Positions 1 through 64,000 of a stretch of DNA of 64,000 nt are shown piece after piece. The stretch is taken from contig NZ_JAQITD010000003.1 in the NCBI RefSeq assembly GCF_028618555.1, positions 62,001 to 126,000 of the forward strand, read 5' to 3'. Position 1 is the first letter of the stretch; each line of letters begins with the position of its first letter. The position numbers and the translations under genes were made by a program. Under the pieces are notes generated by a model that was not told where the DNA came from, made no database searches, and saw nothing but the letters and a program-made list of their open reading frames with translations. Origin of the DNA: Bartonella sp. CM31XJBT. GTDB taxonomy: Bacteria > Pseudomonadota > Alphaproteobacteria > Rhizobiales > Rhizobiaceae.

Positions 1-120
1 TTAAACATCAATAAATTTGAAGTGAGAAAGTCTTCCGATATTGAGGACTCTCTTCAAATTGAAAAAAAATGAATTATGATGATAAATCAATTTATTATCT
101 ACGAAAAGAAACATATGAAA
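1..120 (-). repeat. Family A repeat, outer part, reverse orientation
   Basis: Carries the outer end of the dispersed family A repeat: a 'tttgaagtgagaaagtc' stretch, a 'gaggactctcttcaaatt' stretch and a 'gataaatcaatttatta' end, matching in order the copies near 12500, 34080 and 50010. It is the upstream side of the integrase-derived repeat and contains no integrase codons. The window edge cuts it. The remaining bases to 257 hold nothing I recognise. Confidence 0.5.
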
Positions 121-257
121 ATGGTCAGCAGTTGAAATCCGCTAAACGAGATTCTAAACTATTTATAAAAGAAGAGGTGGTTAAAGATCTTAATCTTTGA
201 GGATAGGGAGAAATTCAGCATATTTACACATTTGATAAAAAGACCCTTAACAAAACT

Positions 258-824
258 TTATTGGAATCTATTAACGGACTCATAAAGATCATTGATTCGA
301 GAGGTTAGAATGTGATCTCTCCATTTTCCAGAAATCATCAAATAGTCTTTGGCATAGCCCTCTTTTTCAAAATGAAGGCGTTTTAATAAACGTTCGCTTT
401 TTATGTTCTCAGGTCTATAATTTGCCATCACTCTATGTAGATGATAAACATGAAAGATATGGCGTATTAGAGCCGATAAACTCTCAAACATGAGACCTTT
501 GCCTTGTTGTTTTTCATCAAGAGAAAAACCAAGATGACAGGCTTGAAAAACACCCCGAACCACATTTGTAAAATTCACAACACCGATGACTGTGTTTTCA
601 TTTTTTAATCGTACAGCATATCGATATGCTTGTCCCTGTGCACTTTCACAAGCAAATGCATTGGCTCGTGTTTCCCAAGCTGTTAGGGTATGGTAATCGT
701 CAGATCTAACAGGTTCAAAAGGATGCAGATGATTCGCATTACGGAGGTAATAAGAAGACAGTTCAGCTGCATCTTCTAAACCGATCAATGTAGAAATTGT
801 TTGCTTTGTTTTAATTGCCATCAT
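258..824 (-). CDS. rimJ: RimJ-like GNAT N-acetyltransferase
   Basis: A 188-residue GCN5-related N-acetyltransferase, close in length to RimJ/RimL enzymes that acetylate N-terminal residues of ribosomal proteins using acetyl-CoA. The acetyl-CoA pyrophosphate loop is visible as 'LDEKQQGKGLMFESL' around residues 102-116, and the late motif 'NIKSERLLKRLHFEKEGYAK' near 140-159 is typical of the RimJ branch (an Asn-x-x-Ser helix followed by G-F/Y). The start is placed at the first of two adjacent ATG codons, 5 nt behind a strong AGGAGG; the second ATG is equally possible. It is monocistronic, with family A repeats on both sides. The true substrate is not shown by the sequence and may be another small molecule or peptide. 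Confidence 0.8.
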   Translation of the reverse strand: MMAIKTKQTISTLIGLEDAAELSSYYLRNANHLHPFEPVRSDDYHTLTAWETRANAFACESAQGQAYRYAVRLKNENTVIGVVNFTNVVRGVFQACHLGFSLDEKQQGKGLMFESLSALIRHIFHVYHLHRVMANYRPENIKSERLLKRLHFEKEGYAKDYLMISGKWRDHILTSRINDLYESVNRFQ

Positions 825-854
825 TTTCTCCTCCTAAACAATATTACAATAACA

Positions 855-1112
855 CGTTGATTTATCTTAACAAATCATCATTTTTAAACTCAAATCATAA
901 TGTCGAATACAGTAAGCTTTCCTCATCACAACACTTCTTACGTTAGCATCAATGAGGATCATTTGCTTTTCCATCATAAGCGGAGGTGGTATGTTTAAAG
1001 CATAAGGTAAAGACAAGGGAATATTTCTTATGAATGCTCTCAAGTTCCAAGGGGCGCTGTAGCAACATTGGGGACTGGCAAAGTATGCAATGGAACTGGC
1101 ATACTTCCATAT
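855..1112 (+). repeat. Family A repeat, degenerate copy
   Basis: Begins with 'acacgttgatttat' and keeps the order seen in other copies: 'tcaatgaggatcatttgc', 'cataagcggaggtggt', then 'cttatgaatgctctcaag' and 'gcaacattggggactggcaa', which are decayed first codons of the integrase. It runs straight into the uup gene fragment. It is forward oriented and not translatable. Confidence 0.55.
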
Positions 1113-1114
1113 AC

Positions 1115-1335
1115 GAAATTTTGAAAAAACTCACGGCAAAGATAGTTTTGTTTCTTTGCCTTGTAAGCTCAGAGCATGCTTGTTTTGCGCTATCATATCA
1201 CTGTCCCCCCGTATACAAATCCCAATGACCATCACCTTGAGGTGCTATATGTTACAGTGCGATCTAAAAAGTCTCTGCCATAACTCGTCAACAACACTGT
1301 TCGCGCAAAATCAGCCATAAGATCTTGTAACAAAT
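1115..1335 (-). pseudogene. Decayed duplicate of an internal uup segment
   Basis: About 220 bp align in the same orientation with positions about 1713-1935 of the adjacent uup gene. Shared blocks include 'gagcatgct.gttttgcgc', 'atcatatcactgt', 'caatgaccatcaccttgagg' and 'gatctaaaaagtctctg'. The segment encodes roughly residues 440-514 of Uup (the end of NBD2 and the linker). The copy has indels and no open frame. It lies on the downstream side of uup, 59 bp beyond its stop codon. Confidence 0.8.
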
Positions 1336-1393
1336 CAAAGAAAAGCGATGATGCAATACGAATTAAAATGCTTAGATATTAATATCTAAAACA

Positions 1394-3256
1394 TTACCGT
1401 GAACACGCTTCCATTTCTTCGCGTAAAATTTCAAGCTCTAACCATTCTTCTTCTTTTTGTGTGCAAGTATTTTTCTTTTTTTCCAACGTTGTTGATAAAC
1501 GCTCAAAACGCTCTTTATCACTGCGATAGAGAGCTGGATCAGAGAGTTCTTGCTCAATTTTTTTGATTTCGTCCTGCAAAACAGCAATTTCTTCAGGCAA
1601 TTTTTCCAATGCATAAACCTGCTTATAAGACAATTTACTTCGTGTTTTTTTCTCCCGCCCTATCAAGCCATGATCTGTTGATGTGTCCTGCTTTGAAAGC
1701 TCTCCCGCATGAGATTTTGAAGGTGCTTTACGCTGCGATAATTCTGTTTTTTTGCGTTGTAAACGAAGAGCATGCTGGTTTTGCGCCATCATATCACTGT
1801 AGCCGCCCGCATACAAAACCCAATGACCATCACCTTGAGGTGCCAACATATGCGTTACAGTACGATCTAAAAAGTCTCTGTCATGGCTGACCAACAATAC
1901 AGTTCCCGCAAAATCAGCAATAAATTCTTGCAACAAATCCAAAGTTTCCATATCCAAATCATTGGTCGGTTCATCAAGAATCAAAAAATTTGCAGGACGA
2001 GAAAGAAGTCGTGCAAGCATGAGGCGTGCTCTTTCTCCCCCGGAAAATTCTTTAAGGGGAGTGCGTGCTTGTTCCGGTGAAAATAAAAAGTCTTTCATAT
2101 AAGAAACCACATGCCGCTCCAGCCCATTGATCACAAGAGTATCACCTCTTCCTCCCGTTAAATAATGCGCTAAAGTTTCTTCTTCATTTAAAATACGTTG
2201 CTGATCAAGCAATGCCATAGAGAGGTTATAGCCATGCCTCACCGTTCCACTATCCACGGCTTCTTGCCCAATTAATGCAGAAAGGAGCGTTGTCTTTCCG
2301 ATTCCATTGGGTCCCACCAACCCGATTCGATCACCCCGCTGAATGCGCAAAGAGAAATCTTTCACAATAATGCGATCACCATAGGATTTTGAAATTTTCT
2401 TTGCTTCAAGCACCAATTGCCCAGAATCATGACTTTTTGCTGCTGTCAAAAGTGCATTTCCCGGCTGCCCTTTATAGGTTTGATGACGCTGTCTTAAGTC
2501 TTTTAATTCGCCTAAGCGCCGTACATTACGCTTACGCCGTGCGCTCACGCCATAACGCAACCATTGCTCTTCACGAGCAATTTGGCGCCCCAATTTATGC
2601 TGTTCGATGGCTTCTTCTTCCAGTGCTTTATCACGCCAATTTTCAAACTCAGAAAAACGCTTTTCCAGTCTTTTGGTTGTGCCACGATCAAGCCATACCG
2701 TTGACCGCGTAACATTTTCTAAAAATCGCCGATCATGGGAAATCACCACAATCGCTGAACGCAAAGAAGCCAAAACAGCTTCCAGCCATTCAATGGTTGG
2801 TAAATCAAGATGATTGGTTGGTTCATCTAAGAACAAAATATCGGGTTTTGCAGCAATGGCCCGTAACAGTGAAACACGCCGCTTTTCGCCTCCCGAAAGC
2901 GTTTCCAATTTTTCCGCCCCAGAAAACCCTAAATTTGTGCGAAGCGTATTGATCCACTGGACATCAGATGTATCGTCCAGCCCCGCTTCCATATAAGCAT
3001 TAATATCTTCAAATCCTGAACAATCCGGATTTTGTGAGACATAACGGAGCGTTACTCGCGGGTGGCGAAAAATTTCGCCACCATGAGGTTCTAATATTCC
3101 TGCGGCAATTTTTAATAGGGTCGATTTTCCACAACCATTACGGCCGACCAGCGCAATACGCGCCCCCTGCTCAACCGATAAACAAGCTTGATTGAGCAAA
3201 GGCGTTTTTCCAAAATTTAAGAAAATGCGGTCAAGCCGCAGAAGCGGCACCGCCAT
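1394..3256 (-). CDS. uup: ABC-F ATPase, Uup-like
   Basis: A soluble tandem ATPase of the ABC-F class, about 620 residues, with no membrane segments. Uup-type members act on ribosomes or on branched DNA rather than in transport. NBD1 has Walker A 'GRNGCGKST' (38-46), signature 'LSGGEKRR' and Walker B 'LFLDEPTNHLD'. NBD2 has 'GPNGIGKTT', 'FSGGERAR' and 'LILDEPTNDLD'. The last 100 residues are charged and coiled-coil-like, as in the Uup C-terminal DNA-binding domain. I start it at the ATG at 3256, which overlaps the stop of the upstream lipoprotein gene as TAATG. A TTG 21 bases upstream is possible but lies inside that gene. The overlap implies translational coupling. Confidence 0.9.
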   Translation of the reverse strand: MAVPLLRLDRIFLNFGKTPLLNQACLSVEQGARIALVGRNGCGKSTLLKIAAGILEPHGGEIFRHPRVTLRYVSQNPDCSGFEDINAYMEAGLDDTSDVQWINTLRTNLGFSGAEKLETLSGGEKRRVSLLRAIAAKPDILFLDEPTNHLDLPTIEWLEAVLASLRSAIVVISHDRRFLENVTRSTVWLDRGTTKRLEKRFSEFENWRDKALEEEAIEQHKLGRQIAREEQWLRYGVSARRKRNVRRLGELKDLRQRHQTYKGQPGNALLTAAKSHDSGQLVLEAKKISKSYGDRIIVKDFSLRIQRGDRIGLVGPNGIGKTTLLSALIGQEAVDSGTVRHGYNLSMALLDQQRILNEEETLAHYLTGGRGDTLVINGLERHVVSYMKDFLFSPEQARTPLKEFSGGERARLMLARLLSRPANFLILDEPTNDLDMETLDLLQEFIADFAGTVLLVSHDRDFLDRTVTHMLAPQGDGHWVLYAGGYSDMMAQNQHALRLQRKKTELSQRKAPSKSHAGELSKQDTSTDHGLIGREKKTRSKLSYKQVYALEKLPEEIAVLQDEIKKIEQELSDPALYRSDKERFERLSTTLEKKKNTCTQKEEEWLELEILREEMEACSR

Positions 3257-3642
3257 TAACGAACGCGGCGCGGACAAGGTGCTTTATACATCACCCCTCT
3301 TGCATCACGGTAAGCACATAATTGTCGTACAGGAACTCTCTGTCCACAAGGTGCTTGGTAAACATGCCCTCTACGACCACGATACGTGCACAATTGTGAT
3401 ACCTGTCTTTGTTGTTTTCTTTGATTTGCAGCTGCACCTGTTACTGTTCCAGCCAAAGCACCAAATGCTGCACCGGTCAGTGCTGCTCCAGGCGTACTTC
3501 CAGCAATAGCAGTTCCAGCCAAAGCACCGATTGCTGCTCCTCCTACGCCGTAACGTGCAACGCGTTCATCGTTTGTAGTACAAGCGACTGAACTGAAACC
3601 AATGGCTGAAACAACGGCCACTTTAAAAATTGATTTTAACAT
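3256..3642 (-). CDS. Glycine-zipper lipoprotein (17 kDa antigen-like)
   Basis: A 128-residue predicted lipoprotein. The signal peptide ends in a lipobox 'SVAC' with Cys21, so it should be lipidated and placed in the envelope. Residues about 28-76 are a glycine/alanine zipper of the type found in rickettsial 17 kDa antigen and related outer membrane lipoproteins. The C-terminus is a tandem duplication of a short Cys motif: 'QLCTYRGRRGHVYQAPC' followed by 'QLCAYRDARGVMYKAPC'. The start is the ATG preceded by AGAAGGAAAGG; an upstream TTG/ATG extension would spoil the signal peptide. Its stop overlaps the uup start. The function is unknown beyond envelope localisation. Confidence 0.8.
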   Translation of the reverse strand: MLKSIFKVAVVSAIGFSSVACTTNDERVARYGVGGAAIGALAGTAIAGSTPGAALTGAAFGALAGTVTGAAANQRKQQRQVSQLCTYRGRRGHVYQAPCGQRVPVRQLCAYRDARGVMYKAPCPRRVR

Positions 3643-3742
3643 ATCAAAACCTTTCCTTCTCAAGATCAATACATATATCGTTTATGTCGGCACTTCATCA
3701 CTAGGCCCCCCCCTGCCTTATTCAAAATATATTGGAAGAGCT

Positions 3743-4378
3743 TTATGGAATAGGTACAGACACTAACAATATAGCTTTTCCAGAACCTAAATGGCAAGAA
3801 AAGGTTCCACAAATACGGTTAGAAAGTGTTAAAGAAGAGCCAAATGACACATTTTTGTCACAAATTGGCCATTTTACCCCTTTAAGAGTTAAACCTTTTA
3901 AATCAGAAAAACCGATAATACTAAACAAACATCCCTTAGGCAAATCATACGAACAAGGTTTTGACAAAACCGGCCAACCTTCTTCCAAACCGCTTGTCAA
4001 CAACACTGAAATACCCCTTTCAGCCATCATCAACGCTTGCGTTATATGAGAAAGGCTGTGATCACTTCGCTCCCCTCCCAAAGCACCGCACAAAATAAGC
4101 TTTTTAGCGCCATTTTGCAGCGCTCTTTCACATGCCAGAGCACTATCTGTCATATCTTTATCAGAGGGAAAAACTTCACGCGGAACATGACTATATTGAC
4201 GTATTAAATTCTCATCTGATGAATCAAAATCCCCTAACCACAACTCAGGCGTCGCATTAAGCGCTGCCGCATGACGCATACCACCATCAGCAGCAATTAC
4301 CCGACTGTTTTGAATTTGATTAAGCAAACGATCAGTGATATGAACATCCCCATTTAATAATATCGTAAATGTTGTCAT
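3743..4378 (-). CDS. thiN: Thiamine pyrophosphokinase
   Basis: A 211-residue thiamine diphosphokinase, the enzyme that transfers pyrophosphate from ATP to thiamine to make TPP. Family hallmarks are the N-terminal 'VIAADGGMRHA', the metal-binding 'WLGDFDSS', the 'FPSDKDMTDSALA' motif with the conserved Asp-x-Thr-Asp, and 'GALGGERSDHSLSH'. The length is normal for the bacterial enzyme. No TPP riboswitch motif is seen in the 140 bp upstream. It stands alone between the lipoprotein gene and the divergent M48 gene. Confidence 0.9.
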   Translation of the reverse strand: MTTFTILLNGDVHITDRLLNQIQNSRVIAADGGMRHAAALNATPELWLGDFDSSDENLIRQYSHVPREVFPSDKDMTDSALACERALQNGAKKLILCGALGGERSDHSLSHITQALMMAERGISVLLTSGLEEGWPVLSKPCSYDLPKGCLFSIIGFSDLKGLTLKGVKWPICDKNVSFGSSLTLSNRICGTFSCHLGSGKAILLVSVPIP

Positions 4379-4525
4379 GCCATACTTTGCCTTTCACAAA
4401 ATTTTCTTTACAGTGCATCTTTTTATAAGTGAGAGTCATTTTTTATAAACAAAAAGCATGATATAGCCAAACGAATCCTTATCTCTAATGCCTTTCTTAA
4501 AGAAACATACGATACAAAGATACAA

Positions 4526-6091
4526 ATGCAATTTGCCAAATTACTCCGCAGAAATAATGTGCACCATGGTCCAACGCACCCCAATTTTCTTTTTCGCTCG
4601 TGCCTGTATAAAGCCACTCTCATAAGTTTAACGTTTCTCCTTTCGGCTTGTCATACACCACTTTCTCAAAATGATAGGCTTTCTTCCACTTCTTCTAAAA
4701 CGATCAAACGTACCAACAACCACAATATCTATGTCACATTAAGCGCTCTGCAACACCCACGTATTCTGCAAATGTATGGTGGCGCTTATCATGATGCAAA
4801 ACTTGAACACCTTTTAGCAAAGATTGTCCGTAAACTGGCAGTTGCATCACATAGTTCTCATCAAAGCTATTCTGTAACAATTTTAAACTCAGAAACTGTC
4901 AATGCCTTTGCGCTCCCCAATGGCTCGATCTACATCACTCGTGGTATGCTGGCATTAGCCAATGATTCTTCAGAAGTTGCAGCCATTTTAGCCCATGAGA
5001 TAGCACATATCAGAGCCAATCATGGCATTTTACGCCTGCAAAAAGAAGCCCAATTAAAGATGACCAATCACATGTCTTCACGTCTTCTTTCTTCTATTGG
5101 CAAAAAACTTCATAACCCTATGCAAAACAAGCAACAACTCGCGCAATTTTCCCGCAATCAAGAGCTGGAAGCTGATTCCCTTGCACTCGAAATGCTCCAA
5201 CAATCAGGATATGATCCATTTGCTTCACCGCGCTTTCTTCAAACAATGGAAGCCTATAGTGCTTTTCGTAATATCTCCGGCACCCAAAATGCCTCTCTAG
5301 ATTTTCTAGCTTCTCACCCAACCACCCCTCAACGCATTCGGCTTGCGATAGAAAAAGCGCGTAAAATCAGTAAAGGGAATAGTACAATATCCGATCATGA
5401 TTCTTTTCTCAAAAGCATTGATGGCATGATTTTTGGAGGAGGCTTTTATACAGGTTTTGTACGAGGCAACCAATTTATTCACCCACAATTGCGCATAACT
5501 TTTTCTGTTCCAAACAATTTTACAATAGAACATTCAGCACACACTGTTTGGGCCAGTGGACCAGATAAAATTGCGATTCGTTTTGACGCTATTCCACATC
5601 CTGCTGAAATATCTGCGAGTGATTATTTGAAAAGCGGCTGGATTCTCGGGCTAGACCAATCATCTATCCGCCCCATCACAATTCAAGGGCTCCCCAATCA
5701 AGAATTTACGCGTCAAGGATTCCAAAGCCAAAGTTTACTTGGAGCACAGGCCTATGCTACCAATGATCAATGGCAATTTGATGTGGTTGCCATTCCATTC
5801 AACAACCACATCTTTCGTTTTTTGACGGCCGCTCCACATAATTCTCGAAATTTTGCAGAGGTTGCCCAAAAAACGCTACAAAGCTTTCATTCTCTTTCAT
5901 CTTCACAGTTAAAAAAATTGCAGCCCTTAAAAATCCGTGTTGTTCGTGTTAAACAAGGAGAAACCGTTGCAAATCTTGCAGATAAAATGCAATACACACC
6001 ATATAAAGAAAAACTCTTTCGCATCCTCAACGCCCTCTCACCAACGCAAACTTTACCCGCAGGTACCAAAGTGAAAATTATTACAGAATAA
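4526..6091 (+). CDS. M48-family metalloprotease lipoprotein, BepA-like
   Basis: A 521-residue zinc metallopeptidase of the M48 family. The active site 'HEIAH' is at residues 157-161 and a downstream 'QELEADSLAL' supplies the third ligand. A hydrophobic segment ends in 'LLSAC' (Cys42), so it is probably a periplasmic lipoprotein. The C-terminal 60 residues ('RVKQGETVANLADKM...LPAGTKVKII') resemble a LysM-like module seen in alphaproteobacterial relatives. The family includes BepA/YfgC, which degrades misfolded outer membrane proteins. The N-terminus before the signal sequence is long (about 20 residues), so a start at the GTG at 4559 is an alternative. It is transcribed divergently from thiN. 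Confidence 0.85.
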   Translation: MQFAKLLRRNNVHHGPTHPNFLFRSCLYKATLISLTFLLSACHTPLSQNDRLSSTSSKTIKRTNNHNIYVTLSALQHPRILQMYGGAYHDAKLEHLLAKIVRKLAVASHSSHQSYSVTILNSETVNAFALPNGSIYITRGMLALANDSSEVAAILAHEIAHIRANHGILRLQKEAQLKMTNHMSSRLLSSIGKKLHNPMQNKQQLAQFSRNQELEADSLALEMLQQSGYDPFASPRFLQTMEAYSAFRNISGTQNASLDFLASHPTTPQRIRLAIEKARKISKGNSTISDHDSFLKSIDGMIFGGGFYTGFVRGNQFIHPQLRITFSVPNNFTIEHSAHTVWASGPDKIAIRFDAIPHPAEISASDYLKSGWILGLDQSSIRPITIQGLPNQEFTRQGFQSQSLLGAQAYATNDQWQFDVVAIPFNNHIFRFLTAAPHNSRNFAEVAQKTLQSFHSLSSSQLKKLQPLKIRVVRVKQGETVANLADKMQYTPYKEKLFRILNALSPTQTLPAGTKVKIITE

Positions 6092-6400
6092 GCCCTTTTT
6101 CTCATCTGCTACAGTTTTAATTCTTTTCTATCTGTATCACGCCCTCCCCCTTAAAGCATATTCGAAAATAAGGAGGAACACTTTAAAATCCAATTTCATC
6201 ATGCCTCTATAGGCCTCCGTGTGATACATATTTTCTCCAACTAACTCTGCCCCCTGTCTTCCTCTGTTTATCAGTAGCGCCCCCAAGGAGGCATATTCCT
6301 AAACAAATATGAACACCCCCTAAAACTGACTTCATCATATTCTCATATGCCCCCACTTAATATATTCTCTTTCCTCCTCCCCCCCAAAGCATTTCACTGC
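6092..6400. other. Intergenic, no recognised element
   Basis: About 310 bases between two convergent genes. The + strand is poor in G with several C runs (for example near 6380). I see no hairpin followed by a T run, no ORF with a ribosome site and no match to the repeat families. Confidence 0.5.
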
Positions 6401-7312
6401 TTATATATCGTAAGCGTCTTCTGAATGAACCGTAAGGAGAGCAGAACGCAATTTTTGCAAAGCCCTAGCTTCAATTTGACGCACGCGCTCTTTCGAGATT
6501 CCTAACTTTTCACCCAAAACTTCGAGAGTCGCCCCCTCTTCATTTAAGCGACGAAAGCGAATAATTTCCAACTCCCGTTCGTTGAGAATTTGCAACGCAT
6601 CGTAAAGCCACTGTGTACGCCGTTGACCATCAATGACTTGCTCAATTAAAGCATCAGGAAGAGGACTATCATCCACCAAAACATCCATCTTAGCAATGGG
6701 ATTATCACTGTTCTCAGAAACAGAAACACTCAAGGAATTATCAGAACTGGAAAAACGAAAATCCATCGTTTCAACATCGCGCACGGAAACGCCAAGCTTT
6801 TCAGCGATTGTGCAAAAAATATCCTGTTTTGACAAAGCACTATCATCTTGTATCAGTTTTGCACGCAAACGCCGAAGATTAAAGAAAAGTGCTTTTTGCG
6901 AAGAACTCGTTCCCCCTCGAACGATTGACCAATTTCGCAAAATATAATCTTGAATAGAAGCGCGTATCCACCACGTTGCATACGTTGAAAAACGCACTTC
7001 CCGATCAGGTTCAAAACGTGCAGCTGCTTCCAATAGTCCCACATACCCTTCTTGGACCAAATCTCCCAATGGCATTTTGAAACGTTTAAAGCGATTAGCA
7101 ATAGCAATCACTAAACGCATATGAGCCGCTGCAATTTGATGCATGGCATCATCATCACGTTTGTCTTTCCACCGCAGAGCCAAATCATGCTCTTTTTGTC
7201 GTTCAAGATAAGGTGCTTGCATAGCAGAACGCATCATATTACGTCCTAAGCTTTTGTCTGCATCGCTATAATTTTTGCTGCTTTTATAAACAGCATTTGA
7301 AAGATTACCCAT
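6401..7312 (-). CDS. rpoH: RNA polymerase sigma-32 factor, RpoH2-type
   Basis: A 303-residue heat-shock sigma factor. Region 2 is intact ('LVQEGYVGLLEAAARFEP', 'FSTYATWWIRASIQDYILRN'). The RpoH-specific box appears as 'QKALFFNLRRLR' near residues 138-149, and region 4 ends with the helix-turn-helix 'EVLGEKLGISKERVRQIE'. The N-terminus ('MRSAMQAPYLERQKEHDLA') looks more like rhizobial RpoH2 than RpoH1, so it may serve oxidative or envelope stress as well as heat; that part is inference. ATG at 7312 sits 5 nt after AAGGGG. A 570-bp non-coding region lies upstream, room for a complex promoter. Confidence 0.9.
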   Translation of the reverse strand: MGNLSNAVYKSSKNYSDADKSLGRNMMRSAMQAPYLERQKEHDLALRWKDKRDDDAMHQIAAAHMRLVIAIANRFKRFKMPLGDLVQEGYVGLLEAAARFEPDREVRFSTYATWWIRASIQDYILRNWSIVRGGTSSSQKALFFNLRRLRAKLIQDDSALSKQDIFCTIAEKLGVSVRDVETMDFRFSSSDNSLSVSVSENSDNPIAKMDVLVDDSPLPDALIEQVIDGQRRTQWLYDALQILNERELEIIRFRRLNEEGATLEVLGEKLGISKERVRQIEARALQKLRSALLTVHSEDAYDI

Positions 7313-7883
7313 AATAACCCCTTGCGATTAAAATTATCAAAATTGATTTGGCAACGACATCATTGTTCTTTGCTTAAAAAGAACGCAAAAGTTGTTAACT
7401 TCTGTACCTACTACTTTAACGTGTAATTTTATAATCGCAATTGTTTTTTTTACTGTCATGGTAAAACTTCTTGTCATAAGACACAATTTCACCTGCAAAA
7501 TGCCTTTACAACATGCCTTTTAGCCTATGAAATATTTGAAAAAACTTTCTCTCCACTTTTCATGACAAAACAGCAAAAAAAATAAAGTGATCACGCAAAA
7601 CAAATGCTGTTTTTTGATAACCAATTCCGTTTCCTTTTAAATTGAAGAATTTATTCATGCTTTCAGCTTTACAATACAACTAATAAGTGTAATTTGCAAA
7701 TATAAAGCATCTAAACTGAATGAAAACTGAATAAAAAAAGAATCATTCAAGTTTTAAAGGCGCAAAGAAACAGCAAAAAATGACAAGAGTGATTGAAGCA
7801 AACGCAACAAACGTGTTAAAGAAAGAGCACCATTATGAAATTGTCGCAAAAAGCTTTTGACCAGTGTCACACTGAGAAAGAAA
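7313..7883. other. Intergenic region between divergent genes
   Basis: Very AT-rich spacer upstream of both rpoH and the helicase-derived gene, so it should hold two divergent promoters, but I cannot place -35/-10 boxes with confidence. No trace of the missing N-terminal helicase codons of the downstream gene could be read here. Confidence 0.4.
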
Positions 7884-9470
7884 ATGATCATGGATAGCAA
7901 GATTGTTCAACAGAATGAGATTCTTCAAGATGATATTCTCATTGAAAAACACGGAAGGGGTAAATTTGAAGGTTTTCGTTTTTATGCCAACAAAAACAGT
8001 ACCGATCAAATAGCTGAGAAGCAAATTTCAACAGAGAATGAGAATTTGATTCTTGCTTTTTCCAAACGCGCGACACGTTTTTGTGCTTGTGCAAATGGAG
8101 ATTTTACCCTCAGTTCTGATGGAATTGTGCGCTGGATTGGTCAACCCGTAGGACAACTTGTAGCAACAGAAGATTTTTTCAAACCAAAACTGATTGTTTT
8201 AGCAGATGAACAACTCACGGGAGAATCCCGCAATAACGTTGTGAAGCGATTAGAACGCTTTGTCACCTTTCATTTTGAAACGACTTTAAAACCCCTGTTT
8301 GATTTGCGCAATGCTGATAATTTAACGGATTCAACAAACAGTCTTGCTTTACAACTTTTTAACTCTTTAGGGATTTTACCACGCCGCGAAGTTTTAGACA
8401 TTGTCAAAAAACTTGCGCAAGAATCACGTGCCGTGCTTCGGCGTCTAGGCGTGCGTTTTGGCGCTTTTCACATCTATGTTGCCGGAATGCTTAAACCTGC
8501 TCCGGTTCAAGCCATTACTCTCCTGTGGAATCTTCAAAATGCGGGACAAGATCAAACTGGTTTGGGTGAAATTTTTTCAGCATTATCTGCTGGTCGAACC
8601 TCTTTGATTGTTGACCCTACCTATAACCGCCAATTTTATCAATTAGCCGGCTACCGAATCTTAGGACAACGTGCTGTACGGATTGATATTTTAGAACGTC
8701 TTGCCAATCTCATCCGCCCCGCACTTCATTGGAAACAAGGAAGTGATCCCAGACCCGATGGAGCCTATGATGGCAAAAGTTTTTTTGTTACACCAGCCAT
8801 GATGTCCATTCTTGGGGCCAATGGAAATGATATGGAAGAAATCCTCAAAGGACTTGGTTATCAATCGTACAGCATAAGCAATACTGTTTTTGAACAAAAT
8901 CTCTTTGCACACCAAGCCTCTTCCCCTGTCAATAGGACAATACAAGATGTTCCTGCAGCAGAATGCGTTGGAAGTCAATGGCAAACAATAAGCGATTTAA
9001 AAACAACACGAGAAGAAAAAAATACCTCATACCCAAACACTTTATCCTCTGGTATTGAAAAACATCTCCATAAAACCAATCGCTTACCAGCAGCTGAACC
9101 TGTTGGGAATTTTGCCAAATCCCCTCGCTCTACAGAAGAAGGTAAAGTTATTTTATTATGGCATTATAAGCATCAATTTCACCACCACGCACAAAAAAAA
9201 CATGATAAATTAGGAAATAAGTGGCAAAATAAATCGAAGAACGCTGTAAAAAAAGCGGAACACACAAATGAAAATTCCCCTCAAGAAGCACTATCACAAG
9301 CAAAACGCTCTCATAAGTTCCACAAATCCCAAGGAAAACATGCAAATCATAAGCCTTTTCACAAAGAAAAGCGCCTTAATCCTGATTCACCTTTTGCGAA
9401 ACTAGCTGTACTACGCGATCAACTCACCAATCATAAAAACACGCACCCACTTTCCTCTAAAGAGAATTAA
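7884..9470 (+). CDS. C-terminal part of an MgpS-like helicase, helicase core absent
   Basis: A protein of about 528 residues. Its first 350 residues resemble the C-terminal region of the large alphaproteobacterial superfamily II helicases often named MgpS: 'FDLRNADNLTDSTNSLALQL', 'GVRFGAFHIYVAGMLKPAP' and 'FVTPAMMSILGANGNDMEEI' are recognisable. An early 'FCACANG' may bind metal. No Walker A or DEAD-type motif is present in it or upstream, so the ATPase engine is missing. The last 170 residues are Lys/His-rich and low complexity. The start is uncertain: ATG at 7884 or 7890, or TTG at 7857. It is followed 21 bp later by fdxA, a usual alphaproteobacterial neighbour. The frame is fully open, suggesting a retained function. 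Confidence 0.6.
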   Translation: MIMDSKIVQQNEILQDDILIEKHGRGKFEGFRFYANKNSTDQIAEKQISTENENLILAFSKRATRFCACANGDFTLSSDGIVRWIGQPVGQLVATEDFFKPKLIVLADEQLTGESRNNVVKRLERFVTFHFETTLKPLFDLRNADNLTDSTNSLALQLFNSLGILPRREVLDIVKKLAQESRAVLRRLGVRFGAFHIYVAGMLKPAPVQAITLLWNLQNAGQDQTGLGEIFSALSAGRTSLIVDPTYNRQFYQLAGYRILGQRAVRIDILERLANLIRPALHWKQGSDPRPDGAYDGKSFFVTPAMMSILGANGNDMEEILKGLGYQSYSISNTVFEQNLFAHQASSPVNRTIQDVPAAECVGSQWQTISDLKTTREEKNTSYPNTLSSGIEKHLHKTNRLPAAEPVGNFAKSPRSTEEGKVILLWHYKHQFHHHAQKKHDKLGNKWQNKSKNAVKKAEHTNENSPQEALSQAKRSHKFHKSQGKHANHKPFHKEKRLNPDSPFAKLAVLRDQLTNHKNTHPLSSKEN

Positions 9471-9491
9471 AGTAACAAATGGAGTTTGATC

Positions 9492-9833
9492 TTGACCCAC
9501 GTAGTAACCGACAACTGCATTCACTGCAAATATACGGATTGCGTTGAAGTCTGCCCTGTTGATTGTTTTTATGAAGGGGAAAATATGCTTGTTATTCACC
9601 CCGATGAATGCATCGATTGTGGTGTTTGTGTGCCAGAATGCCCAGCAGAAGCGATTTTACCTGATACAGAACCAGGATTAGAAAAGTGGTTAGAACTTAA
9701 TCTTCATTATGCAAACAAATGGCCTAATCTAACCACCCGAAAAGATCCCCTTTCTCAAGCAAAAGAAATGGATGGCGTTCCAAATAAATTAGAAAAGTAT
9801 TTTTCAGAAAATCCAGGAAGTGGCGAAGAGTAA
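9492..9833 (+). CDS. fdxA: 7Fe-8S ferredoxin
   Basis: A ferredoxin of about 113 residues carrying one 3Fe-4S and one 4Fe-4S cluster. The cysteines are in '[16 protein letters not shown]' and '[14 protein letters not shown]', and the C-terminal extension is that of the FdxA family. It is a cytoplasmic low-potential electron carrier. The start is placed at TTG 9492 because GGAG lies 7 nt upstream and the product then begins like family members (x-T-H/Y-V-V-T-D-N). The TTG six bases earlier lies too close to the GGAG. It is probably co-transcribed with the helicase-derived gene. Confidence 0.9.
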
Positions 9834-10137
9834 TGATACAGTGTACACCCTCCTCCTTCAACGACTGAAAGACTTCTCTTGTAAAAATAAAAAAATCCTT
9901 AAGCGAAATGATTGATTCTTTTAAAGTTTGATGTTAGTGTTATTTTAACATGATCATCTTTCTAAGTATTTTTCTTTGCTTTTTACAGTAAAGCAATGTA
10001 TTTTTTTTGGATTTAAAAGTACTCGGCTTTTATGCTCACTTAATTGGTACAATATACTTGGTTAAAGAAAACTCAACCCTCAGGTTTATAACCTGTTTTC
10101 CGATACATTTGTTGATCATAAGGGAGTAAACTAAAAT
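9834..10137. promoter_or_regulatory. Spacer containing the carD promoter and leader
   Basis: About 300 AT-rich bases between fdxA and carD. The carD ribosome site 'aagggag' lies 11 nt before its ATG. I see no clear terminator after fdxA and no repeat-family match. Confidence 0.4.
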
Positions 10138-10722
10138 ATGGCATCCCAACATGGAACGTCTTCCAAGACCAAAGAATTTGCAACCTCTGAATATATCGTC
10201 TACCCTACACATGGAGTAGGACAAATTATAGCGATTGAAGATCAAGAAGTTGCAGGACATAAATTGAAACTTTTTGTCATTCATTTCGCGAAAGATAAGA
10301 TGGATGTCAAAGTCCCCATTGCAAAAGCCCTTTCCGTTGGAATGCGTAAATTATCTGCTAGTGACTCTGTCGAACGTGCCTTAAAAGTTTTACGTGGAAA
10401 AGCACGTGTTAAACGGACCATGTGGTCACGTCGTGCACAAGAATATGATGCCAAAATCAACTCAGGAGATCTTATTTGTATCGCCGAAGTGGTCCGTGAT
10501 CTTTTCCGCTCTAATCTACAACCTGAACAATCTTACTCTGAGCGCCAACTTTATACAGCTGCTCTTGAAAGAATGGCCCGCGAAATTGCGGTTATTAATA
10601 GTCTTTCTGAAACAGAAGCTATCAATCTCATAGAGATGCATCTCTCCAACAAGCCGGAACGCGAGTTTAAAACTGAGAGAGAAGAAACAGATGAAAACAG
10701 TAAAGCTGTCTACGCTGCATAA
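10138..10722 (+). CDS. carD: CarD-family transcriptional regulator
   Basis: A 194-residue CarD/CdnL protein. These bind the RNA polymerase beta subunit through an N-terminal Tudor-like domain and stabilise promoter complexes, chiefly at rRNA and stress promoters. The domain is visible as 'EYIVYPTHGVGQIIAIEDQE' (residues about 18-37) and 'KVPIAKALSVGMRKL', followed by the helical DNA-contacting half ('VLRGKARVKRTMWSRRAQEY' and 'IAEVVRDLFRS'). The length is typical for rhizobial homologues. It has its own leader and a strong terminator, so it is probably monocistronic. Confidence 0.92.
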   Translation: MASQHGTSSKTKEFATSEYIVYPTHGVGQIIAIEDQEVAGHKLKLFVIHFAKDKMDVKVPIAKALSVGMRKLSASDSVERALKVLRGKARVKRTMWSRRAQEYDAKINSGDLICIAEVVRDLFRSNLQPEQSYSERQLYTAALERMAREIAVINSLSETEAINLIEMHLSNKPEREFKTEREETDENSKAVYAA

Positions 10723-10755
10723 TACACTCTCTCATCATAATGATGATATTTCGAT

Positions 10756-10786
10756 AAAACCAGCGAAAAGCTGGTTTTATTTTTTA
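10756..10786 (+). terminator. Rho-independent terminator of carD
   Basis: Perfect 9-bp stem 'aaaaccagc'/'gctggtttt' with a 5-base loop, followed by 'attttttaa'. It lies 34 bases after the carD stop. Confidence 0.9.
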
Positions 10787-10789
10787 ACA

Positions 10790-10875
10790 TCCTCTCTGCC
10801 CTTAAGGACAAAGTTTCTTAACCAGCGCCAATCTATAAACAATCTAACTTTTCGACAAATTCCTCCTTATTTTCT
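10790..10875 (+). repeat. Family B repeat, partial
   Basis: Contains 'cttaaggacaaagtttctt' and the core 'aatctataaacaatctaac', then 'cgacaaattcctcct'. It aligns with the left half of the fuller copies at 16625 and 58935. Confidence 0.5.
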
Positions 10876-10879
10876 TTCT

Positions 10880-11400
10880 TCATAGATAACAAACTGATTA
10901 ATCATCATAATCTAGCATTATTCATATTAAATTAGAATCTTGAATATGGTAAGATTACTCATTTCAAATTGCTCTCATGTTGAATTAATCAAATCACTTG
11001 CTTGTCAATCATAAGCGAGGCTGATCTGTGGGTAAAAACTGTACAAAAAGAGCAAGACACTGTCTCAAGCACCAAAGGATATACCAACATTGGAATCTGG
11101 CAAAATGTGTAAGGCAGCAGGCTTGCTTTTTCATGAAGCGTAAAGATCATAGTGCCGTTTATACACTACACCGAGACTTTACCATTTACCCTTCTATAAA
11201 ACCATTATAACATTCAAAAACGCCGTCATAAAATGGATGCCACAAATATTGAAAAATATTCCTTTTAAAAAACGCGTGACGGTACAACATAAGCATATTT
11301 TGTCTTGGGCGCTCTATTTTGTATGAGAAGCATTCCTCCTCATTAAAGAACGCGATAAAAAAAACATGAACTAAAACCATCATCTCCATTCTGTAAAAAG
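10880..11400 (+). repeat. Family A repeat with decayed integrase codons
   Basis: Forward copy. It has the upstream block ('gaatcttgaatatggtaag', 'tactcatttcaaattgctc', 'atcacttgcttg'), 'gtgggtaaaaactgtacaaa', then decayed integrase sequence: 'ggcttgctttttcatgaagc', 'cgccgtcataaaatggatgc' and 'ccttttaaaaaacgcgtga', corresponding to the residues read as GLLLHKRK, RRHEMG and SLKQAR in the best copy near 50900. The tail from about 11300 ('gcgctctattttgtatgag', 'cattaaagaacgcgata') recurs near 16170 and 33760. Confidence 0.6.
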
Positions 11401-11573
11401 CATGCCAAATACTTTTGAAAGCAGTAAAGCTAACGTAAAAAATAGCAATAAAAATGAACGTTAGCATTGCCCTTTCAATTTCATATTTTTCCCAAATGAG
11501 GTTTCTCATTTCAGAGATTACGAGATATACGCAATATTCTTACTCCAATCGGACACATAAAATCTAGAATGAT

Positions 11574-12420
11574 TCATAGAACTCTTAAAAGTCTCAATCT
11601 CTGTTTCAAACAAACCGCTAAAGATTGGATATTCTCAGCAGGAATTGTCCAGATATCATCTTCAATCTGATCTTCACGAATATGACGCAAAGGATTAGTA
11701 TGAACGCCTGTCAGGATAAGCAAACACAAAGCCAGTTGTGTTATGTTTTGTGTTTTACAGAGTAACTGATAAAAAACCGGCACATCTCTCCAATCCATGG
11801 CTGGTAAGCTTTGTTTTTTATGACGTTGTTTCCCTAAGAGCGCGCGTGCTTTTATCGTTGCTTGTAAATCAACATCCAAACCCTAATGCAACCGCATGTT
11901 TAAGACAAAGATTAAGACGCTTCAGTGCTGTCTGAGCTGTTCCAGCTTTTGCATGCCAAATGGGAGAAAGCGTATTGCGTATCTCAGTTTGCGTAATCTC
12001 TGAAACGGGCAGACAGCCTAATTTAGGGAGAATATAAAGGCGTAAGTGTAAAAACCAATCACAAGCTTTACCATCTCTTTTTAATTCAGCTTTACGGCTT
12101 TCAAAAGCATCCAACACGATATCTTTTAAATAATAGAGATTGCGCATTGCCTCACGCTTTTGTTTCTCACGTTCTTTAATGGGATCACGCCCCTCACGTA
12201 AAACAGCCCGCCACCCAGTTGCCAATTACGGGCTTGTTTTAAAGAAACATCTCTCAAGGCACCCAAGCCCATTTCGCAGCCCCCGGAAAGGTATAACAGT
12301 AAATCCATTGACCACCCCCATCTCTTACGTTTGTGAAGAAGCAAGCCGGCACCATCGTTATATTTGTCAGCTCGTGGGTGTTGTGCTACAGCCCTTGGCT
12401 CTTAAGACAATTCATAAGAG
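11574..12420 (-). pseudogene. Broken phage/P4-type tyrosine integrase
   Basis: The most complete integrase relic in the window, in three frames. The N-terminal arm-binding part (12344-12126) reads 'EMGLGALRDVSLKQAR'. The core-binding domain (about 12225-11869) contains 'GRDPIKEREKQKREAMRNL' and 'ILPKLGCLPVSEITQTEIR'. The start of the catalytic domain (11879-11574) contains 'LLILTGVHTNPLRHIREDQ', where the first catalytic Arg of the family would lie (here the usual TG-x-R position reads TGVHTNPLR). Frameshifts separate the parts, and the second half of the catalytic domain, with the HxxR and Tyr motifs, is missing. The rest to about 12420 is the upstream part of the family A repeat. Confidence 0.85.
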
Positions 12421-12610
12421 TCCTTTCTTATACAAATTTTATCCACACACTCATCCCGCTTGTGACGTGCAAGCGAGTGGTTTTGATTGATTCTAGATAG
12501 AGAGATTTGAAATGAGTGAATCTTACGTTATTCGGGGTTCTAATTCAATATGAAAACAGTGAATTATATATATAAATCAATATATTGTCTAGTGATGAAC
12601 AGATAACAAA
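12421..12610 (-). repeat. Family A repeat, upstream block of the broken integrase
   Basis: Continues the integrase relic on its 5' side: 'cacacactcatcccgcttg', 'gtgacgtgcaagcgagtgg', 'ttttgattgattctagat', 'gatttgaaatgagtgaatc' and 'ataaatcaatatattgtc'. This is a good reference copy for the upstream half of the family. Bases 12610-12880 hold nothing I recognise. Confidence 0.65.
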
Positions 12611-12889
12611 AAATCATAAACTTAGGTAAGCACCACCATAAAATCACTCATAAACCAGCTATGAACTGGAGAGTCGTACCGGCTTTGATAAAATACTTTG
12701 CTCATCCCCATACACAACACATTTGGTTTTAAGTTTACTTATTTTTACAAGCTGTTCGCAACAAATCCCTTATATTCACAAAAATAAGAAAAATATATGG
12801 ACAATTCTTAGTTCAAAAATATGAAAAGACAGCGTGATATTCATAGAAAAGTCTCATGTACCTTTATCAATCAAAAGCACTAAAGATCA

Positions 12890-13195
12890 TTGAATGTGTA
12901 CACCTTCTGTCTTGTAACGGTTGTCTCTTTTCTGCTCATAAGAAAGCACGCTGGCATCAGCATACACTTAATCCCAATGTTACAACAATTCTTACATTTG
13001 AAAGTATTCATTATAGACATTTTTTCCTTTTTATAGAGTTTTTACTCACATACCATCCCCACTTGTGACCGAAAAGCAAGTGATTGTCATTGATTCAACA
13101 TGAGAGAAATTTGAAATGAGAAAATCCTACGATAGACCTTCCATTCAAGGCGCAAAACAACAAATGATCTTTATAAATCAATGTGATGTCGATCT
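12890..13195 (-). repeat. Family A repeat, degenerate copy, reverse
   Basis: Reads in order 'ctgctcataagaaagcacg', 'tttttactcacataccatc', 'cccacttgtgaccgaaaag', 'gattgtcattgattcaaca', 'aaatttgaaatgagaaaatc' and 'tataaatcaatgtgatgtc'. It matches the 12421-12610 block with an inserted and decayed N-terminal part. Confidence 0.55.
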
Positions 13196-13217
13196 CTATT
13201 TTTTTAAGGAGAATCAC

Positions 13218-13460
13218 ATGTCACAATATAAGCCTATAGACAACCATTGCCTTAAATATTCTCATAAAAAACACCGATATGCTTAAAGCCTTACATAGAT
13301 CAACTGCCTTAAACGATGATATTTTACGGTCTAATAGGATTCTCTCTATAATCAATAAAGATTAAGTGCGATACAAAATGATTCTATTACTGAGCTAACT
13401 TATATCAATACCCAAGCTCTTAACGAAGTCATCATAAAAGACACTGATACAAGTAGCCCT
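13218..13460 (+). pseudogene. Relic of a small gene of unknown function
   Basis: An ATG with a good site ('aaggag', 8 nt upstream) opens 22 codons beginning MSQYKPIDNH. The same reading then continues after a frameshift as 'NTDMLKALHRSTALNDDILR' and ends at a stop near 13365. A later piece 'NTQALNEVIIKDTDTSSPL' in another frame may belong to it. I do not recognise the family. It sits directly behind a family A repeat, as cargo of a decayed element might. Confidence 0.35.
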
Positions 13461-13600
13461 TTATAGCCTCTCAAGAAAACAAGAAAATCATCTCCCACAA
13501 TAGAATCATTTCTCTACGGCAAAACTTTATCCCACATATGTTCCCAAGAAAAAGCGAAAAACGCATCTTACCCAATGCATTCACTAATGAATCAAGAGAA

Positions 13601-14476
13601 ACTTACCACTGAAAGAGATAAAACGCTAAAGTTTTAACCACTAAAACGGAACGCCCACGATACATTCCCTGTTCCACATCGATAGAAGACGATGCAAGGG
13701 AACCTCAACACTCATCTTAAAGCGAAAATGCATGCCCCAAGCGTGCATTGATCGATGCAATAAAAGAAGTTCACCACTGGAAAAGAAAGAAAACGCTAAA
13801 GTTTTAACCACTAAAACAGAACGCTCACGATACATTCCCTGTTCCACATCGATAGAAGACGATACAAGGGAACCTCAACATTCACCTTAAAGCGAAAATG
13901 CACGCCCCAAACATGCATTGATCGATGAAATAAAAGAAGTTCACCACTGTAAAAGAAAGAAAACGCTAAAGTTTTAACCACTAAAACGGAACGTCCACGA
14001 TACATCCCCTGTTCCACATCGATAGAAGACGATGCAAGAGAACCTCAACATTCACCTTAAAGCGAAAATGCACGCCCCAAGCGTGCATTGATCGATGAAA
14101 TAAAAGAAGTTCACCACTGGAAAAGAAAGAAAACGCTAAAGTTTTAACCACTAAAACAGAACGTCCACGATACATCCCCTGTTCCACATCGATAGAAGAC
14201 GATGCAAGAGAACCTCAACATTCACCTTAAAGCGAAAATGCACGCCCCAAGCGTGCATTGATCGATGAAATAAAAGAAGTTCACCACTGGAAAAGAAAGA
14301 AAACGCTAAAGTTTTAACCACTAAAACAGAACGTCCACGATACATCCCCTGTTCCACATCGATAGAAGACGATGCAAGAGAACCTCAACATTCACCTTAA
14401 AGCGAAAATGCACGCCCCAAGCGTGCATTGATCGATGAAATAAAAGAAGTTCACCACTGGAAAAGAAAGAAAACGC
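13601..14476 (-). repeat. Five 170-bp tandem repeats of the rpmF 3' end plus terminator
   Basis: Exact period of 170 bp: 'tcaccactg' recurs at 13771, 13941, 14111, 14281 and 14451. Each unit holds a copy of the last 15 or so codons of rpmF (the residues [12 protein letters not shown] are still readable) and a downstream stretch with the perfect hairpin 'aatgcacgc'/'gcgtgcatt'. Units 3 to 5 are nearly identical; the unit farthest from rpmF is the most diverged. The stop codon is lost in the copies, which produces overlapping 68-codon frames that I regard as artefacts. Confidence 0.92.
14407..14429 (-). terminator. rpmF terminator hairpin (repeated in each 170-bp unit)
   Basis: Perfect 9-bp inverted repeat 'aatgcacgc'/'gcgtgcatt' with a 5-base loop, followed on the minus strand by 'ttcgcttt'. 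It recurs every 170 bp at about 14237, 14067 and 13897; the 13727 copy has one mismatch. The T tract is weak, so termination strength is uncertain. Confidence 0.55.
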
Positions 14477-14656
14477 TCAGTCTTTAACCACTAAAACGGA
14501 ACGCCCACGATACATTCCCGTTTTCAAATCAATGTGATGAGGACGACGTAATTCACCAGAATTTTTATCTTCGATATAAGTCGGCGCCTTCAGAGCATCA
14601 GCCGAACGGCGCATGCCCCTCTTCGCTGGAGAGGTTTTTCGTTTAGGTACAGCCAT
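14477..14656 (-). CDS. rpmF: 50S ribosomal protein L32
   Basis: A 59-residue L32 protein of the large ribosomal subunit. It begins '[20 protein letters not shown]' as in other alphaproteobacteria and ends '[13 protein letters not shown]'. The start is the ATG at 14656, with GGAG 9 nt upstream; a more upstream ATG would add seven residues not found in the family. The 3' end has been copied five times downstream in tandem, and the upstream region is partly duplicated too (14690-14900). The gene itself is intact. Confidence 0.95.
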
Positions 14657-14689
14657 AAAAAGACACTCCAAATCCATTAAAACAGAAAA

Positions 14690-14900
14690 AGCAATGTCAA
14701 AAATGACAATGCTTCATTTAAAAACACCATAAAATTTTAAGATATTATACACTGATAAAAAAGAAGAGGCAATGTCAAAATGATCCTCCTCTTACTAAAA
14801 ATGACCTTCTTGTTATCAAAAATGGTGTCACAATAATCAAAGGAATATCAAAAACACTGCAAAATTTGAGAATTTTATACACCAATGAAAGCTTTTTTAT
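14690..14900. repeat. Duplicated rpmF upstream segment
   Basis: Two imperfect copies lie head to tail upstream of rpmF. 'aaaacaccataaaatttt' ... 'attatacactgataaaa' near 14720-14760 recurs as 'aaaacactgcaaaatttg' ... 'ttatacaccaatgaaa' near 14850-14890. 'gcaatgtcaaaaatgac' and 'gcaatgtcaaaatgatc' also repeat. The rest of the gap to ispA at 15082 shows no further feature except its ribosome site 'aaaggaagc'. Confidence 0.6.
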
Positions 14901-15081
14901 AAGACCTTCATTCAATTTTTATTTGGTTTAAAAAGGGATTTGCGCATACAGTAGAGATACGGATAAAAAGAGAAGTTGATTTTTAATAAAAAACGACGCC
15001 AATTTATGAAAACAAGAAAAAGCGACAACCTTTCTCTTTAAACTTCATAATTTCATTTTTGTAAAAACAAAGGAAGCAAGA

Positions 15082-15984
15082 ATGCACGAATTTACCACCC
15101 TTCTTGCAAAACATAGAGACACCGTTGAAAAGCGGCTTGATACCCTGTTAAGTGATCAAATCCAAAATGGTGAAATTTCACGCCCTAAAAACTTAATCAA
15201 AGCCATGCGTTATGGTGTGCTGAACGGTGGAAAACGCTTGCGTCCTTTTCTTGTAATTCAAAGTGCTGCACTTTTTGATGTCCCTGTAGAACATTCTCTT
15301 GATGTTGCATGTGCCTTAGAATGTATCCATTGTTATTCGCTCATTCATGATGATCTTCCCGCTATGGATAACGATATACTCCGGCGTGGAAAACCCACTG
15401 TCCATGTAGCATTTGATGAAGCAACAGCAATTCTAGCAGGCAATGCCCTCTTAACATTTGCCTTTGAAATTATTGCTCATAAAGCTAGTATTTTATCTAC
15501 AGATATTAGAATCAAGCTGATCACGTCTCTTGCACAATCGGCAGGGCTTGGCGGTATGTTAGGTGGACAAATGCTGGACCTTGAAGCTGAAAAAAGACCG
15601 CAAGAAAGTACTGACATCATCACTCTACAACACATGAAAACAGCAGCCCTGATAAGCTTTGCTTGCCAAGCAGGTGCCATCATTGGCAATGCATCTAAAG
15701 AATTAACTGAAAAGCTTACTGATTTTGGTACCTATCTTGGTTTAGCCTTTCAATTAACCGATGACCTTCTTGATGTCACCGCCAACACGCAAACCCTAGG
15801 AAAAACGGCTGGAAAAGATGAAACGGCACAAAAAGCCACTTTTGTTCATCTTTACGGCATTAAAGAAACCCAAAAAAAGCGAGATACACTCATCAGTAAA
15901 GCAGAAGCATTCTTACATCCTTTTGGCGCTAAAGCACTCCCCCTCCAACAAGCAGCACACTTTAGTGCAATACGCCAAAATTAA
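15082..15984 (+). CDS. ispA: Farnesyl diphosphate synthase (polyprenyl synthetase)
   Basis: A 300-residue short-chain trans-prenyl synthase that condenses isopentenyl diphosphate with allylic diphosphates, giving precursors for ubiquinone and undecaprenyl phosphate. The first Asp-rich motif is 'DDLPAMDND' near residues 90-98 and the second is 'DDLLD' near 228-232. 'NGGKRLRPFL' is the substrate-binding region, and 'GLGGMLGGQMLDLEAE' is typical of the IspA branch. The length is normal. It has its own site 'aaaggaagcaag' before ATG. It shares a pathway with ispG, 5 kb away. Confidence 0.92.
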   Translation: MHEFTTLLAKHRDTVEKRLDTLLSDQIQNGEISRPKNLIKAMRYGVLNGGKRLRPFLVIQSAALFDVPVEHSLDVACALECIHCYSLIHDDLPAMDNDILRRGKPTVHVAFDEATAILAGNALLTFAFEIIAHKASILSTDIRIKLITSLAQSAGLGGMLGGQMLDLEAEKRPQESTDIITLQHMKTAALISFACQAGAIIGNASKELTEKLTDFGTYLGLAFQLTDDLLDVTANTQTLGKTAGKDETAQKATFVHLYGIKETQKKRDTLISKAEAFLHPFGAKALPLQQAAHFSAIRQN

Positions 15985-16039
15985 ACTTCATCCGCCCTAT
16001 TGTACATAGTGTACACCATCATATTTATTGAATGCATAA

Positions 16040-16330
16040 TAGACTTTTCAAAGAAACGTTACCATTAATCTCCATTATAGTCCTTATCATGAAATGGGTG
16101 CGACAAATCTTAAAAGGAATTTCATTAAAACAAGCCACGTGAATTTATAACACAAATGCATTCTGGGTATCCTATTTTGCATAAAAAATGCCTTCCATTA
16201 AAGAATGAAAGAAAATGTGAAACAATGCGCAATCACTATGCTTTAAAAGATATTACCGTAGATGCTTTAAAGCCAAATAAAAAACGACCGAAAGAGGAAA
16301 ACTCGTTTTCTCCTTTATGTCTTTAATCTT
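16040..16330 (+). repeat. Family A fragment: central integrase piece
   Basis: 'cttatcatgaaatgggtgcg' ... 'ttcattaaaacaagccacg' aligns with the EMGLG...SLKQAR codons of the integrase. It is followed by the shared tail 'atcctattttgcataaaaa', 'ccattaaagaatgaaag' and 'gaaacaatgcgcaatc', seen also near 11310 and 33780. The upstream block is absent, so this is a partial copy. Confidence 0.5.
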
Positions 16331-16624
16331 CTAACGATAAGGCAAAAGATAAACAGAATAAGTATAAAACCAGGCATTTTATAAACCCGCAAAAAACAAT
16401 AAAAGAAGTACAATGCCCTCAGTAGAGAATCGTAATTTTTATGCCTTTCCACGCTATCTTGTTGTAGAAGATCAAATATGGTTATATTCTGTAAATTCAC
16501 TCGTGTATTGCTTGCTCTCTAAAAACACTTTTACAAAAGTGCTCGTTGTTTAGTTTAAGCATCATTTTTTTGAAGCTCGTATTTAAAATATCAGAAAAAA
16601 ATGAACATAATGGCTATTTTGATT

Positions 16625-16850
16625 TTTATGCCACCCTCAAAGAACAAAGTCTTTTAACCTAATCTGCTCTGTAAACAGTCTAGTTTCCTACCGAGTAGGT
16701 TTCTCTCGCTTTCCACGCATGCGATTCACTTAAACTAAAGACGCAATAAACAAGACTTAAGAATATTCACCATGCACTTCTTAAAATACTTAATGTATCA
16801 AACAGGATACCTTCACCACCCCTCAAATGACAGTATGTTACGGCATAACA
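16625..16850 (+). repeat. Family B repeat, good copy
   Basis: Reads 'cctcaaagaacaaagtctt', 'ctctgtaaacagtctag', 'cgattcacttaaactaaag', 'caagacttaagaatattc', 'accatgcacttcttaaaata' and 'cttaatgtatcaaacagg'. The same order is found at 51770 and 58935. It is non-coding. Confidence 0.6.
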
Positions 16851-16924
16851 GGATAAATAAAACCACTAATTTCAATAGAACGAAAAACCAAAGCAGTATT
16901 ATTACCGATCTCTCTTTTCTTAGC

Positions 16925-17205
16925 AAGAAAGATATAACACATTGATTTATAATGATAATTCGTGGTTGTTCAACTTGAATAAGAACCCTGAATATCATAA
17001 GATTCTCTCATTTCAAATCTGTGTATGTTAAATCAATCAAAATCACTTGCTTGCACGTCACAAGCGGGAAAAGCCGTGTGGGGCAAAACATCAAAGAAAA
17101 GACTAAAAAAATGCCTCTTATGAACCGTCTTAAAAGCCAAGGGCTGTCCGCAACATTAGGGGCGAGAAAAGTGAATGATTGTGTCGGCATGCTCCTTCAA
17201 AAGCA
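16925..17205 (+). repeat. Family A repeat, well-preserved upstream block
   Basis: Forward copy with 'acattgatttataatgat', 'gattctctcatttcaaatc', 'aatcacttgcttgcacgtc', 'acaagcgggaaaagccgtg', 'atgcctcttatgaaccgtc' and 'gcaacattaggggcgaga'. The last two are the first integrase codons (MPLMNRLKS...ATLGA). It stops abruptly next to the orphan gene pair, and a reverse copy lies on their other side (18800-18990). Confidence 0.65.
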
Positions 17206-17214
17206 GAAACATTT

Positions 17215-17646
17215 TTATTTACAAAATTGTGTAATAACTTCAATTGAATAATAATCATGATCACCGTACAACTTTAATTCGTCACACTCTTTATCTCGTT
17301 TATTCAATTCATCGCATAAAAAGAGAATTGATAAGATTAAACAGAGAATGATCATTGCAACAGAAAGATAAAGAAAATCCTTATTATTATATATAATAGC
17401 GCAATCTAATTTGTGATAAGTAGTTTTTTCAATCCAAGTGCAAATTTCCTCCTTCAAGTGAAATTTTCTTATTAAAATGAAGAGCATCATTGTAAGTGAG
17501 CCTATACCTGTTGTAAAAGCTGGAAAATATGTCCACCTTTTGAAGCCATAATAAAAAAACATGCAACATGGCCAAGAAAATGCCGCGATTATCAAGAGTA
17601 TTATAGCCATTGAATATCCTTCGAGAGAATTTTTTTCATTACCCAT
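17215..17646 (-). CDS. Hypothetical membrane protein
   Basis: A 143-residue protein with three or four predicted membrane segments: 'MAIILLIIAAFSWPCCMFFY', about residues 43-57 ('FTTGIGSLTMMLFIL') and about 93-109 ('LYLSVAMIILCLILSIL'), with a charged tail 'CDELNKRDKECDELKLYG'. I do not recognise the family. It begins 6 bp after the stop of the lipoprotein gene, so the two are probably one transcript. The ATG at residue 13 is an alternative start. The pair is bracketed by inverted family A repeats and looks like accessory cargo. Confidence 0.5.
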   Translation of the reverse strand: MGNEKNSLEGYSMAIILLIIAAFSWPCCMFFYYGFKRWTYFPAFTTGIGSLTMMLFILIRKFHLKEEICTWIEKTTYHKLDCAIIYNNKDFLYLSVAMIILCLILSILFLCDELNKRDKECDELKLYGDHDYYSIEVITQFCK

Positions 17647-17652
17647 TCAATA

Positions 17653-18252
17653 TCATTTGTAAATTCTTCTTGGTTTCATCATGTCATATATCGTGTTTAG
17701 CTCTATGCAAAAACGCGCTATTTGTTTAGTATTGTCATCATGACCAGCTCTCATACTAGACACAAGGTCAATAATTTGTGTTGTTGGGCTAATACCATTT
17801 CCACTTGAAGAATTAAGAAATTTTTTCGCATAATCAATCATGGGGTCGGTAGAATTCATAGACATATTATAAGCCCAAATAAAATCGCTTTCTCTCCAAT
17901 TATAGTCATTCCGCAAACTGCTTATGACATTGGGTAGCATTGCCCATGACATCTCCTCATTATAATCACCGCGCAATAAATTAACAAAACGTCCACATAA
18001 AACAATCAGTATGTGACGATGCCATATAATATCAAATTTGGGCGCTATATTCTGATAGCCACGGCTATAGACGAAATTTCTTGCTTGTTCCTGCTTTTGA
18101 AAATGTTCAAAAGTCTCGTATTTTTCACTTATATATGCTTCGTAAAGGTTATTGTACTGCTCTAGACTATCTACGCGCGTACATCCCAACAACACGGATA
18201 CAAAAAAAAGAGTTATAAATGTTACAATATGCGTTATGGATAACGATTTCAC
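17653..18252 (-). CDS. Hypothetical lipoprotein
   Basis: A 199-residue predicted lipoprotein. A hydrophobic signal segment (residues 5-23) ends in a 'VLLGC' lipobox with Cys24. The mature part is charged and mostly helical in look ('EKYETFEHFQKQEQARNF', 'QIARFCIELNTIYDMMK'). No family is recognised. It is the first gene of a two-gene unit with the membrane protein downstream. A lipoprotein plus small membrane protein arrangement could be an envelope-located immunity or entry-exclusion pair, but that is only a guess from layout. Confidence 0.55.
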   Translation of the reverse strand: MKSLSITHIVTFITLFFVSVLLGCTRVDSLEQYNNLYEAYISEKYETFEHFQKQEQARNFVYSRGYQNIAPKFDIIWHRHILIVLCGRFVNLLRGDYNEEMSWAMLPNVISSLRNDYNWRESDFIWAYNMSMNSTDPMIDYAKKFLNSSSGNGISPTTQIIDLVSSMRAGHDDNTKQIARFCIELNTIYDMMKPRRIYK

Positions 18253-18576
18253 CGCTTTATCTTTTAATAACTACAATTTGTACAGCCTAACAGATTCCTA
18301 TCAAATATATCAATATGTGCTGGTTTCTTGTGGCTTATTTATAGCAAATTGTACTCAACAATATTTCTGTACTTGATTTTATTCCCTCTCAAAGAGGGGG
18401 CTGTCATTCAAAGTTTCCATAGATAAGTTTATTATCTGGATAAGAGTATTTTCTAACATCAGAAAATACAAAGCTAACGCCACAACCAAAGAGAAAATAC
18501 TCAAAAATGAGCTATAATGAGAATGAAAGATGTAAGAAAATATCTCAACAAGATGATTGATATTTTAAAGGAGGCA

Positions 18577-18690
18577 ATGGTAAAATCCGCTAAATATACC
18601 AACAATAAAATAGATCATCAAAATATCAAAATCGATCATAAGGGAATTCTTATGAGGACAGGCTATAAATTGTCCGACTGTTTAAATTAG
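18577..18690 (+). CDS. Candidate 37-residue peptide ending in Asn, internal MRTG start
   Basis: A short open frame with a strong but tightly spaced site ('aaaggagg', 2 nt before ATG 18577). An in-frame internal ATG at 18652 has its own 'aaggga' 6 nt upstream and would give the 12-residue peptide MRTGYKLSDCLN. The first four residues equal those of the E. coli microcin C precursor MccA (MRTGNAN), and the last residue is Asn, which MccB-type enzymes require. Against this, it is on the strand opposite to the nearby exporter and ThiF relic, and no mcc gene follows it directly. It could be a chance short frame. Confidence 0.25.
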   Translation: MVKSAKYTNNKIDHQNIKIDHKGILMRTGYKLSDCLN

Positions 18691-18799
18691 CTCTAATGAG
18701 ATAAAGTGTTACCAGCAAGGAACCAATGAAAATGGGGAAAACTGCTCCATCACCATTCCTTAATAAGCATATAATCCAGCACAATCATTTTCTTTATCA

Positions 18800-18995
18800 G
18801 CGTCCAATCTTATCAGCAACTCTTGGCGCAATATTCATGAGCAGCATTTTTATTTCCTTTTTAACGATTATTATGCCACGCCCACTTATAAGGACAAGCG
18901 GATGACTTTGATTGCTTCAACATACATAGATTTTAAATAAGAGTAACTGACACTATTCAGCTTTCTCATTCAACATGCAAAAACAACGATGTGCC
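18800..18995 (-). repeat. Family A repeat, reverse, partly decayed
   Basis: Contains 'atgccacgcccacttataag', 'gacaagcggatgactttga', 'ttgcttcaacatacatag' and 'attttaaataagagtaac', matching the upstream block of the family. The left part ('gcagcatttttatttcc') matches the first integrase codons poorly. It forms an inverted pair with 16925-17205 around the orphan genes. The remaining bases up to 19062 and from 18253 to 18576 show nothing further. Confidence 0.5.
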
Positions 18996-19062
18996 TTAAT
19001 AAATAAAAGCCTTGCCCCACTATGAAACCCTATAAAACACGTATCGTAATAAGTTAATATTT

Positions 19063-20214
19063 TCACTGAACTTTTTTGAGAGTTCCTTCTAAAAAAAATA
19101 CCGCCAACAAGTAAATCAATAAATAAATAGCAAAAATATAAACGAGTGAGAAAAAGCCAAATATATTGACCATATACGCACTCATGTAAAAAAATACCAA
19201 TAAGCTAAATCTCCCAACGGTTGACAAGAAAGATTCATATGTAGCCCTGAAATGATCACTAATACTATCATGCAAAACAACTTCTACACGAAGATATGTA
19301 TACTTAATGAGATAAAAAATCATACAGACTAAAATGACAGCAATTTCTTTTCTTGGTTCAAAGAAAGCAACGGTAAAAATCAGTGAAGCCGAAAGAAACA
19401 ACAGTAAAATAAAATTCACTCTTTCACTTAGTTTTGTAAAGAGAAAACTAGCCAAGAGCTGAGAGAGCAATATCAATGAAAATGTCACACCAAGATCAAA
19501 ATAAGTGACATTAATATCATAATCTTTAAATATCCACTGCCAATACTGCGAGAATATATTGAAAAAAATCAATGAAAAATAAAAGCATAAAGAGATATAA
19601 GGAACTTTAATAAAAATAGATAACATCTCCTTAGCTTCACAAATGAGAGAATTCGCTTTATTTGGTTTTTTCTCCCCCTTCAAGTCATCAAGAAAAAACA
19701 AACCAAATAGTGTTGTCATCAACATTAAAAACGCCGCGATATACCATATATATTGGCTAGAATAATCAGCAAAATATGCCCCGATTAAACTGAATATAAA
19801 CATGCCGATGTAATTATATTGAGAGCTGGAACCAAGCACTTTTTTAGTGGATGTCACTTTTGCTTTTGCATATTGAACAAGTAAAGCATTATAAGCCCCA
19901 GCAATTAATGTTAGCGATAAGGCATTAAAAGTTTCTGCCAAAAGAAAACCATAAAAGCTTGTAGAAAATCCCATGAGAAAGAGCCATGTAGCAGCAAAAG
20001 CAGCTGCCAAAACGATCGATATTTTATAACTTTTTCGATCAGCAAAATATCCCAGAGGAATATCGGTAACCATCATAATAAAAGCCTGAAACGACTTAAT
20101 GACACCTATATCAATAAGCGTTAAGCCTTTTTCAAGCATATAAAAGACAATAAAGGCGCCAGTTAAAATCCTTATACCATTAAATAAAAAGCCAAACGCT
20201 AATATACTTGTCAT
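19063..20214 (-). CDS. MFS exporter, possibly MccC-like
   Basis: A 383-residue major facilitator with about 12 hydrophobic segments. 'DIPLGYFADRKSYKISIVLA' (near residues 50-69) is the family's loop 2-3 motif A in relaxed form (D-x-x-x-G-x-x-x-D-R-x). It should lie in the inner membrane and export or import a small molecule. I start it at the ATG at 20214, 5 nt after GGGGG; the longer GTG form is less likely. The frame is intact, while the gene just upstream on the same strand is a ThiF/MccB-like wreck. In microcin C clusters mccB is followed by the MFS exporter mccC, so this may be the surviving self-protection pump. Substrate unproven. Confidence 0.7.
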   Translation of the reverse strand: MTSILAFGFLFNGIRILTGAFIVFYMLEKGLTLIDIGVIKSFQAFIMMVTDIPLGYFADRKSYKISIVLAAAFAATWLFLMGFSTSFYGFLLAETFNALSLTLIAGAYNALLVQYAKAKVTSTKKVLGSSSQYNYIGMFIFSLIGAYFADYSSQYIWYIAAFLMLMTTLFGLFFLDDLKGEKKPNKANSLICEAKEMLSIFIKVPYISLCFYFSLIFFNIFSQYWQWIFKDYDINVTYFDLGVTFSLILLSQLLASFLFTKLSERVNFILLLFLSASLIFTVAFFEPRKEIAVILVCMIFYLIKYTYLRVEVVLHDSISDHFRATYESFLSTVGRFSLLVFFYMSAYMVNIFGFFSLVYIFAIYLLIYLLAVFFLEGTLKKVQ

Positions 20215-20276
20215 GCATTCCCCCAATAACGCCCAAAAAGGCACCCGTATACATCATTTTATATCAATATAAAAGC

Positions 20277-20700
20277 TTACATTTTACGACAAATAGGACT
20301 ATAATCGCTATAAGGATTTCCAATCCTATCAATTTGATACCCCAAAAAATGCTGGGAAAATGCCTGAAAAATCAATAAACAATGTTCTTTCTATAATTTG
20401 ATATTTGAAGAATCCGTTAAATATTTTACTGTCTCAAGAGCAGCCAAAAAACCAGCAACAACATTTACGGATCTATTAAAGTATTCATATCGTTTTGCTT
20501 AATAGTCTTAACACACTCAAACTCATTAATATCCTTCATAAGCTTCTGATTCTAAAACAGGCATATCATCTGGTTTTACCTAAAATAATAAGCAACCAAC
20601 AACAGTATTGACCATAGCTAAAGCAGCATACAACAGCACCCTCTTCACATTGAAGACAGCTTGTTTTAAAAAACGACACACCATTTTTACTTCAACCTTA
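20277..20700 (-). pseudogene. Decayed ThiF/MccB-like adenylyltransferase (C-terminal half)
   Basis: Conceptual reading on the minus strand with frame changes and stops. First comes 'KTSCLQCEE' (the Cys-x-x-Cys that follows 'PGK' in ThiF/MccB proteins), then 'FECVKTIKQNDMNTLIDP', 'VNVVAGFLAALETVKYLTD' (the conserved helix that reads 'NNVAAALCAADVIKFIG' in E. coli MccB, from memory) and finally 'GNPYSDYSPICRKM' at the C-terminus, where MccB has a Cys-x-x-Cys ending. At least one stop and two frameshifts break it, and the N-terminal nucleotide-binding half is gone. It is directly upstream of the MFS gene. Family assignment is by eye. Confidence 0.55.
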
Positions 20701-20713
20701 TGCGATTTTTACC

Positions 20714-21955
20714 TCAACCTTGCCCAAAGCGTGTATGAATATAATCACTCAAAAGCGCTTCAAATTCTTCAGCAATGTGATCACCCCGCAAAGTTTTTAC
20801 CTTTTGTCCCTCAATGAAAACAGGTGCCGCAGGACTTTCCCCCACTCCAGGCAAAGAGATTCCAATATCCGCATGCTTTGACTCCCCCGGTCCATTGACG
20901 ATACATCCCATCACAGCAACCTTCAAGCTTTCAACGCCAGGGTATTTTTCACGCCAAATAGGCATATTTTTGTATAAATCTGCTTCAATTTTTTGCGCCA
21001 ATTGTTGAAAGACCGTTGAGGTTGTGCGCCCACAACCAGGACAAGCCGCAACAACAGGCAAAAATTGCCGAAACCCCATCACTTGCAAAAGTTCTTGCCC
21101 CACCTTTACTTCTCGTGTCCGATCACCACCAGGTTTTGGCGTTAAGGAAATTCGTATCGTATCGCCAATCCCTTGCTGTAATAAAATGCCCAAAGCCACC
21201 GAAGAAGCAACAACGCCCTTTGTTCCCATCCCAGCTTCCGTTAATCCCAAATGAAGAGCATAATCACAACGCGCCGCTAAGGTGGTATAAACAGCAATAA
21301 GATCTTGGACGTCACTCACTTTAGCAGAAAGAATAATTTTATCACGTCCCAACCCCATCTCTTCAGCGCAAAGAGCCGATTGCAGAGCAGACTGCACAAC
21401 AGTTTCCCGCATCACTTCAGCAACCGATAAAGGATTTTCTTGCTGTGCATTTTCATCCATAAGCCGTGTTAACAATGCATTATCAAGAGAGCCCCAATTC
21501 ACGCCAATGCGAATAGGTTTATGATACCGACAAGCAATCTCAATAATTTCTGCAAATTGACGATCTTTTTTTGCGCCAAAACCAACATTTCCAGGATTGA
21601 TGCGATATTTTGCAAGCGCCTCAGCACACGCAGGATGCTCAGATAAAAGCTTATGACCAATATAATGAAAATCCCCAACCAATGGTACAAAAAATCCTAA
21701 CCTCTCCAATCGCTCCCGTATTTTTGGTACAGCAGCCGCCGCTTCATCGCGATCAACAGTAATTCGAACCAATTGTGAACCAGCTTGCCAAAGAGCAGCC
21801 ACTTGAGCAACAGTTGCATCAACATCAGCGGTATCTGTATTGGTCATTGACTGTACAACTATCGGGCTCTGCCCCCCAATGATCACATCACCAACAGCAA
21901 CACCAACAGATCGACGACGCTCAAGTGGTTTAGATAAAAAATAGGTCGTATTCAT
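20714..21955 (-). CDS. ispG: 4-hydroxy-3-methylbut-2-en-1-yl diphosphate synthase
   Basis: A 413-residue IspG (GcpE), the iron-sulfur enzyme that reduces MEcPP to HMBPP in the non-mevalonate isoprenoid pathway. '[19 protein letters not shown]'-type N-terminus, 'RINPGNVG' and the cluster cysteines in 'CPGCGRT' and '[10 protein letters not shown]' are visible. The length suits the short bacterial form. The start is the ATG at 21955, with 'gagga' 4 nt upstream; a TTG one codon earlier is not needed. A short local duplication ('tttttacttcaacctta'/'tttttacctcaacctt') sits at its stop codon. Confidence 0.95.
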
Positions 21956-21989
21956 CAAGTCCTCAAATTTTTAAAACCTGCGCTATCAA

Positions 21990-22160
21990 TCATTACTTAC
22001 ATTGACTTCCTCCGCGCTTCAAAGGACGAAAATTACACCGCCCACCAATCTTAACAGATTGCTCTCAAAAGGTTCTACCTACTAACACTGATGCAATTCA
22101 ACTCATAGGTGGATTCATTCTATAGACGCACCGGATAAGTTCTACTACTTCTGTTCAAGT
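21990..22160 (+). repeat. Family B repeat, diverged
   Basis: Contains 'cttcaaaggacgaaaatta', 'aatcttaacagattgctc' and 'aaaaggttctacctac', matching the left half of the family in order. Bases 22160-22560 are non-coding, with one possible scrap of the integrase piece at 22404 ('catgaaatgaactcgg'). Confidence 0.4.
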
Positions 22161-22579
22161 TTATACTTCTACACTTGGTTGATTCAAAAAGAAACTGAAA
22201 CCAAACAGAGACAATACTGTATTTTTAGTTGCATGCCGATACCTTACATCAACGTCATCACAAAACAGTGTTTTACAACACAACAGATAACGCCTAACAA
22301 AACACCATTTTTAAAATGCATGAAAGACATCGCCCACCATCTTTATGATGAATCTTACACCATTTTGTAAAAATTTTTACCTTACATCCTTAACAAAAAC
22401 CATCATGAAATGAACTCGGACACATTAAAAAATGCCTCATTAAACTCAAACTCTTAATTTTCATCTCACCCACGCGCGGCATTATCAATGCAACTTTTCA
22501 ATTTTCAAGCCGTTATAGCAAAACCCCAAACACAATTCCAACTGTCACGCAACAATTTAACACATGAAGGAGTCAATAA

Positions 22580-22864
22580 ATGTGTCTATTTTCACCCCAT
22601 AGAAAAAATGCTAAAATTAAAAAACGTATAGCACAATTAAAAAGAGAGCTGGTCCCCGTAAATCATTGGAGTTTTCAAAATGATAGCTTTGAAAACATTT
22701 CTGAGCTGTTTAACACATGGAAACAAAAAGGCCGTCACGCACTTTATCACCTCAACGAACATGCTACAGAATTAAAGAAAAAAGCGAAAGAAAATCCTAA
22801 AAAAACCCTCGCATTAGCAGCAGGAATTGTTTTAGTAAGCTTCTTGCTAATCCGTAAACATTAA
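22580..22864 (+). CDS. YqjD/ElaB-like membrane-anchored protein (DUF883-like)
   Basis: A 94-residue protein with a charged amphipathic body and a C-terminal membrane anchor: '...KENPKKTLALAAGIVLVSF' then 'LLIRKH'. This layout, with the 'E-N-P-x-K-T/S-L-x-x-A' step into one transmembrane helix, is that of the ElaB/YqjD/DUF883 proteins, inner membrane proteins reported to bind ribosomes in stationary phase in E. coli. ATG at 22580 follows 'gaaggag' by 8 nt. It has its own terminator. Function in this organism is unproven. Confidence 0.65.
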   Translation: MCLFSPHRKNAKIKKRIAQLKRELVPVNHWSFQNDSFENISELFNTWKQKGRHALYHLNEHATELKKKAKENPKKTLALAAGIVLVSFLLIRKH

Positions 22865-22890
22865 TAACACAATCAATAACCTTCCCTTTT

Positions 22891-22917
22891 AATGCCCGAT
22901 TCAAAGCGGGCATTTTT
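22891..22917 (+). terminator. Rho-independent terminator
   Basis: Stem 'aatgcccg'/'cgggcatt' with a loop of about 8 bases, then a run of T. It is 27 bases after the stop of the YqjD-like gene. Confidence 0.85.
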
Positions 22918-22939
22918 ATGGTTTACAAAATATAAACTT

Positions 22940-23190
22940 TACGTCTTTCTCCTAACTTTACGCCCTCTCCCAAAAGGATAAGTTTTCCAGCCATCCAGCC
23001 AGTCTATAATCCAGCTTTTGTCTATCGGAAACCTATCAACGCATGCGATTCACATCACCACCCCTCAAAGGAAAACATTTCTAAAGGCAACAAACAAGCC
23101 CTACAACGAATGTGCTCCCCACACAAACACTTAACGCATCAAAAAGATGCCTGATACCACACCTAAAATGAGGATATTCACGGGACAATA
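22940..23190 (+). repeat. Family B repeat, diverged copy
   Basis: 'cagtctataatccagct', 'cgcatgcgattcacatcac', 'cctcaaaggaaaacattt', 'cttaacgcatcaaaaagatg' and 'ataccacacctaaaatgagg' follow the family order. Bases 23190-23480 hold nothing recognised. Confidence 0.45.
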
Positions 23191-23485
23191 AGATAACAAC
23201 TCAAATATTCAATCCAAAACTTCCCCCAATTTCCCAGCCTTCCCAAAACTTCATTGTGTATATAGACTAAAAATAAAGAATTAATACTGGAAAAGCTTAC
23301 ACTTTTACTCTATACGCCCCCGATTGTCATTTTAATTGGGGAAAGGGGAGGATATTTTGATATTGAAAACCCACACTCCTCTCACTACCAGGTATTTTTT
23401 ATAAAAAATACCTTTAGACAAAAGAAATGTTTCTCAACAACAATCATTGCATTTTCCTTTGAATTTCACACGAGCGTATTTGCAA

Positions 23486-24335
23486 TAATTCTTCTATTTT
23501 TTCCAACTCATTTTGCCAAAATATAGAACAGATTAAACAAGAAAAACAACAGCTTGCACATTTTAAAAATCCACTCGATGAAATAAAAAAACGACATGGT
23601 TTCTTAAATAAAACATCCGCAGCTCTTCAAAGAACATTCAAAAAGCAAAAGAGTCATGGCCTCCATCGCTCTAATTTTAGTCACTTTCAAAAATTGACAG
23701 GTATCAGCAGCAGCAAAAATACTGAAAAGAGGAAAGAAAAATTCTTATACTAAAGAGCCATTAAAAAACGCAAAATCAAAAGCCGCAGTTGATATTTTTG
23801 ATGAACAAAAAGCCAAAACACAACATAGAACAAGCTATTTACGAAAAAGCGCGTGAAAAACAAAAAAACCATAAAACAGCTTATTGATCAACTTAAAAGT
23901 CCTAAAGATACTGATCAAATTCAGCCCATTCAAACACTCTACGCAGCCCTACAGATTCACGAATACGAGTTCTACAAATGAAAGCCTCGGCAATAACCCA
24001 ACAAGGAAAAGAAGAATGTGAAGCGAAAGAATTTAGAAAACGACACAAAGATTATACCCAACCACTCTATAGTCATTAAACTAAAAAAATTGTGAAAACG
24101 TACGAGTAGCTGATCATGAACTTGCCATAGAACGTCAGAAAAAAGCTGAAGAGGAAGCTAAACGAAAAGCCGAATATGAAAATGGGAAGCTGAAGCTGAA
24201 AAACGGAGAGCTGAAAGTGAAGTTAGAGGACGAGCTAAACTTTAAGAATTACAGTGAACATAACAAGAGAGTATTCGTAAAATGTTTGGAACTGAAAAAC
24301 AAAAAGAAAACGAAGGCATATTGACCTAGATAGAT
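23486..24335 (+). pseudogene. Shattered gene for a Lys/Glu-rich coiled-coil protein
   Basis: Several + strand pieces in different frames share one character. A first piece of about 75 codons contains 'NIEQIKQEKQQLAHFKNPLD' and 'FLNKTSAALQRTFKKQK'. Then come 'KSKAAVDIFDEQKAKTQHR', 'KQLIDQLKSPKDTDQIQPIQ' and 'KKAEEEAKRKAEYENG'. The composition suggests a long coiled coil, as in phage tail or mobilisation proteins. I cannot name the family. Stops and frameshifts between the pieces show decay. No intact gene is present from 22918 to 24912. Confidence 0.5.
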
Positions 24336-24619
24336 AACGATTTAGTCCCTTACAAAGACAAATAGACAACACCATTACACATCTTTCATCGGCTATATCT
24401 GCTCCGGTAACTACATTTTATACGCTCTATAGTGTGTCCCCATAAAGTACAATATTATGTATAAGCGTTTTTTAGCTAGATTATTGCGACAGTTTTCAAA
24501 CTTAGCATCATTGTTATACACACAATACAGATTGATAATAACAACACATCTGTCAGAGATAGATTTTTCAATGATCTGCCTCACATCATGCAAATATCAC
24601 ATAAAGAGTACACTCAGAT

Positions 24620-24730
24620 AAAAAGAAGAGCCTCCTTTCCACACCTCAAAAGATGATGTTGCTAGAAACGACAGGCAAAGCTTCCAATACTCCATCCCCC
24701 CCTACTGAGTTATTTCAAAAGAAATGGAAG
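24620..24730 (+). repeat. Possible family B scrap
   Basis: 'cacctcaaaagatgatgtt' and the following 'aacgacaggcaaagcttcc' resemble internal parts of the family B copies near 50380-50430. Weak match. Confidence 0.25.
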
Positions 24731-24912
24731 TGAGTAAAGATGCATGCGCTTTAATATTCTAAGGCACATTATTTTACATCATGAAATAGAATAATAAGAA
24801 GCTTAAGAGCTTTAAAAGATGTAGTATAGCAAACCAAACGAAATCTTCTAACGTGAATATCCATTTGCTATAAGTAAATGACGCAAAAATTAAACTGAAA
24901 AAACCCAAAATT

Positions 24913-25920
24913 TTATCCTCCAGAATCGACTCGCTGCGAAGTATCTACATAGGTAACCACGGACATGCCAGGAATGAGTTTTTCAATCCCTTCCTGTCCA
25001 GGATCTAAAGCAATCCGTACTGAAATACGTTGCGCAATTTTGATAAAATTACCAATTGTCGTATCCGTTTTTAACAATGAAAACTCTGAGCCTGTAGCAG
25101 GTGCAAAACGAACCACACGCCCTGTTAACTTTTTGTTGTTCAATGCATCAACAGAAAAAACAACCGGTTGTCCCACACGCATCTGAGAAAGTTGCGTTTC
25201 CTTATAATTAGCAATAATCCAAATATCATCAGAAATAACAGAGACCAATTGTGTCCCCGGCATAACATATTGCCCTACCCGCGCTCCAACTAATCCAATA
25301 TAGCCTGTTCGAGGAGATAAAATCTTTGTATGATCGAGATTAAGTTTTGCCAACTCAACACTCACCTTCGCTCCAGAAATTTCTGACTGTAAACTTTGCC
25401 GTTCAAGATCCAATTGTTTTTGCAATTGGCGTTTTGTTTCGAGAGCTGTCAAGAGTTGTGAAAGAGGACGAGAAACAGAACTTGCCGCATCACCAAAACC
25501 TAACTTTTTACTATCTGGAACAACATTTGAAAATGCTCGTGAACGCGCCAACTCCACCTCTGCTGTATTAATCTCGCCCTGCAAAAGCTGTGCTTGTAAT
25601 TCAATACTTGCCAGTTTTGCATTTTTTGAATCGAGAACAGCCTGTGCCCGTGCAAGCTGCTGGCGAAAAAGAGAATCATCGAGCTCAAAGAGCAGCATTC
25701 CCTTTTCAACGCGTTGATAATCTTGCACATAAATCCGTGCAATCACCCCAGAGATCTGTGAACTAACCAGAGTAACATTGCCCTTAATGGAAGCATTATC
25801 GGTTATTTGAATGTTACTCACAAAAGGAGGAAGTCTCCAAGCCCACAAAATCAGCAAAACACCCGTAATACCCGATAGGAATGCAACAATCGTAGCTTTT
25901 GACCGTAATGTTTTTATCAT
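24913..25920 (-). CDS. emrA: HlyD/EmrA-type membrane fusion protein
   Basis: A 335-residue periplasmic adaptor of a tripartite efflux pump. There is one N-terminal membrane anchor (about residues 12-30), a lipoyl-type half-motif ('SGVIARIYVQDYQRVEKGM'), a long alpha-hairpin region (about 80-190) and the returning half-motif ('ILSPRTGYIGLVGARVGQYV'). It lies 31 bp after the MFS gene it should serve, in the order transporter then adaptor. No outer membrane factor is in this operon; the NodT-like protein at 55-57 kb or another TolC could complete the pump. The symbol is by family, not by proven substrate. Confidence 0.8.
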   Translation of the reverse strand: MIKTLRSKATIVAFLSGITGVLLILWAWRLPPFVSNIQITDNASIKGNVTLVSSQISGVIARIYVQDYQRVEKGMLLFELDDSLFRQQLARAQAVLDSKNAKLASIELQAQLLQGEINTAEVELARSRAFSNVVPDSKKLGFGDAASSVSRPLSQLLTALETKRQLQKQLDLERQSLQSEISGAKVSVELAKLNLDHTKILSPRTGYIGLVGARVGQYVMPGTQLVSVISDDIWIIANYKETQLSQMRVGQPVVFSVDALNNKKLTGRVVRFAPATGSEFSLLKTDTTIGNFIKIAQRISVRIALDPGQEGIEKLIPGMSVVTYVDTSQRVDSGG

Positions 25921-25951
25921 TTTTTTGCACCCCTCTTTCTATGACATTACT

Positions 25952-27580
25952 CTACTTTTCTAATGCGCGCAAAGAGCATGACTTAACAATCATTGTGACA
26001 AGAAAAATAACGAATACAACCATTGAAATATAAAAATAAAGCCGAAAAACGTCATCATAAGCAAAAATATTTGCTGTTAACTTAAATTTCTCTATCAACA
26101 TAGAAGTACCTTGCTCACTTCTCAAGCCATTGGGAACAGAAATACCATAAGAAGGCGAAAATAAAGTATTCATCTCACCAGAAATAAGTGGATCAGTAAT
26201 AATAATATTTTGTGTTAAGGACTCAAAGTTCTTATGGGCAAAATAAAACTGTAGGCTGCCAAAAAAAGCCGACCCCATCAATCCCCCTGTCACTTGCGTT
26301 AACAAAAAAACAGCAATAAAACTTAAAACGTAACGCGGTCCTCGCTCACCAGCGATCACAAACCCTTTGAAAAGAGCAGGAGGCAAAAAAAGTGCATAAC
26401 TAAAACTCACCAACCCTTGGCTCAACATCATATCTTTCGGACGCGTTAAATAGTTTACATGACTGTCTAAATAAGCTCCCAACGCCAAACAACCTAAAGA
26501 TAACAAATAAAAATAATCCTCACGCCCCGCCCGTAAAAAAAAGACACAAACAGCCCCCCCTAACAGAATCCCTAATGTCACCGCAAGATACATGGGCGCC
26601 ATCTCACGATTGAGCAAACCAAAAAGATTAAAAAAACCTACGGGCAAATTTGACCGCTCCAATAAAAAAACATGAAAGATCAATAAAATAAAAACAGATT
26701 GGATCATTTCTTTACTGAAAATCCAACGTAAATCAATCAACGGTTTTTCTCTATTAAGCTCAATAATAATAGCAATAGCCAACGAGAAAATAGCAAGTGC
26801 GAGCCCCCAACCAATCCATGGTGCTTCATACCACCAATACAATATGCCAACAGACATGATCACAGCATTTAATCCAAGACCAAGAGCAATCAAACCATAG
26901 CTTATCCAATCTAATTTTTGAATAACCTTACTACGCACAACAGGAGTAAGAGGCAAAGTATAGATACAGACCAAGCTGATAAGAACCAACCCCATTTCCA
27001 GAGCGGAAAGACTGGAAAAACCACCATTTTCCAGCAAATCAGGAGAAATCAAACGTGATAAAGGTGCCGCTAAAGCCGCATTCATATAATTCAAACTAAG
27101 ACCAATAGTAAACTTCTTTGCTGGAGCAAAAGCCTCCATCATATAAAGCAGCGCAAGCGAAGCCAAAGGAGCAGCAGCAATCCCAGCAAAAAAGCGAATA
27201 ATCAATGCAGAACGCAAATCCGTAACAAAGAGCTGCAACACGCAAACCAAAACAAAGCCAAGAATTGATAATTCAGCAAAAGCGCGTAGCCCAAATTGAT
27301 AGCGGATTTTGATCAACATAATCGCTACACTCACATTTGGCGCCATATAGGCCGCTACCAGCCATGTCGTCTCGGCCAAAGTTGCATGAAAATCACCCGT
27401 AAGATGAACAATATTAGACTGAACAATATTAGCCCCTAAACCATAAGCCCATTGCAAAATAAGAGAAGCCAAAATATAAACAAAGCACTTTGGCAAAGGT
27501 CCCGCAAAGACACGACCAGGACGAGGAAAGGGTTTTGCGCTCCTTTTAGCAGACACAACCGTACTCTTTTTTCCGCTCAT
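25952..27580 (-). CDS. emrB: EmrB/DHA2-type MFS drug transporter
   Basis: A 542-residue inner membrane transporter with about 14 hydrophobic segments, the DHA2 size and shape. It is followed by the adaptor EmrA, forming an EmrAB-type pump for export of toxic compounds across both membranes. 'MAPNVSVAIMLIKIRYQFGL' covers the first loop, where motif A is poorly kept. ATG at 27580 follows 'aggaaaagg'. It begins only 23 bp after the atpC stop on the same strand, so read-through from the ATP synthase operon is possible. Confidence 0.8.
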   Translation of the reverse strand: MSGKKSTVVSAKRSAKPFPRPGRVFAGPLPKCFVYILASLILQWAYGLGANIVQSNIVHLTGDFHATLAETTWLVAAYMAPNVSVAIMLIKIRYQFGLRAFAELSILGFVLVCVLQLFVTDLRSALIIRFFAGIAAAPLASLALLYMMEAFAPAKKFTIGLSLNYMNAALAAPLSRLISPDLLENGGFSSLSALEMGLVLISLVCIYTLPLTPVVRSKVIQKLDWISYGLIALGLGLNAVIMSVGILYWWYEAPWIGWGLALAIFSLAIAIIIELNREKPLIDLRWIFSKEMIQSVFILLIFHVFLLERSNLPVGFFNLFGLLNREMAPMYLAVTLGILLGGAVCVFFLRAGREDYFYLLSLGCLALGAYLDSHVNYLTRPKDMMLSQGLVSFSYALFLPPALFKGFVIAGERGPRYVLSFIAVFLLTQVTGGLMGSAFFGSLQFYFAHKNFESLTQNIIITDPLISGEMNTLFSPSYGISVPNGLRSEQGTSMLIEKFKLTANIFAYDDVFRLYFYISMVVFVIFLVTMIVKSCSLRALEK

Positions 27581-27603
27581 GTCACCTTTTCCTGTATACT
27601 CTG

Positions 27604-28020
27604 CTACGCTTCTATCAATACAGCACCATCAGCTGACAACTGCTGGAAAAAAGACTCTATTTTATGATTGTCCTCATCACTTGTCCCTCCTTCTAACGTC
27701 GCTTGAATCTGCAAAATCTGCTGTTCTAATGCATCAAAAGAAAGATTCTCTACAGCCACAACGTGCTCTACCAATAAAGAGCAGCCCGAAAAGGTAATAT
27801 TTGCAACGCCCCCGCATACAGCAAATAATTTTTCACCCAAAGAGGTGCGAACACGAACACTACCCAACACAATACTTGCCACCAATGGCGCATGATGCGC
27901 CATAACTGTCAAATAACCTGAGGCTGAAGGAAGAACAACAGACACTACCTGCTCTGAAAACACAATTTTTTCAGGCGATACAAGCTCAAATAAAAAATGC
28001 TCTTCTCTATTGTTTTCCAC
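27604..28020 (-). CDS. atpC: ATP synthase epsilon subunit
   Basis: The epsilon subunit of F1, which with gamma forms the rotor stalk and inhibits ATP hydrolysis. 'FELVSPEKIVFSEQVVSVVL' and 'GYLTVMAHHAPLVASI' are the conserved beta-sandwich start, followed by a short helical C-terminus. I favour the GTG at 28020, because GGAG lies 6 nt upstream; a GTG four codons earlier would also keep the frame. It is last in the atpHAGDC operon, about 110 bp after atpD. Confidence 0.93.
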   Translation of the reverse strand: MENNREEHFLFELVSPEKIVFSEQVVSVVLPSASGYLTVMAHHAPLVASIVLGSVRVRTSLGEKLFAVCGGVANITFSGCSLLVEHVVAVENLSFDALEQQILQIQATLEGGTSDEDNHKIESFFQQLSADGAVLIEA

Positions 28021-28128
28021 AAAAATCTCCACAATACCCGATATAAGGACTCTCTGTTTTCTTCAACGATGCGTCCTTTTTAACGAAAAATACCCATGAC
28101 AGTTTTTTCTTGAATAAGAAGCTTCTTA

Positions 28129-29760
<1,632 letters not shown>

Positions 29761-29773
29761 TTACCTTCTCCAT

Positions 29774-30685
29774 TTAAAGCGCTTCAGCGCCCGCAATAAT
29801 TTCGATCAATTCTGTCGTAATCTGTGCTTGACGTTGACGATTATAAGCCACCGTCAATTTACTAATCATTTCACCCGCATTGCGCGATGCATTATCCATA
29901 GCTGTCATCTTGGCGCCCATCTCACCAGCAACATTTTCCAGCAAAGCCCGAAAGATTTGCACCGAAAGATTACGTGGTACAAGGGCCTCTAAAAGAGACG
30001 CAGCATCAGGTTCATATTCATAAACAATCGATTGTGAACCTGTGTTATGATCGGTTTGCTCCACAACATCTATTGCCCCAACAGCTGCTTTTGGAGCAAC
30101 CATTGGAATCAAATCCAAAGCTGTTGGACGCTGATTAATTACGGAAACAAATTCAGAATAAAACAGCGTACAGACATCGAAAGCGCCTTCATTGAATAAA
30201 TCAACAATCCGTTGACTAATCATCACTGCCTCTGCAAAACCAATTCGCTTTACAGCATGCAAATCGATATGGTCAATTATCAAGCCTTTGTAATCACGCG
30301 ATAAAATATCCGCGCCCTTTTTACCCACAGTGATAATTTTTACTATTTTATCAGCCGCCAACAATGCCTTAATCTGTTCACGTGCACGACGAGCAATTTG
30401 CACATTAAAAGCACCACACAAACCGCGCTCAGCAGTACACACCACCAAAAGATGCACATCATCGCGCCCCGTACCACGCATAAGAGCAGGCGCATCAACA
30501 CCATCTACATCAGCAGCAACACTGGTCAAAATATCAGCCATTTTCTTCGCATAAGGGCGTGCAGACTGCGCTGCCTCTTGAGCACGATGCAACCTTGCCG
30601 CTGCAACCATTTGCATAGCTTTGGTAATCTTTTGTGTTGCTTTAACCGAAGCGATACGGTCTCTAAGATCTTTTAGTGAAGCCAT
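29774..30685 (-). CDS. atpG: ATP synthase gamma subunit
   Basis: The central rotor shaft of F1, 303 residues. '[20 protein letters not shown]' at the N-terminus and '[20 protein letters not shown]' near the C-terminus are the two conserved coiled-coil helices. It lies between atpA and atpD with gaps of about 20 bp. Length and order are normal for alphaproteobacteria. Confidence 0.96.
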
Positions 30686-30705
30686 TCAAGCATTCCATCA
30701 ATTCA

Positions 30706-32241
30706 TCACGAGAAATTTTTCGCATAAGTATCAAGAACAGTTATCAACTTATCTTTCAGCTCATCTGTTATTTGCTTTTGCTCAGCAATTGCCTTTAAGA
30801 GATCTTGATAATCACTACGCAAAAGCACCAAAAGTCCCTGCTCAAACCGCGCAACATCAGAAACCGCCAAAGCATCAAGATAGCCATTCACACCCGCGAA
30901 AATAACCACCACCTGTTCTTCTGTTTTGAGTGGAGAAAATTGCGGCTGCTTCAACAACTCTGTCAAGCGCGCACCCCGATTTAACAAACGCTGGGTTGAC
31001 GCATCCAAATCAGAGCCAAACTGCGCAAAAGCTGCCATTTCACGATATTGCGCCAATTCACCTTTAATCGAGCCAGCAACTTGCTTCATCGCCTTAATTT
31101 GTGCAGCAGAACCAACACGCGATACAGAAAGACCAACATTTACAGCAGGACGAATTCCTTGATAAAACAAATTAGTCTCTAGAAAAATTTGTCCATCAGT
31201 AATCGAAATCACATTTGTAGGAATATAGGCAGAAACATCATTTGCTTGCGTTTCAATAACTGGCAAAGCTGTCAACGACCCAGATCCATTTTCCGCATTC
31301 AACTTTGCAGCCCGCTCTAAAAGACGAGAATGCAGATAGAAAACATCTCCCGGATAAGCTTCACGACCTGGAGGACGACGCAATAAAAGAGACATCTGAC
31401 GATACGCTACCGCCTGTTTTGACAAGTCATCATAACCGATCAAAGCATGTTGCCCATTATCACGGAAATACTCACCCATAGCACATCCAGCAAGAGGTGC
31501 AATAAATTGCAGTGGTGCTGGATCAGAAGCAGTCGCTGCAACAATAATAGAATATTCCAGCGCTCCACGTTCTTCTAAAACTTTAACGAATTGTGCCACC
31601 GTCGAACGTTTTTGACCGATAGCCACATAAATACAATAAACTTTATCTTGCTCTCGTCCAGCCCCTTTTTCATGAAAAGGTTTTTGGTTTAAAAATGTAT
31701 CGAGCAAAATTGCTGTTTTTCCTGTTTGGCGATCACCAATCACCAATTCACGCTGCCCCCGTCCAATAGGGATGAGTGCGTCAATCGCTTTCAATCCGGT
31801 CGACATCGGTTCATGGACAGACTGACGCGGAATAATTCCAGGAGCCTTAACATCGACACGACGACGCTCTGTTGCTTTAATGGGCCCCTTACCATCTATA
31901 GGGTTTCCCAACGCATCAACCACACGCCCAAGCAAAGCGGGGCCCACAGGAACATCGACGATAGCGCCTAACCGCTTTACACAATCACCTTCACGAATAT
32001 CACGATCTGAGCCAAAAATGACCACACCAACATTATCAACTTCCAAATTGAGTGCCATACCGCGCACACCGTTTGGAAAGGCGACCATTTCCCCTGCTTG
32101 GACATTATCCAAACCATAAACGCGAGCAATACCATCTCCCACAGAGAGAACCCAACCAATTTCTGAAACCTCAGCCTTTTGGTCAAAGTTTTTGATTTGC
32201 TCTTTTAGAATTTTTGAAATTTCAGATGGTCTAATATCCAT
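30706..32241 (-). CDS. atpA: ATP synthase alpha subunit
   Basis: The non-catalytic nucleotide-binding alpha subunit of F1, 511 residues. '[20 protein letters not shown]' at the N-terminus, Walker A 'GDRQTGKTA' near residue 170 and '[19 protein letters not shown]' are canonical. Its ATG overlaps the atpH stop by one base (TGATG), implying coupling. Confidence 0.97.
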
Positions 32242-32822
32242 CAGCTGACCTCTTTTTTCAATGCAAGCTTAAGCGAAGACAATTTTGTGAGAAGAGACGT
32301 ATCAATTTGAGACGACCCCACACGAACGATTAATCCACCAAGAATTGTTGGATCCACAATGATGTGCAGCAAGACTTTTCCTCCAACAACACCTTCCAAA
32401 GCCTCACACAACTCTTGTCTTTGTTGAGAACTTAAGGGGCGCGCAGAAACAATTTGCGCAGTAACCTGCCTACGAGCGCGTGCAACACAACGCTGGAAAG
32501 CATGTAAAATACCAAATACGGCACTAAGCCTACGGTTTATTACAATAACGCGTAAAAAATTACCAATGACCTGCCCTGCGTTTTTATCAGCAAATTTGAT
32601 GTTTGCACAAACAGATTGCATCACCTTAATTTGCTCTTTAACTGAAAAGAATGGACTAAGCACAAAGAATTTTAAATCCTTATTCTCCAAAACAAGCAAA
32701 AGATCCTCTACTGCCTTTTCAACCTTTTCGACGTTTCCGGCTTCTTGAACGCAATCAAAAAGCGCTTGCGCATAGCGTTGATCTACCAACGGCAGCGGTA
32801 TGAGAGAAAATGAATCCGACAC
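32241..32822 (-). CDS. atpH: ATP synthase delta subunit
   Basis: The peripheral-stalk delta subunit joining F1 to the b subunits, 193 residues from the preferred start. '[20 protein letters not shown]' and the C-terminal '[19 protein letters not shown]' are family signatures. I use GTG 32822, with 'agagg' upstream, because the product then begins like other delta subunits; a longer form from 32891 would add 23 unlike residues. It is the first gene of atpHAGDC. A spacer of about 2 kb full of repeats separates it from priA, a usual close neighbour. Confidence 0.92.
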
Positions 32823-33117
32823 GAAATACCGCCTCTTTCCCTTGAGCGACTCTCTGATAGTTATCAGATGAAATGAAACAGACATTCTCAATCTTAAGAA
32901 TCTTCTTCTTAAAACCTAGAACAAAAATCACTTGGTTTCTAGCATAGACATAGCCGACTCGCAACACCACAAATCGCTGCTTTTTAAAAATTTTAATAAA
33001 ATATTCAAAATATTTTTGAAAAGCATTTTTTTAGATATACAGGATGGCATCACAGTTTTTTTATGCCTCTTTTTGACATTCTCTGAGCGATTTTTTCACT
33101 CTCTTTGATTTTTCTTC

Positions 33118-33149
33118 AAACGCTCTTGTCACCAAACGCTCTTGTCACC
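33118..33149 (+). repeat. Two tandem 16-bp units
   Basis: 'aaacgctcttgtcacc' occurs twice head to tail upstream of the atp operon. No function is visible. The rest of 32823-33350 is AT-rich and must include the atp promoter, which I cannot place. Confidence 0.6.
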
Positions 33150-33349
33150 ATAACAAAACATTCCCTTTATCACCACAAAACCTTTAACGAAAGACGACGG
33201 CGACTGAAAAAGTCTATTATTTCAAACTGATAAGAAAGAAAAAACAATGAATATCCTCCTAAAAATTAAAGAAAAAATTGATCTTTTTTCTTCAAACACC
33301 CACTCCTTTTAAAAAATTTTACCAAGTAATATTTTCTTGTAAGCACACT

Positions 33350-33600
33350 CTTTTAATATACAAAACATTGATTTATAATGATAATATATCATTTTCCATA
33401 CCGGATGAGCTTCAAATATCGAAAGATTCTCTCTTTTCAAATTTTTTTATCAAAATCACTCCCTTGCTTCATCACAAACAAAAAAGGAAATGATTAAAGA
33501 AAACAACACCTCTTATAAACGCTCTCAAGTACTAAGAGTTTTCGTAATACTCAAAGCTAAATAATAAATGGCGCCATTTTATACCTTTATGAAATAAAGA
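33350..33600 (+). repeat. Family A repeat, forward, decayed
   Basis: 'acattgatttataatgat', 'atcgaaagattctctcttt', 'aaaatcactcccttgcttc' and 'cctcttataaacgctctca' keep the family order with many changes. It faces a reverse copy starting at about 33650, making a close inverted pair. Confidence 0.5.
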
Positions 33601-33649
33601 TGGGGAGCCTTAACGTGGTTTTTTCATTCATGAAAGCTTTGATATTCTA

Positions 33650-34175
33650 CACTCGAAAAACATCGTAAAATGAATTCGAGTATGCTGAGAAACATTTGCT
33701 TAAACAAGCATATGAATGTAGTAATACAATAGATGTTCTGTAATATTCCGCTTTGGGCGTTCTGCTTTACATGAAAAATGTGCCCCGTTAAAGAACGAAA
33801 GTAATAAAAGCATGAAACAATGGATAATCTCCATTTCACGACAACGCCTATGAATGCTATAATGGTAACCCCATTGAGCAGCCCCATCTTTACACTTATG
33901 AAAGAACAAGCCGGCACCATCACACACTTTGCCATCTCCCAATTTTACGACAGCCCTTAATTCTTGAGATGATTAGGTATTTTGGTCCTCTCTTGTATAG
34001 TTTTACGCGACACAGGCTCCCCCATCTGTAACATGCAAACGAATGGTTTTGATTGATCAATATAAATAGATTTTAAATAAGAGAATCCTACGATAGTTGA
34101 GGCTATAATATGAATAACGGCATATTATCACTATAAATCAATATTTATTATTTATAAAAATTATTATTATGGATG
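33650..34175 (-). repeat. Family A repeat with integrase N-terminal relic, reverse
   Basis: Reverse copy: 'gggcgttctgctttacatg' and 'ccgttaaagaacgaaagta' (tail), then 'ccattgagcagccccatctt' and 'gaacaagccggcaccatcac' (the GAGLLLHKRKDGAAQW codons), 'ctgtaacatgcaaacgaatg', 'gttttgattgatcaatata' and 'cactataaatcaatattt'. It has the longest readable integrase piece in this gap, but frames are broken. Confidence 0.6.
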
Positions 34176-34457
34176 CTTTTGAAAATTCTAGAGCCGAATG
34201 AATAAGGATGACAACGATGAATGCTCATTTTGACCTTCACGCTCCAAAATGAGTCCGTGTTCTCGTCAAAGATAAATAAAATAGATATATGCAATATTCT
34301 CGCCCTAATCTAGCATACAAACGCAGGTACGACTCGTACAGCGCTGATACATCTTATGAACGCTGCTTCATAAGGCTTTAAGGTCAAATAACATCAAAAA
34401 CACGTCCCTCATTAAGCCCACATAGCGTCACTTTATATGGCACTATATTGCACTGAT

Positions 34458-34725
34458 TTAGAAAAAGCATAGATCAATATCAATTTGAACGCGAATAGAA
34501 TTGGGTATTTTGGGTGTACAGCTAAGCATTTTCAGCCCTTATAAAAAGAATCCGCCTATCAAAAAGATACTGTCCCTCATACAAAAAAGGAGTAAAAGCC
34601 GAAATGATAGTGCCCTCGAAGAAGAGAGGCGCTTCTGCTGGTTCTATAACAAAGATATTTTTTCCCGTAGCTCTACTTAATGCAATGGACATGTATCATA
34701 TTTTGCTGCTTGGATGCTTATTCTG
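34458..34725 (-). pseudogene. Decayed duplicate of the priA 3' end
   Basis: About 265 bp, same orientation, aligning with 34775-35040. Shared blocks include 'gatcaatatcaatttgaacg', 'gggtgtac.gctaagcat', 'ggcgcttctgctggt.c' and 'gatattttttcccgt.g'. It covers the last 75 or so codons and the stop region of priA, with small indels and no open frame. It lies immediately downstream of the true end, about 65 bp away. Confidence 0.85.
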
Positions 34726-34790
34726 AATAATATAAGAGTTCAAGTAAAGCATCTTAAGCAAAGAGACCTTCACTTTATGCGATACTGGTT

Positions 34791-36998
34791 TTAGAAAAAA
34801 CTTTGCGGATCAATATCAATTTGAACCCGAACGGAACTGGGCATTTTGGGTGTACCGCTAAGCATTGCACGTATAAACCCTTGTATATCAAAAGAACGCT
34901 GTCCTTGCAGCAAAAGCCGAAAACGATAACGCCCCCGAACCAAAGCCAAAGGCGCTTCTGCTGGTCCCATAACCGAGATATTTTTTTCCCGTGGCGCTGC
35001 CTGACGCAATGCGCGCGCATAATGTTCTGCTGCTTGGCGCTGTTGTGCAGAGATAATCAAAGAGGCAAGCCGCCCATAGGGGGGCAAATGATAATGCTGA
35101 CGCGCTGCAATCTCACGTGTGTAAAAATCTTCTGGCTGGCATGCAAGTAAGGCTTTGATAACCGGATGATCTGGTTGATAAGTTTGCAATAATCCTAAAC
35201 TTTTCAATCCCACACGCCCTGCTCTTCCGGTAACTTGAGAAAGCAGCTGATAGGTACGTTCACTTGCGCGTAAATCGCCATTGGCAAGACCAAGATCAGC
35301 ATCAATAACGCCAACCAGAGAGAGCTTGGGAAAATGATGTCCTTTAGCGACTAACTGTGTTCCAATAATAATGTCCACATCGCCATTTGCAATGGCTTGT
35401 AATTCGCTTCGCAACTTCCCAATCCCTCCTTTGAGATCTGTTGAAAGGATCAATGATCGCGCTTGAGGAAAAAGCATTTGTGTTTCTTCGGCAATTCTTT
35501 CCACACCCGGTCCACAAGCCACGAGATGATCTAATGTCCCACATTCAGGACAGGCTTGAGGAAGTGGTTCATGATATCCACAATGATGACATTTCAGTTG
35601 CCCTTGCGCACGATGTTCGACCAACCAACTTGAACAATCGGTACAATGAAAACGATGTCCGCAAATTCGGCATAAAGTTAAAGGTGCATAACCACGACGA
35701 TTAAGAAAAAGAAGAGCTTGTTCGCCCTTATCAAGCGTTTGTTTTAAAGCCCTTTCAAGAGCAAAGGAAATAAAGCGCCCCTTTTGCACCCCTCCTTGGC
35801 GCATATCAACCACCCGCAACTGTGGAAGTGCAGCTTCTTTAAAACGGGAAGGTAAATGCACCTTTTGATAACGCCCTTTTAAAACATTGGCTTGGCTTTC
35901 AATCGACGGTGTGGCTGAAGATAAAATAACAGGAAAATGCTCAAAAGAGCCCCGTGCAACAGCCATATCACGCGCATGATAAAAAATGCGCTCTTCTTGT
36001 TTATAAGCGCTATCGTGCTCTTCATCGACAACAATCAAGCCAAGCTCATGAAAGGGAAGAAAAAGCGCCGAACGAGCCCCCGCAACGACACGCACCCGCC
36101 CTTCTGCAACTTGTCGCCAGACGCGTTCTCTACGACGTGGCGTCAAATCAGAATGCCATTCTGCTGCCGCAGCGCCAAAACGTGCATAAAAACGATCTAA
36201 AAACTGCTGTGTTAAAGCAATTTCCGGCAATAAAATTAAAACCTGCTTGCCCTCTTTAAAGGCTTGAGAAACCGCTTCAAAATAAACCTCTGTCTTTCCT
36301 GAACCCGTAACACCATCAAGCAAAAAAACTTGAAACTGAGAAGATAAAACACCTTCCCGCAATAATGTTGCTGCTTCACTTTGCGCTCCCTGCAACTGAG
36401 GGGGACAAAAATCAGGATCAGGCATTGCCACAAGATCAGGAGCAGGAACCTTAACATCTTCAAAAATTCCTAGCGCTTTTAAACCTTCAACAACAGAAAC
36501 CGAAGTTCCAGCCGCATGTGCCAGACCAGAACGTGTCCATATCTTCTCATTACGCACCAATTCCAAAACCCGTGATCGCGCTGGTGTGAGACGTTCTACA
36601 TTTCCACCACAATATCGCAAACCCAGCATCTGCGCTTCCGGCTCTAAAGCAGCCGGTACCGACAAAACCAATCGTGCTACAAGACCAAAAGGTGCCATTG
36701 TATAGCGACTAACAAAACGCAAAAATGTGATCATTTCTGCTTTTAATGGGGGGCAATCAAAAACATGAAGCAGAAAGCGTAATTTTTCACGCGCCACCGA
36801 AGCAGACTTGTGCCCATCGGCTGTCTGCTCTCCAACATCTACAACAAAACCGCAAAGCTCACGCCCCATCAACGGAACCCGAACAAAGGAACCAACGTTC
36901 ACCTCCATAGAAGATGGAACTTTATAACTATAAGCGTGAGCAACAGGAAGAGGAACCAATACGGATACAATCTTTTCCTCTATCATGCTTGAATTCAT
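34791..36998 (-). CDS. priA: Primosomal protein N' (replication restart helicase)
   Basis: A PriA helicase of about 735 residues that reloads the replisome at stalled forks. Walker A 'GVTGSGKTE', the helicase box 'VVDEEHD', 'ILSSATPSIES' and the paired zinc-binding cysteines ('CRICGHRFHCTDCSSW', 'CHHCGYHEPLPQACPECG') are all present. The C-terminus 'VRVQIDIDPQSFF' is typical. The start could be ATG 36998 or 36986; neither has a strong ribosome site. A decayed second copy of its 3' end lies just downstream. Confidence 0.94.
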   Translation of the reverse strand: MNSSMIEEKIVSVLVPLPVAHAYSYKVPSSMEVNVGSFVRVPLMGRELCGFVVDVGEQTADGHKSASVAREKLRFLLHVFDCPPLKAEMITFLRFVSRYTMAPFGLVARLVLSVPAALEPEAQMLGLRYCGGNVERLTPARSRVLELVRNEKIWTRSGLAHAAGTSVSVVEGLKALGIFEDVKVPAPDLVAMPDPDFCPPQLQGAQSEAATLLREGVLSSQFQVFLLDGVTGSGKTEVYFEAVSQAFKEGKQVLILLPEIALTQQFLDRFYARFGAAAAEWHSDLTPRRRERVWRQVAEGRVRVVAGARSALFLPFHELGLIVVDEEHDSAYKQEERIFYHARDMAVARGSFEHFPVILSSATPSIESQANVLKGRYQKVHLPSRFKEAALPQLRVVDMRQGGVQKGRFISFALERALKQTLDKGEQALLFLNRRGYAPLTLCRICGHRFHCTDCSSWLVEHRAQGQLKCHHCGYHEPLPQACPECGTLDHLVACGPGVERIAEETQMLFPQARSLILSTDLKGGIGKLRSELQAIANGDVDIIIGTQLVAKGHHFPKLSLVGVIDADLGLANGDLRASERTYQLLSQVTGRAGRVGLKSLGLLQTYQPDHPVIKALLACQPEDFYTREIAARQHYHLPPYGRLASLIISAQQRQAAEHYARALRQAAPREKNISVMGPAEAPLALVRGRYRFRLLLQGQRSFDIQGFIRAMLSGTPKMPSSVRVQIDIDPQSFF

Positions 36999-37339
36999 CT
37001 TGTAAACCAATCTACGACCTATTGAGCATCAACAAGTCTACACCTTATCTTTAAACACTCTTATAAAATTCATTGCAGGATTCAATCCCCCCCGATCACA
37101 ACACTTTTCTAACAAAAATTCTTTTTAACACGCATTCCCTCACCAAAGTGCCAATATAAAGAACCAATCTCATCGTCTATAACAAAAAACTCTATAGCAA
37201 AAAAACAGCACTATTCTTCTGTGTAAATAAAACGCATCACTATTAAGCATTCAACATGCTATCGGTTAAGTGCATCCTTCAACAAAGCGATCCCATAGTA
37301 TGACCTCTTCCCAACGCACACGTTTATTTTTTTACCGCC

Positions 37340-37465
37340 TCATATCTCAATTTATCTTCAATAAACTGATTTATAAAGATATAATCATTATTTTACCTAT
37401 TGTAATAAAAACCCTCAATACGATGATTTTTTTTCATTTCAAACCCATCGAGGAACATTTGTAAA
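37340..37465 (+). repeat. Family A scrap
   Basis: 'aataaactgatttataaag', 'aaccctcaatacgatgat' and 'ttttcatttcaaaccc' match the outer upstream block of the family. The integrase part is missing. A second scrap, 'cactatgaaatgggtgtgg', lies at 37967. Bases 36999-37340 show nothing else. Confidence 0.35.
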
Positions 37466-37522
37466 TCCTTATTGATGAAAAAGTATCCCATGATTTTAAT
37501 TATAAGGAGAATAATATTGCAA

Positions 37523-37672
37523 ATGGAGCCGTTACAATATTCACCTTGGCTTTGTGCCAAAAAGTGAAAACACGTGTATACATCTTTCAGCTTGATTGAA
37601 AATCAAGCAACAATACAAGCAGCACAAAAGCGTATTTTTGAAGAATGGGGAAAACAGAATAAATCAATGTAA
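37523..37672 (+). pseudogene. Small gene relic with an in-frame TGA
   Basis: ATG preceded by 'aaggaga' (12 nt). Sixteen codons (starting MEPLQYSPWL) run to a TGA, then the same frame continues for 33 codons ending 'AAQKRIFEEWGKQNKSM' and a TAA. I do not recognise the product. A single point change separates it from an open 49-codon gene, so decay is recent or the TGA is a read error. Confidence 0.35.
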
Positions 37673-38137
37673 TTGACCATAAAAAAAACCCTTCATGCGT
37701 AAAATTTTACAGGCGTTCTTCAACAGTGTTTTACGACAAAATAAATCCATCCGCTTTCATCAAAAATAAAGTTAAACATACCCCCTAAAAAAGGAAGGTA
37801 TCTTATGATGCACTCTCAAATATCAAGAGCAATCGCAAATAGGAAATGAGCAAAGTGTTTGATAATGCTAGCTTATTTCCATAAATATAAAAACACCGCT
37901 ACGCAAAGATGCCAATACGCAAAAATGTTGGTACGCAATGAATTCTATGCCTTATCACGAGCAACACTATGAAATGGGTGTGGAAACGATAAATCATATT
38001 TCTTTACCGAAAACGGATACATGATTAACACCATAGCATTCTTGTTCTTTACACAGATATTAATTCTTTCTCTTGCTTTTGCAGTCAACAATAGCGCATA
38101 ACAAAAAATAGGATAAAGCTAAAAAAAGAGGTTAGAG

Positions 38138-38791
38138 ATGAAATTTTTTGTGGATAGCGCCAATATTGAAGAAATTCAAGAGTTACAGAATTTAAGCCTT
38201 GTTGATGGTGTTACCACCAATCCCTCTCTTATCCTAAAATCAGGACGCAATATTCTTGATGTTACAAAAGAAATTTGTGCTCTCGTTAGCGGACCTGTTT
38301 CTGCTGAAGTTGCAGCAACGGAATTTGAAAGCATCATGAAAGAAGCAGCTGTTTTAGCAAAGGTTGCCGACAATATTTGTATCAAGCTTCCTTTAACACT
38401 CGATGGATTAAAAGCCTGTAAAGCCCTCACAGCAGCAGGACTAAAAACAAATCTCACACTTTGTTTTTCTGCCAATCAAGCCTTATTAGCCGCCAAAGCA
38501 GGCGCAACATTCGTTTCACCTTTTATTGGTAGACTTGATGATTGTGGAAATGATGGAAGTGAACTGCTTCATGAAATTCGCACAATTTATGATAACTATA
38601 ACTTTGAAACACAAATCTTGGCCGCTTCAATCCGCACCGTTAATCATGTCAAAGAAGCAGCACTAAGCGGTGCTGACGTTGCAACAGTTCCACCAGCAAT
38701 CTTAAAAGCACTAGTCAAACATCCTCTCACCGACAAAGGGTTGCAAATATTCCTCGACGACTGGAAAAAAACAGGACAAAATATTGCTTAA
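38138..38791 (+). CDS. tal: Transaldolase (TalC/fructose-6-phosphate aldolase family)
   Basis: A 217-residue compact transaldolase of the pentose phosphate pathway. '[13 protein letters not shown]' and '[10 protein letters not shown]' at the N-terminus, the Schiff-base lysine in 'CIKLPLT' (Lys83), '[11 protein letters not shown]' and '[10 protein letters not shown]' are family hallmarks. The subtype question (transaldolase or F6P aldolase) cannot be settled by eye; bacterial homologues of this type in Rhizobiales are usually transaldolases. 'agaggttagag' precedes ATG. Its stop overlaps the convergent lptE stop by 4 bp. Confidence 0.9.
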
Positions 38792-39396
38792 TGTCTAGAA
38801 ATTTTATTGGAAAGATCTTTTGAAAGTAACAAAAAGATCTGTTCAGCCAACTCTTCCGCAACACGTTTTTTTGCATCTTCTTCTGCTTGCAGCGTTGCAT
38901 ATTCTTGACGAAGTTGCTCAAAAGATGCATTCATCATTGCTGTTCCTTTTGCAACAAGAGTATTTTTCATATCCTGCAAAGTATAAGAAGCTCTGCTCAT
39001 AACAGTTCCAACAGAAGGTCGTCCCTTTCTCTTTTTCTCGAAATCAACCTCTATCTGCATAGATTCTCTTGTAAAGACGGATATCTGTAATGCCAATTGA
39101 TAAGCAGGTAGAGAAGGTTTAGCACCATTTCCATACAAAAGAAAAAGCAGATGATTGCGCACCATTTGACCAAAACGATCCGAAGGTTCTTCCACAACAA
39201 TAGAAGCAAGCTTTTGCGCTAACCCCAAAGAAGCTTGTCCAGAAGGATGTCCAGAAGCAGGATTCCCATAAGAAGCAGAATCCATTGTCATTGCACTCTG
39301 CAACTCTTGACGGTAAAGCGGTTCAACTTTGCATCCACACAACAGTGTGAATACACCAGCTAAAATGACAAGAATAGAACTTCTAAAAAACGACAT
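38788..39396 (-). CDS. lptE: LPS-assembly lipoprotein LptE
   Basis: A 202-residue lipoprotein with a signal peptide ending 'LLCGC' (Cys22) and then 'KVEPLYR', a start common to alphaproteobacterial LptE, the plug partner of LptD in outer membrane LPS insertion. Its ATG overlaps the end of leuS by 14 bp, the usual leuS-lptE order. The usual next gene, holA, is not found here; the convergent tal gene follows instead. Identification rests on lipobox, size and position. Confidence 0.8.
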
Positions 39397-42031
39397 TCAC
39401 AATCCTTTGTGGAACAACAATGATTTTTTTCACAGGCTTTTCAACCAGCTGCGCCTTTACAAAATCTAACGCCAAAACCGCTTCTTTAATCATCACCTCA
39501 TCAGCAGTTGCTGCAACGCTCACCTCACCGCGTTTTTTACCATTAATTTGTACTGGCAAAGTATAGCATTCCGCAACGGTTAACGCACGATCATAAACAG
39601 GCCAAGCAAGCGCAGACATTAAAGTTTTTCCTCCTAAAGCAGCATGACATTCTTCTGCTAAATGGGGCATCATGGGTGCAATCATGGCAAGAAAAAAATC
39701 CATAGCTTGACGTAAAGAAGCTTTCATTTCATCGTCAACACTTTCTATCCTATTTAACAACGGTGCCATAATATTCAAGAATTCATAAAGGCGTGCAATA
39801 GCCCGATTAAAAGCGAATTTTTCCAAATCATCTTCTACAGCGCAAAGCGTGCGATGTGCGACCTTTGAGAGTTCCAAAGCCGCCCCCTGATGCCCTGCAC
39901 AAGGTGCCACATCCTTTAAAATAGAAGCACTCACAGCCACATGGCGCCAAACACGCTGTACAAAGCGATGTGCACCTTCAACACCAGATTCTGTCCAAAT
40001 GACATCCCGCTCGGGAGGAGAATCTGACAACACAAACCAACGCACAGTATCAGCGCCATAAGATGCAATAATATCATCAGGATCAACGACATTCTTTTTT
40101 GATTTTGACATTTTCTCAATCAAACCAATCGTCACTTCACTTTGATCGGTTAATTTATAAGCACACCGCTTTCCATCTTTTTCAACAATCGAAATTTCTG
40201 CTGGAGAAACCCACCCTTGATCATCCCGATAGGTTTCATGCACCACCATCCCTTGGGTAAAAAGCCCCTTAAAAGGCTCATCTACCGTCACATGACCGAC
40301 CAATTTCATAGCACGCATAAAAAAGCGCGCATAAAGAAGATGCAAAATGGCATGCTCAATTCCACCAATATATTGTTGCACAGGCAACCATTCAGCTGTT
40401 GCTTGTTTGTCAACAGGTCCCTGCGCAAAAGGAGCCGTAAAGCGTGCATAATACCAAGAAGAGTCAACAAATGTGTCCATGGTATCGGTTTCGCGTTTGG
40501 CAGGTTGACCACAGGAAGGACAAGTAACATTCTGCCACCTTTCATGTCGTGCAAGAGGATTTCCTGGTTGATCAAAAGTAACATCATCAGGCAACACAAC
40601 CGGTAAATTGGCACGTGGAACAGGAACAACCCCACAAGTTGTACAATGGATCATCGGAATGGGACACCCCCAATAACGTTGACGCGAAATCCCCCAATCA
40701 CGCAAACGAAATTGCACTGTTTTCTTCCCTTGCGGTTGCCCATTGAGCATTTGTTTTTCAAGCTTTTTAGCAGCTTCTTCAAAAGCTTGTTGGGGTGTTA
40801 AACCATCCAAAAAACTGGAATTGATCATCACCCCATCACCCGTATAAGCTGTTTCAGTAATAACAAAATCTTCTGCTTGCTCTCCTTTTGGTAAAACCAC
40901 CGGTTTTATTGGAAGATCATATTTACGCGCAAAATCGAAATCTCTCTGATCATGAGCCGGACAACCAAAAACAACCCCTGTTCCATAGTCCATAAGCACA
41001 AAATTCGCGATATAAACGGGAATATGTACTGTTGAATCGAAAGGATGAACAGCCAAAAGGGGCGTGAGAAACCCTTGTTTTTCAGCTGTTTCAAGTGCTG
41101 CTGTTGTCGTTCCACCACACCGACAATTTTCAATAAAAGCACTCAACGCTTTGTCTTTTTTTGCCAAAGCTTGTGCAATAGGATGATCAACAGACAGAGC
41201 CAAAAAGGAAGCGCCAAACAGTGTATCAGGACGCGTTGAATAACAAACAACCTCATCAAATTTCTCACAAACATCATCAGCATCACCCGCCGACTTTAAA
41301 GCCCAACGAATCAGCAAACCTTGTGATTTTCCAATCCAGTTTTTTTGCATGGTGCGAACTTTTTCCGGCCATTGGTTCAGCTCTTCAAGCCCTGCCAAGA
41401 GATCTTCACTAAAGTCGCTAATTTTGAAAAACCACTGCGTCAACTCACGTTGTTCCACCAACGCACCAGAACGCCATCCCCGCCCATCAACAACCTGTTC
41501 ATTGGCCAAAACAGTATGATCAACAGGGTCCCAATTCACCTTAGCCACTTTACGTGCTACCAACCCCTTTTGATAGAAATCAAGGAACAACATTTGTTGG
41601 CGGTGGTAATATTCCACATCACAAGTTGCAAATTCACGCGCCCAATCGAGTGAGAGTCCTAATTGTTTTAATTGCCCGCGCATGACCGCAATATTTTGAT
41701 AGGTCCAAGTTTTAGGATGCACTTTACTTTGCAGAGCAGCATTTTCAGCTGGCATACCAAAAGCATCCCACCCCATGGGATGAAGCACATTAAAACCCTT
41801 TGCCCTTTTATAGCGTGCCACCACATCCCCCATGGCATAATTGCGCACATGCCCCATGTGAATACGGCCAGAAGGATAAGGAAACATTTCTAAAACATAA
41901 TATTTTTCACGAGCATCTTCTTGAAGAGTCTGAAAAATTTTCTTTTCATCCCAAATTTCTTGCCATTTTTTTTCTCTCGCACGTGGATTATAGCGTTCGC
42001 CTATATTATAATGTCCAATTGTCATTCCCAT
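39383..42031 (-). CDS. leuS: Leucyl-tRNA synthetase
   Basis: An 882-residue class I aminoacyl-tRNA synthetase that charges tRNA-Leu and edits mischarged products. The HIGH signature is 'HMGH' (58-61) and the KMSKS loop is 'KMSKSKKN' near residues 640-650. The CP1 editing domain and the zinc-like 'CTTCG'/'CPSCG' pairs are present. ATG 42031 follows 'aagag' by 5 nt. It is translationally linked to lptE. Confidence 0.97.
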
Positions 42032-42190
42032 TATACTCTTTTAATAAAACAGAACCAAAAACTTGTTTTATTATGCTTGACCATGGATTAACCTCATCGT
42101 CAACATTTTCGTGAAATATTTCCCTAAGTATTTTATAAAACTTTAAAAAAAACGACCAACTCTTGAACAAAAAAGGTAAAGCACAAAAAT

Positions 42191-42880
42191 ATGAATACAC
42201 AAACGCCCCTCGATGCCCCTTCCGTTGAAGCATGGCAAAACCTTCAAAAAGACATTGCAGCAATATGCCAAGAGCTACAACGCCCTGTAGAAGAAATTGA
42301 ACTTATCGCTGTTTCAAAAACTGTTTCTGCTATTGATATACGACCCCTTTTGCAAGCAGGCCAATCTTTGTTTGCAGAAAACCGCGTACAAGAAGCAGCA
42401 CAAAAATGGCCTGCTTTACGTCAACAATTTGAAAATATTAAACTTCATCTCATCGGTCCCCTACAATCAAATAAAACAGCAGAGGCGATCAAACTTTTTG
42501 ATGTTATTCAAACGGTTGACCGTGAAAAAATAGCCAAAAGCTTAGCTGAAGAAATGGAAAAACAAAAAAGGCATCTTCCTTGCTATGTTCAGGTTAACAT
42601 TGGCTTAGAACCGCAAAAAAGTGGTATCGCACCACAAGAAGCTACATCTTTTGTCAACCAATGCAAAAACAACTATGGACTTGATATCATCGGACTTATG
42701 GGCATTCCCCCTGTCGATGAAAACCCCGGCCCCTATTTCGCACTGTTAGCAAAATTAGCAAAACAAGCAGGTCTTCCAAAGCTTTCCATGGGCATGTCCA
42801 GTGACTTCAAAACCGCTCTACAGTTTGGCTCTAACGTCCTTCGCATTGGCTCTGCTTTATTTGGAAAACGTCCTGTGTAA
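42191..42880 (+). CDS. yggS: PLP homeostasis protein (YggS family)
   Basis: A 229-residue single-domain PLP-binding barrel protein (PLPBP/YggS), thought to buffer pyridoxal phosphate and influence amino acid balance. The PLP lysine is Lys43 in 'LIAVSKTVS'. 'AENRVQEAAQKWPAL' and the C-terminal phosphate-binding 'LSMGMSSDFKTAL' and 'LRIGSALFG' are conserved. It is divergent from leuS. A decayed copy of its last 35 codons lies 160 bp downstream. Confidence 0.92.
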   Translation: MNTQTPLDAPSVEAWQNLQKDIAAICQELQRPVEEIELIAVSKTVSAIDIRPLLQAGQSLFAENRVQEAAQKWPALRQQFENIKLHLIGPLQSNKTAEAIKLFDVIQTVDREKIAKSLAEEMEKQKRHLPCYVQVNIGLEPQKSGIAPQEATSFVNQCKNNYGLDIIGLMGIPPVDENPGPYFALLAKLAKQAGLPKLSMGMSSDFKTALQFGSNVLRIGSALFGKRPV

Positions 42881-43029
42881 ATTCATTCCCCCTTCATATA
42901 ATCTCCCTTGAAAATTCTACGAACAAGCCAAAAACAGCAGAAATGAGAAAAAATATTTCCTTCAATATCAATAAAAGAGCAATTCTAGCAAAAAAGATTC
43001 CAGTCCCTCTTTCATCCTGTTAGCAAAAG

Positions 43030-43145
43030 CTGGTTTCTCAAATCTCTCACCGGCACATCCACAACACGTACAATAGCTTCAAGATAGCATTGCAATTTGG
43101 CTCTCATATTCTCGCACATTGGCTCTACTTTACTCCCCTCTGACC
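43030..43145 (+). pseudogene. Decayed duplicate of the yggS 3' end
   Basis: Same orientation as yggS. 'agcttcaagatagcattgc', 'aatttggctctcatattct' and 'cgcacattggctctactt' align with 42800-42868. The reading SFKIALQFGSHIL matches DFKTALQFGSNVL of the gene, then a one-base shift breaks the frame. It also fits the pattern seen at priA, ftsK and rpmF. Confidence 0.75.
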
Positions 43146-43961
43146 GCCTCTCCAGCAAAAGCAATATAAAAAATAAATCCTTATATAAAGGCAAAATGAT
43201 AAGAGGGGCGTTGCGCATGAATGAAAAAACTGTCGCGAAATAAATAATTACAAAAGAATATTGAATAAGATCATCGCAATGATTTCCATTGAAAATCATG
43301 AATTCTCTTAACTTCTCCAACACGCGTAAACAATTTCCCCACATGCCAATGGCATAAAGCAGACAAAAAGAGGCTTATGGTTACATAATACAGTAACAAA
43401 ACTCTTTCATGTAAGTCACTTGAGCAAAATAAACATCTCAAATGCTCAATAGAGCACCAAGAACCGCGCTAAACAACATGATAGCAATCTATAAGGTCAA
43501 CGATAGCATAGAGCCTTTCTATGCTCTACAAAGCGTAAAATACAGTCAATATCCGCCTGAAAAATAAAAGAACTAATCCCAAGCATATGCGCATAATACA
43601 TGCACGCAAAACAATGGAAATGAGAACGATTTCAATAACGATATTCCTTTATCATTATTCCTTTGTCGATCTCGTAAACAAAGAGAAAAACTTCAACTTT
43701 TCATATGCCTAATTTTTCTAATTTTAAACTTTAATTAAGGAAAAACAGGGGATATTTCTTATATTTTAAAATATTGCAAATAATATTATTATCTTCTTAA
43801 GAAGAAGATTTCATGTATACATAGTATAGATATTATTTATACAGTATTTTTATTGTTATTTTTAAAATTTATATTTGACATTTTTCTAAAAATACATGAT
43901 AGACATTTGAAATGTATCATTATGATACTACTTTTAATGTAGATAATTAAGGAGAATTAAT
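43146..43961. other. AT-rich spacer before the bacteriocin-like gene
   Basis: No gene recognised. The right end (about 43690-43960) is extremely AT-rich with 'cttcttaagaagaag' (an inverted repeat, near 43794) and a ribosome site 'aaggaga' at 43949. Promoters for the following small genes are likely here but cannot be placed. Confidence 0.4.
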
Positions 43962-44249
43962 ATTTTTGGTTCATGCAGCACATTCGGTCATATAGCGACA
44001 AAGCCTTCTTTTGGTCATTCGCACAATTCAAGACCTACTCATGGAAATGCATGCAGTCCTAATGCTTTTCTTTCTCACATGAATGCACAAGGTTTTGACT
44101 ATGCAGTTGCAGGAGGGATAACCGGAGCAGCATTGGGAGCTGCAACTGGTCCAGGTGCACTTATGGGTGGACTTACTGGTGCCACGACTGGTTTCTTCGG
44201 AGGTTTTGGTTTAAGGTTCGTACAGAAAGTTCATGAGTGTTGGTTCTAA
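43962..44249 (+). CDS. Bacteriocin-like glycine-zipper peptide, ATT start or start-codon mutant
   Basis: A 95-codon frame whose only well-spaced start after 'aaggaga' is ATT (6 nt); one base change would make ATG. The product begins I/M-FGSCSTFGHIATK. A central Gly/Ala-rich stretch 'AVAGGITGAALGAATGPGAL' continues as 'MGGLTGATTGFFGGFG', and the peptide ends 'VQKVHECWF'. Such GxxxG-rich amphipathic segments occur in class II bacteriocins and in glycine-zipper envelope proteins. The internal ATG at 44079 (56 residues) has no ribosome site. It is next to a small membrane protein frame like an immunity gene. The AT-rich setting suggests acquired DNA. Confidence 0.4.
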   Translation: MFGSCSTFGHIATKPSFGHSHNSRPTHGNACSPNAFLSHMNAQGFDYAVAGGITGAALGAATGPGALMGGLTGATTGFFGGFGLRFVQKVHECWF

Positions 44250-44321
44250 TTTTTAGAGAGCAACTATAAAGATATCTCTGAAGTTAATAATTTGTAATTA
44301 TATTATAATTTGGATTGCGTG

Positions 44322-44524
44322 ATGACAGATTTTACTCATAAAATTATTGAAACGCTTATAGCAACATTTTTTTTGGTTTAATATATCTTTTTTATTATAA
44401 GTTTATTTATTATAGTTGGAAAGATTCTCTAAAAAAATCATTATTAATAAGCTCAATATTATTTCTTGTTAGTCTTTTATTTAACTATATTGGTTTATAT
44501 CAAATTTTGAGAAATATTTTATAA
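44322..44524 (+). pseudogene. Small membrane protein split by a shift at a T8 tract
   Basis: ATG at 44322 (or GTG at 44319) opens MTDFTHKIIETLIAT and then meets TAA after the run of eight T at 44367-44374. A shift to the -1 frame there continues as 'GLIYLFYYKFIYYSWKDSL' and 'LLISSILFLVSLLFNYIG' to a TAA at 44522. The joined product would be about 67 residues with two membrane helices, the size and shape of bacteriocin immunity proteins. The tract ends in T TTT TTG, a possible -1 slippery site, so programmed slippage, mutation or read error are all open. Bases 44525-44774 show only the acs leader. Confidence 0.35.
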
Positions 44525-44774
44525 TAGACATTTTTAAAATGTCTTAGTGTGTTTATAAAAAGCTCTATACCGCAATAGGTTTTGCTATATTTGAGTATCC
44601 TAAAAACATAGAATACCCTCTTTAATATCATCACATCAGATTTAAAAATTGACTATTCTAATCTTTGTCATTTAGTCTAACCTCACAATGAAAAGCTTTT
44701 GGGAAAACTCTGCCACAAATATAACCATACAAAAATACAGAGGCAGATTTTCAAAACAATAAAAAGAGGGAAAC

Positions 44775-46718
44775 ATGACTGAAAAAATCTATCCAGTATC
44801 AGAAGAGATCAAAAAAAATACTTTACTCGATGAGGAAACTTATCAACAATGGTATCGAGAAAGCATCGATGATCCAGAAAGCTTCTGGGCAAAACATGGT
44901 CAACGCATTGAATGGTTTAAACCTTTTACAAAAGTAAAAAACACTTCTTTTAACGGAGATGTCTCCATTCAATGGTACGAAGATGGGATAACAAATGTTG
45001 CCTATAATTGCATTGATCGCCACCTGAAAACCCATGGAGACAAAATCGCACTCATTTGGGAAGGAGATAATCCTTACCATGATAAAAAAATAACCTATAA
45101 CGAGCTTTATGAACATGTTTGTCGTTTTGCTAATCTTTTGAAAAGTCGTGGCATTAAGAAAGGCGATAAAGTAACCATTTATCTCCCCATGGTACCCGAA
45201 GCAGCCTATGCCATGCTTGCTTGTGCTCGCATTGGAGCTATTCATTCGGTTATTTTTGCTGGCTTTTCTGCTGAGGCAATAGCAGGACGCCTTGTCGATT
45301 GTGAATCAACCTTCATTATTACCGCTGATCAAGGCTTGCGTGGCAGCAAACGGATCAACTTAAAAGACAATGTTGATCATGCTATTGAGATAGCCGCGCG
45401 CCAAAACGTGCAGGTGGACCAAGTCATGGTTATACGGCGAACTTGTGGACCCATTCAATGGGTAGAGGGGCGTGATTTTTGGTACCACGAAGAGATAGCT
45501 CATGCCAAAACAGCTTGTCCACCAGAACCAATGAATGCTGAAGATCCACTTTTTATTCTTTATACTTCAGGCTCCACCGGCAAACCTAAAGGTGTTTTGC
45601 ATACCACAGCGGGCTATCTTGTTTTTGCCTCGATGACTCACCAATATGTTTTTGATTACCACCCCAATGAAGTTTACTGGTGCACAGCTGATATTGGGTG
45701 GATTACCGGTCATTCTTACTTGGTTTATGGACCTTTATGCAATGGTGCGACCACTTTAATGTTTGAAGGCACACCAACCTTTCCTGACAAAGGCAGATTC
45801 TGGGAAATTGTCGACAAACACCAAGTCAATACGCTCTATACAGCACCAACAGCTATCCGCGCCTTAATGGGAGCAGGAAATTCGTTTGTTGAACACTCAG
45901 ACAGAACATCGTTGCGTCTTTTAGGCACGGTAGGAGAACCGATTAATCCAGAAGCATGGGAATGGTTTTATCATATAATTGGAAATGACCGTTGTCCGAT
46001 TCTCGATACATGGTGGCAAACGGAAACAGGAGGGCATATGATCACGCCCTTGCCCGGTGCAACACCCCTCAAAGCAGGATCGGCCACACGTCCTTTTTTT
46101 GGTGTTCAACCCCAAATTGTTGATGCCCAAGGCAATGTTTTAGAAGGTGAAGCAGAAGGCAATCTTTGTATCAGTGATTCATGGCCCGGACAAATGCGCA
46201 CACTTTATAAGGATCATGAACGCTTTATTCAAACTTATTTTTCCTCCTATAAAGGAAAATATTTTTCAGGCGATAGCTGTAGGCGCGATAGCGACGGTTA
46301 TTATTGGATCACAGGACGAGTTGATGACATTCTCAATGTCTCGGGGCACAGGTTAGGAACTGCTGAAATTGAATCAGCTCTTGTTTCTCATCCCGCTGTA
46401 TCAGAAGCAGCTATTGTGGGTTACCCGCATCCCATTAAAGGACAAGGAATTTATAGTTTTGTGACTCTCATGGAAGGAACAGAGCCAAGTGAAGAATTGC
46501 AAAAAGACCTTATCAAGCATGTGAGACAAGAAATAGGCTCTATTGCCATATTGGATAAAATTCAGTTTGCTCCGCAGCTTCCCAAAACACGATCAGGGAA
46601 AATTATGAGACGTATTTTACGAAAAATCGCTGAAAACGATTTTGATACTCTCGGAGATATTTCAACCCTTGCCGAACCACAAGTTGTTGAAGATCTGATT
46701 GCCAACCGACAAAACTAA
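44775..46718 (+). CDS. acsA: Acetyl-CoA synthetase
   Basis: A 647-residue AMP-forming acetate-CoA ligase, activating acetate via acetyl-AMP. The P-loop-like motif '[10 protein letters not shown]' lies near residues 264-273. '[16 protein letters not shown]' and the C-terminal 'RSGKIMRR', whose lysine (about 609) is the acetylation-regulated residue in the family, are present. 'agagggaaac' precedes ATG. It appears monocistronic. Confidence 0.96.
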
Positions 46719-47253
46719 AAAACACGACGCAATACAACATACGGTGGTTTTTGTTTTTTTTGCTAAAATTATCTCAGCATTATTACGAAAACCACCAAGG
46801 AGAATAAAAAACAAAACAATGCATGAGAAGCTCAATCATTCTAACAACAAACGCTTTTTTTCATAACAGGTAAGAAATAATTTAAGCAAAAACCTCAAGA
46901 TTGGGATGCGAACAAGAATAAGAAAGTAAGATAAAAAGAGCAACATAGCTTTTTAAAATCACCCAATGTCCACTCAATGCAAAAAAAGCCTCTGAGTAAG
47001 AAGGAAAAATAGTTCTGATGTTTATGCTAGAATCCCTTTGAAATTCCTGCTAAAATCATAAATAAAGCTAAAAAAAGAAAGTATAAGTGATAATATTCTT
47101 GAGCAAAAATATTTATCGATAACGAGGGTGTATAAAAAATATTGAAAACCATGAAATCTAAAATAAACAAGCTTACAACAAAAATCTAAAGCAATGAAAG
47201 TAAGAGTTTTTAGAATAAATGATGCAATATAAAATCAGGAGTAATAATAAAAA
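46719..47253. other. Spacer between acsA and ftsE
   Basis: About 535 bases, AT-rich. A loose inverted repeat 'ggtggtttt' (46743) and 'aaaaccacc' (46789), with a 37-base loop, could fold, but it is not a convincing terminator. The 3' end carries the ftsE leader with 'caggag' 10-12 nt before its GTG. No repeat-family match. Confidence 0.4.
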
Positions 47254-47913
47254 GTGATTCATTTTGAAAATGTCGGCCTACGCTATGGAATGGGCCCTGA
47301 GGTCCTTCGTGATATTAGCTTTCATATTCCTCCTGGATCATTTCAATTTCTCACAGGTGCCTCTGGAGCAGGGAAAACGTCGCTGATGCGTCTTATGTTT
47401 TTGGCACTCAAACCCACCCGCGGTCATATTGATCTCTTTGGAACAGACACAGCATTACTCAAACGACAAGAGCTCCCTGCGCTGCGACAACGTATCGGTG
47501 TGGTTTTTCAAGATTTTCGTTTACTCGACCACATGACCACTTATGAAAATGTCTCCTTACCTTTACGCATTAAAGGACAGGAAGAAGCAACCTATCGCAG
47601 TGAAGTGGAAGATCTTCTCTGTTGGGTAGGTCTTGGAGATCATATTCATGTTTTACCACCGGTTCTTTCCGGTGGGGAAAAACAAAGGGTAGCCATTGCA
47701 CGCGCACTCATTGATCAACCTGAAATTCTACTTGCCGATGAACCCACTGGAAATGTCGATCCGCCCTTGGCAAAACGCCTCCTCCGTTTGTTTATTGAAT
47801 TAAACCGTTTTGGAACGGCTGTTATCATTGCCACCCATGATATTGCCTTAATGGAACAAGTTGCAGCACGGCGTATGCTTCTCCATAACGGACGGATGAC
47901 GATTCATGAATAA
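47254..47913 (+). CDS. ftsE: Cell division ATPase FtsE
   Basis: A 219-residue ABC ATPase that, with FtsX, controls septal peptidoglycan hydrolases. Walker A 'GASGAGKTS' (35-43), signature 'LSGGEKQRV' and Walker B 'ILLADEPTGNVD' are intact. It starts at GTG. It overlaps ftsX by 8 bp, the conserved arrangement. Confidence 0.95.
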   Translation: MIHFENVGLRYGMGPEVLRDISFHIPPGSFQFLTGASGAGKTSLMRLMFLALKPTRGHIDLFGTDTALLKRQELPALRQRIGVVFQDFRLLDHMTTYENVSLPLRIKGQEEATYRSEVEDLLCWVGLGDHIHVLPPVLSGGEKQRVAIARALIDQPEILLADEPTGNVDPPLAKRLLRLFIELNRFGTAVIIATHDIALMEQVAARRMLLHNGRMTIHE

Positions 47914-48859
47914 GTCTTTCCCCATTTTTACAAGCAATAAAAAAAATACAACAGCGATTATTCCCAGTGGTAATATTTCTGGAAAAGCATTGGTTGCCGT
48001 AATTGCTATTATGACATTTCTTTCAAGCCTCACCTTAATCGGTGTTGATTTAGTCCAACATGCTGCCCAAAATTGGAGTAATCAGATTAGCTATGAAGCA
48101 ACAATACAAATACGTCCCATTGACAATGTTGATATCAACAAAGCACTCCGTGATGCCGTACAATTGGTTAAAACATTTTCTGGTGTACAAGATGCAAAAA
48201 TTGTTGACCAAAAAGCTACAGAAAAGTTACTGGAGCCATGGCTTGGAACAGGCTTCAATGTCAATGAACTACCCCTTCCCCGCCTCATCATTGTGACCCT
48301 GAATGGGGATGAAAAAATCAATTTTGCAGCCATTAATCACGCCATTAAAACCCAAATTCCAGGAGGTCAATTTGATGATCACCGTGTTTGGGTTCATCGT
48401 TTTGCGACCATGGCACACACCACTGTTTTCATTGGTTTTTCAATTTTAGCATTGGTTCTAGGTTCTCTTATCCTCACCATCATTTTTGCCACCCGCAATG
48501 CATTGGCAGAAAATACACATATTATCAATGTCTTATATTTCCTTGGTACTGAAACTCTTTTCATTGCCCGCCAATTTGACTGGCATTTTTTTAAAACCGC
48601 GCTGCGTGGTTCTTTATATGGTGGTCTTACAAGCATATTTCTGTTTTCAGCCTTTTGTCTCTGGACGAATTATAACTTGGGAAGAGTGGAAGCTAGCCAA
48701 ATAACAGCTTTGTTTGGACATCTTTCCATAAGTTCCATTCCTTACGGAAAAATCATTTTTCTTATTATTTTCGTTTCTTTTCTTACCACCCTTACAAACC
48801 GCATGACTATTTTAACACAACTGAAAAAAATCGATCAATGTGAAAACGGTTTATTTTAA
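47906..48859 (+). CDS. ftsX: Cell division permease FtsX
   Basis: A 317-residue membrane partner of FtsE. There is one membrane helix at about residues 29-50, a periplasmic domain of about 120 residues, and three helices in the C-terminal half ('FIGFSILALVLGSLILTIIF', 'GGLTSIFLFSAFCLW', 'IIFLIIFVSFLTTLT'). This is the FtsX topology, and the overlap with ftsE confirms it. Confidence 0.93.
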   Translation: MNKSFPIFTSNKKNTTAIIPSGNISGKALVAVIAIMTFLSSLTLIGVDLVQHAAQNWSNQISYEATIQIRPIDNVDINKALRDAVQLVKTFSGVQDAKIVDQKATEKLLEPWLGTGFNVNELPLPRLIIVTLNGDEKINFAAINHAIKTQIPGGQFDDHRVWVHRFATMAHTTVFIGFSILALVLGSLILTIIFATRNALAENTHIINVLYFLGTETLFIARQFDWHFFKTALRGSLYGGLTSIFLFSAFCLWTNYNLGRVEASQITALFGHLSISSIPYGKIIFLIIFVSFLTTLTNRMTILTQLKKIDQCENGLF

Positions 48860-49529
48860 TTTTATGACTCACAACACTTACAACTCATTGACGCAAAACA
48901 ATTTAGAACGTCCTCTTCCAAAACGGCTCCACTATAGTTGGTCTCCCCGCTTTTTATTTCGCTATTTTCCACCGACAACCCTTACTCTTTCAATCATTGT
49001 TTTCATTTTCTGGAGCGGTTTTATCATTTTTTCTGAAAAAACTGAACGACTTTCTCCCCCACAGCCTCTCCCCAAAGCTGATGCCATCATTGTGCTGACA
49101 GGCGGAGAAAACCGAATAGAGACAGGACTTAATCTCTTACAAAGGGGGCTTGGTTCACGTCTCCTCATCAGTGGTGTAAATACCACAACCAACCTGAAAA
49201 GTCTCATGCATAACATGCATATTACCCGACGGCTTATCTCCTGTTGTATTGACATCGGGCATCAAGCGATTAACACCAGAGGAAATGCTAAAGAAAGCGC
49301 CGATTGGATCAAAAAACACCACTATAAAACCCTTTATATCGTCACCCATGATTACCATGTGTGGCGCTCGATGCGAGAACTTAAATATTTAATGCCTGAT
49401 ATCCATTTCATTGCCTATCCTGTTAAAAAGAACAATGCTGAAAGCGCAATACAACAGATCAATCAAATCCGCATTCTCATATTCCAATATATTAAAACGC
49501 TCCAAGTCTATATCAGAACCGCATTCTAA
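48840..49529 (+). CDS. YdcF/SanA-like DUF218 membrane protein
   Basis: A 229-residue protein with one N-terminal membrane anchor (about residues 45-67) and a DUF218 domain: 'ADAIIVLTGGENRIETGLNL' near residue 80, 'INTRGNAKESADWIK' and 'IVTHDYHVWRSMREL'. The family includes SanA and ElyC, linked to envelope barrier or peptidoglycan precursor functions. It overlaps ftsX by 20 bp if it starts at GTG 48840; ATG 48864 is the alternative. In many alphaproteobacteria plsC follows; here a gap of 2.6 kb follows instead. Confidence 0.8.
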   Translation: MKTVYFNFMTHNTYNSLTQNNLERPLPKRLHYSWSPRFLFRYFPPTTLTLSIIVFIFWSGFIIFSEKTERLSPPQPLPKADAIIVLTGGENRIETGLNLLQRGLGSRLLISGVNTTTNLKSLMHNMHITRRLISCCIDIGHQAINTRGNAKESADWIKKHHYKTLYIVTHDYHVWRSMRELKYLMPDIHFIAYPVKKNNAESAIQQINQIRILIFQYIKTLQVYIRTAF

Positions 49530-49794
49530 TCTTTATCCTTCTGACTTTTTAAAAACCTTGCCATCTTCTGACCTCTTCATACCTTTCTCTCATACTCTTC
49601 CACAAGAGGTTGCTTCTATAAAAGCTCGACAGAGCTACCTTCATACAACACAGAACACCCCACAATACATGTATCACTGTATTGCACATTCACCCAAAAC
49701 ATCTCTTACATCCCAAACATATCTCACAGCACGGGATCTGTACATGCCATCTCAATATATAAGCTCTTGTAAATAGAGCCCCCAGACAACTATA

Positions 49795-49822
49795 AGATCT
49801 CCCGACTTGTTATAGGAGATCT
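49795..49822. other. Short inverted repeat
   Basis: 'agatctcc' and 'ggagatct' form a perfect 8-bp stem with a 12-base loop, 265 bp after the DUF218 gene. No T run follows, so terminator function is doubtful. Bases 49530-49794 show nothing else. Confidence 0.35.
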
Positions 49823-49829
49823 ATTGATA

Positions 49830-50105
49830 CCACCGTCTTTACGCTTCATAAAAATACAAACCGCTCCACCCTATATTTTGCCGCCCCCCAAGTATTACGA
49901 TAGCTCAAGCCTCTTGGGATGATTGGTAAGAGGCATGCATTACGCCTTTCTTAAACACAAACATACCAATCTCATATGACATGCAAAGAAGTAATTTTAA
50001 TAGATTTAAAATGAGAAAATTTATGATAGTTAGATTTCTCATTCAACAGAGAGAATGTTAAACTATCATTATAAGTCAATATATTAGTAACAATCTCTTA
50101 TTCTA
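49830..50105 (-). repeat. Family A repeat, reverse, decayed
   Basis: 'accaccgtctttacgcttc', 'ctcttgggatgattggta', 'atatgacatgcaaagaag', 'aatttatgatagttagatt' and 'tcattataagtcaatata' follow the family order. It is partner of the forward copy at 50600 in an inverted pair. Confidence 0.5.
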
Positions 50106-50214
50106 AAAAGCATCTTCTTAAGAGCATTTTAGATCACAGATAGGAATAAGCTCAAAACGCACACAGCTACAAATACCCCACGTTTTTTATCGCAATCTTT
50201 TTTGAAATCATTTT

Positions 50215-50600
50215 GCTCTCTAAGATCACTTTTTGTCTGGTTTCCTCCCAGAAAAAGAACGAAAATTTTTAAACTCTATTGATCTGTAAACAATAATAAC
50301 TCAGCTTCTTGTCTAACGCGTTCCACCTGCTCACTTCAATATCAGAACACCTCAAAAGACAGATTTCATAAGAATTGTGATTTCCTCTCAACATCTCAAA
50401 GGACGATGATTCCTATCAGCAACGATTTGTAAACAGTTCACTTTCTCTGGACAGGTTCCTCTCAGCTTCCCCATTTATATGGTTTACTCACATAAAGCTC
50501 GACAAGAAAACCCCTGCCTGAGAATATTCATCACTGCCGCTAAAGCTCATGCGTCATAATTTTAGTGACCTCACTGCCTAAGGTGCTTTATTACATACAA
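50215..50600 (+). repeat. Two family B copies in tandem
   Basis: Left copy: 'gatctgtaaacaataataac', 'agcttcttgtctaacgcg', 'ttccacctgctcacttc' (to about 50350). Right copy: 'catctcaaaggacgatga', 'gatttgtaaacagttcac', 'agctcgacaagaaaacccc', 'gagaatattcatcactg'. Both are in the same orientation. Confidence 0.5.
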
Positions 50601-51010
50601 CATATTGATTTATAATGAAATTTTATTACGCTACAACTTGAATGAGAGCTCTCAATATCATCAGATTCTCTCATTTCAAATCTGTTCTCTATTGAATCAA
50701 CTAAAACCACTTACTTGCACATCACAAGCGGGATGAGTGTGTGGATAAAAACTGTACAAGAAATGACTAAAAATGGCTCTTATGAACCGTCTTAATGCAA
50801 GGTCTATCGCAACACCCACGAGCTGGCAAATATAATGATGGTGCCGGCTTGTTACTTCATAAGCGTAAAGATGGAGGTGCTCAATGGATTTACCGTTGTA
50901 CCATTCACGAGCGCCGTCGTGAAATGGGATTGGGTGCCTTAAGAGATGTCTCTTTAAAACAAGCCCGTGAATGTGCAAACCAATGGCGCTCTGTATCGGA
51001 CTTGTAGCAG
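50600..51010 (+). repeat. Family A repeat, best-preserved integrase N-terminus
   Basis: Reference forward copy. The upstream block ('acatattgatttataatga', 'gattctctcatttcaaatc', 'cacttacttgcacatcac', 'aagcgggatgagtgtgtgg') is followed by an almost open integrase N-terminus. A frame of 70 codons reads 'YNDGAGLLLHKRKDGGAQWI', 'RRREMGLGALRDVSLKQARE' and 'CANQWRSV', the arm-type DNA-binding domain of P4-like integrases. It ends at TAG 51005, exactly where homologues continue into the core-binding domain. Confidence 0.75.
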
Positions 51011-51765
51011 GAGGGAGAATAACCACCATACCAACTAGACATACCATTGCTCATCACTAGCGCCATTATGTTCTTTAGCAGCATAACTGCAGCTTGGTAT
51101 TACGATGTTCTCTTACTTCATCTCACACCTGCTGAATATGAGCTTATTCTTTTTCAATAAATGAAAGCCCTTTTCATTGATACATCATTCAAAATAAGAA
51201 GCTATCCGCCTCTCAAACTTTTTGTCTTCCTCACCAAAACCATTAAATTAAACCCGCATTTCACGGTATTAGTTCTTAAGATCACGCCCCCCTACCGAGT
51301 ATCTGACGGCATCCTTACCCTAGAAACTCAAATGGCTTGTTTATCCTTCAGCTCCAAAATCATGAGATAAGGCAGAAAAAAGCGATGCCTTAAACAAAAT
51401 ATTCTAAAGAAAGCTAAGTTACTCGCATAAAGGAACAGAAAATGGCTGTGTCTTAGGTCACATTTTAAAACTTGAGCACAATCATAATTTATTTGCATAA
51501 ACCTAAACACCTATAATTTGCACCACCCTCTGCAAAACCAAAAGTGAGAAATACTCATAACCTCTTTTCCGAAAATCTTAAAAATACTAAACGAAACCTC
51601 TTAAACTTCTCAGCTATCTCGATACCAGTTCATTTTTTTGGAAGAATGGAGGTTTAAGCTGTTTTTGGCATCAACCTTCTTTTTTGTTCTTTTGTTTGTT
51701 AGCAGATACACTATTCACTTCCCCGCCTCTTTTTAAATTAAATCTTAAGAACCGTCGCGCAATCT
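51011..51765. other. Non-coding spacer
   Basis: No gene recognised. A 69-codon open frame at 51161-51370 has no ribosome site and no recognisable product, and I treat it as chance. A short 'cccccctaccgagtatct' near 51287 resembles part of the family B copy at 16690. Confidence 0.35.
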
Positions 51766-51767
51766 AT

Positions 51768-52025
51768 TTCATTTGTTCTCCTCTTCATATCTCAGAAGAC
51801 GAAGATTTTTAACAAAATTCAGTCTGCAAGCAATCTCATTCTAACGGGTTCCATTTAACTTCTCCTTAATAGGATTTACTTCCATAAGACTCGACAAGAA
51901 AGATTTAAAAATATTCATTATGCATTCTCAAAACATTCAATGCCTCAAGAAGGCTTATATGCCTATCATATCTCACATGATGTGGTGTGCTATAAGAAAC
52001 GTTCACCTCTAGTGGTATGCTCCAC
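51768..52025 (+). repeat. Family B repeat
   Basis: 'catatctcagaagacgaag', 'agtctgcaagcaatctcat', 'agactcgacaagaaagat', 'aaatattcattatgcattct', 'aatgcctcaagaaggc' and 'atctcacatgatgtggtgt', the full family order. It precedes the macB 3' end. Confidence 0.55.
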
Positions 52026-52154
52026 TTAATAAACAAAGCGTTTTCTAAAATAGAGCAGCAAATAATGCCAAACTTTTCCCATTCATGTTTCGCTTCATAA
52101 ACGCTTCATCCAAGTGGAAAGCATCACGAACAAACATGACCCAATTGATAAAGC

Positions 52155-54143
52155 TTAATCGCGTGAAAGAGCGACAACAGGGTCAAGCCGTGAAGCTTGC
52201 CGCGCTGGAGAAAAGCCAAAACATATTCCAATGAGTGTTGAAAAAGTAAGAGACATAATGATCGATTCAATAGTATAAACCAAATGGATAGGCGCCTTAA
52301 ACAGAAGAAATAAGCCACCGATAGAAAGCCCAAGCAAGATCCCCAAACCACCACCAATCACACAAACCAAAATCGCTTCAATGAGAAATTGCTGTAAAAT
52401 ATCACTTTGCCGTGCACCAACTGCCATACGCACGCCGATTTCATTGATCCGCTCAGAAACAGTGACCAACATAATATTCATCACCCCAATACCCCCCACA
52501 ATCAGGGAAATAGCTGCAATTGAAGAAATTAAAAGTGTTAAAATATTTGTACTCTCCATAACACGTTCACGGAAGAATTCAGAATTTCTAATGAAAAAGT
52601 CCTCCCCACCATGCCGCATAATGAGAAAACGTTTTATCATGGTCTCCGCTAAATGTGAATCAATATCATCAGCAATTCTAACAGTAATTGCACGAACTTC
52701 TGTTGTGCCAAGAAAACGTGTCTGCACTGTTGTATAGGGCAAATAAAGCTGTAACGTATTTGATGTATCTCCACTTGCATTATTTTGCGAATCAACAACA
52801 CCAATAATACGCGCTGGAACATTCCCCACATGCACCACCTTTCCAAGGGGGCTTTCATAGCTATGGGGGAAAAGAACAGACAATGCTTCTTTCTCGATCA
52901 CGAGATCAACCGCCCGATCATGGACACTTTTTTGATCAAAAAACTGTCCTTTGAAAACTTTGAGCCCCTGTGTCTGAAAAAATTGTTCTCCCACCCCCGC
53001 AATGACGGCATTAACTTCAACTGCACCAAAACGCACTTTCGAGCTTGCTGAAATCTGTGGTGTTACACCAGAAACATAAGGTAATCCAGACAAGGCTTCT
53101 GCATCAGCTTCAACCAAACTGGTTATTTTTTCTGCTTGTGGATCAGAAAAACTTTTACCAGGAAAAATGGTTAATGTATTAGTACCCAAACTTTTAAAAT
53201 TTTCCAAAATTTTCTCTCGTGTACCATTCCCTAAAGCCACCATAGCAATAATCGCCCCAATACCGATAATCACCCCAAGCATTGTTAGAAAAGTCCGCAT
53301 ACGATGTGCATTCATTGCCAACAGAGCCATCACAAACGCCTCACGGAATCGCTCAAAAAAAGAACGAAAAAAGCCCAGTTTTTGTTGGCCTTTTAGATTT
53401 TGTTGTTCCTGAAGAGATTTTCTACCAACTTTTGTTTTTGCAACCCTTGACCGCTTATCAGCAATAATTTCCCCATCACTGATTTCGATAATACGCTCTG
53501 CTCTTTCAGCCACCTGCATATCATGGGTTACAATGATAATAGTACGCCCTTCTTGATGAAGTTCATCCAAAATATGCAATACTTCTTGCCCACTCTTTTT
53601 GTCCAATGCACCAGTTGGTTCATCTGCAAGAATGACCTCCGCATTATTCATGAGCGCCCGAGCAATAGAAACACGTTGTTGCTGACCACCGGAAAGCTGA
53701 TTTGGACGATGATTTATCCGATCACCCATGCCCAAACGCGTTAAAAGATCCTGTGCACGCTTTTTTCTTGCTTCCACGGCACATCCCGCATAAATAGCCG
53801 GAATTTCAACATTACCAAGAGCTGTCAATTCATTCAACAAATGGTAGCGCTGAAAAATAAAACCAAAATGATTACGTCGTAAAGCCGACAATTCATCCGC
53901 AGAAAGAGAAGCTGTTTCTTTACCAGAGATCCAATAACGGCCAGAAGTTGGACGATCAAGACAGCCTAAAATATTCATCAAGGTAGATTTACCTGAACCG
54001 GAAGCACCTACAATTGCCACCATTTCACCACGTTTAATGGTAAGATTGATGTTTTTCAAAACGGTAACAAACGTTTCGCCCGCAGGAAATTTGCGCACAA
54101 TATTTTCCAAGACGAAGACAGCATCTGCTTGATTTGTGCTCAT
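52155..54143 (-). CDS. macB: MacB-type ABC efflux ATPase/permease
   Basis: A 662-residue mechanotransmission ABC transporter. The N-terminal NBD has Walker A 'GASGSGKS' (46-53), 'LSGGQQQRVSIARAL' and 'VILADEPTGALD'. One helix near residues 285-305, a large periplasmic domain and three C-terminal helices give the MacB fold ('VGGIGVMNIMLVTVSERINE' is strongly conserved). With MacA and an outer membrane factor it exports peptides, macrolides or similar compounds from the periplasm. It is 3 bp after macA in the order omf-macA-macB. Confidence 0.93.
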   Translation of the reverse strand: MSTNQADAVFVLENIVRKFPAGETFVTVLKNINLTIKRGEMVAIVGASGSGKSTLMNILGCLDRPTSGRYWISGKETASLSADELSALRRNHFGFIFQRYHLLNELTALGNVEIPAIYAGCAVEARKKRAQDLLTRLGMGDRINHRPNQLSGGQQQRVSIARALMNNAEVILADEPTGALDKKSGQEVLHILDELHQEGRTIIIVTHDMQVAERAERIIEISDGEIIADKRSRVAKTKVGRKSLQEQQNLKGQQKLGFFRSFFERFREAFVMALLAMNAHRMRTFLTMLGVIIGIGAIIAMVALGNGTREKILENFKSLGTNTLTIFPGKSFSDPQAEKITSLVEADAEALSGLPYVSGVTPQISASSKVRFGAVEVNAVIAGVGEQFFQTQGLKVFKGQFFDQKSVHDRAVDLVIEKEALSVLFPHSYESPLGKVVHVGNVPARIIGVVDSQNNASGDTSNTLQLYLPYTTVQTRFLGTTEVRAITVRIADDIDSHLAETMIKRFLIMRHGGEDFFIRNSEFFRERVMESTNILTLLISSIAAISLIVGGIGVMNIMLVTVSERINEIGVRMAVGARQSDILQQFLIEAILVCVIGGGLGILLGLSIGGLFLLFKAPIHLVYTIESIIMSLTFSTLIGICFGFSPARQASRLDPVVALSRD

Positions 54144-54146
54144 GCT

Positions 54147-55373
54147 TTAACTCTCGTCTTCGCTATGCATGTTAGAAGACTCTGGCATCACTCCATCAGA
54201 CGAACTGGTGATGACGACATCACCCTCGTTAAGTCCTGAAATAATCTCTGCCATAACCTTATTATTCAACCCAACACTCACCTGTTTAGTAACCACCTTA
54301 TTTTCCCCCACCAAAACAGAAACCCATGCTTTACGCTCTCTTGTCTCATCGCGTAAAGCATCACTTGGAACCAACAAGACATTCTGCGCGCGCCCTAAGA
54401 TAATATGAACTTGAGCAGTCATATAGGTTCGCAAAAAATTGTCCGCATTATCAACATGTAGAATTCCATTGTAATAGATAGCCGATGATATTAAAGCACT
54501 AGAACCACTCACCATACCAGGATTAATACTCACATCAGCACGAATTGCTTCAGGAGCCGGCTCTACTTTTTCTAAAACGCCTTCATAACGACGCTGTGAA
54601 TTACCTAAAACTGTAAAATAAAGTGGTTGTCCAGCTCGGACTTTAAGAATATCTGCTTCTGAGATTTGCGCCTTGATCGTCATCTTTGATAAATCACCCA
54701 AAATAACAATTGTTGGCGCCGACTGAACCGCATTCACATTCTGCCCTTCTTCCACAACTGTTGCCAAAACCGTTCCCGCTGAAGGGGCAGTGATGCGTGT
54801 ATAACCTAAATTAACCTCTGCACTCTCCACATCAATTTGTGCTTGCACAATCTGCTGACGAAGTTGTTCAATTTGCGCCTCGCGTATTTTCACCTGTGTC
54901 GCAGCCTCATCGAGGTTCGCCCGTGAAATCGCACGTGTTTCGATCATTTTTTTCTGACGCTCTAAATTTTTCTGTGCAAGAGAAAGATAGGCTTCTTGTT
55001 CTACCAAATTCGCATAATAATGCGATAATGCTGCTTTTTTTCTTTTTAAATCATTTTCCTGATCTGTAGGATCAATTTCTGCCAAGAGATCGCCTTCTTT
55101 CACAACACTCCCAGGGGAAACACGCATTGACACCACACGCCCTGTTGCACGCGCACCAACAGCCACCAACCGGTAAGGACGTACAAGACCAGAAGCTAAA
55201 ACACTTTCCTCAATATCCCCACGCTTCACCACCGCTGTTATATAAGTTGGAGTAGATGTTCCAAAAAAAACAGAACGTAACCATAACAACAAGAGAATGA
55301 GAAATATAGCAGTTAAAAAGAAGGAAAGTTTTTTATGTTTTGTAATGAAATTTTTGAGTAAGTTTTTTTTCAT
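54147..55373 (-). CDS. macA: MacA-type membrane fusion protein
   Basis: A 408-residue periplasmic adaptor. There is an N-terminal anchor (about 16-35), lipoyl halves 'SGLVRPYRLVAVGARATGRV' and 'ITAPSAGTVLATVVEEGQNV', a coiled-coil hairpin between (about 100-185), then beta-barrel and membrane-proximal domains. The ATG overlaps the outer membrane factor stop by 4 bp, so the three genes form one translationally coupled operon. Confidence 0.92.
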   Translation of the reverse strand: MKKNLLKNFITKHKKLSFFLTAIFLILLLLWLRSVFFGTSTPTYITAVVKRGDIEESVLASGLVRPYRLVAVGARATGRVVSMRVSPGSVVKEGDLLAEIDPTDQENDLKRKKAALSHYYANLVEQEAYLSLAQKNLERQKKMIETRAISRANLDEAATQVKIREAQIEQLRQQIVQAQIDVESAEVNLGYTRITAPSAGTVLATVVEEGQNVNAVQSAPTIVILGDLSKMTIKAQISEADILKVRAGQPLYFTVLGNSQRRYEGVLEKVEPAPEAIRADVSINPGMVSGSSALISSAIYYNGILHVDNADNFLRTYMTAQVHIILGRAQNVLLVPSDALRDETRERKAWVSVLVGENKVVTKQVSVGLNNKVMAEIISGLNEGDVVITSSSDGVMPESSNMHSEDES

Positions 55374-56851
55374 TTCCCTACCTTTGCACGCGAACGAGGT
55401 GCATTATCAACGACTTCTGGACGCGATACATCAACAACGCCATCCCAGCCTCCCCCCAATGCTTTCATCAACGTGATATATTGCGTAACCAAAGAAACAC
55501 GGCTATCTTTAAGCGCCATTTGTGCAGAATAATAAGAGCGATCAGCATTTAACAATTCAAGAAAACTAGTATTTCCATTCTCAAAAAGGCTCCGTGAAAG
55601 TTTTAAGGAATGAAGAGAAGCTTTATTCGCAACGATTAGCTTTTCTAAGCGTTGATGTTCCTTCGTTAATCTTACAAGCGCATTTTCTACATCTTCTAAA
55701 GCTTCCAACACAGCAGCTCGATAAGTAATAAAAGCTTGATCACGCTGCGCGCGCGCTACCGCAATAGAAGCCTCGACCTGACCTCCATTAAAAAGAGGAA
55801 AACGAAGACCAGGTCCAAAAGACCAGCCAATCGTTGAATTTTTCCATAATTGATCAATTGCCGTTGCTGCTGTTGAAATATTACCTGTTAAAGTAAGTGA
55901 TGGATAACGATCTGCTTCACGTTGACCAATCCGTGCTGTCGCTTGCGCATATTGACGCTCTGCCCGTCGTAAATCCGGACGTGTTAACAAAATATCAGCT
56001 GGAATTCCTGCTGGTATCGGCCAGCGTGGTTGTGGAATCTTTGCATGCTTAGCATTTTTTTGTAAAAGATCCTTCAATGCCGTAGGCACACGACCAGTTA
56101 AGACAGAGAGGCGATGAACGCTCATTGCTACATTCGCTTCCATCTGTGATATATCTGCCTCTGTATTTGCCATCTGCGCTTGCGCATTTGAAACATCAAG
56201 CTCAGAAACATCACCAGCTGTTAATCTAGCGCGCATCAGTTCATAAGTTTTACGTTGTGAGACAGCAATTTGCCGCACAATAAACAACTTTTGTTGCCAA
56301 CCACGCATTTGCACATAATTTGTTGCCACATCTCCTAGTAATGTCACCATGGTAGCACGCATATCTTCCACAGCCGCATCAAGGCCATAACGCGCTGCTT
56401 CAACCGCACGTTTATGCCCACCAAAAAAATCCAGCTCCCAGCTTGCATCAAAACCACTACTATACTGGTTTAACAATGCATCAGACTGTCCAGAACGACT
56501 ACGGGTTCCTGAAATTGAATTGGACACATTTGGCAAAAGAGTTCCCACAACCTGCCCTAAACCTGCACGCGCCTCACGTACCCGAGCTTTGGCAACAGCA
56601 ACATTATTATTTCCAGAAATAGCATAATCCATTAACGCATCTAGAACAGGGTCATTCAAATGCCGCCACCATCCGGCAAGCGCAACGGACTGCCCTGCAG
56701 TCTGTGCAGATTTTTCTCCCCAAACTGCTGGAACACGAAAAGATGTTTTCTGGTAATTAGGACCAACCATACATCCTGACAAAAGCAAACACAACAAGAC
56801 ACTAGAAAATAATCCACGAGAAGCGCCCCATTTGAGATTTCTGATATACAT
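55370..56851 (-). CDS. NodT-family outer membrane efflux lipoprotein
   Basis: A 493-residue TolC-like channel of the NodT/CusC lipoprotein group. The signal peptide ends 'LLSGC' (Cys27), followed by 'MVGPNYQ'. Two structural repeats of the OEP domain are seen ('ISGNNNVAVAKARVREARAG' and 'DRYPSLTLTGNISTAATAID'), with 'PDLRRAERQYAQATARIG' typical of NodT. It is the first gene of the macA-macB operon and should form its outer membrane exit duct. Confidence 0.9.
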   Translation of the reverse strand: MYIRNLKWGASRGLFSSVLLCLLLSGCMVGPNYQKTSFRVPAVWGEKSAQTAGQSVALAGWWRHLNDPVLDALMDYAISGNNNVAVAKARVREARAGLGQVVGTLLPNVSNSISGTRSRSGQSDALLNQYSSGFDASWELDFFGGHKRAVEAARYGLDAAVEDMRATMVTLLGDVATNYVQMRGWQQKLFIVRQIAVSQRKTYELMRARLTAGDVSELDVSNAQAQMANTEADISQMEANVAMSVHRLSVLTGRVPTALKDLLQKNAKHAKIPQPRWPIPAGIPADILLTRPDLRRAERQYAQATARIGQREADRYPSLTLTGNISTAATAIDQLWKNSTIGWSFGPGLRFPLFNGGQVEASIAVARAQRDQAFITYRAAVLEALEDVENALVRLTKEHQRLEKLIVANKASLHSLKLSRSLFENGNTSFLELLNADRSYYSAQMALKDSRVSLVTQYITLMKALGGGWDGVVDVSRPEVVDNAPRSRAKVGK

Positions 56852-56912
56852 CCAGTCTCCCGCATTCTTTCAGAATCATTATTGAATATTAATACTTTAT
56901 TTACCTCTTATT

Positions 56913-57728
56913 TCAAACTTGACGTGAAAAATCAAATACAGTTTGCACAGGAATATGATCTGAAGGACGTTCCCATCCGCGCGCATCACGAAAAATAGAA
57001 AGATCTACAACAAAAGGTGCTAAATCTTGAGAAGACCAAACATGATCAAGCCGCCGCCCATAATCGGTAAATGCCCAATCGCGAGCACGATAACTCCACC
57101 ATGTGTAAAGCTTGGTAGGAACAGGAATATGCAACCGCATCAGATCAACCCATCCACCTTGACAACACAAATCCTGTAAACGCTCGGTTTCAATGGGAGT
57201 ATGGCTTACAACCTTCAACAATTGCTGATGAGACCAAACATCCTCTGCCAAAGGAGCAATATTTAAATCTCCCACCAAAAGAGAAGAAAGACCATCGCCG
57301 TGATCCGCACGAATGGAAGACATTTCTTCTAAAAAATCAAGCTTATGACGAAATTTTTCATTCACATCAGCATCAGGGATATCTCCCCCAGCAGGAACAT
57401 AAAAATTATGAATCCGCAAGCTTCTCCCATGGGCTTCCACAATAACTGAGATATACCGGCAATCTTGGTTTTGACAAAAAAAACGTTTTTCTACCTTTTT
57501 AAAAGGCAAACGAGAAACAATAGCCACCCCGTTATAAGATTTTTGTCCACTCAATGCGATATGCTTATAACCCGCTGCTTCAAAAGCCTCCACTGGAAAT
57601 AAAGCATCTGGACATTTTGTTTCCTGTAGACACAAAACATCTGCGGAAAAGAGTTCCAAATACTGAAAAACCTGTGCAAGACGCAAACGAATAGAATTAA
57701 TATTCCAAGTCGCAATACGAAAGAACAT
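56913..57728 (-). CDS. xthA: Exodeoxyribonuclease III
   Basis: A 271-residue Mg-dependent AP endonuclease/3' exonuclease of base excision repair. 'IATWNINSIRLRL' with the conserved Asn, the metal ligand in 'LCLQETKC', 'SLLVGDLNIAP' and the C-terminal 'RLDHVW...SDHIPV' catalytic pair are in place. It is 33 bp after lolA on the same strand, a common alphaproteobacterial order. Confidence 0.94.
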   Translation of the reverse strand: MFFRIATWNINSIRLRLAQVFQYLELFSADVLCLQETKCPDALFPVEAFEAAGYKHIALSGQKSYNGVAIVSRLPFKKVEKRFFCQNQDCRYISVIVEAHGRSLRIHNFYVPAGGDIPDADVNEKFRHKLDFLEEMSSIRADHGDGLSSLLVGDLNIAPLAEDVWSHQQLLKVVSHTPIETERLQDLCCQGGWVDLMRLHIPVPTKLYTWWSYRARDWAFTDYGRRLDHVWSSQDLAPFVVDLSIFRDARGWERPSDHIPVQTVFDFSRQV

Positions 57729-57761
57729 TTGTTTTAATCCAAATAACGTAACACTCTTTCT

Positions 57762-58370
57762 TCATTTCTTCGAAGGAAGCGTGAACATCCCATTAGCGAA
57801 CCGGACGTCTGTCCGCACATTCATAACCTGCACAGTAGTTTCCAAATTTTGTTGGTCAACAATTGTCCACTGCCGCAAAGCAGAGCCTTTAGAATCAAAA
57901 ACCATCCTTATTTGCCCTGCCCCAATCGTTTTATCACGCAGAACAATCGTCACAGCCCCTGGATCTTCGCGAAATGCCAACAAGCGCCCAGAAGATACAT
58001 CAATTTTATCATCCAACAAAAACTTCATTGGCGTTTGCGAAAGTTGTGAAAAGTTCCAAGTATTCAAAGCCCGATTGTTAATACCCACAAATTGGCCATC
58101 TGCAATAATTTGTAAAGGCATTTTTTTGTAAATGAAACGAATTTTCCCTGGACGCTCTAAATAAAATGTCCCCTGAGACATTTTTCCCTTTGGACTAAAC
58201 TGAATAAAATCACCTGTCATTGTTTTGATTGCCGCAAAGTGATTCACAACATTTTGCGCCTTTATCACTTTATTAGATACTTGCGAAAAAACAGGAAAAG
58301 TTAAACACCAAAAGATAATAATTCCCACCAACCCAAAGATTCTTCTTTGCGGTAAAAAAGACGTTTTCAT
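57762..58370 (-). CDS. lolA: LolA-family outer membrane lipoprotein carrier
   Basis: A 202-residue periplasmic protein: signal peptide (about residues 1-30), then the LolA-like barrel with 'MTGDFIQFSPKGKMSQGTFY' and 'RPGKIRFIYKKMPLQIIADG'. LolA ferries lipoproteins from LolCDE to the outer membrane. The start is ATG 58370, with GGGAG 8 nt upstream; a longer form would place extra residues before the signal. It would normally follow ftsK closely; here 1.1 kb with an ftsK fragment and repeats has come between. Confidence 0.85.
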   Translation of the reverse strand: MKTSFLPQRRIFGLVGIIIFWCLTFPVFSQVSNKVIKAQNVVNHFAAIKTMTGDFIQFSPKGKMSQGTFYLERPGKIRFIYKKMPLQIIADGQFVGINNRALNTWNFSQLSQTPMKFLLDDKIDVSSGRLLAFREDPGAVTIVLRDKTIGAGQIRMVFDSKGSALRQWTIVDQQNLETTVQVMNVRTDVRFANGMFTLPSKK

Positions 58371-58489
58371 AAAAAATGCTCCCAAGCAATACTTAATTAA
58401 CTTTATAATTCATAACTTAAGTGATCAACGACGAATAAATACCTATCTTTATAAGATAAAGATATTGTTTGAAAAAAATATCAAAAGAT

Positions 58490-58755
58490 TTTCAAGAGTA
58501 TTCTTCTTCGACAGTCTCCAAAACTTTTTGCTTACCCATATCATTTACTGGACTAATGATGCCTTCTTCTTCCATCCTTTCAATCAATGTTGTAGCACAG
58601 TTATAACCAATGCCTAAACGACATTGAATATAAGAAGTCGAAGCCTTACGATCACGAAGCACAATAACAACAGCTTGACAATAGGAATCATCTGCTAAAG
58701 AAACATCCCTCTTTATTTCTTGCGATCTCTTTCGGTATCGTTTCCAAATAACCAG
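58490..58755 (-). pseudogene. Decayed duplicate of the ftsK 3' end
   Basis: About 265 bp in the same orientation, aligning with 59474-59740. Long shared runs include 'ccttcttcttccatcct', 'ttataaccaatgcctaaacg' and 'cttacgatcacgaagcac'. It corresponds to the FtsK gamma domain (last 85 or so codons) with substitutions and indels that close the frame. It lies next to lolA, so it may be the original ftsK end left behind when something inserted. Confidence 0.9.
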
Positions 58756-58934
58756 TCTGCGTTTATGTTTCCGAAATCATCAAATTTTCCTGCTTTTCTG
58801 CTGATTTTCTAAACGCATAATATATTCTTTCCCACCCCTAATCTATGAAGCAACATAAATTATAGTCAATACATAATGGATTAAGGACTAAACATATTAC
58901 TCGCGAACCTGAAAGCTCTTTTAAGTGTCAAAAA

Positions 58935-59160
58935 TGCTTTTTTGACTTCCTTCCCACCCAAAAGAATAAAAATCTTCATCCGAACCACTCTGTAAACAGT
59001 TTGGAGTTTAGCAAATTTCACTTAGCTTCCCACCCCATATAATTCATTTATATTAAGACTCGACAGATCAGCCTTGCCCTAAATATTTAGAGCGCACTTA
59101 AAAAGACACTTAAATACCAAACCTTACATGCTTTTACCCCCCTCTACACTCGCAATGACA
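58935..59160 (+). repeat. Family B repeat
   Basis: 'cttcccacccaaaagaat', 'actctgtaaacagtttgg', 'taagactcgacagatcag', 'ctaaatatttagagcgcac', 'cacttaaataccaaacc'. It sits between the ftsK fragment and a family A copy, the A-next-to-B pairing also seen at 16.6-17.2 kb and 50.2-51.0 kb. Confidence 0.55.
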
Positions 59161-59164
59161 TTAT

Positions 59165-59430
59165 TTTATACCAAGATATTGATTTATAATAATTTATCTT
59201 TTTAACTTAAATCATAACGCCAAAGACAATAAGATTCTCTCATCACATACTCTCTCATATTGAATCAATTCAAATCATTTGCTTGCACGTTACAAGCAAG
59301 GTTGGTGTATGGATAAAAGTTATATAAGATAAAGAATCCCCTTATAAGGAGTCTCAAGTACCAAGGAGCTATCGCAAATTGAGAGCTGGTATATGAAAAT
59401 GCAGACTTTCTACGATACAATAGGATAAAC
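59165..59430 (+). repeat. Family A repeat, forward
   Basis: 'atattgatttataataat', 'taagattctctcatcacat', 'aatcatttgcttgcacgtt', 'acaagcaaggttggtgtatg', 'ccccttataaggagtctca' and 'aaggagctatcgcaaatt', following family order into the first integrase codons. It ends 40 bp from the ftsK stop. Confidence 0.6.
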
Positions 59431-59473
59431 ACTTGTTTTACAAGGTATTATAAAAAACAACTATAAATATTTT

Positions 59474-61915
59474 TCAAAAGCGTTCTTCTTCAGCCGGCAC
59501 TAAAATTTCTCGTTTCCCTGCGTGATTTGCTGGACTAATAATACCTTCTTCTTCCATCCTCTCAATCAATGTCGCAGCGCGGTTATAACCAATGCCTAAA
59601 CGGCGTTGAATATAAGAGGTTGAAGCCTTACGATCACGAAGCACAATAGCAACAGCTTGACTATAGGGATCATCTTCTGAAGGAGAAGACAAAGAAACAT
59701 CAGCACCATCCTCTTCAACTTCTTGCGTAATTGTTTCTAAATAATCAGGTCGTGCTTGCTCTTTGAGATGCGCAACAACCTGCTCCACTTCATCATCCGC
59801 AACAAAAGGCCCATGCACACGCTGAATACGTCCTCCTCCCATCATAAAGAGCATATCTCCTTGTCCCAATAATTGCTCGGCCCCCTGTTCGCCTAAAATT
59901 GTTCGGCTATCAATTTTTGAACTCACAGAAAAAGAAATACGTGTAGGAAAATTGGCTTTGATCGTCCCAGTAATAACATCGACGGAAGGACGCTGTGTCG
60001 CCATAATTACATGGATACCGGCAGCACGTGCCATTTGTGCTAAACGTTGAACCGCTCCTTCAATATCTTTCCCAGCAACCATCATCAAATCAGCCATTTC
60101 ATCAATAATGACAACAATATAGGGCATAGGACTAAAATCAAGTGTTTCCGTTTCATAAAGAGGCTCACCGGTCTCGCGATCAAATCCAACTTGAATTGTC
60201 CGCACCATTGTCTCTCCCTGACTTGCAGCTTCCCTAAGACGTGCATTAAACCCATCAATATTACGAACGCCTAGTTTTGACATTTTACTATAGCGCTCTT
60301 CCATTTCACGAACAGCCCACTTTAAAGCAATCACGGCTTTTTTAGGATCTGTCACCACGGGTGTTAATAAATGGGGAATGCCATCATAAACCGAAAGCTC
60401 AAGCATTTTCGGGTCCACCATAATGAGACGACATTGTTCAGGTGTCATACGATAAAGCAATGATAAAATCATTGTATTGATAGCAACAGACTTTCCCGAT
60501 CCTGTTGTACCAGCAACCAAAAGATGGGGCATTTTTGCTAAATCTGCAATAACAGCTTCTCCCCCGATTGTCTTACCCAAAGCAAGTCCTAGCTTTGCTT
60601 TGCTGTCAATAAATTCTTGCGCCTGCAACATTTCTCGTAAATAAACCATCTCACGCTTTGCATTAGGCAATTCTATTCCAATCACATTGCGTCCTGGAAC
60701 CACCGCAACACGCGCCGAAATCGCACGCATTGAGCGTGCAATATCATCTGCCAAACCAATGATACGGGAGGACTTAATGCCAGCAGCCGGTTCAAATTCA
60801 TACAAAGTTACCACCGGTCCAGGACAAGCATCAATAATTTGCCCCTTGACCCCAAAATCTAACAAAACCCCTTCAAGTTCCTGAGAATTTGCTCTTAAAA
60901 CAGCAGGAGAAAGTTTTGCATCCCTAACAGACGGCGGTGGAACCGAAAGATAATCTACAAGAGGAAGAACAAAACCACCATTTAAAGAAGCTGTTAAAGA
61001 CTTTCGATTTTTAGCAGGAGAAACATAGGCTTTATTTTGATTTTCCTCACACTTTACTTTTTCACCCAAAAAAGTTGGCTCAATCCGATCAAATGACTTT
61101 CCTTGCCCTTTACTTTGAAAACGCCTTTTGAAACAGAACAAACGAAAAAAACGCGCTTGTAAAAAATAAAAAAGATGTAAAAAAGCGCCGCAAGTTGTCG
61201 CAAAAAAACCATGATTTTCACGTTCATCCTCTGCGGCATATTCCGTATCTTCTTCCAACTCAAAAACTGGATTAACGATTTCGTCTTTTGGAATACTTTT
61301 TTCTTTTCTTTTCTTTGTTCGACGCCGCCATATCACATTGCCAGCAAAAGCAGCAGTAAAAAACCCTAAAAGAATAAAAACAACACTGAAAAACACCGTG
61401 TAAGGAGGAGAAAGAAAAAGAGGAAAGACTGAAGAAGCGACACTTAAAACTTTATCTCCTAAAACCCCTCCCAATCCCATTGGCAATGGCCAATAAGTAA
61501 AAGAAGCAACAGGTGACATAAGAGCAAAAGCAATTAAAAAACAAATCGTTGATAGCACCCATAAAAAAAAGCGAAAAGTCAAATTGTAGATATTCTTTTG
61601 CGCCAACAAGAGAAAAGACCAAAATAACGGCGGCAACAAAACAGCAAGACTTGCCAAGCCAAAAAACTGCATAATAAAATCTGAAAAAATTGCCCCCATC
61701 CACCCCATAAGGTTTGTAACCTCATTTGTACTTGCATGGGTTAAAGATGGGTCCGCAACATTCCACGTCGCCAAAGCAAACACACAAAAAATAATAAAGC
61801 CCAAAAGCCCAAGCCCAATAAATACCCCTATCTGACGTAAAAACATCTCAATAAGACGCGAACCTTGAGAATTTCGCACTTCTAATGAATCATACGGAGA
61901 AGAACTTCGGTGCAT
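59474..61915 (-). CDS. ftsK: DNA translocase FtsK
   Basis: An 813-residue septal DNA pump. There are four or five N-terminal membrane helices (within residues about 25-185), a short charged linker, then the RecA-like motor with Walker A 'GTTGSGKS' near 470 and 'IVVIIDEMADLMMVAGKDIE' as Walker B. The C-terminal gamma winged helix ('YIQRRLGIGYNRAATLIERM') reads KOPS. The linker is short, as in other alphaproteobacteria. Its 3' end exists again as a decayed fragment 0.7 kb downstream. Confidence 0.96.
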   Translation of the reverse strand: MHRSSSPYDSLEVRNSQGSRLIEMFLRQIGVFIGLGLLGFIIFCVFALATWNVADPSLTHASTNEVTNLMGWMGAIFSDFIMQFFGLASLAVLLPPLFWSFLLLAQKNIYNLTFRFFLWVLSTICFLIAFALMSPVASFTYWPLPMGLGGVLGDKVLSVASSVFPLFLSPPYTVFFSVVFILLGFFTAAFAGNVIWRRRTKKRKEKSIPKDEIVNPVFELEEDTEYAAEDERENHGFFATTCGAFLHLFYFLQARFFRLFCFKRRFQSKGQGKSFDRIEPTFLGEKVKCEENQNKAYVSPAKNRKSLTASLNGGFVLPLVDYLSVPPPSVRDAKLSPAVLRANSQELEGVLLDFGVKGQIIDACPGPVVTLYEFEPAAGIKSSRIIGLADDIARSMRAISARVAVVPGRNVIGIELPNAKREMVYLREMLQAQEFIDSKAKLGLALGKTIGGEAVIADLAKMPHLLVAGTTGSGKSVAINTMILSLLYRMTPEQCRLIMVDPKMLELSVYDGIPHLLTPVVTDPKKAVIALKWAVREMEERYSKMSKLGVRNIDGFNARLREAASQGETMVRTIQVGFDRETGEPLYETETLDFSPMPYIVVIIDEMADLMMVAGKDIEGAVQRLAQMARAAGIHVIMATQRPSVDVITGTIKANFPTRISFSVSSKIDSRTILGEQGAEQLLGQGDMLFMMGGGRIQRVHGPFVADDEVEQVVAHLKEQARPDYLETITQEVEEDGADVSLSSPSEDDPYSQAVAIVLRDRKASTSYIQRRLGIGYNRAATLIERMEEEGIISPANHAGKREILVPAEEERF

Positions 61916-62644
61916 CTATCAATTCCAAATACAAAACTTTCATATTTTAAAGAGTTATAACTCCCTCTCTCTATTAAAAAAAGATGAAGCTTAAACTCTG
62001 TACCGATCTGTAAACAAATAGCCTGTAAACAATCCGACTTCTTATCTAGCGCGTTCTACCTTCTAACCACTTCATATCATTCATATACCACCACCCTAAG
62101 AGACAATCCTTCATAAGGCAGATAAAAAGCTTTTCCTGAATATTTATCACACGATCAACCCAAAATACCTCATGTGTAAAGTGTTACATAGGTGCTACAG
62201 CACCTTCCTAAACAGATGATGTTTTTCAAGCTACATCATGATAACAGCAAAATATGAATACTGTTTTAACCATCACGAATGAACACAATTTTTATCATCA
62301 TACTAACTAAATGTCCCTCTTCAAGACAGGCATACTAAAATAACTCATACAACTTAAAAAATACACGACCACCTTTGTTTATTTTTAGTTTTCTTTTTTA
62401 TCAACCAAGTGTAAAAAGAATTGAAGAGGATATTCAAAAAAAGCTTATCCGATAAATCTGCAAAATGAGTCACATAAATGATTAAGCAGAAGAACTCTGA
62501 AAAACCAATCTGTCATCGGATTGGTGCCAAAAAGAAACCTCGTTTTATAAAGCAGAGAGAAAAGTAAAAGTTAAGATATGTTAGGCAATGTAAAAAGATA
62601 TTCTTTTTAAAAGAAAGCAAACTATAAACAATGGAAGAAGTATT
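61916..62644. other. Spacer with a diverged family B copy
   Basis: Between divergent ftsK and the ubiH-like gene. Positions about 62000-62190 hold a family B copy: 'gatctgtaaacaaatagc', 'ctgtaaacaatccgact', 'cttatctagcgcgttctac'. The remainder shows no gene; both promoters must be here. Confidence 0.5.
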
Positions 62645-63922
62645 GTGTGTTCTAATCGCAATAAAGACGTACAACCCAATAAAAAAATAAAATCTCATAA
62701 AACGAAACAATGTGATCTGCTCATTGCAGGAGGAGCGGCTGTCGGTTTAACTCTAGCGATAGCACTCAAACAAACAGCCCCTAATCTGAAAATAAAAATC
62801 GTTGATGCTGCTCCACAAGGAAATACCCCTGCTTCTAACATACGAACCATTGCCCTTGCTGCTGCTTCTATTCGTATGTTAAAACAATTACAATGTTGGG
62901 AACCTATAAAACCCTATGCGCAACCCATTCATTCAATGATCATCACAGATACAAGCACAAGTGATCCTGTCAAACCCACTCTTTTAACCTTTGAAGGCGA
63001 CATTAACCCTGGTGAGCCCTTTGCTGCTATGGTAGAGCATAGAGAGCTCATCAACACTTTAAAAAAACGTGTCAAAGATCTCAATATCCCTGTTATTGCA
63101 AACACGCGTGTCATTGATTTTCATCAAGAAGACCAGCATACAACTGTCAATTTAAATAATGAAGAGGTTTGGCAAACAAAATTGCTTATTGCAGCTGACG
63201 GAGCCCATTCGAAATTACGCCCAAAAGCAGGTCTTAAAAACTTTTCTCATACCTATAAACAAACAGCAATCATCTGCACAGTTGAACATGAAAAACCTCA
63301 TAATGGTCAAGCAATTCAACATTTTTTACCTGCCGGTCCTTTTGCTCTTCTCCCTCTCAAAGGCAACCGATCCGCCATTGTGTGGAATGAAGGTCATAAA
63401 ACTGCGCAATATTATCTCAAAGCTGATGAACTTATTTTTGAAGCAGAACTCGAAAGACGCATTGGCCATCGATTAGGCAAACTCTCTTGGGATGGCGAAC
63501 GTCAAGCTTTTCCTTTGAGTCTTTCTTTAACACGTCAATGCGTTAAACCACGTTTTGCTCTCGTTGGTGATGCCGCCCATACCATCCACCCCATTGCAGG
63601 ACAAGGACTCAATTTAGGATTACGCGATAGCGCTGCCCTCGCTGAAGTGATTATTGAAACAGCACGTCTAGGCCTTGACATTGGCTCTCTCACTGCTTTA
63701 GAGCGCTATCAAAGCTGGAGACGTTTTGAAATCGTCCGTATGGCTTTAAGCAATGATTGGCTTAATAAACTCTTTTCTAATGATAGCCTTCTTTTACGGA
63801 TGCTCCGCGATACCGGCCTTGGAATCATTAATCAAGCGCCCAAAATAAAAAAATACTTCATTCAAGAAGCTGCCGGACTCACTCCAAATGCCCCACGTCT
63901 TCTACAAGGCTTCCCACTTTAA
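62645..63922 (+). CDS. ubiH: UbiH/Coq6-type FAD-dependent monooxygenase
   Basis: A 425-residue flavoprotein hydroxylase of the ubiquinone biosynthesis group. The FAD Rossmann motif is 'LLIAGGAAVGLTLAIAL' (residues about 25-41), where the usual G-x-G-x-x-G reads G-G-A-A-V-G. The second FAD motif is 'RFALVGDAAHTIHPIAGQGL', nearly invariant in UbiH/UbiF/UbiI. Which ring position it hydroxylates cannot be told from sequence. It starts at GTG with a modest 'ggaagaag' upstream. It is divergent from ftsK. Confidence 0.85.
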   Translation: MCSNRNKDVQPNKKIKSHKTKQCDLLIAGGAAVGLTLAIALKQTAPNLKIKIVDAAPQGNTPASNIRTIALAAASIRMLKQLQCWEPIKPYAQPIHSMIITDTSTSDPVKPTLLTFEGDINPGEPFAAMVEHRELINTLKKRVKDLNIPVIANTRVIDFHQEDQHTTVNLNNEEVWQTKLLIAADGAHSKLRPKAGLKNFSHTYKQTAIICTVEHEKPHNGQAIQHFLPAGPFALLPLKGNRSAIVWNEGHKTAQYYLKADELIFEAELERRIGHRLGKLSWDGERQAFPLSLSLTRQCVKPRFALVGDAAHTIHPIAGQGLNLGLRDSAALAEVIIETARLGLDIGSLTALERYQSWRRFEIVRMALSNDWLNKLFSNDSLLLRMLRDTGLGIINQAPKIKKYFIQEAAGLTPNAPRLLQGFPL

Positions 63923-63954
63923 GAAAAAATTCATACCATTCTACAACCTTTACC

Positions 63955-64000
63955 TCTCTCCTTCAAAGAACAAAAAACTCCTATCTCATCCAATCTGTTT
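63955..64000 (+). repeat. Family B repeat, cut by window edge
   Basis: 'cttcaaagaacaaaaaact' and 'catccaatctgttt' match the left end of the family. It continues beyond the window. Confidence 0.35.

Follow-up and report, generated by a model that had tools for sequence, protein, structure and literature searches.

Probable tandem duplication and decay of the rpmF 3′ end, with pseudogene units of changing number and sequence, in a Bartonella clade

Introduction

Tandem repeats that differ in unit number are known in Bartonella; B. henselae has five MLVA loci, BHV-A to BHV-E, according to the available passages of PMC2687025. The array that we describe here, which lies behind the gene for ribosomal protein L32 (rpmF), is like these loci, as those passages present them, in being a head-to-tail repeat whose unit number differs. 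It departs from them in that its variation is recorded between species only, and in that its unit joins the end of a gene to the flanking DNA. A second relevant system is the concerted evolution of prokaryotic paralogs, in which paralogs within a species are closer to each other than to orthologs (PMC6053082). The rpmF array shares this feature; the paralogs in the available part of that paper are whole protein genes, whereas the array consists of pseudogene fragments together with the tail of their parent gene. We found nothing on the rpmF array in the Bartonella literature on rpmF, on repeats and on partial gene duplication, as covered by open-licence papers searched partly by title. Nor does rpmF appear among the genes named in the available passages of PMC3610622 on tandem and duplicated genes.

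We analyzed a 64,000-nucleotide stretch (the window) of the genome of Bartonella sp. CM31XJBT (G000 in our comparison), together with the rpmF locus of other Bartonella species. Our analysis makes it likely that the 3′ end of rpmF and its native flank were duplicated in tandem and have since decayed, and that unequal exchange and gene conversion maintain them as pseudogene units that change in number and sequence.

Results

The intact parent gene, rpmF, occupies 14477..14656 on the minus strand and encodes 59 amino acids followed by a stop codon (Pfam Ribosomal_L32p, E 4.1e-22); it was found in all 71 Bartonella genomes. Directly behind it, in exact register and on the same strand, five 170-bp units follow head-to-tail (13627-14476), and TRF reported a single array at 13605-14519 with a period of 170, 5.4 copies and 95% matches. 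As head-to-tail copies of one unit, they form a minisatellite, or tandem repeat array. The count of five is the assembled number and is unproven, since units 1 and 2 are identical and the draft assembly comprises 85 contigs. We numbered the units from the gene and used unit 1 (14307..14476) as the reference, which unit 2 (14137..14306) matches at 170 of 170 positions, unit 3 (13967..14136) at 169, and both unit 4 (13797..13966) and the distal unit 5 (13627..13796) at 162. A sequence-only reading had proposed five exact 170-bp units carrying the final rpmF codons, near-identical close to the gene and diverged at the far end; TRF and the register alignment bear out the former, and the matches to unit 1 the latter.

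In transcript order, each unit consists of the 3′ flank of rpmF, terminator-like hairpin included, and then of 51 bp that match rpmF positions 124-174, or codons 42-58 (17 codons, the final codon excluded). The identity of this match to the gene is 84, 84, 86, 86 and 90% from unit 1 to unit 5. A 20-base rpmF-tail pattern, with up to 3 mismatches allowed, matched six sites of the window, one in the gene and one in each of the five units, against 0.01 expected, a count that excludes chance. When the whole genome was searched with two of the units, all matches were confined to the rpmF locus.

The hairpins are perfect in unit 1 (14407..14429), unit 2 (14237..14259) and unit 3 (14067..14089), each with 10 pairs and -16.1 kcal/mol. 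That of unit 4 (13897..13919) contains G-U pairs and has -11.8 kcal/mol; that of unit 5 (13727..13749) has one mismatch, reached -10.3 kcal/mol by folding and was missed by the terminator scan. Thus, the perfect hairpin formerly ascribed to every unit is present in units 1-3 and has given way to imperfect forms in units 4 and 5, with stability dropping distally. All lie on the minus strand, as does a weaker hairpin past the array (13559..13582; -8.4 kcal/mol in the folded stretch 13555-13593), which is probably a remnant of the native flank of rpmF. The array hairpins combine a strong stem with a short, interrupted U run (TTTTCGCTTT). We assign the hairpin to the native flank because G050, a genome without rpmF copies, has a similar hairpin once behind rpmF.

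To survey the distribution of the copies, we searched the DNA downstream of rpmF for similarity to the gene in each of the 71 Bartonella genomes, one per species. Seventy were testable; G021 was left out, as its assembly breaks inside the locus and splits rpmF between contigs C11 and C12. Behind the gene, rpmF-tail copies are present in 20 of the 70, and 16 of these 20 belong to a single clade, which includes the window genome. Among the 18 unbroken members of this clade, 16 carry copies and two carry none: G019, which the tree draws as the earliest branch, and G050, placed beside G026, which has three. The species tree was built from ispA, carD, fdxA and a neighbouring gene, all from the rpmF locus, and bears no support values. 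The copy-bearing genomes outside the clade are G027 and the group G010/G037/G042, which, together with the clade, makes at least three origins of the copies. No rpmF-tail copies were found at 78 non-Bartonella loci, which, with two from Bartonella, made up the best 80 of 571 rpmF matches and were searched over at most 3 kb downstream of rpmF, less where the contig ended.

Within the clade the copy count ranges from 0 to 5, as counted with the 37-nt tail and up to 11 mismatches, a threshold under which a second copy in G068, a diverged one, goes uncounted. Near relatives differ: the window genome has 5 and G053 has 1, G026 has 3 and G050 has 0, and G055 has 3 where G017 and G025 have 1 each. 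TRF detected an array in 10 genomes, with periods of 166-198 bp. The units are of two types, one with a hairpin in every unit, as in the window genome, and the other consisting of near-whole rpmF copies with a hairpin after the last one only (G054, G066 and G067). The variation in unit number is recorded between species. The genome that we take to be that of B. henselae (G023) has no rpmF copies, so the rpmF array is unlikely to be among the BHV loci.

In three pairs of genomes outside the clade (G027/G022, G037/G015 and G010/G043), gene and copy alike are followed by native flank, which argues for tandem duplication in place and not for an inserted element. The copies are adjacent to the gene, lie on its strand and repeat the gene end with its native flank, and hence constitute a partial tandem gene duplication. 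Just past the tail, 35 of 37 clade copies have the derived junction TTTAG, a change that abolishes the stop codon at that site; the exceptions are G035 and copy 3 of G032, and none of the 19 genes compared has this junction. Because this junction is so widely shared, the clade copies probably descend from one ancestor.

We then compared units within and between species. The five units of the window genome form one group against the units of seven other species, with a support of 100/100, and the five units of G040 also group, at the weaker support of 52/88; units of one species thus group together, which is the pattern of concerted evolution. Unit 5 is the nearest of the five to the units of the sister species G040 and G053 (85-88% identity, against 80-86% for units 1-4). 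Given that units 1-3 are near-identical and that unit 5 is the closest to the sister-species units, the array probably grew on the gene side. In its last 37 nt, the tail of unit 5 is identical to rpmF, whereas those of units 1-3 depart from the gene by 2-3 letters, every one of them synonymous. Because the proximal tails differ and the distal one does not, growth proceeded unit from unit and not from the present end of rpmF. The sequence-only reading had also proposed expansion from the gene side, a proposal that agrees with the near-identity of units 1-3, with the correction that these were not copied afresh from today's rpmF.

The units also resemble their own gene. Their mean distance to it is 3.73 of 37 letters, as compared with 5.75 (sd 0.32) when genes were shuffled among 16 species, and none of 10000 shuffles was as low, a test that assumes a duplication older than the clade. 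In G040 and G068, the gene and its copies have in common letters that are absent from all other tabulated genes, and in G053 and G066 the 37-nt tails are identical in gene and copies. A pair of leucine codons two changes apart, TTA and CTC, occurs in differing combinations of gene and copy in G031, G032, G054, G066 and G068. For the copies of G031, G035 and G026, however, several other species' genes are nearer than their own, as holds for some copies of G017, G054 and G067, and for units 1-2 of the window genome one foreign-species gene is nearer than the resident rpmF. Exchange with rpmF therefore looks frequent but not general, as far as such sequence comparisons reveal it.

Between the window genome and G040 or G053, the unit-1 spacer is 20-23% different, the 100 bp adjoining the array 10-14%, and the flank 107-700 bp past the array 7-8%. 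The spacers of window positions 14307-14476 are thus about three times as diverged as this more distant flank. Between G040 and G053, the unit-1 spacers are 8% and the last-unit spacers 14% different. The nearest other units across the 71 genomes have just 77-78% identity by BLAST, and no close donor was seen among them. Import by recombination or fast turnover could be the source of this divergence.

Tandem partial copies are not rare in Bartonella. Within the rpmF neighbourhood, copies of the ispA 3′ end lie behind ispA in G001, G007, G008, G023, G039 and G051, and copies of the fdxA 3′ end behind fdxA in G051 and G052. In 400 kb sampled from the sister genome G040, direct repeats spaced within 1.5 kb formed 27 clusters. 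We considered whether tandem copies specially favour the 3′ ends of genes and rejected this: 3 of the G040 clusters involved a 3′ end, 5 a 5′ end, 3 both and 16 neither, in a classification based on roughly called ORFs of 100 aa or more, in which some clusters are repeats between whole members of a family and the rpmF array itself falls under 'other'. Similar numbers at 5′ and 3′ ends are what tandem duplication at random would give, provided that an intact gene is spared.

Among the G040 clusters, a 146-bp, 4.9-copy array (L248:16717-17420) derives from the 3′ end of a 778-aa phage gene, tape-measure-like as read from its sequence, and has the anatomy of the rpmF array. The units of a 136-bp, 3-copy array (L244:929-1332) each seem to hold a TTGACA/TATAAT-like promoter and lie upstream of a small reading frame, and a 123-bp, 7.7-copy array with 77% identity (L236:8615-9543) has repeat-rich surroundings. 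In the window itself, at 34457-35037 and at 58459-59682, the 3′ end of a long minus-strand frame is repeated behind it, with 72% and 81% identity, respectively. The ispA, fdxA and phage-gene duplications are like the rpmF case in that the 3′ end of a gene is repeated just behind it; the rpmF case differs in its occurrence in 16 of 18 clade members and in its units, which number up to five.

Discussion

We consider it likely that the array is a decayed partial duplication of rpmF, held as a pseudogene array of changing size. The 3′ end of rpmF would have been duplicated in tandem along with the native downstream flank that holds the gene's own terminator-like hairpin, probably in a single event in the ancestor of one Bartonella clade, as the shared junction suggests. 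Unit number may later have been altered by unequal homologous exchange or replication slippage. The likeness of units within a species is the pattern that unequal exchange and gene conversion would maintain, and in some species the living rpmF tail appears to have been drawn into the exchange. Selection would hold the intact rpmF and probably some downstream terminator, and the extra units may be tolerated pseudogene DNA. Several observations count against this account. The copies persist in 16 of 18 clade members, which might hint at a use, and plain neutral decay fails to explain the fast divergence of the spacers. The mainly synonymous tail changes of the window genome would be compatible with selection on the tail as well, and the copies that lie closer to the genes of other species show that exchange with rpmF is not general.

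A rival account makes the array a selected terminator battery, which would ensure that rpmF transcription stops ahead of the carD region. The two genes are indeed convergent at the locus, 4 of 8 terminator-like matches in 13300-14900 are array hairpins (1.8 matches being expected by chance), and the hairpin is maintained with G-U changes in many clade copies. Yet the conserved hairpin is missing directly behind rpmF in 5 of 18 clade genomes (G020, G031, G054, G066 and G067), where at least one copy precedes it, and directly behind the gene the hairpins of G019 and G035 are all weak and altered, so such a battery is not a conserved trait of the clade. G050 manages with one hairpin and zero copies, and in the window array the hairpins weaken with distance and their U run is short and broken. 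Downstream of the array on the same strand, moreover, lies an integrase remnant. The role for stacked terminators that the sequence-only reading had put forward is thus not supported, and we regard a selected battery as improbable. It also seems unlikely to us that rpmF and its pseudogene array have co-evolved clade-wide by recurrent gene conversion, with 3′-end variants, such as the TTA/CTC leucine codons, stored in the array and returned to the gene.

A functional RNA or peptide element, such as a 3′-derived small RNA or a translated repeat of the L32 tail, is very unlikely. Four 68-codon reading frames include the L32 tail, most tails are still readable as an L32 end in the window genome, G040, G053, G055 and G066, and the tail changes of the window genome are mainly synonymous (9 synonymous codons and 1 non-synonymous codon over five units, three of which are near-copies of each other), a bias that would also fit selection on the tail. 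A coding role was rejected in view of the stops and amino-acid changes in the copies of other species, and a functional RNA in view of the sole Rfam match, to U6atac, which at E 0.64 is under the gathering score. The promoter scan of the locus gave no promoter-like site within the array, and G050 does without copies altogether. No finding on the array calls for a function. Least probable of all is an origin in which integrases use the 3′ end of rpmF as an attachment site and elements have left displaced gene ends behind as the copies. Every copy includes the 3′ end of the gene, and an integrase remnant (11629-12588; Phage_int_M at 11869-12225, E 2.7e-9) lies 1.4 kb past the array, with remnants also found between rpmF and carD in G019, G053, G054, G066, G067 and G068. 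This remnant belongs to a family dispersed over the genome, however: the stretch 11400-13604 has 68 matches across the window genome, most of the strong ones to the integrase-remnant part. G019 has a remnant and no copy, a unit of 166-198 bp cannot accommodate an element, and what comes after the gene, and again after its copy, in the three outside pairs is native flank and not foreign DNA. An attachment-site origin is thus strongly disfavoured.

The decayed duplication that we favour is ordinary in its mechanism; its interest lies in its persistence across a clade and in the exchange with an essential gene. In practice, short-read assemblies can break or collapse at the rpmF array, which is a candidate typing marker in the clade if strains differ. 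Where rpmF is used as a core gene in trees, its 3′ codons in this clade may be products of conversion. The array offers a replicated case, at one site in many species, of partial tandem duplications that persist and change in number, and a bacterial example of partial duplications that exchange sequence with an essential gene.
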